DNA of 35,751 bases from Bacillota bacterium. GTDB taxonomy: Bacteria; Bacillota; Clostridia; Saccharofermentanales; UBA5734. The notes below the pieces were generated by a model. That model saw only the letters and a list, made by a program, of their open reading frames with translations, did not search any database and had not been told where the DNA came from. The position numbers and the translations under genes are program-made. Of the stretch, positions 1-35,751 are shown piece after piece. The stretch spans positions 1 through 35,751 of the forward strand of contig JAKPNJ010000206.1 of NCBI GenBank assembly GCA_029548445.1. The letters are read 5' to 3'. Positions within the stretch are counted from its first letter, which is position 1; every line of letters starts with the position of its first letter.

Positions 1-1873
1 GTTCTGTCGGTGTGGACGGCTCCGTCGGGGTGGGCGCGGGTGGTTCCGTCGGCGTTGGGGATGCGGTCGGCAGCGGGGTCGGCGTGGGCGGCTCCGTCGG
101 CGTCGGCGTCGGCGGTTCCGTTGGGGTTGGCTGGGGCGTCAGGGAAAGGTTCCAGTCTTCCAGGCTTCCGAACACCAGGGACACTTTCGCCAGGGCCAGG
201 ACCTCCGTCCCGGGCATTGGATCGCAAGCCAACAGGACCTGCTTGTCCAATTCCAGGTCACCGCCGACCACGATATCGCTTCCGACCTGCAAGCCCGCTG
301 CCTCGAGGAGCGAAAGGACTTCCTCGCGCGTTTTCCCGAGGATGTCGGGAATCACGACGGAAGACAGTCCGTCGCTGACCACCAGCTGCACCTCGCCATT
401 GCGGGGAATGTCGTTGCCCGCTCCCGGTTCGGTCCGGATCACGGCATCCTTGCTGTAGGAAGGACTCAACTCCCTCCGAATCGTCACGGTCAGGCCCATC
501 TGTTCGCGGAGTTCCACCTCCACCAGCCGGAAGTTCAGGCCGGCGTAATCGCGGAGCCGGATGGTATCGGAACCGCTGCTGACGGTCAGGGTCAGGACCG
601 TGATGCTGCCGGGGATGACTGTCATGCCCGGCTTGATGCTTTGTTCCATGATGATGTCCCGCTGGATCGTATCCGAACGGACGAGCTTGACTTCGTACGT
701 GACTCCCGCCCGGTCCAGCTGCTGCTTCACGTCGTTGATATTGAGGCTCACATAGTTTTCGACCCGGAACTCGTCGACCTGCCCGGGATTCAGGATGGCC
801 AGGAGCCAGGTGTATCCGTACGACAGACCGTACCCCAGGCCGGCCAGGAGGCCCAGGAAAAGCAGCAGGCTCAGGACCACATCCCGGACCCGGCGGCGTC
901 GGCGCCGACGGATCACGTTTTCCATTTCCTTCAGGCGGTCAAAACGGGTATCCGGTCCGACGGAGGGCATGGTCACGGTGCTCGCGGCCAGGTCGGAGCC
1001 GCCTTCCACCTGGCCGTAAAGTCCGCCGGGTTCCACCATGAAGGCGTCGAGTTCGTCCACCAGGGCCCGCACATCCCGGTACCGCTTGTCCGGGGATTTC
1101 TGGATGCACTTGAGCACGATGTCCGACAGGCCGCCGGGCAGGTCCGGTACCCTGGCGGCGGGAGGTTCCGGGAAATCCTGGAGATGCTGGATGGCGATGG
1201 CCACGGCGGAATCCCCGTCGAACGGAACCTGTCCCGTCAGCATCTCGTACAGCAGGATCCCCAGCGAGTAGATGTCCGATTTTTCACCGACCAGGCCCCC
1301 CCGGGCCTGTTCGGGAGAAAAATAGTGAACCGATCCCAGGGCGCTGCCGCCGGTCACCGTGATCGTATTGGCCGAGGCGGCCCGGGCGATGCCGAAATCC
1401 GTGACCCGGGCCACCAGGTCCGGCGTAATCAGGATGTTGTGGGGCTTGATGTCCCTGTGGACGATGCCGTTGGCATGGGCATGCTCCATGGCGAGGCCGA
1501 TCTGGATGGCGATCGGGACCGCGGTCTCCCAGGGCAGACGGCCCTGCTGCGTGATCAGTTCCTTGAGGGTGGTTCCGTCAACATACTCCATGACCATGTA
1601 GCGGAGCCCGTCCTCTTCCCCCACATCCAGGACCCGGACGATATTCGGGTGCCGCAGGCTGGAGGCGGCCTTGGCCTCGACGTCGAACCGGCGGATGAAT
1701 TCGTCGTCATAGAGCAGCTCCTGCCGGAGGATCTTGACGGCGACACGGGAGCCGTCCATCAGGTCGATGGCCCTGAAGACGACGGCCATGCCGCCCTTCC
1801 CGATCCGGTCGTCGATCCGGTACCGTCCGCCGAAAATGACGCCGGCCAGGTTGTTCTGGTTCAAGTCCATCAT
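1..1873 (-). CDS. prkC: PASTA-domain serine/threonine protein kinase (PrkC/PknB type), 3' end cut by window edge
   Basis: Membrane Ser/Thr kinase that senses peptidoglycan fragments or lipid II through extracellular PASTA domains and phosphorylates cytoplasmic proteins. About 624 residues are visible. The kinase domain (about 17-278) has a Gly-rich loop at 24-29 (IGKGGM), ATP lysine K47, HRD at 139-141 and DFG at 159-161. A run of seven arginines (322-328) precedes one membrane helix (about 332-353). Three PASTA-like repeats follow (about 366-434, 437-501, 503-570), then a Pro/Thr/Glu-rich tail that continues past the window. The ATG at 1873 has GGGAGGAG about 9 bases upstream; a second ATG follows immediately. 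It lies just after the PP2C gene, the usual cognate phosphatase. Family is clear; the symbol rests on domain order and synteny. Confidence 0.95.
   Translation of the reverse strand, partial: MMDLNQNNLAGVIFGGRYRIDDRIGKGGMAVVFRAIDLMDGSRVAVKILRQELLYDDEFIRRFDVEAKAASSLRHPNIVRVLDVGEEDGLRYMVMEYVDGTTLKELITQQGRLPWETAVPIAIQIGLAMEHAHANGIVHRDIKPHNILITPDLVARVTDFGIARAASANTITVTGGSALGSVHYFSPEQARGGLVGEKSDIYSLGILLYEMLTGQVPFDGDSAVAIAIQHLQDFPEPPAARVPDLPGGLSDIVLKCIQKSPDKRYRDVRALVDELDAFMVEPGGLYGQVEGGSDLAASTVTMPSVGPDTRFDRLKEMENVIRRRRRRRVRDVVLSLLLFLGLLAGLGYGLSYGYTWLLAILNPGQVDEFRVENYVSLNINDVKQQLDRAGVTYEVKLVRSDTIQRDIIMEQSIKPGMTVIPGSITVLTLTVSSGSDTIRLRDYAGLNFRLVEVELREQMGLTVTIRRELSPSYSKDAVIRTEPGAGNDIPRNGEVQLVVSDGLSSVVIPDILGKTREEVLSLLEAAGLQVGSDIVVGGDLELDKQVLLACDPMPGTEVLALAKVSLVFGSLEDWNLSLTPQPTPTEPPTPTPTEPPTPTPLPTASPTPTEPPAPTPTEPSTPTE
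2..138 (-). repeat. Pro-Thr-Glu codon repeat encoding the kinase C-terminal tail
   Basis: The last visible 45 or so codons of the kinase are a degenerate repeat of the pattern TPTEPPTP, built mainly from CCG, ACG and GAG/GAA codons. The tail follows the third PASTA repeat, so it should be extracellular and extended, perhaps a wall-spanning spacer. It is interrupted by a few Ser, Ala, Leu and Gln residues. The full length cannot be seen because the window ends inside it. Confidence 0.8.
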
Positions 1874-1896
1874 GTCGCGAGATCTCCTCCCGGGGA

Positions 1897-2628
1897 TCAG
1901 GTGTAGGCGGCGACAACCGTAATGTTGTCTTCACCGCCTGCGGCCAGGGCGGCCTCGAGAAGCCGCCGGCACGCCAGGGCTGCCGTCCGCTCCCGGCGCA
2001 GCAGCTGACGGATGACCTCTTCCGAAACCGAACCATGCAATCCGTCGGAACACAGCAGGACGCGGTCGCCTCGCTGCAGGGACGAACGGACGATTTGGAC
2101 CGGCATGAACTCCGGCACGCCGAGAGCCCTTGTGATGATATGCCGCTTGGGATGGGTCGAGGCCTGTTCCGGCGTCAGGCTGCCGGAATCGACCATTTCC
2201 TGCACCAGGGTATGATCCGTCGTCATGCGCTGGAGGGAATGCCCCCGGAGCCGATAGGCCCGGCTGTCGCCGACATGGCCGATCACCAGGGTTTCCCCCG
2301 TGAGGACCGCCGTTGTCAGGGTCGTTCCCATACCATGGTTCTCCGGGTCTTCCAGCGAACCGACATACACCCGGACATTGGCCTTCTGGATCAGGTCCGT
2401 CAGCAGGGACTCCACGTCATCGGGATGCAGGTCGTTCCGAAGGATGTCCCGCAGCCGGTCCACCAGGTAATCCACGGCGATCCGGCTGGCCAATTCTCCC
2501 TTCCGATGCCCCCCCATGCCATCCGCCACGACCAGGACGCCGGGACGATCCGCTTCCGGGGGCAGCACGGCATAGCTGTCCTCGTTGTTGGTCCGGATCA
2601 GTCCCTTGTCCGTGGCGGCGCCGTACAT
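1897..2628 (-). CDS. prpC: PP2C-family protein serine/threonine phosphatase
   Basis: Mn/Mg-dependent phosphatase expected to reverse phosphorylation by the adjacent PASTA kinase. It has 243 residues, the normal length for the stand-alone bacterial PP2C (Stp/PrpC) form, with no membrane segment. Visible family motifs are RTNNED (12-17), ADGMGGH with metal ligand D36 (35-41), GHVGDSRAYRL with D121 (117-127), CSDGLHG with D195 (193-199) and GEDNIT with D234 (232-237). The ATG overlaps the stop of the upstream rlmN gene by one base (TGATG), and the kinase starts 23 bases after its stop, so the three genes are probably translated as a coupled unit. Very secure assignment. Confidence 0.96.
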   Translation of the reverse strand: MYGAATDKGLIRTNNEDSYAVLPPEADRPGVLVVADGMGGHRKGELASRIAVDYLVDRLRDILRNDLHPDDVESLLTDLIQKANVRVYVGSLEDPENHGMGTTLTTAVLTGETLVIGHVGDSRAYRLRGHSLQRMTTDHTLVQEMVDSGSLTPEQASTHPKRHIITRALGVPEFMPVQIVRSSLQRGDRVLLCSDGLHGSVSEEVIRQLLRRERTAALACRRLLEAALAAGGEDNITVVAAYT

Positions 2629-3662
2629 CAGTCGTCCTTCGCCTCTTCCAGCCTTCTGCGGAGCTGTCCGCAGGCGGCCATGATGTCCGATCCGAGCTCG
2701 CGGCGGACAGTCACCTGGATTCCCCGGGCGGCCAGGATGTCCTGGAATCGGCGGACGGCATTGCCGGAACTTTGCTTCAGTCCGCCCGACTCGAGCTCGT
2801 TGGCCGGAATCAGGTTGACATGGGCCAGCATGCCGCGGATTCGTTCCGCCAGTTCCTCCGCATGCTCGGGGCGATCATTGACGCCGTCGAACAGGGCATA
2901 CTCGAAGGTCACCCTTCGGCCCGTCACACGGGTATGGCGCCGGCAGGCCTCCAGGAGTTCGTCCATCGTCCAGCGGGCTGCGATGGGCATCAGGCGTCGG
3001 CGGATTCCGTCGTTCGGCGCATGGAGCGAGACGGACAGCGTAACGGGAAGACCTTCATCGGTAAAGTCTATCATTTTGTCTACAAGGCCGCAAGTTGAGA
3101 CCGAGACATGCCGGAGCCCCATGCCGAATCCCCTGGGGTCGTTGAGACAACGAAGGAAGCGGACCAGTTCCGTGTAGTTGTCCAGGGGCTCCCCGATCCC
3201 CATGACCACGGCATGGTGGACCGGAACGCCTTCCATGGCCGCAAAACGGACCACTTGCTGGAGCATCTCCCCGGAAGTCAGGCTGCGGCCGAATCCGGCC
3301 CTGGCTGATGCGCAAAAGGCACAGCCCATGCGACATCCGGCCTGGGAGGACAGGCAGATCGAGTACCCGTGCCGATAGCGCATGAGGACGCTTTCCACCA
3401 GGTTGCCGTCCTGCAGAAGGAAGGCGCACTTGATGGTTCCGTCGATGGCGGACACCCGCCTCTCCGAAAGCCGGAGTCCGTCCAGGCGGAACGTCCGGGA
3501 AAGCCGTTCCCGAAGGGAAGCGGGCAGGTTTGTCATGGCCGGCCAGTCGCCCGCTCCCCGTCCCAGCCACTGGTAGACCTGCCCGGCGCGGAAGGCCGGT
3601 TCCCCCATGCGCCCAAGTTCGGCGGCAACCTCGTCATAGGTCAGGTCATAGAGATCCCGCAT
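2628..3662 (-). CDS. rlmN: Dual-specificity 23S rRNA A2503 / tRNA A37 C2-methyltransferase (radical SAM)
   Basis: RlmN methylates C2 of A2503 in 23S rRNA, and A37 of some tRNAs, using SAM both as methyl donor and radical source. The protein has 344 residues. The radical SAM cluster motif CxxxCxxC is at C110, C114 and C117. The two mechanistic cysteines of the family are in place: C103 (in ICLSSQAGC) and C331 (in IMAACGQL). The MGIGEPL motif is at 154-160. I chose the ATG at 3662 because GGGGAGGGG lies just upstream and homologues begin near this point; the open frame extends further but only antisense to nothing useful inside rsmB. The start overlaps the end of rsmB by 17 bases. Confidence 0.96.
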   Translation of the reverse strand: MRDLYDLTYDEVAAELGRMGEPAFRAGQVYQWLGRGAGDWPAMTNLPASLRERLSRTFRLDGLRLSERRVSAIDGTIKCAFLLQDGNLVESVLMRYRHGYSICLSSQAGCRMGCAFCASARAGFGRSLTSGEMLQQVVRFAAMEGVPVHHAVVMGIGEPLDNYTELVRFLRCLNDPRGFGMGLRHVSVSTCGLVDKMIDFTDEGLPVTLSVSLHAPNDGIRRRLMPIAARWTMDELLEACRRHTRVTGRRVTFEYALFDGVNDRPEHAEELAERIRGMLAHVNLIPANELESGGLKQSSGNAVRRFQDILAARGIQVTVRRELGSDIMAACGQLRRRLEEAKDD

Positions 3663-5094
3663 CGGGCCCCTCCCCTCCCCGCGCTGCGGCGGACCGTCGA
3701 AACAGGGCCAGGTAGAATCCCTCGCACCCGTGGCGATGGGGCAGCAGCTGGATCCAGCCCCGGCGAGCGTCCTCGGCCAGACCCGGGTCCCGGGCGACAA
3801 GACGTTCCGGCAGTCGTTCGACAAATGGTTCCGGACGGAAGTCGGAACGATCCGCCAGGAACTGCACGACCTGCTCCCGGTTCTCCGAGGGCAGGACGGT
3901 GCAGGTCGAATACAGCAGGAGACCCCCGGGAGCCGTCGAATCGGCGGCCGTCCGCAGGATGGCGGCCTGCAGCGCCTCCAGGCCGGGCAGGTCCCCGGGC
4001 CGGAACCGGTGGCGGATCTCCGGCTTCCCGGAAAGCAATCCCAGTCCGCTGCAGGGAACATCGGCCAGCACCCGGTCGAACCCGTCTGCCAGGTCCTGTG
4101 CGGGCGCGGACGCGTCCATCAGGCGGAGGGAAATGGAGGAGAGCCCCAACCGTCCGGCCTGGTCCGCCACCAACCGGAGCCGTTCGGGGGATCGGTCGGC
4201 GGCGAGGATGGTGCCGCGGTCCGACGCCAATTCCGCAAGGTGGCCGGTTTTTCCGCCCGGTGCGGCACAGAGGTCGAGAACCCGCTGCCGCGGTTCCGGC
4301 GACAGGATCCGGGCGGCCATCATGGCCCCCTCTCCCTGGACGGTCCACTCCCCTTCCCTGAAGGAGGGCAGCTTGCCGACAGGGGACGAAAGCCCCTCCA
4401 GGAGGAGGGCGTCCGGATGGAAGGCGGAAGGCCGGGACCGGACCCCTTCTTCCTCCAGGCGAACGGACAGGCGCTCCGGCGTGGTCCGCATCCGGTTGAC
4501 CCGGATGGCGAGGGACGGCGGGAGCAGCCAGGCTTGCCCCAGTGCGCTCGCTTCCCCCATGCCGATCTCCAATGCCAGCGTTTCGGCCAGTGGGATCGGA
4601 AGGGCGGATTCCAGGGAGAAGCGCCGGACCGGGTCCGTTTCCTGTCCCATCATCACGTCCAGGAGGTCCGGCTGGCGTGCCGCCGATCGCAGGATGGCGT
4701 TCACCAGGGCCACGGTACCTTCATGCAGGAGATGGCGGGCCAGGGCGGTCATGGCGTGGCACGCGGCCGCCGCGGGTATCGATGGGGAAAAGGTCAGCTG
4801 GAATACCCCGATGCGAAGGATCGTCCGGGTCCAGGGATCCATTCGTTCCATGGGACGGTGGGACAGGCGGCCCAGGATCCGGTCGACCTGGACCAGCCGC
4901 GTGACCGTTCCCTGGGCCAGGGCCATGGCGAACTGCCGGTCCCGGGCGGACAGGTCGTTCCGGTCCAGCAGGGCGGACACCTTCAGGTTGGAGTAGGCGC
5001 CTTCCTCCAGGATGGAATGGGCCAGCCGGACCGCCGCGTCCCGGGCGCCGTCCCCGGGGAACGGCCTGGGGTTGACCTTCTTGTCATGGGGCAT
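3646..5094 (-). CDS. rsmB: 16S rRNA (cytosine-967-C5)-methyltransferase
   Basis: RsmB (Sun) methylates C967 of 16S rRNA with SAM. The protein has 482 residues. The N-terminal NusB-like RNA-binding domain spans about 17-145. The Rossmann methyltransferase domain follows from about 190, with SAM motif DLCAAPGGKTGHL (274-286), the PCSG motif with catalytic-pair cysteine C348 (in ADVPCSG) and the nucleophile C398 in LLYSTCT. It starts six bases after the stop of the metallopeptidase gene and overlaps the start of rlmN. The length is about 30-40 residues above the usual 430-450, with extra material at the C terminus. Confidence 0.95.
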   Translation of the reverse strand: MPHDKKVNPRPFPGDGARDAAVRLAHSILEEGAYSNLKVSALLDRNDLSARDRQFAMALAQGTVTRLVQVDRILGRLSHRPMERMDPWTRTILRIGVFQLTFSPSIPAAAACHAMTALARHLLHEGTVALVNAILRSAARQPDLLDVMMGQETDPVRRFSLESALPIPLAETLALEIGMGEASALGQAWLLPPSLAIRVNRMRTTPERLSVRLEEEGVRSRPSAFHPDALLLEGLSSPVGKLPSFREGEWTVQGEGAMMAARILSPEPRQRVLDLCAAPGGKTGHLAELASDRGTILAADRSPERLRLVADQAGRLGLSSISLRLMDASAPAQDLADGFDRVLADVPCSGLGLLSGKPEIRHRFRPGDLPGLEALQAAILRTAADSTAPGGLLLYSTCTVLPSENREQVVQFLADRSDFRPEPFVERLPERLVARDPGLAEDARRGWIQLLPHRHGCEGFYLALFRRSAAARGGEGPDAGSL

Positions 5095-5100
5095 GCAGCG

Positions 5101-5823
5101 TCAACTCCGGCGCCTCCCGGACCGGGAGATCAGGAGAAGGCGGGCCAGGGTCGCGACAGCGGCCAGGGCCGAGGCCAGGTAGGTCAGTGCGGCGGCATTC
5201 AGTACTTTTCGCGCCCCCGCCAGTTCCTCTTCCGACAGAATGCCGGTATCTTCCAGGGCGCACATGGCCCGGTGGCTTGCGTTGTACTCCACCGGAAGGG
5301 TCACGATAAAGAACAGGACGGCAAACGCATAAAGGGCAATGCCGATGTTGACCAGGAAGCCGAAGCCGAGGAGAATGCCGAAAATGGCCAGGTAGGGACC
5401 TGCATTGGAGCCAATGTTGGCGATGGGCACCAGGAACCCCCGCAGGCGGTTCGGGGCGTATCCCGCGGCATGCTGCATGGCGTGACCTGCCTCATGGGCG
5501 GCCACGCCGACCGCGGCGACGCTGGGGATCTCCGCCGTGGATTCCGACAGCCGCAGGATCCGGGTTCGGGGATCGAAATGGTCCGTCAGCTGCCCCGGTA
5601 TCCGCTCGATGGGGACGTCGTGCAGGCCCTGGGCGTCCAGGATCCGGCGGGCTGCCATGGTGCCCGTATAGCCGGATCGCGAGCGGACCTGGGAGTATCG
5701 GCCAAACGTGCTCCTGACCCGGGCCTGGGCCAGGATGCCCGGAACCATGGCCACGAGGATCAGCAGCAGCGAGAGCCCGTTGGTTCCCAGTCCGTCCGTG
5801 GTGGTACCGATTGGCAGCAGCAA
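5101..5823 (-). CDS. yugP: YugP-like membrane zinc metallopeptidase
   Basis: Predicted integral-membrane neutral zinc protease of the YugP family (Pfam Peptidase_M48-like, zn_peptidase_2). It has 240 residues. There is an N-terminal membrane helix (about 15-33), the HEAGH zinc site at H110-E111-H114, then three hydrophobic segments (about 128-155, 158-178, 211-231). The YSQVRSRSGYTG stretch before the active site is typical of the family. Start is TTG at 5823, selected because AAAGGAGG sits 8 bases upstream; this site lies inside the 3' end of fmt. The gene stands between fmt and rsmB, a common location in Clostridia. Physiological substrates are unknown. Confidence 0.9.
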   Translation of the reverse strand: MLLPIGTTTDGLGTNGLSLLLILVAMVPGILAQARVRSTFGRYSQVRSRSGYTGTMAARRILDAQGLHDVPIERIPGQLTDHFDPRTRILRLSESTAEIPSVAAVGVAAHEAGHAMQHAAGYAPNRLRGFLVPIANIGSNAGPYLAIFGILLGFGFLVNIGIALYAFAVLFFIVTLPVEYNASHRAMCALEDTGILSEEELAGARKVLNAAALTYLASALAAVATLARLLLISRSGRRRS

Positions 5824-5826
5824 GGG

Positions 5827-6801
5827 TCATGCCTCCTTTCCGGCAGGGTCCGGTTCCGGGGCGGCATCCCCCAGGATGGTTCCCGGACGGTAGTTGTGTG
5901 CGCAGCAGCTGGTGGGCAGCCGCTTCCCGGAGTCCGCCTGGATCTCCAGGAGGGCCAGCGATCCGGTGCCGCAGGCGACTTCCAGCCAGCCGCAATGGCA
6001 GGATACGATTTCGCCGGGATGGCCATGGACACCCTCCCGACTCTGGATGCGGGATCGATGGATCTTGAACGGGCGGTCCCGGAGGGTTGTGAATGCCCCG
6101 GGTTCCGGTGTCATGGCCCGGATCCGGTTATGGACCAGGTCAACAGGCTGCGTCCAGTCGATGCGCCCGTCTTCCCGCATGGGCTTCCGGACGAAGGTGG
6201 CCTCGGAGGCCTCCTGCGGAACCGGCCGGATCCGCCCCTGCTTCAGGTCTTCCAGGATCGCTCCCAGGCGACGGGCTCCCAGTTCGGCCAACATTCCGGA
6301 CAGCTCGGCGGCCGTCATGTCCTCGGATACGGGAACGGACGCCTGGTCGAGAATGTCACCCGAATCCATGCCTTCGTCCATTTGGATCAGGGTGACGCCG
6401 GAGACCGCATCCCCGTTCAGGAGACAGGCCTGGATCGGGGAAGCGCCCCGATACTTCGGCAGCAGGGATCCGTGGATATTGATGCATCCGAGGCGAGGCA
6501 ACTCCAGGACTTCCTTCGGGAGGATCCGGCCGAAGGCGGCCGTCACGACCAGGTCGGGGCGGAAGGACGCCAGGGACCGGATGAAATCCGGATCCCGGAC
6601 GCTTTCCGGCTGCAGGACCGGCACGCCAGCTTGCAGGGCGACGTCCTTGACCGGGGGAACGGCCCGGTCCCTGTGTCCTCTTCCCTTTTCGGCATCCGGC
6701 CGGGTCACGACGGCGACCACCGGGTCGGGTCCCTCCAGCAAGGCAACCAGGGCCGGAACCGCGAATGCGGGCGTCCCCATGTACACGATCCGGAGGGTCA
6801 C
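5827..6801 (-). CDS. fmt: Methionyl-tRNA formyltransferase
   Basis: Formylates initiator Met-tRNA using 10-formyltetrahydrofolate. The protein has 324 residues, the usual size. The catalytic trio is visible as N108, H110 (in INIHGSLLPKYRGASPI) and D146 (in MDEGMDSGDI). The C-terminal OB-like tRNA-binding domain begins near residue 210. The start is GTG at 6801, overlapping the TGA of def as GTGA, so translation is probably coupled. Pairing with def is functional: Fmt adds the formyl group that deformylase later removes. Confidence 0.96.
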   Translation of the reverse strand: MTLRIVYMGTPAFAVPALVALLEGPDPVVAVVTRPDAEKGRGHRDRAVPPVKDVALQAGVPVLQPESVRDPDFIRSLASFRPDLVVTAAFGRILPKEVLELPRLGCINIHGSLLPKYRGASPIQACLLNGDAVSGVTLIQMDEGMDSGDILDQASVPVSEDMTAAELSGMLAELGARRLGAILEDLKQGRIRPVPQEASEATFVRKPMREDGRIDWTQPVDLVHNRIRAMTPEPGAFTTLRDRPFKIHRSRIQSREGVHGHPGEIVSCHCGWLEVACGTGSLALLEIQADSGKRLPTSCCAHNYRPGTILGDAAPEPDPAGKEA

Positions 6802-7259
6802 AGCTTCACCAGCTCTCCATCCACCTTGTCCTTGAACAGGACACCGTCGAGATGGTCGTTCTCATGGCTGACGCACACCGCCATCAGGTCCGCTGCGTCC
6901 AGCCGGAAGGGACGGCCATGCCGATCCCATGCCTCGACGGTCAGCCGGGCCGGGCGATGGACATTCCCGTACCATCCGGGAACCGAAAGGCATCCTTCCT
7001 CATACACCTGGTCTCCCAGGGCAGCGCTGATCACGGGATTGACGAATTCCCGGAGGCCGGTCCCATCGCCAAGGTCCACCACGAACACGCGCCGCAGGAC
7101 GCCGACCTGGGGCGCAGCCAGCCCGATGCCACGGGCCTTGTACATGGTCTGGGCCATATCGTCCAGCAAGTCATGCAGCCGGGCGTCGAAGTGCTCCACG
7201 GGTTTCGACGTCTTGCGCAGGAGGTCGTCTCCATCGACGAGAATCGCTCTGAGGGCCAT
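6798..7259 (-). CDS. def: Peptide deformylase
   Basis: Metalloenzyme removing the formyl group from nascent N-terminal formyl-Met. It has 153 residues with all three signature motifs: GIGLAAPQ (44-51), EGCLS with metal ligand C90 (88-92) and HENDH with H132, E133 and H136 (132-136). The ATG at 7259 is preceded by GGAAGGAGG. It is the first gene after an extended -10 promoter, so it may lead a sub-transcript running def-fmt-peptidase-rsmB-rlmN-prpC-prkC. Its stop overlaps the start of fmt. Confidence 0.97.
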   Translation of the reverse strand: MALRAILVDGDDLLRKTSKPVEHFDARLHDLLDDMAQTMYKARGIGLAAPQVGVLRRVFVVDLGDGTGLREFVNPVISAALGDQVYEEGCLSVPGWYGNVHRPARLTVEAWDRHGRPFRLDAADLMAVCVSHENDHLDGVLFKDKVDGELVKL

Positions 7260-7288
7260 GCGGGATCCCCCTCCTTCCCAACAAGCAA

Positions 7289-7297
7289 ATTATAGCA
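7289..7297 (-). promoter_or_regulatory. Extended -10 promoter upstream of def
   Basis: On the minus strand the 88-bp gap between priA and def contains TGCTATAAT, a perfect -10 hexamer with the TGn extension. No convincing -35 box is seen at 16-18 bp, which fits the extended -10 class. Transcription would start near 7282, leaving a leader of about 22 bases that carries the def ribosome binding site. It is one of very few AT-rich spots in this region. Confidence 0.65.
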
Positions 7298-7348
7298 CAC
7301 CCATCCGGTCGACCTTCCGGATCCGGCGATACGGACCGGGCGGGCGGC

Positions 7349-9856
7349 TCACAGCATCTGGTAAGGATCCACGTCCAGGGATAGGGAGACGTCCGGATCC
7401 GGCTCCTGGTCGGCCAGGAGCCCAAGGAGTGCGGACACGGTGGCCCGCTGGGCGGCCTTGATCACCACGCGCCAGCGATACCGGTCATGCAGCCGGTAGA
7501 GAGGCGCCCTGGAAGGGTCCATGACGGAGACATCCCGAAGGTTCCGGTCCTCGATCCTGGAACGAAGGTGGGCGGCAGCCCGTTTCGCGGCCTCCGACGC
7601 AAGGGTGGGATTCGCGGATGACGCGGTGACGATGCCAACGGACCCGAAGGGAGGATACTCCATGGTCCGCCTGTATCGCTCCTCGTTCCGGAAGAAGCTG
7701 TCATAGTCATGGGCGGCGGCGCATCGGATCGCGAAATCATCCGGATTGTATGTCTGGATTACGACGGTGCCCGGTGCGTCTCCCCGGCCGGCCCGTCCTG
7801 CGGCCTGGACCATGAGCTGGAAGGCCCGCTCCGAAGAGCGGAAGTCCGATATCGCCAGCATCAGGTCGGCGGACAGGATGCCCACGACGGTGACCTGGGG
7901 AAAATCATGGCCCTTGGCAATCATCTGGGTTCCGATCAGGACTTTCGCCTGTCCGCTGCGGAACGCGTCCAGGATTCGCTCATGGCCCATGCGGCCGGAG
8001 GTTGTATCCTGGTCCATCCGCAGCACGGGCACATCGGGAAACCGTTCCCGGAAAAGCTGCTCGACCTGCTGGGTCCCGGCGCCGAAACGCCCGATGCGGG
8101 TTCCGCCGCAGGCCGGGCATCGGGTGGGAACCGGCAGGATCCGTCCGCAGTAATGGCATACCAGGAATCCCTGCGCGACGGGTTCCCGCTCCCCGGGACG
8201 GGGGGCAGCCGTATGGTAGGTCATGCCGACACTGCAGGACCGGCATCGGACCAGGTGGCCGCACTCCCGGCACAGCACGGACCCCGAATGCCCCCGACGA
8301 TTGAGAAACAGCATGGCCTGTTCACCGGCGGCCAGGGCCTCGGTCATGCGCGCCGCCAGGTCCCGGCTGAAAATGCTCCGGTTTCCTTCCGCCAGCTCTC
8401 TCCGCATGTCGACAATCCGCATGGCAGGCAGGCCGGCCGAACCGATCCGGACCGGCAGGACAAGGCGTTCCGACCGGCCGTCCCTGGTTCGGGCGAAGGA
8501 CTCCACCGATGGGGTGGCGGAGCCCAGGACGAGCAGCGCGCAATGGTCCTGGCATCGCAGGCGGGCCACGTCGACGGCATGGTATCGCGGCGTCGATTCG
8601 GATTTGTAGGACGTCTCCTGTTCCTCGTCCACGACCAGGAGGCCGATATCGGCCAGGGGGGCGAAGACCGCCGACCGGGCTCCGACCACCAGCCGGACAC
8701 CGCCTTCCAGGACCCGTCGCCACTGGACAGTCCGCTCCAGGGGTGTCAGTCGGCTGTGCAGGACCGCCACATCGGAGCCGAAGCGGTCCTGGATCCGCCG
8801 GACCATCTGGGGGGTCAGGGAGATCTCGGGAACCAGGATGATGGCGCCACGACCGGATCGAAGGACCTTGCCCGCCACCTGGAGATACACTTCCGTCTTC
8901 CCGCTGCCGGTCACCCCGTGGAGGAGGAATTCCCGGGGGTCACCCCGGCGGCAGGACAACGCCTCCATGGCGTCGGCCAGGCGCCGTATGGCCTGGTCCT
9001 GGTCGGCGGTGGGCGTGGCGTCGGGCTCGAGGACGGGCGGTTCCGCATCCGGGGACAGCGCCGCATCCTCGTCCCGGGCCGGGTTCTCCTCCTTCAGGAG
9101 CTCGACCAGTCCCTTCTTCCGCAGGGTCGCCAGGGTCGATTTCGTGACACCGGACAGGGCGAGAAGGTCTTCCATCGGCATGGGACCATATTCCAGGAGG
9201 GCTTCCAGGACCCGGACCTGCTGGATGTGCCGGACCTGCCGGTCATCCATCAGGGCGGCCGCCTCGTCCGGGTCGACGAGGCAGGCGACGGTCCGCGTCT
9301 TCTCCCGCACCCCCTGGCGGACCTGGAATTCACGCCGTACCAGGCCGCCGGCCAGCGCCTCCATCAGGGCTTTTCGGATCGACGCGGTCCCCGGGATGTC
9401 CTCTTCGGGCACACCCTCGGGCCGGTCCGCCACTGTCCGGAGCAGGGCCGACAGGGACGGGTTGTCCGGTGTGTCCGCCAGCCGGTGCCTGCCTGGCTCC
9501 GTCGCCACGATCCGGATCTTTGTGGTCAGGGAGATGCCGGATGGCACCATCGTGCGGAGGGCATCCCCGTATGTGCAGGCCCAGATGCGCCGCATCGAGT
9601 CCGCCAGGCGGATCTGGTCCGGTCGGAGGACGGGCCCCCGGTCCGGAGCCGCCAGGATTTCCTTGACGGAGAACCCGTCGGCCTCCATCTCCCCGACGGA
9701 TGTCACATAGGCTTCCCTGGGCCGTTCGCCGGGCCCGAAGGGAACCAGGACCCGGGACCCGACCGTGACGCTTCCCTGCAGGGAGGACGGGATCCCGTAG
9801 ATGTACTCCCTGTCGAAGGACCGGATCGATTCGCGGAGGACAACCTTGGCCTGCAT
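7349..9856 (-). CDS. priA: Primosomal replication-restart helicase PriA
   Basis: 3'-5' DNA helicase that recognises stalled forks and reloads the replisome. It has 835 residues. The N-terminal 3'-DNA-binding domain covers about 1-105 and a winged-helix region precedes the helicase. Walker A is GVTGSGKT (314-321), the Walker B box is DEEQ (410-413) and GSATPS is at 445-450. Eight zinc-binding cysteines are present: C529, C532, C538, C541, C567, C570, C580 and C583. Between the two zinc knuckles an extra 12 or so residues (about 551-562) are inserted. The ATG at 9856 follows GGGAGGATGACGCC and lies four bases after the polC stop, so priA is co-transcribed with polC. Confidence 0.96.
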   Translation of the reverse strand: MQAKVVLRESIRSFDREYIYGIPSSLQGSVTVGSRVLVPFGPGERPREAYVTSVGEMEADGFSVKEILAAPDRGPVLRPDQIRLADSMRRIWACTYGDALRTMVPSGISLTTKIRIVATEPGRHRLADTPDNPSLSALLRTVADRPEGVPEEDIPGTASIRKALMEALAGGLVRREFQVRQGVREKTRTVACLVDPDEAAALMDDRQVRHIQQVRVLEALLEYGPMPMEDLLALSGVTKSTLATLRKKGLVELLKEENPARDEDAALSPDAEPPVLEPDATPTADQDQAIRRLADAMEALSCRRGDPREFLLHGVTGSGKTEVYLQVAGKVLRSGRGAIILVPEISLTPQMVRRIQDRFGSDVAVLHSRLTPLERTVQWRRVLEGGVRLVVGARSAVFAPLADIGLLVVDEEQETSYKSESTPRYHAVDVARLRCQDHCALLVLGSATPSVESFARTRDGRSERLVLPVRIGSAGLPAMRIVDMRRELAEGNRSIFSRDLAARMTEALAAGEQAMLFLNRRGHSGSVLCRECGHLVRCRSCSVGMTYHTAAPRPGEREPVAQGFLVCHYCGRILPVPTRCPACGGTRIGRFGAGTQQVEQLFRERFPDVPVLRMDQDTTSGRMGHERILDAFRSGQAKVLIGTQMIAKGHDFPQVTVVGILSADLMLAISDFRSSERAFQLMVQAAGRAGRGDAPGTVVIQTYNPDDFAIRCAAAHDYDSFFRNEERYRRTMEYPPFGSVGIVTASSANPTLASEAAKRAAAHLRSRIEDRNLRDVSVMDPSRAPLYRLHDRYRWRVVIKAAQRATVSALLGLLADQEPDPDVSLSLDVDPYQML

Positions 9857-9860
9857 GGCG

Positions 9861-12800
9861 TCATCCTCCCAGGAGACTGAAGAAATCGAGCTGGGAGGTT
9901 GCCGGCAGGTCCCCCAGCGCACCTGTCGATTCCATGATGTTCAGGATGGAAGACCCGACGCCGGCCCGGCGGGCCAGGTCGTCCCTGGACAGGAAGGGGC
10001 GTTCGTTCCGGGCGGCGACGATGGCGGCGGCAAGATGGGTGCCGAGGCCGGGCAGGGATGTAAGGGGCGGCCGGATGCGGTCCGGTGCTTCCTCCATGAA
10101 GCGTGTGGCGTCGGATTTCACAAGGTCCGGCGGCAGGAACGCGATGCCCCGGGCCATCATTTCCTCGATGATTTCGAGCAGGTAGAATGTCTTTTCGTCC
10201 TTGTCCGTCCAGGCATACTTTCGCTGCTGGAGCTCCTCCCGGCTTCCCCGTATCCGGTGAAGCGGCGCGATCATCGTATCGGCCCGGAAATCGTCGCCCC
10301 GGACCGAAAAGTAGGCGCAGTAATAGGCCGCGGGCCGATGGACCTTGAACCACCCGATCCGCAGGGCCGAAATGGCATACGCCGCGGCATGGGCCTTGGG
10401 AAACATGTACTTGATCTTGTTGCAGGAGACGATGTACCACTCCGGAACCCCTGCCGCCCGCATGGCGGATTCCTGCGCCTCCAGGAGTCCTTTCCCCTTC
10501 CGGACCCGCTCCATGATGTCGAAGGCGTCCTTCGATGCGAGGCCGTACTGGATCAGGCCGGTCATGATGCTGTCCCGGCACCCGATGACATCGTGGAGGC
10601 TGCAGATGCCGTTGGCGATCAGGTCCTGGGCGTTTCCCTTCCAGACATCGGTGCCGTGGGACAGGCCCAGCAGCTGGACCAGGTCGTAGAACGAAGAAGG
10701 CCGCGTTTCCCGGACCATGTCCCGGGCCATCAGGGTCCCGAGTTCCGGCAGGCCCAGGGTGCCGCAGTCCGGCGCAAGGGAGGCGTCTGCAAAGCGGAGG
10801 GCTTCCGTCGACGTGAACAGCGACATGACCGCCTCGTCCGGCAGTGGGATCTCCTGGACCGGAATGCCGGTCAGGTCGCCCAAGGTCTTCAGCATCGTCG
10901 GGTCGAAATGCCCGAGGATGTCGAGCTTCAGGATGGTGTCATGGAGCGAGTGGAAGTCGAAGTGGGTGGTCAGGATGCCGCAGGACACCTTGTCCGCGGG
11001 GTGCTGGACCGGAGTGAAGTCGTACACTTCCCTATCCTGGGGGACGACGATAATGCCGCCCGGATGCTGGCCTGTCGTGCGCTTGACCCCCACGATCCCC
11101 CGGGCCAGCCGCGCCTTGTCCGCCTTGGTGGCCGTGCGGCCCAGCTTCTCGAAGTAGGAGGATACGATGGCCGCGGCGTTCTTCTCTGCATAGGCCGTAA
11201 TGGTGCCGGCCCGGAAGGTGTGGTCCCGGCCGAATAGCGTTTCCACCTGGCGATGGGCCCGGCCCTGGTATTCCCCGGAAAAATTGAGGTCGATGTCCGG
11301 CTGCTTCTCGCCGCTGAACCCCAGGAAAGTCTCGAAGGGGATGTCCTGGCCGTCCCGCTGCAGGTCGGTCCCGCAATGGGGACAGGCCTTCCGGGGCAGG
11401 TCGTACCCCGATTTCACCGACGGATCGGACACGAACTCGGAATGGCGGCAGGTTCCGCAGCGATAATGGGGCGGCAGGGGATTCACTTCGCTGATGCCGC
11501 ACAGCGTCGCCACCAGCGAGGACCCCACCGAACCCCGGGAACCGACGGGATACCCGTCCTCGTTGGAGGTTTTCACCAGCACATGGGCCGTATAATACAT
11601 GATGGCGAATCCGTGGCGGATAATGGCCGTCAACTCCCGGTCGATCCGTGTGGCGACGAGGTCCGGCAGGACGCCCCGGAAGGCGTACATCCGTTCGGCC
11701 TGGCTCCGGGTCAGGGCCTCCACCTGCCGGGGGGCTTCGGCGATGACCGGCGGGAAAATGCCCTCCGGGATCGGCCGCAGGTTCGGGACGATGCGGCCTG
11801 CGATTTCCAACGGGTTTCGAAGAACCACTTCCTCGGCCTTCAGCCGGCCCAGGTAGGCAAACTCGTTCAGCATCTCCTCCGTGGTCCGGTAGGACAGATC
11901 CGGCTGGCAGGACGCGTCGGCATAATTCATGTCCGTCTGGAGGATTTCCCGATACACGGCATCTTTTCGGTCGAGAAAATGGACGTCGCCGGTGGCGCAG
12001 ACAGGAATCCTCAGCTGGGCGCCCAGGGCGAGGACCAGGCGGTTCAGGTTCCGGAGATCCTCCTCGCTGCCAAGGCCGCTGTCGGGATCCCGCAACAGGA
12101 AGGCGTTGTTGCCGATGGGCATGATTTCCAGGTAGTCGTAGAAACGGGCCATGTGGCGGACGGACCGGTCCGACAGGTGATTCCTGGCGGTGTCGAGGTC
12201 GTTCCCGGACTCCCGGTAGAGCCGCAGGATGGCCTGGAAGACCTCGCCGCGCTCGCAGGCGGACCCCACCAGCAGGCCGGTCCGAAAATAGGACAGAACG
12301 CTCCGGGGCAGCCGGGGGCGGCCATGGAAGTATCGGGTGCTGCTGATCGACACCAGCCGATACAGGTTGTAGAGACCCAGGGGATCCCGGGCCAGCAGGA
12401 CCGCATGATGCACAGGATGCGACTGGCGAAGGACCTGTTCCCGGGGAATCCGCCCCGCCGCGGCATTCAGGGCGGACAGGGACGAGGCCCCGTTCATGCG
12501 CAAAAAATGGGACAGGACCTCCCCGCATACCCGTGCGTCATCTGCCGCCCGATGGGATGCCTCCACCCGGATGCCGAGCCGTTCGGCCACGGTCGGCAGC
12601 CGATGGTTCGGAAGGTCCGGGAGAAACGCCCTCCCGGCCTGGAGCGTGTCCGCCATTTTCGGGTTGACTTTTTTGCGGGGCTCGGAACGGAATCCCTCGT
12701 ACCGCAGGAAGGACAGGTCGAACAAGGCGTTGTGGGCCGCCACGGGCAGGGGTCCGATGAACTCCAGGAGCCGGTCCAGGGCTTCTCCCGGGGAAGGTGC

Positions 12801-14522
12801 GCCTTCCAGCTGTTCCTGCCGGATGCCGGTCAGGGCGGTCACTTCGTCCGGAATCGGGATGCCCGGGTCACAGAACATGGACAGGACGTCCGCCTGGACA
12901 AATCCTCCCTGCCGGTCGGGCAGGAAACGGACGGCGCCGATTTCGACAATCCGGTCCTTCGACGCGTCCAGGCCGGTGGTTTCAAGATCCAGGGCCACGA
13001 AACCCCGGTCGAACGAGTCGGACGGTTCCCGCGCCTGTTCCTCGCACGGGATGGATTGGAGAGGCGGGTCCTCCCCCTCCGGGAGATCGGTGTCAGCCGA
13101 TTCGACAGCCAGGGAGCCGGTATCCCCGGCCTCGTCCGACGCGCGCCGGGGGGCCATTTCATCGGGGTCGTGGGCGACGGCCATGCCGTCATCCGCCAGG
13201 TAGCATTCCAGTCCGTACAGGATCGCAACGGGCTTTCCCTTCTCCCGGGAATGGACCGCCGCGGCATACACGTCCGGAAAGGCCTGGACACCCCCGTGAT
13301 CCGTGATGGCCAGGGCCGGATGCCCGAATGAGGCGGCCATCTCCACCAGGGCCCTGGGATCGCAGATCGCGTCCCGGGTGCTCATGCGGGTGTGGGCATG
13401 CAGCTCCACCCGGCCTTCCCCGGAACGGTCCCGGCGGGTCTCCGGTTCCGGCCGCGATTCGATGCCGACCAGGTCAACCAGGAGGTCCTTGTCATACACC
13501 CCGTCGAAGTAGGTCTTGCCGTGGATCCTCGACTGGGCCGGTTTCTTGAAACGGGCTTCCAGCAGCCGCGCATCCTCGGTCTTCGGAAAGGCCTTGGCGT
13601 GGACGGCGCCCGTCTCGTCCGCGATGGAGAGCACCACCAGGCACTTTGAAGGATTCCGAAGCGTCCGGACCTCCACAAGGACCGTTTCGCCCTCCAGCGT
13701 CACAAGCCCCGAATCCGGCGACAGGTCGCGGATGGCCGTCACGGGAGCTCCCGGATCCATGCGTCCCCAAATGCGGGTTTCCGGCTGCTTCAGCCGCCGG
13801 GGCTCCTTCTTCCCGGGATGATTCGCACTTCCGTTTCCATGCCCGTTCCCGTTGCCACCGTGGGCGCCGGCACTCCGGGTTCTCCCGTTCCGACCGGGAT
13901 CTCCCCCGGCATCGGTTCGGTCGGAAGGCGCCGGAACCGGGCGGTTTCGCCTCGCGTCGAGCTCCGCCTCCTTCAGGATCCGGGCCGCCTGTTCCATGGT
14001 GTCCCGGGGGTCGGATTCCTGGATTCGGAACGGGACGCGGACTGACAGGGAGGCCTCGCACTGGGTGGTCAGCACGTCCGACAGGCGGGCCGATGCCATG
14101 GCCGACTGGCAGGCATCCGGCACCACGATCCGGACATGGTCCGGCTCGGGAACGAAGTCGGCGTGATGGAGGAGCGCCGTCAAGGCGCCCATGTCCTGCA
14201 TGATGGACAATCGTCTTAGGATCCAGGGTTTCATCCTGGCTGCCGCCTGGACCGCCTGGCCCAGGGCGGGGGGCTCTGCCGGACACAGCACGACATCGGC
14301 CAGGGGAATGCCCAGGCTTTCCTCGATGCATCTCTCAACGGCCAACAGGCGGTCCGGTTCCGGATAGTCCCGAACCAGCAGCCGGATTTCCATCCGTCCG
14401 TCGGGATGCAGCCGGACACCGGTGACAAGGCCCTCGTCCGCACCGGATTCCGGGTCGCAGCCGTTGGCGGGAGGAACCTGTCCCGTCAGCCGTCGGCACA
14501 GTTCGTCAAGGGCGCACGACAT
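9861..14522 (-). CDS. polC: DNA polymerase III alpha subunit, PolC type
   Basis: Gram-positive replicative polymerase with built-in proofreading. At 1553 residues it is about 100 longer than typical PolC (about 1430-1450). Order: N-terminal domain (1-185), low-complexity Gly/Asn/His linker (about 190-245), OB fold (about 253-355), PHP domain start (VELHAHTRMS, 372-381; ITDHG, 406-410), acidic linker (about 450-505), DEDDh exonuclease (LDLETTG from 511), remaining PHP and then the polymerase core. The core has GSRGSVGS (994-1001) and PDIDLNFSG with catalytic D1076 and D1078 (1075-1083). A CxxC...CxxC zinc site lies between them. The ATG at 14522 has GGAAGGAGG 10 bases upstream. The two expanded linkers explain the extra length. 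Confidence 0.96.
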   Translation of the reverse strand: MSCALDELCRRLTGQVPPANGCDPESGADEGLVTGVRLHPDGRMEIRLLVRDYPEPDRLLAVERCIEESLGIPLADVVLCPAEPPALGQAVQAAARMKPWILRRLSIMQDMGALTALLHHADFVPEPDHVRIVVPDACQSAMASARLSDVLTTQCEASLSVRVPFRIQESDPRDTMEQAARILKEAELDARRNRPVPAPSDRTDAGGDPGRNGRTRSAGAHGGNGNGHGNGSANHPGKKEPRRLKQPETRIWGRMDPGAPVTAIRDLSPDSGLVTLEGETVLVEVRTLRNPSKCLVVLSIADETGAVHAKAFPKTEDARLLEARFKKPAQSRIHGKTYFDGVYDKDLLVDLVGIESRPEPETRRDRSGEGRVELHAHTRMSTRDAICDPRALVEMAASFGHPALAITDHGGVQAFPDVYAAAVHSREKGKPVAILYGLECYLADDGMAVAHDPDEMAPRRASDEAGDTGSLAVESADTDLPEGEDPPLQSIPCEEQAREPSDSFDRGFVALDLETTGLDASKDRIVEIGAVRFLPDRQGGFVQADVLSMFCDPGIPIPDEVTALTGIRQEQLEGAPSPGEALDRLLEFIGPLPVAAHNALFDLSFLRYEGFRSEPRKKVNPKMADTLQAGRAFLPDLPNHRLPTVAERLGIRVEASHRAADDARVCGEVLSHFLRMNGASSLSALNAAAGRIPREQVLRQSHPVHHAVLLARDPLGLYNLYRLVSISSTRYFHGRPRLPRSVLSYFRTGLLVGSACERGEVFQAILRLYRESGNDLDTARNHLSDRSVRHMARFYDYLEIMPIGNNAFLLRDPDSGLGSEEDLRNLNRLVLALGAQLRIPVCATGDVHFLDRKDAVYREILQTDMNYADASCQPDLSYRTTEEMLNEFAYLGRLKAEEVVLRNPLEIAGRIVPNLRPIPEGIFPPVIAEAPRQVEALTRSQAERMYAFRGVLPDLVATRIDRELTAIIRHGFAIMYYTAHVLVKTSNEDGYPVGSRGSVGSSLVATLCGISEVNPLPPHYRCGTCRHSEFVSDPSVKSGYDLPRKACPHCGTDLQRDGQDIPFETFLGFSGEKQPDIDLNFSGEYQGRAHRQVETLFGRDHTFRAGTITAYAEKNAAAIVSSYFEKLGRTATKADKARLARGIVGVKRTTGQHPGGIIVVPQDREVYDFTPVQHPADKVSCGILTTHFDFHSLHDTILKLDILGHFDPTMLKTLGDLTGIPVQEIPLPDEAVMSLFTSTEALRFADASLAPDCGTLGLPELGTLMARDMVRETRPSSFYDLVQLLGLSHGTDVWKGNAQDLIANGICSLHDVIGCRDSIMTGLIQYGLASKDAFDIMERVRKGKGLLEAQESAMRAAGVPEWYIVSCNKIKYMFPKAHAAAYAISALRIGWFKVHRPAAYYCAYFSVRGDDFRADTMIAPLHRIRGSREELQQRKYAWTDKDEKTFYLLEIIEEMMARGIAFLPPDLVKSDATRFMEEAPDRIRPPLTSLPGLGTHLAAAIVAARNERPFLSRDDLARRAGVGSSILNIMESTGALGDLPATSQLDFFSLLGG

Positions 14523-14527
14523 CCGGC

Positions 14528-15616
14528 TCAACCTCCTTCCGACAGGAGTCGCCGGATTTCGTCCAGGAGGGCCTCCACCGCCCGGTCCGCCGGGACCTTG
14601 CGCAGGACCTGGCCCTTCGAAAAGAGGAGATAGTCCCCATCTCCGCCGGCCAGGCCCACATCCGCTTCCCTCGCCTCTCCGGGCCCATTGACCGCACATC
14701 CCATGATCGCGACGGTCAGGTCGCCCGAAAGACCGGCAACGGCTCTCTCCACGGCTTCGACCGTATCGGCCAGGTTCACCCGGGTTCGTCCGCAGGTGGG
14801 GCACGACACGATCCGAATGCCCTGCGGCGCCAGGTGGAGGGTCCGAAGGATGGAGCGGGCGGCATGCACCTCCGGGACCGGGTCGCCGGTCAGGGAGACC
14901 CGGAACGTATCGCCGATTCCCTCGGCCAGCAGGGTTCCGATGCCGACGGCGGATCGGATGACGCCTTCCGCCGGCGTTCCGGCTTCCGTCACGCCCAGGT
15001 GGAGCGGATAGGACATCCGGTCGGACAGGATCCGGTTGGTCCGGATGGTCAGCCACGGATCCGAGGACTTGACGGAGACCACCAGGTCAGCAAATCCGCA
15101 GGCTTCCATCCTGGCAACGGCTTCCAGGGCGCTTTCGGACAGGGCTTCCGCGGTCACGCCGCCATGACGAGCCAGGATTTCGCGCGGAAGGGATCCGGAG
15201 TTCACGCCGATCCGGATGGGGATGCCCCGCTCCCGGGCTGCGTTCGCCACGGCCCGGACACGGTCCTCTCCCCCGATATTGCCCGGATTGATGCGGATTT
15301 TATCGGCGCCCTGCCGGATGGCCTCCAGCGCCAGGCGGTAATCGAAGTGGATGTCGGCTATCAGGGCGACCGGGGACTGCCGGCGGACCTGCCCGAAAAC
15401 CGAGGCGGCCTCCAGGTCGGGGATCGCCAGGCGAACCAGGTCGCAGCCCGCTTCCGCCAGTTCGCATACCTGCCGCAGGGTCGCGTCCCGGTCATGGGGA
15501 TCGGTGCAGGTCATGGACTGGATCGAGACAGGGGCCAGGCCGCCGATCCGGATGGGGCCCGCCTGGACAGGCCGGGTGGCCTTTCGGACAGGACGGGATG
15601 CCTCCTGCTGCATCAT
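14528..15616 (-). CDS. ispG: 4-hydroxy-3-methylbut-2-enyl diphosphate synthase (flavodoxin/ferredoxin)
   Basis: IspG (GcpE) catalyses the [4Fe-4S]-dependent reductive ring opening of MEcPP to HMBPP, the penultimate MEP-pathway step. It has 362 residues: a TIM barrel (about 15-260) followed by the Fe-S domain with C272, C275 (SCPTCGRTRVN), C307 (MGCAVNGPGE) and cluster ligand E314. Start is ATG at 15616, overlapping the rseP stop by four bases (ATGA); a second ATG follows directly. No strong ribosome binding site is visible, so it probably depends on translational coupling. Neighbours dxr (same pathway) and uppS (product consumer) support the assignment. Confidence 0.97.
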   Translation of the reverse strand: MMQQEASRPVRKATRPVQAGPIRIGGLAPVSIQSMTCTDPHDRDATLRQVCELAEAGCDLVRLAIPDLEAASVFGQVRRQSPVALIADIHFDYRLALEAIRQGADKIRINPGNIGGEDRVRAVANAARERGIPIRIGVNSGSLPREILARHGGVTAEALSESALEAVARMEACGFADLVVSVKSSDPWLTIRTNRILSDRMSYPLHLGVTEAGTPAEGVIRSAVGIGTLLAEGIGDTFRVSLTGDPVPEVHAARSILRTLHLAPQGIRIVSCPTCGRTRVNLADTVEAVERAVAGLSGDLTVAIMGCAVNGPGEAREADVGLAGGDGDYLLFSKGQVLRKVPADRAVEALLDEIRRLLSEGG

Positions 15617-16914
15617 CGGGCCAGGATCCGCATGACGTCGAAGACGAGCCCCACGACAGCCAGCATGATGATCAGGGCAAATCCGGAAATCAGGATCGCA
15701 GTCTCCAGCTTGGCCGGCAGGCGCTTGCCTCCCCGCAACCCCTCGATGCCGATGAGGATCAGCTGGCTTCCGTCGAGGGCCGGAACGGGCAACAGGTTGA
15801 AAACGCCCAAATTCACGGAAATCAGGGCAAACAGGGACAGGAGCTGGTAGATCTTGATCCAGGCCGGCTGGCCATCGTTTACCACGGACCCGATAGTGTC
15901 GATGATCCCGATGGGCCCGGTCAGGGAGTCCTGGGGGCGGATGGCGCCGGTCAGGATCATGGAAAGGCTCCGGAAGGTCAGCTTGACCACGGAATATGCA
16001 TTGCGGAAGGCTTCGCCGACACCCGGGAAAAACCCGCCTGTCGTCGTGAAGGAGAGCCCCCGGGGATTGCCTTCCCGGTACTTCGTGCTGACCATGTCCA
16101 GGTCGAGGGATTCGCCGTTCCGCAGGACCGTTACCCGGAGGGACCCGCCGGCGCTTTCCTGGATCCGCAATGTCATGGCCTCCAGGTTCTCCACCGGAAT
16201 TCCATCTACGGCGAGCAGCCGATCCCCGACCGCCAGGACAGGATTCCCCCCATTGGATTCCGGATCCACCGTCAGGATCTCCCGGCCGCCTTCCTCGAGG
16301 GGACCGAGACTTGTGACGCCAAGGCGATAGACATCCCGGATCACCGGTTCCAGCAGGGCGGTTCGCTCGGTCCCGGCGGCATCCCGGACGACGAGTTCCA
16401 CGGGCTTGGACACCCCGGCCAGTTCAAGTTCCACGGAATAATCGACGGTGGTCGCGACATGGGCGCCGTTGGCCATGACGATCCGATCCCCGCTCCGGAT
16501 TCCGGCGGTGGCGGCCTGGCTGCCGTCCGCGACCTGGTCGACGGTGGTGGTCGTGAACCCGTAGGATGTAAACAGGATGGCGAACGCCGCGACGCCGGCC
16601 AGGAGGTTGATGACGGGACCGCTGCCGATGACCAGCGCCCGGGCCCACCGGGGCCGCCGGTGGAAGAGGGCCGGGTTGTCCGACTTGTCGGTATCGTCCC
16701 TTCTTTCCTCCCCGGAGAACCGGACGAAGGCGCCGATCGGAAATAACCGGATGCTGTACCGGATGCCCTTCCTGTTCCAGGAGAAAAGGACGGGTCCCAT
16801 GAAAATGGCGAATTCCTCGATGGCGAAGCCCAGGGCCCTGCCGACCAGGAAATGACCCAGTTCATGGATCACCATCAGCGCGCTGAGAAGGAGCAGTCCC
16901 ACCAGAATCCCCAT
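15613..16914 (-). CDS. rseP: Site-2 intramembrane metalloprotease RseP
   Basis: Membrane zinc protease (M50B) that cleaves anti-sigma factors or other single-pass substrates within the membrane. It has 433 residues. The zinc motif HELGH is in the first helix (H17, E18, H21) and the third ligand is D381 in NLLPVPALDG. Hydrophobic segments lie at about 1-24, 91-118, 355-388 and 405-427. Two PDZ-like regions occupy about 125-185 and 205-280; most Firmicute homologues have one obvious PDZ, so the second is tentative. ATG at 16914 follows CTGGAGGG. It is located between dxr and ispG, its usual place. Confidence 0.95.
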   Translation of the reverse strand: MGILVGLLLLSALMVIHELGHFLVGRALGFAIEEFAIFMGPVLFSWNRKGIRYSIRLFPIGAFVRFSGEERRDDTDKSDNPALFHRRPRWARALVIGSGPVINLLAGVAAFAILFTSYGFTTTTVDQVADGSQAATAGIRSGDRIVMANGAHVATTVDYSVELELAGVSKPVELVVRDAAGTERTALLEPVIRDVYRLGVTSLGPLEEGGREILTVDPESNGGNPVLAVGDRLLAVDGIPVENLEAMTLRIQESAGGSLRVTVLRNGESLDLDMVSTKYREGNPRGLSFTTTGGFFPGVGEAFRNAYSVVKLTFRSLSMILTGAIRPQDSLTGPIGIIDTIGSVVNDGQPAWIKIYQLLSLFALISVNLGVFNLLPVPALDGSQLILIGIEGLRGGKRLPAKLETAILISGFALIIMLAVVGLVFDVMRILAR

Positions 16915-16930
16915 GGATCCCTCCAGATGA

Positions 16931-18115
16931 TTACTTGTCCTTCCGAATGGAGGCCATTCGGCGGACGGCTTCGGTCCGGGCCCACCGGTCGGTCTCCAGG
17001 ACCGCCCCGATCTCCGGACAGGGCAGGTAGCGGCCGCCCGACAGATGGGCGTTCATGGTCGACTCGACGATCCGGGCGATGTCGGGAAAGCCCAACCTTC
17101 CTTCGAGGAACCCCTGGACCGCCGCCTCGTTGGCGGCATTCAGCACGGTCGTCAGGGTTCCCTTCCGCCTGGCCGCCTCGTAGGCCAGGGGCAGGCAGGC
17201 GAAGGCGTCCGGATTCGGGGCCTCGAATGTCAGGGGTCCCGACAGGATCGGGTCATAGGGCGGCACGACCGCATTGGGAACCCGTTCCGGATGCCAGAGG
17301 GCCACATGAATGGGCAGTTTCATGTCCGGACGTCCCATTTGGGCGAGGACGGAGCCATCCACCAATTCGATCATGGAGTGGATGATGCTCTGGGGATGGA
17401 TCACGACATCGATCCGCTCGGGTTCCACGTCGAACAGCCAGCAGGCTTCGATGACTTCGAGCCCCTTGTTCATGAGGGTCGCCGAGTCGATGGTAATCTT
17501 GCCTCCCATGGACCAGGTCGGATGGCGCAGGGCATCCCCTGCGCGGACATGCTCCAGCTGCGCCCCCGTCATGCCTCGGAACGGCCCTCCCGAGGCGGTC
17601 AGGAGAATGCGGCGCAGGGAACTCCTGGCTTCGCCCCGAAGGCACTGCCAGATGGCTGAATGCTCGCTGTCGACCGGCAGGATGTCGACGCCCCGCGACC
17701 GGGCCAGGGGCATGACCAGGTGGCCGGCTGCGACCAGGGTCTCCTTGTTGGCCAGGGCCAGCCGCTTGCCTGCCGCAAGGGCGTCCAGGACCGGAACGAG
17801 TCCTGCGGCGCCCACCATGGCGGCCAGGACCGTGTCGGCACCGGGATGGGTGGCGACGGCCCGCAAGCCCGCCTCCCCGGCCATCACGTCGGGAGGGCGT
17901 TCCATGTCGGCCAACCGCTCCGAAAGGATCCGTGCGTCATCCGCCTGCCGGACGGAGACGACATCCGGCAGATGGAGGCGAACCTGCCTCTCCAGGAGGT
18001 CCAGGTTCTGTCCGGCCGCCAGGGCCACGATGGGAATGCCGCCGTCGGCCGCGACCTGCAGCGCCTGGGTCCCGATGGAGCCGGTGGAGCCGAGAATGGC
18101 GAGGGAATGGGGCAT
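16931..18115 (-). CDS. dxr: 1-deoxy-D-xylulose 5-phosphate reductoisomerase
   Basis: NADPH-dependent conversion of DXP to 2-C-methyl-D-erythritol 4-phosphate, the committed MEP-pathway step. It has 394 residues. The nucleotide-binding motif GSTGSIG is at 9-15. Metal ligands are D149 and E151 (in VDSEHS) and E220 (in NKGLEVIEA). LANKET (121-126) and the flexible substrate loop near ASGGPFR (174-180) are also intact. ATG at 18115 has AAAGGAG seven bases upstream and sits 12 bases after cdsA. With ispG it shows the cell makes isoprenoids by the MEP route. Confidence 0.97.
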   Translation of the reverse strand: MPHSLAILGSTGSIGTQALQVAADGGIPIVALAAGQNLDLLERQVRLHLPDVVSVRQADDARILSERLADMERPPDVMAGEAGLRAVATHPGADTVLAAMVGAAGLVPVLDALAAGKRLALANKETLVAAGHLVMPLARSRGVDILPVDSEHSAIWQCLRGEARSSLRRILLTASGGPFRGMTGAQLEHVRAGDALRHPTWSMGGKITIDSATLMNKGLEVIEACWLFDVEPERIDVVIHPQSIIHSMIELVDGSVLAQMGRPDMKLPIHVALWHPERVPNAVVPPYDPILSGPLTFEAPNPDAFACLPLAYEAARRKGTLTTVLNAANEAAVQGFLEGRLGFPDIARIVESTMNAHLSGGRYLPCPEIGAVLETDRWARTEAVRRMASIRKDK

Positions 18116-18127
18116 GGCCGTCTCCTT

Positions 18128-19075
18128 TCAGCGAACGATATAGAAAACCAGGGCGCACAGCAGCAGGGTCGGGGCGGAGAACAGGACGCTGTCGAAGCGG
18201 TCCAGCACCCCGCCGTGGCCGGGCAGCACCGTGCCGAAATCCTTGACGCCGCAAAACCGCTTGACCGCCGAGGCGAACCAGTCCCCCAGCTGTGCGGAAG
18301 CGCTGCACAGGAAGCCCGTGACCGCGCCGGCCGCAAGGAGGAACACCGTGGATGGCGCCTCGTCCGGAAAGGGAGACCGCATGAACAGGAGAAACCACGC
18401 GGTCATGACCAGCATGCCGCCGATGGCCCCGCCGATGCCGCCTTCCCAGGTCTTTTTCGGGCTGATGGCAGGCACGATCTTGTGACGGCCGAAGAAGGAC
18501 CCGGCAAAAAAGGCGGTGACGTCCGTTACCCAGGAGACCGCCATGGCGGCCAGCATCCAGAGATAGCCGTCCGGCAGCGCCACCAGCATCAGGACGAGGC
18601 AGGACAGCGGAAAGGCGATGTACATGATCATGGCGGAGGTCGCCACGGCATCCAGGAGCACCTTGGGGCCTTCCTTCAGGATGACGCCCATGATCGACGC
18701 CATGACCAGCATCAGCATGATGCCCGACGCGGCGGCGTATCCCGTGGCCAGGAGGGAGATGACAAGGGAGCGGACTCCCCCCGCGGCCTCCAGGAAGGCG
18801 GCATCCGGTGCGGAGCGGGCCAGCAGGCGCCACCCGGGATCGCCATGGACCAGGGGGGCCAGCAGCGGGGCGGCCACACAGGCGGCACCGGCCAGGGACA
18901 TGAACCGAAGGGGCTTCAGGCCGTAGACCGACAGGGCGTCCGCGAGTTCACGCATGCAGATTACGGCCACGGCGGCGATCATCAGGATGGGCAAGGCCGG
19001 CAGGACAAAACCGGGCAACGATAGGGCCGCGATGGCCAGGGCGAAGAGGAAGCCGGTCAGGATGCGCTCCATCAT
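18128..19075 (-). CDS. cdsA: Phosphatidate cytidylyltransferase (CDP-diacylglycerol synthase)
   Basis: Integral membrane enzyme converting phosphatidic acid and CTP to CDP-diacylglycerol for phospholipid synthesis. It has 315 residues with about eight hydrophobic segments. The CDP-DAG synthase signature is intact at 258-294 (SASAQLGDW...KRFCGVKDFG...PGHGGVLDR). ATG at 19075 overlaps the uppS stop by four bases (ATGA). A longer upstream open frame exists but lies within uppS and has no family similarity. A loop of about 25 residues (75-100) between early helices is somewhat long. Confidence 0.95.
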   Translation of the reverse strand: MMERILTGFLFALAIAALSLPGFVLPALPILMIAAVAVICMRELADALSVYGLKPLRFMSLAGAACVAAPLLAPLVHGDPGWRLLARSAPDAAFLEAAGGVRSLVISLLATGYAAASGIMLMLVMASIMGVILKEGPKVLLDAVATSAMIMYIAFPLSCLVLMLVALPDGYLWMLAAMAVSWVTDVTAFFAGSFFGRHKIVPAISPKKTWEGGIGGAIGGMLVMTAWFLLFMRSPFPDEAPSTVFLLAAGAVTGFLCSASAQLGDWFASAVKRFCGVKDFGTVLPGHGGVLDRFDSVLFSAPTLLLCALVFYIVR

Positions 19076-19848
19076 GATTCCGCACCCCCGAACCGACGGT
19101 TCCGCTTCGAATAGGATGCAAAGGCCTCCTGCAGGTCCCGTTCGCTGAAATCCGGCCACAGGACGTCCGAGAACCAAAGCTCCGAATACGCTGCCTGCCA
19201 GAGAAGGAAATTCGACAGCCGGTATTCCCCGCTGGGCCGGATGAGCAGGTCAGGGTCCGGGACGTCCGGCAGGTAGAGATGGCCGGAGAGGGTCCCCTCG
19301 TCCACTTCGTCGGGGCGTAGCCGACCTTCCGCCACGTCCCGGGCGATTTCCCGGGCCGCATGGGCGAGCTCGCGCCGGCTGCCGTAGTTGAACGCCACGA
19401 CGAGCTGCATGCCGTTTCGGCCACGGGATGTGCGCTCGGATGTCCGGATGACCTCCAGGATTCGTTGGGGCAGCGCGTCCAGGTCGCCGCAGAACCGGAC
19501 CCGGACACCGGCATCCGCCAGTTCAGGATCGAAGCGCTCGAAAAATTCGACGAACAGGTCCATCAGGGAAGCCACCTCGTCCGCGGATCGGTTCCAGTTC
19601 TCCGTGGAAAAGGCAAAAACCGTCAGGTAGCGCACCCCGGCCCGGGCGCACGCATCCACCAACCGGCGGAGGTTCTCGGCGCCAGCCCTGTGACCGGCCT
19701 TCCGAGGCAGGGATCGTTGTTTGGCCCATCGACCGTTCCCGTCCATGATGACGGCCAGGTGGACCGGAATCCGGGTGACGGCATCGCGGGAAGGATCCGG
19801 GTCCTTTCTGCGGAGCAGCGATCGGAGTCCTGACCGGATACGGCCCAT
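19072..19848 (-). CDS. uppS: Undecaprenyl (polyprenyl) diphosphate synthase, cis-type
   Basis: Elongates farnesyl diphosphate with isopentenyl units to make the lipid carrier for cell-wall synthesis. It has 258 residues. Motifs include MDGNGRWA with catalytic D36 (35-42), GHRAG (52-56), FAFSTENW (78-85), NYGSRRE and the C-terminal RPSGEYRLSNF segment. The first 25 or so residues, basic and rich in Arg, extend beyond the conserved core. ATG at 19848 has GGGAGG about 11 bases upstream. It follows frr after 95 bp that contain a GC hairpin. Confidence 0.96.
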   Translation of the reverse strand: MGRIRSGLRSLLRRKDPDPSRDAVTRIPVHLAVIMDGNGRWAKQRSLPRKAGHRAGAENLRRLVDACARAGVRYLTVFAFSTENWNRSADEVASLMDLFVEFFERFDPELADAGVRVRFCGDLDALPQRILEVIRTSERTSRGRNGMQLVVAFNYGSRRELAHAAREIARDVAEGRLRPDEVDEGTLSGHLYLPDVPDPDLLIRPSGEYRLSNFLLWQAAYSELWFSDVLWPDFSERDLQEAFASYSKRNRRFGGAES

Positions 19849-19881
19849 ACGGAACGCTGCCTCCCTTCTTTCGGATAGGAA

Positions 19882-19905
19882 CGCCGGGCCGCGAAGGGCC
19901 CGGCG
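19882..19905 (-). other. Nine-bp GC stem-loop between frr and uppS
   Basis: Perfect inverted repeat with a core of GCCGGGCC and GGCCCGGC, extended by one C:G pair, around a six-base loop. There is no T-run on either side, so it is not a standard intrinsic terminator. It may slow polymerase, protect an mRNA end, or separate translation of frr and uppS. The structure is seen; the role is inference. Confidence 0.45.
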
Positions 19906-19943
19906 CTGCGCTGCAAATGCGGGCTTTCCTGTGTGTTGCGGAA

Positions 19944-20510
19944 TCAGACCTCCATCAGGTCCTTTTCCTTCTCCACGATGGCCTTGTCGATTTCCGCGAT
20001 GAACCGGTCCGTAATCTTCTGGATATGGACCTCGGCGTCGGCCAGCATGTCTGTCGTCATCTCCTTCTTCTTCTGGCTGTCCTTGTACTTGTCAATCACG
20101 TCGCGCCGGATGTTGCGGATGGCCACCTTGGCCTCCTCCCCCAGGCGGGATACCTGGCGAACCAGGTCGCGCCGTCGTTCCTCGGTCAGGGAGGGAAAGA
20201 CCAGGCGGATGGTTTTGCCGTCATTGTTGGGATGGATGCCCAGGTCGGACGTCTGGATGGCTTTCTCGATTTCGCGCAGGGTGCTGGGATCCCAGGGAGT
20301 TATGGTAATGAGGCGGGCCTCGGGGACCTGGATGTTGGCCACCTGGTGGATCGGGGTCCGGGTTCCGTAATAATCGATGGCGATCCGGTCCAGGACATGG
20401 GGATTGGCCCTGCCGGCGCGGATCGCGTGGAACTCCTCGTGGAGCACCTGGATGGTTTTCGCCATCCGCTCTTCCACTGGCTTGTAGGATTCCTTCGTGA
20501 GTTCGATCAT
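19944..20510 (-). CDS. frr: Ribosome recycling factor
   Basis: With EF-G it splits post-termination ribosomes. The protein has 188 residues, close to the standard 185, with the full three-helix bundle and the family stretch IRAGRANPHVLDRI (about 30-43) and the C-terminal helix rich in Lys and Glu. ATG at 20510 follows CAGGGAGGG. A near-consensus promoter precedes it within the 87-bp gap after pyrH, so frr and the genes that follow can be transcribed independently of rpsB-tsf-pyrH. Confidence 0.97.
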   Translation of the reverse strand: MIELTKESYKPVEERMAKTIQVLHEEFHAIRAGRANPHVLDRIAIDYYGTRTPIHQVANIQVPEARLITITPWDPSTLREIEKAIQTSDLGIHPNNDGKTIRLVFPSLTEERRRDLVRQVSRLGEEAKVAIRNIRRDVIDKYKDSQKKKEMTTDMLADAEVHIQKITDRFIAEIDKAIVEKEKDLMEV

Positions 20511-20539
20511 CGGACATGCCCTCCCTGAAATCTATCCCG

Positions 20540-20568
20540 ATTATAATCGAAGACCCCGGGCAGTTCAA
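20540..20568 (-). promoter_or_regulatory. Sigma-A type promoter upstream of frr
   Basis: On the minus strand TTGAAC (20563-20568) and a perfect TATAAT (20540-20545) are separated by exactly 17 bp. Transcription would begin near 20533, giving a leader of about 22 bases with the frr ribosome binding site. The -10 lies within a 12-bp perfect palindrome, CGATTATAATCG (20538-20549). Confidence 0.75.
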
Positions 20569-20597
20569 CGAACGCTGGGACACGACCGGAGGAAGGA

Positions 20598-21311
20598 TCA
20601 GGAAACGATGGTGCCGATGGGATCCCCGCACACCATCCGGACGATGTTTTCCGGGTCCCCGAGGTTAAAGACCCCGATGGGCAGCCGGTTGTCCCGGCAA
20701 AGGGCCGCCGCGGTGGCATCCATCACGTTGAGCCCCCGGGTCAGCACCTCGTCATGGGAAACATGGTCATACTTGACCGCATCGCCGTGGAGATGGGGGT
20801 CCTTGTCATACACGCCGTCCACCAACGTCGCTTTCAGGAAGATCTCGGCCTCGATCTCCGCTGCCCGGAGGGCGGATGCGGTATCGGTCGAGAAAAACGG
20901 ATTGCCTGTGCCGCAGGCGAAAATCACCACGCGTCCCTTTTCCAAGTGCCGGACGGCCCGTTTCCGGATATAGGGTTCGCAGAACTGGCGCATTTCGATG
21001 GCGCTCAGCACCCTCGTCACGGCACCGGCCTGTTCCAATGCGTCCGACAGGGCCAGGGCATTCATGGCGGTCGCCAGCATGCCCATATGGTCCGCCGTGA
21101 CGCGGTCCATGCCCTCGCTGGTCCGGCCCCGCCAGAAATTCCCGCCCCCCACGACCACGCCGACCTCGACGCCCAGTCCCTGGACCTGCCGGATCTGGGC
21201 AGCCAGATTGCCGAGGACCTCATTGTCGATGCCAAGCGACCTGTGGCCGGCCAAGGCCTCTCCACTGATTTTCAGCAGGATCCGCCGGTACTTCGGTGTG
21301 CGCTCTTCCAT
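20598..21311 (-). CDS. pyrH: UMP kinase
   Basis: Amino-acid-kinase-fold enzyme that phosphorylates UMP to UDP; normally hexameric and allosterically regulated by GTP and UTP. It has 237 residues, the usual length. Visible motifs are KISGEAL (about 12-18), [10 protein letters not shown] near residues 53-62, the [16 protein letters not shown] helix, and [12 protein letters not shown]. The start at 21311 ([10 protein letters not shown]) was chosen because a purine-rich GGAAAGGAAGG precedes it; a longer frame upstream runs through the terminator region. It follows an intrinsic terminator after tsf with no obvious promoter of its own. Confidence 0.95.
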
Positions 21312-21360
21312 GGCCTTCCTTTCCCGCTGTCGCGCCCGGGCCGGTTCCCCCGGCCAAGTC

Positions 21361-21391
21361 AAGAAAAAGGGGACAGCGTTTGCGTGTCCCC
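21361..21391 (-). terminator. Intrinsic terminator between tsf and pyrH
   Basis: On the minus strand a 7-bp stem GGGGACA/TGTCCCC with a nine-base loop is followed at once by TTTTTCTT, a textbook Rho-independent terminator. It lies 9 bases after the tsf stop. Because pyrH and the genes beyond it have no visible promoter before frr, the terminator is probably partial and sets the ratio of rpsB-tsf to pyrH expression. Confidence 0.85.
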
Positions 21392-21399
21392 CTGGCGGC

Positions 21400-22050
21400 T
21401 CAGGTCCCGACCTGCTTCATGACCTCGTCGGCGAAATTCTCTTCCCTTTTCTGGATCCCCTCGCCCATCTCATACCGGGCAAAGCGGCGAACGCTGATGT
21501 TTTCGCCGATGACCGCGATCTTCTCTTTCAGGAGGGACCCGATGGTTTTCGCGTCATCCCGGATGAAAACCTGCTCGAGCAGGCAATGGTCCGTATAGAA
21601 CTTCGCAATGCGTCCTTCCACGATCCGGTCCACGACCTTCTCCGGCTTGCCCTCATTCAGGGCCTGGGACCGGATCACGGCTTTTTCGGCTTCCAGGATC
21701 TCCGCCGGCACTTCCTCCTTGGAGATCCATTTCGGGTTCATGGCCGCGACCTGCATGGCCACATCCCGCACGAAAGTCCGGAAATCCTCGTTCCGGGCGG
21801 CGAAATCGGTCTCGATGTTGACCTCGACCAGCACCCCGATGCGTCCGCCGGCATGGATATAGGCGTCGACGATGCCCTCCGCGGCGATCCTGCCGGATTT
21901 CTTGGCAGCCGAGGCGATGCCTTTTTCACGCAGCCAATTCATGGCCTTGTCCAGGTCCCCGCCGTTCTCCGCCAGGGCCTTCTTGCAGTCCATCATGCCC
22001 GCACCGCTTTTCTCGCGGAGGGCCTTGATCATGTCAGTGGTAATGGTCAT
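21400..22050 (-). CDS. tsf: Elongation factor Ts
   Basis: Guanine nucleotide exchange factor for EF-Tu. At 216 residues it is the short form found in many Clostridia (about 215) rather than the 280-290-residue form. The N-terminal UBA-like domain has the signature [16 protein letters not shown] (about 11-26), followed by [13 protein letters not shown], which contacts EF-Tu. ATG at 22050 follows GGAGGAGAG. It is 19 bp downstream of rpsB and ends in an intrinsic terminator, so the rpsB-tsf pair can form a discrete transcript. Confidence 0.97.
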
Positions 22051-22069
22051 CCTGTCTCTCCTCCGTTCC

Positions 22070-22840
22070 TTATTGAATCTCGATCGTGTCCTCGATCTTG
22101 GCCAATTCGTCCGATGTCATCTGGACAGCCTGGCGTCCGGATGGCATGGCCAATTGCTCGCCCTGCCGCCCCTCGATGATGGCATCGGCCATCTTGCCGG
22201 CGATCAGCTTGACGGCCCGGATGGCATCGTCGTTGCCGGGAATGACATAGTCGACTTCATCCGGATCACAGTTCGTATCGACGATGCCCACGATCGGAAT
22301 GCGCAGGCGGCGCGCTTCGAGAACCGCGATGTGTTCCTTCCTGGGATCCACGACGAACAGGCAGGAAGGCAGGCCCGGCATGTTCCGGATCCCGCCGAGG
22401 TTCTTCTCGAGCTTCTCCATTTCCAGGCGAAGCTTGACGACTTCCTTCTTGGGCAGCATGTCGAAGGTGCCGTCCTTTTCCATCCGGTTCAGTTCCTCGA
22501 GCCGGTCGATGCGGCGGCGGATGGTCCGGTAATTGGTCAGGGTCCCGCCCAGCCAACGATTGTTGACATAGTACATGCCGCAGCGCTCGGCTTCTTCCCG
22601 GATCGAGTCCTGGGCCTGCTTCTTCGTTCCGACGAAGAGGAATGTGCCGGCATTCTGGGAAATGCCGCGCACGAACAGATAGGCCTCCTCGATTTTCTTG
22701 ACGGTTTTCTGGAGGTCGACGATGTAAATGCCGTTGCGTTCGGTGTAAATGTACTCCGCCATCTTGGGGTTCCAGCGGCGGGTCTGGTGGCCGAAATGGA
22801 CACCGGCTTCCAGAAGCTGTTTCATCGAAATGACTGCCAT
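22070..22840 (-). CDS. rpsB: 30S ribosomal protein S2
   Basis: Small-subunit protein at the back of the head-body junction, near the mRNA exit channel. It has 256 residues with canonical stretches: [19 protein letters not shown] near the N terminus, [11 protein letters not shown] in the middle and [11 protein letters not shown] near the C terminus. ATG at 22840 is preceded by AGGAGG. It leads the long minus-strand block and is driven by a strong promoter about 80 bases upstream. Confidence 0.98.
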
Positions 22841-22865
22841 ATAAAAAATCCTCCTGTTTTTCCTC

Positions 22866-22906
22866 CACGGGACCACGGCGCCGAAGCGACAGGTTGGGTT
22901 CCCGTG
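22866..22906 (-). promoter_or_regulatory. Structured 5' leader of rpsB (possible autoregulatory element)
   Basis: The leader of about 80 bases between the predicted start of transcription (near 22920) and the rpsB ATG holds a perfect 7-bp stem (CACGGGA at minus 22906-22900 with TCCCGTG at 22872-22866). It encloses a short CGC-UUCG-GCG hairpin. The outer stem ends just before the ribosome binding site. S2 autoregulates through leader RNA in several bacteria, but I do not recognise a named motif here, so function is inference. Confidence 0.35.
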
Positions 22907-22926
22907 TGCGTAGTGAGACCGTCAGC

Positions 22927-22955
22927 ATTATACCCGAGGCGCCCGGACTTGACAA
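22927..22955 (-). promoter_or_regulatory. Sigma-A type promoter for rpsB
   Basis: On the minus strand TTGTCA (22950-22955), a 17-bp spacer and a perfect TATAAT (22927-22932) form the best promoter match in the window. The -35 box begins only three bases past the stop of the upstream acetyltransferase gene. It would start the rpsB-tsf transcript and, with readthrough, much of the block. Confidence 0.85.
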
Positions 22956-22957
22956 TC

Positions 22958-23797
22958 CTATCTTTCGGACGCGGGTCCCCCGCATGGCCCGCCGGATGGC
23001 TGGCCGAGCAGATACCAGGCTACCCGGCAATCCTCCCGCATGCCGATTCTCCGGCACAGGCCCAGGGATGCCGGGTTGTCCCTTCCGACATGGGCCACGG
23101 GCATCCCTCCGTCCTGCCGGATCCGCCGGCACATGGCCTGCAGCAGCGCCTGGCCGATGCCCCTTCTCCGATTGGATGGAAGGACTTCCAGGACCCCCAT
23201 GGTGCCTTCCTCGTGGGTCAGGATCCAGCCGACCGGCAGGCCGTCCTCCATCCAGGCCAGGGCGGGGCCGGACCGGATCCGCCGGGCGAGATGGTCCGTG
23301 TCCAACAGGTCACCCCTTGTGTAATGGGCATGGACATGGCCGGCCCACCGTGGATCCAGCGGACGGATGGGGCCCGGTGGTTCAGGAAGGGGGACGGAAT
23401 CAGGCAGGTGCAGCTGGACACAATCCAGGAAATCCCGGACAGGCCGGCCGGCTGCCAGGGTCCGGAGGAAAGCGCCATCCCCCATTGCGGGTCCGCCTGG
23501 CGGGTCCCCGGTCGCCGGGTCTGCAACCGAAAGGCCTTCCCCTGCCGGAAAAACGAGATATCCTTCCGGCGCGGCGAGCGGGACAGGAAATGACAGCAGC
23601 CCCGGCGCGTCCTCCCCGGCTTCAATTACCAGTACGCTGAATGGGGTCTCTCCAGCCCCGGCAAGATCGAAGCGGAAGGAACGGCCCGACCGGCAGGCTG
23701 TTACGATGCCGCCTCCGGCCAGGGCCAGGCCCAGGAGGTTCCGCACCGGCAGCCGGCGCGGATCGGAGGCTTTCCCGTCCGGGTCGGATCGTCGCAC
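22958..23797 (-). CDS. GNAT-family N-acetyltransferase with uncharacterised N-terminal half
   Basis: Probable acetyl-CoA-dependent acetyltransferase of unknown substrate. It has 279 residues with the chosen start. The C-terminal half (about 130-265) carries the GNAT core: a beta-strand with MGVLEVLPSNRRRGIGQALL, where RRRGIG is the acetyl-CoA pyrophosphate loop, then HVGRDNPASLGLCRRIGM. The first 120 residues match nothing I recognise and are rich in Gly, Ala and Pro. I place the start at GTG 23797 because GGAGGAGGG lies directly upstream; an ATG ten codons earlier (23827) has no ribosome binding site. The gene is divergent from the dipeptidase and reads toward rpsB. Confidence 0.8.
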   Translation of the reverse strand: MRRSDPDGKASDPRRLPVRNLLGLALAGGGIVTACRSGRSFRFDLAGAGETPFSVLVIEAGEDAPGLLSFPVPLAAPEGYLVFPAGEGLSVADPATGDPPGGPAMGDGAFLRTLAAGRPVRDFLDCVQLHLPDSVPLPEPPGPIRPLDPRWAGHVHAHYTRGDLLDTDHLARRIRSGPALAWMEDGLPVGWILTHEEGTMGVLEVLPSNRRRGIGQALLQAMCRRIRQDGGMPVAHVGRDNPASLGLCRRIGMREDCRVAWYLLGQPSGGPCGGPASER

Positions 23798-23826
23798 CCT
23801 CTTCCCTCCTCCACCGTTTGGCGTCA

Positions 23827-23835
23827 TGATATAGT
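23827..23835 (+). promoter_or_regulatory. Possible extended -10 promoter for the M20 dipeptidase
   Basis: TGATATAGT in the short divergent gap is a TGn-extended -10 with five of six hexamer matches. There is no good -35. Transcription would start near 23842, with a leader of about 37 bases. Two near-identical 11-bp direct repeats lie between this site and the start codon. Confidence 0.35.
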
Positions 23836-23839
23836 CAAT

Positions 23840-23867
23840 GGTACCATACGCTTCCAGGTATCATACG
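23840..23867. repeat. Pair of 11-bp direct repeats upstream of the dipeptidase
   Basis: GGTACCATACG (23840-23850) and GGTATCATACG (23857-23867) differ at one base and start 17 bp apart. They lie between divergent genes, overlapping the expected 5' leader and reaching the ribosome binding site of the plus-strand gene. They could be an operator, but the spacing is not an integral number of helical turns, and chance is not excluded. Confidence 0.4.
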
Positions 23868-23878
23868 GAGGTAGATCC

Positions 23879-25402
23879 ATGCCCGCAGCCGCCACCCCCC
23901 TGCCCGCCCGGGTTCCGGAATGGTCCGACATCGCGTTGGCCGACCTGGCCCACCTGGAGGCGGAAGGCCTTGCACTCCTGTCCGACCTCATCCGGATTCC
24001 CTCCGTTAAGGGAGTCGCCGCCCCGGGCGCCCCGTTCGGAATCGAGACCCGGCGGGTTCTCGACCGGTTCCTGGCCGAGGGAGCCGCCCACGGATTTCGG
24101 ACAGCACATCTGGACGGCATGGCAGGCTACGTTGAGTTCGGCGAGGGCCCTGGGCTTGTCGCCGTCCTGTGCCATTTGGATGTTGTACCGGCAGGCGACG
24201 GCTGGACGGGAAATCCGTTCGAGCCGGTCGTCGGCGAGGGGGCCATCGTCGGCCGGGGCTCCCTCGATGACAAGGGACCGGCTGCAGCGGCCTACCTGGC
24301 CATGCGGTTCCTCAAGGATGCCGGGGTCGGGCACCGGACCCGCTTCCGCCTGATTCTGGGCCTGGATGAGGAGAGCGGCTCAACATGCATGGAACGGTAC
24401 CGCATCTCCGAGGAAACCCCGGACTGGGCGTTTACGCCGGATGCGGTCTTCCCTGTGATCCATGCCGAGAAGGGCATCCTGCAGTGCCGAATCCGCCGCT
24501 CCCGGGATCCCGCGTCCCCCTCGTCGGAGAGACTCCCCCGGGCGGAGGGCGGTTCCCGGCCGAACATGGTGCCCGGAGCCTGTCGACTCCTTTTCCGCGT
24601 CCGGGGCAACGAAACCGATGCGTCTGCCGCCAGTCTGGCCCGCCTGGCTGAAGCGCGCGCCATCCCGCTTCGGCTCGCGACCGCGAAATCCGAACCCGAA
24701 CCGTCCGGCCGGACTGGAACATGCCTGTCGGCGGAAGTCCTGGGCGTCATGGCCCATGCCAGCCTGCCCGAGCTGGGCGAAAATGCCGTCTCCCGGGCCC
24801 TGGTCCTGGCACAGGCCTGGCTGGCTGGGCAGGGAATCGAGGACGGATTCCTGGATGCCTTCTGCCGCCTGTTCTCGACCGGGATCGACGGAAGAGGGGT
24901 GGGAATTGCCTCCCGCGACGACCTGTCGGGTCCCCTGACCCTGAATGTGGGCCGACTGGAGTTGACGCCGGAGGAAGCCGTCCTGGACCTGGATATCCGG
25001 TATCCCGTCACCCTGTCGGAACAGGATATCCTGGATCGGCTCCTTCCTTCCCTGGCAAGCGAAGGATTCGTGTTTGCCCGGCTGGGCGGCCACGATCCGA
25101 TCCGCTTCGGGGAAGACCATCCCCTCGTGGCGGCGCTGATGGAGGTCTATCGCGCCACCTGCGATCCCGGGGCCCGTCCGGTCGCCATCGGCGGCGGAAC
25201 CTATGCCCGCTCCATGCCCAATACGGTCGCGTTCGGCCCCCTGTTCCCGGGCGAAGCGGAAACCGCCCACCAGGCCGGAGAGTCACTTGCCCGGGACACA
25301 TTCCGTCGCTGCGTGCACCTGTATGCCCGGGCCCTTCTCCGTCTGGCCTCGCTTCCGTCGAAAGGAAGCGGATCCGGTGGAAACTCGCCGTCTATTCGAT
25401 AA
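23879..25402 (+). CDS. pepV: M20 family dipeptidase, PepV type
   Basis: Di-zinc aminoacyl dipeptidase acting on short peptides in the cytoplasm. It has 507 residues. The metal and catalytic residues fall in the family order and spacing: H99 (CHLDVVPAGDGW), D130 (GRGSLDDKG), catalytic E164 and ligand E165 (LDEESGS), D188 (PDAVFP) and H464 (ETAHQAGE). A long lid domain, about residues 205-385, is inserted as in PepV. ATG at 23879 has ACGGAGGT eight bases upstream. The C-terminal 15 residues, rich in Gly and Ser, extend past the core; the stop overlaps the convergent DUF2284 gene by 11 bases. Exact specificity is not predictable. Confidence 0.88.
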   Translation: MPAAATPLPARVPEWSDIALADLAHLEAEGLALLSDLIRIPSVKGVAAPGAPFGIETRRVLDRFLAEGAAHGFRTAHLDGMAGYVEFGEGPGLVAVLCHLDVVPAGDGWTGNPFEPVVGEGAIVGRGSLDDKGPAAAAYLAMRFLKDAGVGHRTRFRLILGLDEESGSTCMERYRISEETPDWAFTPDAVFPVIHAEKGILQCRIRRSRDPASPSSERLPRAEGGSRPNMVPGACRLLFRVRGNETDASAASLARLAEARAIPLRLATAKSEPEPSGRTGTCLSAEVLGVMAHASLPELGENAVSRALVLAQAWLAGQGIEDGFLDAFCRLFSTGIDGRGVGIASRDDLSGPLTLNVGRLELTPEEAVLDLDIRYPVTLSEQDILDRLLPSLASEGFVFARLGGHDPIRFGEDHPLVAALMEVYRATCDPGARPVAIGGGTYARSMPNTVAFGPLFPGEAETAHQAGESLARDTFRRCVHLYARALLRLASLPSKGSGSGGNSPSIR

Positions 25403-25943
25403 AGACGGCCGAGTACCAGTTCTGGGGATCCGTCTCCGACTGCAGGGGTTCCAGCGGCAGGCCGAACCGATGGACGGTGGCGAAGACATCGATCCCGACG
25501 CTGTGAAAGGCCGGGCGGGCTTTCCGCGGGTTGGCGCACCGGTGACCCTGCAGGCCGGCGCAGGTCTCGCAGGCGGCACAATCGCTGAGGGAAAACGCGA
25601 AGGGATAGCCGTCCAGGAAGGCCTGGCGCTCCAGGGCGAAGGATACCTCATGGGATGTTTTTTTGTCCCGGGCATGGACGAGGATCCCCCATCGATACCG
25701 CACCAGGATGTCCCGGTACTCCCAGGGCCGGAGAGATCCGGGCCGGGAGGGGCAGGTGGGGCCGAGCCCCCAGTCCGGACACCCGAACATGCACTTCAGC
25801 AAGGTCCTGGGATCGAAGGCCAGGTCCTCCGGGTGGAAGGCCAGGGCGTCGGCGGCGCCAAGGGACAGGGCCTTCCGGATATAGGCTTCGGGCCGGGCAG
25901 GATCGCCTGGTCGGATCGGGGTCATTTCGGATTGCATGGACAT
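25392..25943 (-). CDS. Cys-rich DUF2284 putative metal-binding protein
   Basis: Member of the DUF2284 family of predicted metal-binding proteins, function unknown. It has 183 residues and seven conserved-looking cysteines: C51, C55 and C64 (KCMFGC...GPTC), then C122, C125 and C128 (CAACETC) and C136 (HRCANP). This pattern could hold an Fe-S cluster or zinc. The ending ARPAFHSVGIDVF followed by a hydrophobic strand is typical of the family. Start is ATG at 25943 with GGAGG upstream; an in-frame ATG two codons later is equally possible. It converges on and overlaps the dipeptidase gene. No partner gene nearby suggests a pathway. Confidence 0.85.
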   Translation of the reverse strand: MSMQSEMTPIRPGDPARPEAYIRKALSLGAADALAFHPEDLAFDPRTLLKCMFGCPDWGLGPTCPSRPGSLRPWEYRDILVRYRWGILVHARDKKTSHEVSFALERQAFLDGYPFAFSLSDCAACETCAGLQGHRCANPRKARPAFHSVGIDVFATVHRFGLPLEPLQSETDPQNWYSAVFIE

Positions 25944-26023
25944 GATGCCGCCTCCATCTTCCCGGCAGGATCGATTCCCGGACCAACGCGGTATCCGGGG
26001 CTACGGCGCCTGCCGTCATCCAA

Positions 26024-26052
26024 ATCATATAGTATTGTTGTCCGATTTTCAC
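26024..26052 (-). promoter_or_regulatory. Possible promoter for the DUF2284 gene
   Basis: On the minus strand GTGAAA (26047-26052), a 17-bp spacer and TATGAT (26024-26029) form a moderate promoter within the AT-richest part of the 199-bp divergent gap. Transcription would start near 26017, with a leader of about 74 bases. I see no equally good site for the plus-strand lipoprotein gene. Confidence 0.4.
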
Positions 26053-26142
26053 GGTCGGCGATCCTGCCGCATTCGGCCCCATCGAAAGGCCAGTCGTTTC
26101 GACCGGCGATTCAAAGACAGAAATGGAAAGGAAGTGTATGGC

Positions 26143-26667
26143 ATGTCCCGTCGGCTCCCGTTGACAGTCCTGCTCCTGCTCTCCCTTGTCCTGGCCGCGG
26201 CCACGGCCGGCTGCATTGCAACGCCCCGGGAAGGATCCCCGAGCCCCGGAGCGACTTCTTCTCCCCCGGCAACCCCTACGACAGGAGCCTCTCCCGGTGT
26301 GGTACTCCCCGTTCCGGATGCCGGCGCATACAGGCTCCTGGACCAGGACACGGCCTGGCGAATCCTGGAGGAAGGACTCGCCGACAAGGAGCCGTACCTG
26401 CTGCTGGACGTCAGGACGCCGGAAGAAAACGAGGCCAAACGGATCCCGGGCGACGTGCTGCTGCCATTGGCCGACCTTGACGCCGACTCGGCGGCTGGCC
26501 TGGTACCCGGGAAGGATACCGTGATCCTCGTGTATTGCCGCAGCGGCAACCGCAGCGGCCAGGCGGCCCGGCTCCTTGCCGACCTTGGGTATACCCGCGT
26601 GTACGATATTGGCGGCATCATCACATGGCCGTACGACACGGCATCGGGCCCCCGGCCGGCCGGCTGA
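26143..26667 (+). CDS. Rhodanese-domain lipoprotein
   Basis: Surface-anchored single-domain rhodanese, likely a sulfurtransferase outside the membrane. It has 174 residues. The signal peptide (1-23) has Arg-Arg, a Leu-rich core and the lipobox ATAG-C24. A Ser/Pro/Thr-rich tether (about 30-52) leads into the rhodanese domain (about 62-165), with LLDVRTPEE (87-95) and the active-site loop CRSGNRSG carrying C132. ATG at 26143 has AAAGGAAG about ten bases upstream. It stands alone between the divergent DUF2284 gene and the tandem GNAT gene. Natural sulfur donor and acceptor are unknown. Confidence 0.88.
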   Translation: MSRRLPLTVLLLLSLVLAAATAGCIATPREGSPSPGATSSPPATPTTGASPGVVLPVPDAGAYRLLDQDTAWRILEEGLADKEPYLLLDVRTPEENEAKRIPGDVLLPLADLDADSAAGLVPGKDTVILVYCRSGNRSGQAARLLADLGYTRVYDIGGIITWPYDTASGPRPAG

Positions 26668-26746
26668 CGCCGCAGTCGAAATCCATCCGCGGGTCCCGAA
26701 AGGACATGATTTCCTGTATCATGGCATCAGGAAGGGATGGTTGGCC

Positions 26747-27919
26747 ATGACAGGCAAGCGGCTTGCGGGACAGGGCGAAAAACCGCGATTCCGGATCTCG
26801 ACCGATCGGATGGTCCTGATTCTTCCGGATGCATCCTGCGTTCCCGGCATTCTCCGATTCGTAACGGAGAACCGGGATTTCCACAAACCCTTCGATCCCC
26901 GCCGGGACGAACTCCATTTTACCGAAACAGGCCAGCGAACCCTGATGGAACAGGAATCCCGGCTGTATGCCGAGGGGCGAAGCCTGCCTCTCTATTTATA
27001 CCGAAAAGAGGCCCTTCCCCCCCGCCATCCGCCCATCGGCCGCATTTGCTTTTCCCAGATTACAGGCGGCTCCTTCCGTTCCTGCATGCTGGGATACAAG
27101 CTCGCCAGGACGGCCGTCGGCCAGGGGTATGCCACCGAGGCCATCCGGGAGGCCATCCGATTCCTTTTTGCGGAGTATGGCCTCCATCGGATCGAGGCGA
27201 ACATCCTGCCGGACAATGAACCCTCCATCCGTCTTGTGAACCGCCTGGGGTTCCGGGAGGAAGGGTTTTTCCGGCGGTACCTGGAAATCGACGGGACCTT
27301 CCGGGACCATCGGCATTTCGTCCTGCTGAACGACAACGGGGACGGCGATGTCCCCCGGGAGCCGGACCCCATTCGCATTCCGGGACAGTCCATCCTTCTC
27401 CGGTCCGCCGATCCCACCCAACTGGCATCCTTTCTTCGCTTCCTGGAACGGAATCGGGACTTCCTTGCCGAATGGCATCCCGGCTTTGCCGACATAGCAA
27501 ACAGTCCCGGCTTTCCTTCCGGGTTCCTTTGGAACGCCCGGGAGGCCGCCAGGACCTGCCGGGGACTCGTCTTTCTCCTCTACCTCCCGGATCGCCCGGA
27601 TACGGTTGTGGGATGGATCGCCCTCGAGGAGGTCCGGCCGGAGCCCTGGGCTTCAGGCGAGATCTCCTTTGCCATCGACCGTGACAGCCAGGGACGGGGC
27701 CTGATGGCCGAAGCCCTGGAATTGGCCATCGGGGCCTTCTTCCGAATTCTCCCCCTCCGACGCCTGACTGCCTGTTGCCTGTCCAGGAATGAAAGAAGCG
27801 CAAGGCTCCTCCGTCACCTGTCCTTCAGGGAGGAGGGCCTTGCGCTTCGGTCCGTTCGAACCGCCCGGGGCGACGAGGATGTCACCTGGTTCGCCCGGTT
27901 GAGGGAGATCCGGGACTGA
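26747..27919 (+). CDS. Tandem GNAT acetyltransferase (two RimJ/RimL-like domains fused)
   Basis: Two complete GNAT domains of the RimJ/RimL (Acetyltransf_3) type in one 390-residue chain. Domain 1 covers about 13-195 with the acetyl-CoA loop VGQGYATEAI (124-133) and the helix NEPSIRLVNRLGF (157-169). Domain 2 covers about 206-386 with SQGRGLMAEAL (314-324) and NERSARLLRHLSF (348-360). Such enzymes acetylate N-terminal amines of proteins or small molecules; the substrate here is unknown. ATG at 26747 follows GGAAGGGA. The domains are diverged, so the fusion is not a recent duplication. Domain 1 retains a clearer family signature than domain 2. Confidence 0.85.
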   Translation: MTGKRLAGQGEKPRFRISTDRMVLILPDASCVPGILRFVTENRDFHKPFDPRRDELHFTETGQRTLMEQESRLYAEGRSLPLYLYRKEALPPRHPPIGRICFSQITGGSFRSCMLGYKLARTAVGQGYATEAIREAIRFLFAEYGLHRIEANILPDNEPSIRLVNRLGFREEGFFRRYLEIDGTFRDHRHFVLLNDNGDGDVPREPDPIRIPGQSILLRSADPTQLASFLRFLERNRDFLAEWHPGFADIANSPGFPSGFLWNAREAARTCRGLVFLLYLPDRPDTVVGWIALEEVRPEPWASGEISFAIDRDSQGRGLMAEALELAIGAFFRILPLRRLTACCLSRNERSARLLRHLSFREEGLALRSVRTARGDEDVTWFARLREIRD

Positions 27920-27926
27920 GATACAG

Positions 27927-28595
27927 TCAGGTTCCGGCTGCAGGATCGGCGTTTTCCGGACTTGGTTCCGCGGCTGCCTTCCTGCGCTTCCGTGCCTTGG
28001 GAGCGGTGGCTTTGGCAATGACTGCCACGGCGGCTTCCCTTTTCTTCCGCCCCGTGCCTTTTCGTGCGGGCTTCCCGGCTGCCCGGGCCCGCTTCGGGGT
28101 TCCGGACGGTCCGGACGTGCCAAGGACCCGGGCCTCGCCCAGGGCGACTGGTTCAATGGATTCCATGGAATGCTCCACGGCGGGATAGACATCCACTTCC
28201 GGCTCGAGGGGGGCCGGAATGACATAGGATTCCTCCGCGACTTTCTTCGGACGGCCGCGCTTCTTGCCGGATGCGGGCTTCTCGGCTCCCGGAGCGGCAA
28301 CCGCCTCGTCGGAAGCCGGATTCCTGCGGGGACGCCCCCGGCGCTTCGTCTCCGAAGGAACGGCGTTCACGGTTTCCGACGGCTGCTTCCTTGGGCGGCC
28401 GCGCTTCCTGGGCGGCGCGTCCGACGGGACGGCAGCAACCGATGGGACGGCGGCAGGGCCCGCGATGGTCACCACGGCTTCGGTCAGGGCCACGACGATC
28501 TCCGGGATCGTCCGCCCGGACTGGGCAGCCAGTGCCTCCAGCCGCTCCCGGACCGGGGAGGGAAATTCCATGACATACTTGGTCTTGCGTCTCAT
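27927..28595 (-). CDS. RHH-like/AT-hook DNA-binding protein with basic tail
   Basis: Uncharacterised 222-residue protein that looks like a nucleoid-type DNA binder. The N terminus (about 5-44) resembles a ribbon-helix-helix unit: a short strand YVMEF, then two predicted helices separated by SGRT. Three AT-hook motifs follow, each with the GRP core: KRGRPRK (64-70), RRGRPRR (85-91) and KRGRPKK (112-118). An acidic, Pro-rich stretch (about 121-155) separates them from a Lys/Arg/Ala-rich tail (168-207) similar in composition to histone H1 tails. ATG at 28595 has AAAGGAAGG upstream, 13 bp after the HAD gene stop, so the two form an operon. The protein is predicted from composition and motifs; it could instead be a transcription regulator. 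Confidence 0.8.
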   Translation of the reverse strand: MRRKTKYVMEFPSPVRERLEALAAQSGRTIPEIVVALTEAVVTIAGPAAVPSVAAVPSDAPPRKRGRPRKQPSETVNAVPSETKRRGRPRRNPASDEAVAAPGAEKPASGKKRGRPKKVAEESYVIPAPLEPEVDVYPAVEHSMESIEPVALGEARVLGTSGPSGTPKRARAAGKPARKGTGRKKREAAVAVIAKATAPKARKRRKAAAEPSPENADPAAGT

Positions 28596-28608
28596 GTGAT
28601 CCTTCCTT

Positions 28609-29505
28609 TCATGATTCCAGAATTTTTTCGGATTCAGTCGGAGTTCGATATGGCATCGAGGAAACCTCGAGAATCCTCCTGATCTGGCCGATTACGGCCG
28701 GGAGGCAGGGGGTGGAATGGTCCGGCAGCACGACATCGGCCGCCTGCTTCACGATATCGGGGGCCTGGCCCATGGCAAAGGCAAAATCCGCCTCCTGCAG
28801 CAGCCCCAGGTCATTCTCATGGTCGCCGGCGGCCGTGAACAGGACGATCGGCCGGATGGCGTCCAGCTTGGCTTTCAGGAACCGGGCGGCCTCCCCCTTG
28901 TCCGTGCCCGCCCGCATGACATCCAGGAGCGTATCCGACGACCGCGTGACGGCCAACCGGCCCGGCATGGCGTTTTCCAGCAGGGATCGGGCTGCCAGGA
29001 GATCGGATTCGGGACCGGACAGGAGGATTTTGTAAAGGATGGCAGGGAGGCGGTCGAACCCCCCGGGAATCGGCCGGGCCTTTTCCGGTGCGAAATGGCG
29101 GCGCATTTCGTCGTTGTCCACGATCCGGTGCATCCCGTCCGCCGAGAAGGCCTGGACGGCCAGCCCCGGTATCCGGTCGAGCACGGTCCGGACCGCGTCC
29201 ACGGTTCCCTCCGGCAACGGGAGACCCCGCACCAGGGTTCCATCCTGTTGTTCCACAATCATGGAGCCATTGCAGTAAATTCCGGGCTGGTCGACGGGAA
29301 GCTCGGGAAGGCTCGCCAGGACGGAATGGGGCGACCGTCCCGTCGCAACCGAAAAACGGCCTCCCTGCAGCCTGAACCAGGTCAATGCCGCCAGGTTGTC
29401 GGGATGGAGCGTCGAATCCGGTCCCAGCAGCGTGCCGTCCAGGTCGCAGACAAGGTAAACGCCTTCCAGGGAGCCCTGCGCCCCCCCATTCATTCCAGGG
29501 TCCAA
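28609..29505 (-). CDS. Cof-type HAD-IIB sugar-phosphate/nucleotide phosphatase
   Basis: Cytoplasmic haloacid-dehalogenase-family phosphatase with a type IIB cap, probably acting on small phosphorylated metabolites. With the chosen start it has 298 residues. Motif I is VCDLDGTLL (nucleophile D21, acid/base D23), motif II SVATGRS, motif III the Lys in TDKGEAA, and motif IV GDHENDLGLL. The TTG start at 29505 has GGAGG five bases upstream and fits the promoter at 29566-29594; an ATG at 29541 would give 12 more residues but lacks any ribosome binding site. It is followed after 13 bp by the AT-hook gene. Confidence 0.85.
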   Translation of the reverse strand: MDPGMNGGAQGSLEGVYLVCDLDGTLLGPDSTLHPDNLAALTWFRLQGGRFSVATGRSPHSVLASLPELPVDQPGIYCNGSMIVEQQDGTLVRGLPLPEGTVDAVRTVLDRIPGLAVQAFSADGMHRIVDNDEMRRHFAPEKARPIPGGFDRLPAILYKILLSGPESDLLAARSLLENAMPGRLAVTRSSDTLLDVMRAGTDKGEAARFLKAKLDAIRPIVLFTAAGDHENDLGLLQEADFAFAMGQAPDIVKQAADVVLPDHSTPCLPAVIGQIRRILEVSSMPYRTPTESEKILES

Positions 29506-29540
29506 TCGGTCCTCCGTCCGTGTGCGCGGCATCCGCGCCA

Positions 29541-29594
29541 TGAAATTCTGTTATTAGTAATTTTTAATATATTATTTTATTATTTATTAATCAA
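29541..29594. other. 54-bp AT-rich tract in the divergent promoter region
   Basis: This is the most AT-rich stretch in the window: from 29551 to 29591 only one base is G or C, in a genome that is otherwise GC-rich. It contains repeated TTATT/AATAA runs. It sits between the divergent HAD/AT-hook operon and the sulfur-relay gene and contains the core promoter of the former. It is a natural candidate target for an AT-hook protein. Confidence 0.8.
29566..29594 (-). promoter_or_regulatory. Promoter of the HAD/AT-hook operon
   Basis: On the minus strand TTGATT (29589-29594), a 17-bp all-AT spacer and TATATT (29566-29571) give a good sigma-A type promoter within the AT-rich tract. Transcription would start near 29559, leaving about 54 bases to the TTG start of the HAD gene, including its ribosome binding site. 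Confidence 0.6.
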
Positions 29595-29663
29595 GGGTCA
29601 CGGGATCCTTCCGGACAATTCCGTATTTTCGTCCGATTTCAGTGATGGAGGTTACAGCCTCCC

Positions 29664-29692
29664 TTGGCAAACTGGCAGATGCTGTCGATAGT
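29664..29692 (+). promoter_or_regulatory. Possible promoter of the sulfur-relay fusion gene
   Basis: TTGGCA (29664-29669), a 17-bp spacer and GATAGT (29687-29692) precede the gene by about 27 bases. The predicted leader of about 20 bases carries GGAGG. Each hexamer departs from consensus at one or two positions. Just upstream, GGAGG TTACAG CCTCC (29647-29662) forms a small inverted repeat that could be an operator. Confidence 0.5.
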
Positions 29693-29718
29693 GTGACCAT
29701 CGAATGGAGGATTGCGAC

Positions 29719-32232
29719 ATGGCAAGGCGGATTATCATTGTCGGAGGCGTGGCGGGCGGCGCCACCGCGGCAGCCAGGCTTCGGCGGCTGGACGAACATG
29801 CGGATATCCTGGTGTTGGAGCGGGGTCCCCATATCTCCTTTGCCAACTGCGGGCTGCCCTACCACATCAGCGGAACGATCAAGGACCGCCGCCGCCTTCT
29901 TCTCCAGACCCCCGAATCCTTCCGGTCCCGGTTCAACGTCGATGTCCGAGTCCGGACCGAGGCGCTGAAAATCGACCGGGCCAACCGGACCGTGACGGTC
30001 CGCCATCCCGACGGCAGCCTGACCGAGGAGTCCTATGACGCCCTGATCCTGTCCCCCGGGGCGGAACCCATCCTGCCGCCCATTCCCGGCGTTCGCGAAA
30101 AGGGTGTCCTGGTGCTTCGGAACATCCCCGACATGGACCGGATCCTGGAAGTGGTCAGCGAAGAGAAGACCCGGAGCGCCGTCGTCGTGGGAGGCGGGTA
30201 CATCGGTGTCGAAATGGCCGAGAATCTTCGGGAAGCGGGTCTCTCGGTGACCATCGTGGAACTGGCCGACCACGTGATCCAGTCGATCGACGCGGACATG
30301 GCGGCGGATGTCCATGCACACCTTGTGGACCACGGCATCGGCTTGCACCTGAACACGGCGCTGACTGCCATTACGAGGGCCGGCGGGCGCCTGTCCCTGG
30401 CCCTGTCGGATGAAAGCCGCCTGGAAACCGATCTCGTGATCCTGTCGGTCGGGGTAAGGCCGGAAACGTCCCTCGCCCGGGAAGCCGGGCTCCGGACCGG
30501 CGTCCGGGGCTGCATTGTGACGGACGACACCATGCGCACCGACGATCCCGCCATTTATGCGGTCGGGGACGCCGTGGAGGTGACGGATTTCATCACGGGC
30601 CAACCGACCTTCATTCCCCTGGCCTCTCCCGCCAACCGGCAGGGCCGCATCGCCGCGGACAACCTGTGCGGCATTCCATCCCGGTATCGGGGAACCCAGG
30701 GCACCGCCATCCTCAAGGTGTTCGACATGGCCGTGGCGTCCACGGGAGCCAGCGAGAAGACCCTTAAGGAAAAGGGCATCCCGTATGGCAGAACCGTGAC
30801 TTTCAGCGCCGACCACGCTTCCTATTACCCTGGGGCGACCTACATGACCCTGAAGACGCTGTTCCACCAGGGGACAGGCAAGCTGCTGGGCGCCCAGATC
30901 ACGGGGTACAACGGCGTGGACCGGCGGATCGACATCCTGGCCGTCGCCATCCGGGCCGGCATGACAGTGGAAGACCTGCAGCACCTGGAACTTGCCTACG
31001 CGCCGCCGTTCGGGTCGGCCAAGGACCCGGTCAACATGGCGGGCTTCGTGGCCGGCAACCTCCTGTCCGGGCTCGACAGGGAGTTCGCCTGGAACGAGGT
31101 GGCAGGGCTCGACCTGTCGCGCATAACCTTGCTGGATATCCGAACCTCGGAGGAGTTTGAAAACGGGAGCATCCCGGGGGCGGTCAACATTCCCCTGGAT
31201 GATCTCCGCCAGCGGATCGGGGAGCTGGATCCCGGGAAACCCGTGTATCTCTTCTGCCAGATCGGTCTGCGGGGCCATGTCGCAGCCAGGATCCTGTCCC
31301 AGCGCGGGTTCGATCCGGTGTACAACCTTTCGGGCGGCTATCGGTTCTACCGGTCCAATACCCGGTCCTTCCCCGCCCTGGCAGCTGCCCCCCATGCCAG
31401 GAACGAGGTCAGCCCGATCCTCCAGGACGCCCTGGATGCCGACCTGTCGGAAGCCAGCATCCCCCAGCAGGAACGGGGCGAATCCCTTCCCGCGGTCCAT
31501 GCCGTGGACGCCTGCGGCCTCCAGTGCCCGGGTCCGATCCTGCGGCTGGCCGAGGCTGTTCGGCAGGCCGGCATCGGGGACCTGGTCGACATCCTGTCGA
31601 CGGACCCGGCATTCTCCTGTGATGTGGACGCATGGGCCCGCAGGACGGGGCACCGGGTCGTGGAGAAAGCGGTCGAGCAGGGACGTTCAAGGGTCCGGAT
31701 CCTCAAGGAAGCGCCTGCAGGAGTCGAAACGGAGTCCCGGACTCCGGCCGGCGCCACGACCGGTCGGGGCAAGAACCTGGTGGTCTTCTCCCAGGACCTG
31801 GACAAGGCCATCGCCGCCTTCATTATCGCCAACGGGGCCGCCGCCATGGGTCGACCGGTCACCATGTTCTTTACATTCTGGGGGCTCAACATCCTCCGGC
31901 GGCGGGAACGGGTCCGGGTCCGCAAGTCCCTGGTCGAGAGCATGTTCGGGTGGATGATGCCCCGCGGGTCCACACGGCTCGGCCTTTCCAGCATGAACAT
32001 GATGGGGATCGGTCCCCGCATGATCCGGGGCATCATGAAACGCAAGCACATCGACTCTCTCGAGGACCTGGTCCGAACGGCCCTCGGCAACGGTGTCCGG
32101 CTGGTGGCCTGCACCATGTCCATGGATGTCATGGGAATCCGTCCGGAAGAGCTGATTGACGGGGTCGAGCAGGGCGGTGTGGCCTCCATGCTGGATTTCG
32201 CCGAGGACAGCGACATGTCCATGTTCATCTGA
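29719..32232 (+). CDS. Four-domain sulfur-relay fusion: CoA-disulfide reductase / rhodanese / TusA / DsrE
   Basis: An 837-residue cytoplasmic protein. Residues 1-450 are a CoA-disulfide/persulfide reductase: FAD motif GGVAGG (9-14), redox C44 in SFANCGLPY, NAD(P)H motif VGGGYIGVE near 156-164, and the FAD-binding YAVGDAVE. A rhodanese domain (about 455-555) has active C513 in LFCQIGLRG. A TusA domain (about 593-665) has CGLQCPGP with C599 and C603. A DsrE-like domain (about 686-837) has C798 in VACTMSMD. Each domain carries or transfers persulfide sulfur, so the chain could pass sulfur internally or reduce CoA persulfides. ATG at 29719 has GGAGG nine bases upstream. Similar multi-domain proteins are known in anaerobic Firmicutes; the in vivo substrate is not known. 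Confidence 0.92.
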   Translation: MARRIIIVGGVAGGATAAARLRRLDEHADILVLERGPHISFANCGLPYHISGTIKDRRRLLLQTPESFRSRFNVDVRVRTEALKIDRANRTVTVRHPDGSLTEESYDALILSPGAEPILPPIPGVREKGVLVLRNIPDMDRILEVVSEEKTRSAVVVGGGYIGVEMAENLREAGLSVTIVELADHVIQSIDADMAADVHAHLVDHGIGLHLNTALTAITRAGGRLSLALSDESRLETDLVILSVGVRPETSLAREAGLRTGVRGCIVTDDTMRTDDPAIYAVGDAVEVTDFITGQPTFIPLASPANRQGRIAADNLCGIPSRYRGTQGTAILKVFDMAVASTGASEKTLKEKGIPYGRTVTFSADHASYYPGATYMTLKTLFHQGTGKLLGAQITGYNGVDRRIDILAVAIRAGMTVEDLQHLELAYAPPFGSAKDPVNMAGFVAGNLLSGLDREFAWNEVAGLDLSRITLLDIRTSEEFENGSIPGAVNIPLDDLRQRIGELDPGKPVYLFCQIGLRGHVAARILSQRGFDPVYNLSGGYRFYRSNTRSFPALAAAPHARNEVSPILQDALDADLSEASIPQQERGESLPAVHAVDACGLQCPGPILRLAEAVRQAGIGDLVDILSTDPAFSCDVDAWARRTGHRVVEKAVEQGRSRVRILKEAPAGVETESRTPAGATTGRGKNLVVFSQDLDKAIAAFIIANGAAAMGRPVTMFFTFWGLNILRRRERVRVRKSLVESMFGWMMPRGSTRLGLSSMNMMGIGPRMIRGIMKRKHIDSLEDLVRTALGNGVRLVACTMSMDVMGIRPEELIDGVEQGGVASMLDFAEDSDMSMFI

Positions 32233-32242
32233 CCTGGGTCTT

Positions 32243-32283
32243 CGGCCTCCTGTCCCGGCGCACCCGGCCCGGTCAGGAGGCCG
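32243..32283. terminator. Bidirectional terminator-like hairpin between convergent genes
   Basis: Perfect 10-bp stem CGGCCTCCTG / CAGGAGGCCG (32243-32252 and 32274-32283) with a GC-rich 21-base loop that can fold further. It lies in the 63-bp gap between the convergent sulfur-relay and acyl-CoA synthetase genes. No T-run follows in either direction, so it may act with Rho or as an mRNA 3' end protector. A 12-bp palindrome, CGGCCTAGGCCG (32292-32303), includes the stop codon of the synthetase. Confidence 0.55.
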
Positions 32284-32295
32284 CCCGGATTCGGC

Positions 32296-34041
32296 CTAGG
32301 CCGGACCGGGCTTCCCTCCCGGCGCCGCACCGATCCGAACGGTGTGGCGCTTGATTTTTTTCGTGGTGGTCTTGTCGAACTCCTCCCGGCGGATGTGGAA
32401 GTTCCGAATATATTTGTAAGGGACCAGGAGCTGGTTGACGCCCTTGACCACGTCGGCCATCCGGGAGCGGACGATGGCCTCCGACGGTTCCTGCCCGCCG
32501 TTCTCCTGGGCCAGGCGTTCGAAATCGGGCACGATTTCGGCCGCCACCACCATCTCGCCGCTTTCGTCCTGGATTCCATAGACCAGGCTTTCCCGGACAA
32601 GCTCGTTCCGGCCAAGAAGGGATTCGACTTCCTCGGGGAAGATTTTTTTCCCGTTCTTGGTTACGATGACATTCTTCTTGCGGCCGGTGATGATCAGGAA
32701 GCCGTCCCGGTCGAGGTATCCCAGGTCGCCGGTATGGAACCAGCCGTCCCGAAGGGCCTCGGCCGTGGCCTCTTCGTTTTCGTAGTACCCCAACATGACA
32801 TTGGGTCCCCGTCCTACGATCTCCCCGACTCCGTCCTCGTCCGGTTCATCGATCCGAAGGTCCACGCCGGGCAGCGGCAGGCCGGCCGATTCGTTCCGGA
32901 AGACCCGATCCCGGTTGAGGGCGAGGATGGGGGCGCATTCCGTCAGGCCATACCCCTGGACACAATGGAATCCGAAATCCTGCATGCCTTTCATGACGGC
33001 GGGATCAATGGGGGCGCCGCCGGCGATGAACAGCCGGAGATGGCCGCCGAAAGTGTCATGGATCGGGGCGAAGAGCTTCCTTCGGACATCGATGCCGATA
33101 CGGCGGAGGGTGCGGCTGAGGGCCAGGCCCGTTTTCAGCTTTTTCGCCTTTTCCGGGTCCTGGGCCGCAGCGGACAGGATGCGCCGGTAAAAGGCCTCCA
33201 GCATCAGCGGAACCACCAGCACCAGGGTGGCCTGGCTCTCCTGCAGGTTCCGGGGTATCTGCCGCAGCCCCTCCGCATAGGCCACGGTGCAGCCCCGGTA
33301 AACAGGACAGAGGAAGCCGCAGGTGCACTCGTACGTATGGTGGAGCGGCAGGACCGACAGGAACGTGTCCTTCTCGTCGATATACAGCATGCTGCACATG
33401 GCGGTCAGGTTGCTGCACAGGTTTCGCTGGGACAGCATGACGGCCTTGGAATCCGCGGTGGTGCCGGACGTAAACAGGAGGACCTGCAGCACGGACGGGT
33501 CGATGGGGAGGGACAAGTACGCATTCCGGTCGGACGCAGACGCCATCTCCCCTTCCTTCATCAGGGAGGAGAAGGCGCGGGTCCCCCTGGCATCCTCCTG
33601 GAGGTCCGCGTCCACGAACAGCCGGACGGTCGGGATCCCGGACCGGATGGCCGCCACGTCTTCCCGGCGAAGGGCCGTATGGACCAGGACATCGGCCCTG
33701 GACCGTCGGATCAGGCTTGCGATCTCATGGGGCGGCAGTTCCTTGTCCAGGGGGACCGCAACACCCAGGCCGCAGACCGTGGCCATGTACGCCACCGCCC
33801 ATTCGTAGCGGTTCTCCCCGATGATCGCCACCCGGGCCCCCTGGAATCCCGCCCGAAGGAGGGCGGTTCCGAAGGACGCCACATCCTCTCCAAACTGGCG
33901 ATAGGTCACGGGACGGTACGGCCCGCCCCGGGCGTCCTTGACGAGGAAGGCCGGCTTGTCGGCGTACAGCCGCACGCTTTGCGCCAGCATGTCCCTCAAG
34001 TCCCCGATAGGGCGGACGGAATGCAAGGGTGGGTGGTTCAT
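32296..34041 (-). CDS. AMP-forming long-chain acyl-CoA synthetase (FadD-like)
   Basis: Adenylate-forming ligase likely activating fatty acids to acyl-CoA; other carboxylic acids are possible. It has 581 residues. ATP/AMP motifs are TSGTTADSKAV (191-201), YGLTEC (364-369), WFHTGDLGY with D439 (434-442), ITGRKKNVI with R454 (451-459), and the C-terminal lysine-rich TTTKKIKR segment near 556-563. The first motif has Ala-Asp-Ser in place of the common Gly-x-x before Lys, a variation I associate with a Clostridia subgroup. No membrane helix. ATG at 34041 follows AGGAGGGA. The gene converges with the sulfur-relay gene and diverges from the rRNA methyltransferase. Confidence 0.9.
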   Translation of the reverse strand: MNHPPLHSVRPIGDLRDMLAQSVRLYADKPAFLVKDARGGPYRPVTYRQFGEDVASFGTALLRAGFQGARVAIIGENRYEWAVAYMATVCGLGVAVPLDKELPPHEIASLIRRSRADVLVHTALRREDVAAIRSGIPTVRLFVDADLQEDARGTRAFSSLMKEGEMASASDRNAYLSLPIDPSVLQVLLFTSGTTADSKAVMLSQRNLCSNLTAMCSMLYIDEKDTFLSVLPLHHTYECTCGFLCPVYRGCTVAYAEGLRQIPRNLQESQATLVLVVPLMLEAFYRRILSAAAQDPEKAKKLKTGLALSRTLRRIGIDVRRKLFAPIHDTFGGHLRLFIAGGAPIDPAVMKGMQDFGFHCVQGYGLTECAPILALNRDRVFRNESAGLPLPGVDLRIDEPDEDGVGEIVGRGPNVMLGYYENEEATAEALRDGWFHTGDLGYLDRDGFLIITGRKKNVIVTKNGKKIFPEEVESLLGRNELVRESLVYGIQDESGEMVVAAEIVPDFERLAQENGGQEPSEAIVRSRMADVVKGVNQLLVPYKYIRNFHIRREEFDKTTTKKIKRHTVRIGAAPGGKPGPA

Positions 34042-34061
34042 GGCGATCCCTCCTGGTTCCG

Positions 34062-34089
34062 TCGGGAATCGGAATGGTCCGGTTCCCGA
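34062..34089. repeat. Inverted repeat in the leader of the acyl-CoA synthetase gene
   Basis: Two 11-bp arms, TCGGGAATCGG and CCGGTTCCCGA, with a six-base spacer; ten of eleven positions pair and the other is a G-T wobble in one strand. It lies between the predicted promoter (34116-34144) and the ribosome binding site of the synthetase gene, so it could be a downstream operator for a dimeric repressor (for example of fatty-acid metabolism) or an mRNA hairpin. The repeat is seen; the role is inference. Confidence 0.5.
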
Positions 34090-34115
34090 TCGACGGTGTA
34101 TGATGGAACAAGTCC

Positions 34116-34144
34116 ATTATCCCGAAACCGACGCCGCTTGTATA
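34116..34144 (-). promoter_or_regulatory. Possible promoter of the acyl-CoA synthetase gene
   Basis: On the minus strand TATACA (34139-34144), a 17-bp spacer and GATAAT (34116-34121) match consensus at four and five positions. Transcription would start near 34109, and the first part of the message would contain the inverted repeat at 34062-34089. No comparable site was found for the plus-strand methyltransferase gene in this 143-bp gap. Confidence 0.4.
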
Positions 34145-34184
34145 CCCGTCGGAAGGATGCGACGATTCGTCGCGGAGGTGCCCC

Positions 34185-35393
34185 ATGTCCCGTTCCATTT
34201 CCGCAGTCCGGATCGGGGGGCCGGGTGTCCGGCGCCTCGAGGCCGGCCACCCCTGGGTCTACCGGACGGAGATCCGGTCGTCTTCCGGCCCACTGGAAGA
34301 CGGCGACCCGACGGATGTCCTGGACCTCCAGGGGCGACGGCTGGGCCGCGGCTACTTCAATTCCCGGTCGATGATCACGGTCCGCCTGCTGGAACACGGC
34401 CCGAACCCGGAATCGACCTTGCTGGAGGATTCGGGGGAGCGGCTGGTCCGCGAACGGCTCCGGCAGGCCCTGGACTTCCGTCGGCGCATCGCCCGGCCGG
34501 ACACCACCGGGGAACGGCTGGTCTTCGCCGAGGCGGACCGCTTGCCCGGCGTCATCGCGGACCGCTTCGGGGATACCGTCGTCCTGTCGATCCTGTCCCT
34601 GGGCATGGTCCGATGGATCCCGGTCCTGTCGGGCGGAATCCGGGAGGCCTGTTCCCCCGCTGGCATCCTGGTCCGGCAGGACGATCCCATCCTGGCCAGG
34701 GAGGGCCTGCTGCCGGAGCCTCCCCATCGGATCGGCACCGTCCCGGAAACGGCCCTGTACCTGGAAAACGGGCTTGCGTTCGCGGTTCCGCTGCACACCG
34801 GGCAGAAGACCGGTTCCTACCTGGATCAAAAGGAAAACCACGCCTTTCTCGAAACCTGGGTCGCGGGTCGATCGGTCCTGGATGCCTGCGCCTACCATGG
34901 CGGGTTCGCCCTCCACGCGGCCCGGGCGGGGGCCGCCTCCGTGACAGCCCTGGATATTTCCGGCGAGGCCTTGCGCCATGTCCGGGACAATGCGGCGCAT
35001 AACCGGCTTGTCGGCATCAACCTGGCAGAGGCCAACGTCTTCGATTACTTGCGTGAGGCGAGGAAGCAGGGGCGCCGGTTCGACGCCATCGTCCTGGATC
35101 CCCCGGCTTTCGCCAAGAGCCGGCGGACGCTGCCCGACGCCCGGCGGGGATACAAGGAGATCAACCTGGGTGCCCTGCGGCTGCTGCCGCCGGGAGGACT
35201 CCTTGCGACCCATTCCTGCTCCTATCACATGCAGGAAGCCATGTTCCTCGACACCGTCCTGGAGGCTGCCATGGATGCCCGTCGGACGGTCCGGATCCTG
35301 GCCGTCCGCCGCCAGGCCATGGACCATCCCGTCCTGGGAGGGTACCCGGAGTCCCATTACCTGAAAAGCGTGTGGCTGGAAATCCTGGATTGA
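34185..35393 (+). CDS. rlmI: RlmI-like class I SAM-dependent 23S rRNA (cytosine-C5) methyltransferase
   Basis: Predicted rRNA methyltransferase of the RlmI/YwbD family, which methylates C1962 of 23S rRNA in E. coli. It has 402 residues. An N-terminal PUA domain (about 5-75, with GHPWVYRTEI at 21-30) is followed by an EEHEE-like linker and the methyltransferase domain (about 205-400). Visible motifs include TGQKTGSYLDQKENH, VLDACAYHGGFALHAA (SAM-binding, from about 230), VLDPPAFAKS (about 303-312) and THSCSYHM, whose Cys is the expected nucleophile. ATG at 34185 has GGAGG seven bases upstream. It is convergent with the MATE gene, stops four bases apart. The target base is inferred from family only. 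Confidence 0.9.
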   Translation: MSRSISAVRIGGPGVRRLEAGHPWVYRTEIRSSSGPLEDGDPTDVLDLQGRRLGRGYFNSRSMITVRLLEHGPNPESTLLEDSGERLVRERLRQALDFRRRIARPDTTGERLVFAEADRLPGVIADRFGDTVVLSILSLGMVRWIPVLSGGIREACSPAGILVRQDDPILAREGLLPEPPHRIGTVPETALYLENGLAFAVPLHTGQKTGSYLDQKENHAFLETWVAGRSVLDACAYHGGFALHAARAGAASVTALDISGEALRHVRDNAAHNRLVGINLAEANVFDYLREARKQGRRFDAIVLDPPAFAKSRRTLPDARRGYKEINLGALRLLPPGGLLATHSCSYHMQEAMFLDTVLEAAMDARRTVRILAVRRQAMDHPVLGGYPESHYLKSVWLEILD

Positions 35394-35396
35394 ACA

Positions 35397-35751
35397 CTAC
35401 ACCCGAATCCGGGCCCAGCGGCCCGACCGGAAGCGCAGGAACACCAGGATCCCGCGAAGGCAGAGATCCACCGACATGGCCATCCAGGCGCCGGGCAGGC
35501 CCAGGCCAAGGGCCCTGGCCAGGAGGCCGGCCAGGACCATCCGCAGGCCCCACATGCCGGCGATGGAGATATAGAGGGGCCATTTCGTGTCCCCTGCGCC
35601 CCGAAGGGCGCCGGACAGAACGATGGACGTCCCGAAGAAAAGCTGGGGAATCGCCACGATCCGCAAGACCCGGGCGCCTTCGGCCACCACGGCGGCATCG
35701 GGCGTGAATAAGCGCAGGAGGACGTCCGGGATCAGCAGCAGGAGCGCCACC
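35397..35751 (-). CDS. MATE-family efflux transporter, C-terminal part only
   Basis: The 118 visible codons are the end of a multidrug and toxin extrusion (MATE) protein; the frame enters from beyond the right edge, so the true start is not in the window. Visible are hydrophobic segments and family stretches near the tenth to twelfth helices, such as RIVAIPQLFFG, SGALRGAGDTKWPLYIS and GAWMAMSVDL. MATE proteins export cationic compounds by sodium or proton antiport. The chain ends shortly after the last helix with basic residues (RFRSGRWARIRV). Substrate cannot be judged from this fragment. Confidence 0.88.
   Translation of the reverse strand, partial: VALLLLIPDVLLRLFTPDAAVVAEGARVLRIVAIPQLFFGTSIVLSGALRGAGDTKWPLYISIAGMWGLRMVLAGLLARALGLGLPGAWMAMSVDLCLRGILVFLRFRSGRWARIRV

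Follow-up and report, generated by a model that had tools for sequence, protein, structure and literature searches.

The stretch of DNA analyzed here (the window, 35,751 nucleotides) comes from a GC-rich, uncultured clostridial bacterium with a genome of 3.03 Mb and 65% GC. The gene under study occupies positions 27927-28595 of the minus strand, stop codon included, and was assigned from its open reading frame, a match to the Pfam family AT_hook (PF02178) and syntenic relatives in two other genomes. Its ATG begins at 28595, its last codon ends at 27930 and its stop codon lies at 27927-27929, giving a protein of 222 amino acids. We consider the frame to be coding because a good ribosome-binding site, GGAAGGATCACATG (GGAAGGA), precedes the start, GC3 is 0.735 and the two relatives are syntenic. 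Three plus-strand antisense frames (27997-28188, 28170-28682 and 28264-28599) were rejected as spurious, since the minus-strand frame is the conserved one. The protein is present in single copy in its own genome.

A gene for a Cof-type HAD-IIB phosphatase (28609-29541, minus strand) lies 13 bp upstream and is syntenic in genomes G006 and G013; its true start may be the TTG at 29505, about 5 nt past a GGAGG. Due to the short gap and the shared strand, the two genes probably form one operon with the HAD gene first. Between this operon and a divergent gene on the plus strand (29704-32232) is a 34-bp tract made up purely of A and T (29558-29591). The divergent gene, which shares this intergenic region, is predicted from sequence reading to encode an 842-aa protein in which a CoA-disulfide-reductase-like portion is joined to rhodanese, TusA-like and DsrE-like segments.

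Domain layout of the predicted protein

Residues 1-46 (28458-28595, minus strand) are weakly charged and are predicted to form a domain resembling a ribbon-helix-helix (RHH) unit, with helices at residues 13-26 and 30-44. AlphaFold2 placed the helices at 13-26 and 30-44/49 with pLDDT values of 82-91 over the helices; when an alignment of three sequences was supplied, they were placed at 13-26 and 30-49, with pLDDT values of 84-91 across most of the length. Comparison of residues 1-51 with the PDB using Foldseek returned MatP at the top (probability 0.98), followed by AmrZ (0.91), Arc, ParG, CopG, PutA, CopASO and MazE. RHH proteins constituted nearly all of the 50 listed matches, of which the best had an E-value of 0.13 and none fell below 0.1. 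No strand is present in the AlphaFold2 monomer model of the N-terminus; in RHH proteins the strand forms only in the dimer.

The RHH-type N-terminus proposed in a preliminary description of this DNA is supported by fold comparison. The profile search suggested at the same time gave a divided outcome: AT_hook exceeded its cut-off (E=3.9e-5), and the RHH profiles remained under theirs (RHH_5, E=0.021 and 15.0 bits versus a curated cut-off of 26; Arc, E=0.032 and 14.5 bits versus 20.4). Weak Arc-like matches were also obtained for the N-terminus from PHROGs. A search of the PDB with an N-terminal profile was discarded because spurious matches to TALE repeats, each repeat contributing about 3 bits, dominated the output. 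The same type of profile revealed no paralogue of the domain above noise within the family. From the models, we regard an RHH fold as likely, if short of proven.

The predicted strand-helix-helix layout is that of Arc, CopG, AmrZ and MatP, which are among the leading Foldseek matches; we know of no AT-hooks in any of these four. By comparison with Arc, we take K6, V8 and E10 to occupy the places on the strand that usually make contact with DNA; the corresponding residues in the G006 relative are K, T and K. The window protein thus differs from RHH regulators in presenting an acidic residue, E10, at a position inferred from Arc to contact DNA. For this reason, its RHH part may serve dimerization more than the reading of bases.

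Three AT-hooks matching PF02178 follow: residues 63-71 (RKRGRPRKQ, GRP at 66-68; 28383-28409), 84-92 (KRRGRPRRN, GRP at 87-89; 28320-28346) and 111-119 (KKRGRPKKV, GRP at 114-116; 28239-28265), all on the minus strand. The Pfam profile identified three stretches (23.5 bits versus a cut-off of 17.4), the best of which spans residues 110-121 and includes the third hook. All three hooks fit the pattern [KR]RGRP[KR][KR]. The placement of GRP-core hooks at 64-70, 85-91 and 112-118, with spacings of 21 and 27 residues, was given correctly in the preliminary description; the strand, which was left unstated there, is the minus strand. When residues 47-222 were shuffled 200,000 times, two [KR]GRP[KR] motifs arose in 7 shuffles and three in none; basic composition alone thus does not account for the hooks.

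Between the last hook and the C-terminal tail is an acidic linker (residues 122-160, 28116-28232, minus strand) with a net charge of -7 by charge count, an element that had previously been overlooked. The tail itself (residues 161-222, 27930-28115, minus strand) has the Lys/Arg/Ala composition that had been ascribed to it: its net charge is +13, its K+R content is 27% and AlphaFold2 predicts it to be disordered.

Relatives and A/T content of the locus

Whole-protein searches of the BLAST type recovered no relative, because the tail is of low complexity and the N-terminus is divergent. Relatives were instead located by searching the family with the AT_hook profile, by reading open reading frames and by following the synteny of the HAD gene through 188 genomes of the order. 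The first, in G013, is a 262-residue frame with three hooks that was found by the family search and subsequent frame reading; the second, in G006, has two hooks and was found downstream of the HAD gene. Both genomes belong to the same family as the window genome but to another genus. Both proteins exceed the Pfam AT_hook cut-off, and both have an N-terminal domain of like layout and a basic tail, which in the relatives resembles histone H1 and carries a net charge of +36 and +39. True AT-hooks are retained in both syntenic relatives, though in varying number: the three proteins have 3, 3 and 2.

Gene order is identical in the three genomes (disulfide-reductase-like gene, HAD gene, AT-hook gene and convergent tandem GNAT gene), with an extra gene before the HAD gene in G006 and G013. 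Note that identity of the relatives to the window protein in the N-terminal region is only 18-27%, and orthology consequently rests on synteny and layout. In G002, which represents a third genus and has 44% GC, the tandem GNAT genes converge on the HAD gene at a distance of about 54 bp, and the intervening DNA lacks an AT-hook gene. Since the same neighbors occur there without it, the AT-hook gene is cleanly present in some genomes and missing in another at a site that is itself conserved. When a profile built from the three proteins was run against 188 genomes at the level of the order and 391 at that of the class, no further members were detected, such that the protein is found in two genera only. 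The three carriers are the GC-richest genomes sampled in the family (about 65-68% GC versus 44-64%). No match pointing to a phage or plasmid origin was obtained in our searches, PHROGs returning only the Arc-like matches noted above.

A/T statistics were derived from pattern searches and from a DNA sample. In the pattern search of the 3.03-Mb window genome, runs of at least 15 A/T bases occurred 8 times, and the 34-bp tract was the sole run of at least 20 found. Preliminary speculation that the protein addresses a small set of AT-rich sites gains indirect support from this rarity, all the more because the one long run lies in the promoter of the operon that encodes the protein. A promoter scan yielded 4 promoter-like sites in 2 kb where 0.2 were expected. 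Minus-strand sites at 29601-29574 and 29594-29566 place sigma-70-like -10 hexamers of the operon inside the tract.

The 100 bp upstream of the operon are 71% A/T, the maximum among 167 gene starts in sampled DNA, against a background that excludes contigs with other long A/T runs. In a sample of 40 contigs of this genome, 10 short ones (about 6% of bases) read as N. A second A/T-rich stretch (28596-28695), which lies just upstream of the AT-hook gene and overlaps the 3' end of the HAD gene, is 54% A/T and falls in the top 3.6% of sampled upstream regions. In the relatives, the A/T content of the 100 bp that precede the AT-hook gene or operon is 68% in G006, above all 172 sampled starts, and 51% in G013, a value reached by 2 of 112 sampled starts (top 2%). 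When 150-bp windows were slid along each fetched locus, the A/T maximum coincided with the region upstream of the AT-hook gene or operon in all three genomes. In another sampling of G006 and G013 DNA, the A/T content of the region ranks high but not first.

The position of the tract is not strictly conserved, because the A/T-rich spacer lies directly 5' of the AT-hook gene in the relatives and the long tract lies 5' of the HAD gene here. Note also that the three genomes are related to each other and are not independent tests, and that A/T-rich upstream DNA can simply signal a strong promoter.

Two other A/T-rich regions were encountered. A near-identical, partly palindromic element, TATATGTATATGAAAATATATTTATATACATATA, occurs at contig ends at L218:110-190 and L232:5445-5525 (G000:C84 and C224); these are possibly copies of the same repeat or operator, and the AT-hook protein may have a second target in this element. 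The GC-rich genome G013 contains a compact island of A/T-rich DNA, about 2 kb long (L265:15800-17900, G013:C32), that may be a mobile element.

Proposed function and known systems

Each step of the proposed mechanism is conditional. The N-terminal RHH domain would dimerize, and each chain would carry a disordered, HMGA-like arm with three hooks and a basic tail, so that the dimer would display six hooks to the minor groove of A/T-rich DNA. Its main site would be the 34-bp tract in the promoter of the HAD-AT-hook operon. An AT-hook core covers about five or six A/T base pairs, and a tract of this length could accordingly take about six hooks. Bound protein would cover the -10 region and block RNA polymerase, which would constitute simple negative feedback on the operon; the divergent disulfide-reductase-like gene would perhaps be repressed as well. 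With the opposite sign, binding would activate the operon, as WhiB7 does at its own promoter.

Our confidence differs among the parts of this reading. Binding to DNA with a preference for A/T is probable. For binding to the protein's own promoter the balance tips only slightly in favor and, given such binding, repression is somewhat better favored than activation. For the reading as a whole, in which an RHH dimer attaches by its hooks to A/T-rich promoters, chiefly that of its own operon, which it most likely represses, we find the case evenly poised. We are more doubtful of a further proposition, that the protein is a lineage-specific regulator whose RHH dimer with six hooks would select its target by the length and rarity of A/T runs instead of by a specific sequence. 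If self-control by way of the genome's only long A/T tract is real, it offers a simple, testable case of A/T content serving as an address in a GC-rich bacterium.

AT-hook proteins are common in eukaryotes and the motif is chiefly familiar from the chromatin proteins of animals and plants; to our knowledge, few bacterial examples have been studied (CarD and WhiB7). Like the window protein, eukaryotic HMGA1 and HMGA2 have three GRP-core hooks in a disordered, charged chain, but they are without a folded DNA-binding domain and have an acidic tail, whereas the window protein begins with an RHH-like domain and ends in a basic tail. CarD of Myxococcus xanthus binds A/T tracts near promoters through a disordered arm that has four RGRP hooks (PMC4374960). 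In CarD, as predicted for the window protein, the N-terminus is folded and leads into a disordered arm that bears RGRP hooks and an acidic segment (PMC4374960). The N-terminus of CarD, however, binds RNA polymerase and CarG and not DNA, and the corresponding part here is RHH-like and about 46 residues long. Searches for the CarD_CdnL_TRCF domain gave no match; Pfam and NCBIfam returned only AT_hook and a weak RelB-like match.

WhiB7 uses its AT-hook to recognize an A/T-rich motif that lies upstream of the -35 element in its own promoter, where the hook helps SigA (PMC3905903). WhiB7 is thus an AT-hook regulator with an A/T-rich target at its own promoter, as is proposed for the window protein. 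Unlike the window protein, WhiB7 combines a single hook with an Fe-S WhiB domain, of which none was found here, and activates through SigA. Lsr2 and H-NS read the A/T minor groove by means of a (Q/R)GR AT-hook-like motif (PMC4466236); the window protein would share this manner of reading but differs from them in predicted fold. No description of a bacterial protein that joins an RHH domain to several AT-hooks was found in the searchable literature.

Alternative readings and hooks on other clostridial proteins

The best surviving alternative, which we nevertheless consider unlikely, is a general nucleoid-associated protein of the histone-H1/HMGA type, in which the RHH domain dimerizes or bridges while hooks and tail bind DNA broadly to organize the chromosome. 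The very basic, H1-like tails of the relatives agree with such a role, as does the identity of the top fold match, since MatP is a chromosome organizer. A global nucleoid function had been suggested from the start, but HU is already present (6 of 6 genomes tested), the protein is confined to two genera and was not found in the other genera sampled in the family, and long A/T sites are few.

Less probable is that the hooks are part of a basic, low-complexity, disordered arm with no role on DNA, in which case function would depend on the N-terminal domain together with some partner, either protein or RNA. When the class was searched with the three-protein profile, the weak matches that were read proved to be hook-only, on unrelated proteins that were named by reading their sequences and not by family search: Rho, M18-type aminopeptidase, CpaE-like ATPases, membrane coiled-coil proteins, a TraG-like ATPase and transposases. 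GRP hooks on the first four of these speak for a role away from DNA. Such proteins, though, show no DNA-binding fold of the RHH type, while the hooks of the window protein follow an RHH-like domain and its gene is near the only long A/T tract found in the genome. Because near-identical hooks occur on proteins with no obvious DNA role, AT-hook matches in Clostridia as read here are by themselves no evidence of DNA binding or of a chromatin role, and the survey is a warning against reading them so. What distinguishes the present case is the combination of hooks, RHH-like domain, conserved locus and A/T tract.

We assign marginally less weight still to a xenogeneic silencer like Lsr2, H-NS or Rok, which would silence A/T-rich acquired DNA in a GC-rich genome. 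This is attractive because the carriers are the GC-richest genomes sampled in the family and the Lsr2 profile (PF11774) has no match in the window genome. Against it, nothing here ties the AT-hook protein to acquired genes, the gene is missing from two genera of about 63% GC and the predicted fold is unlike those of H-NS and Lsr2. Weak RelB-like (E=0.028) and BrnA-like (E=0.032) matches might suggest the antitoxin half of a toxin-antitoxin pair, an RHH protein whose tail is unusual. This is very improbable because no toxin-like gene adjoins the AT-hook gene, its neighbors being a housekeeping-type HAD phosphatase and the convergent GNAT pair, and the matches are far under the cut-off (14.6 bits versus 50).

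Several hook-bearing proteins of the class merit mention for themselves. M18-type aminopeptidase-like proteins of one clostridial family (L152, L154-L156, L161-L165 and L167) have two N-terminal hooks (KRKRGRPRKN...), an odd location for a DNA-binding motif. CpaE-like (pilus/Tad-type) ATPases of about 770 residues (L146, L147 and L149) have a long disordered linker that includes two GRP hooks. The Rho termination factors of several Clostridia (L020, L029, L157 and L158) have one or more AT-hook-like GRP motifs in an N-terminal extension, and SWIM zinc-finger proteins of one family (L012, L014 and L018) have a single C-terminal hook (KKRGRPRK).
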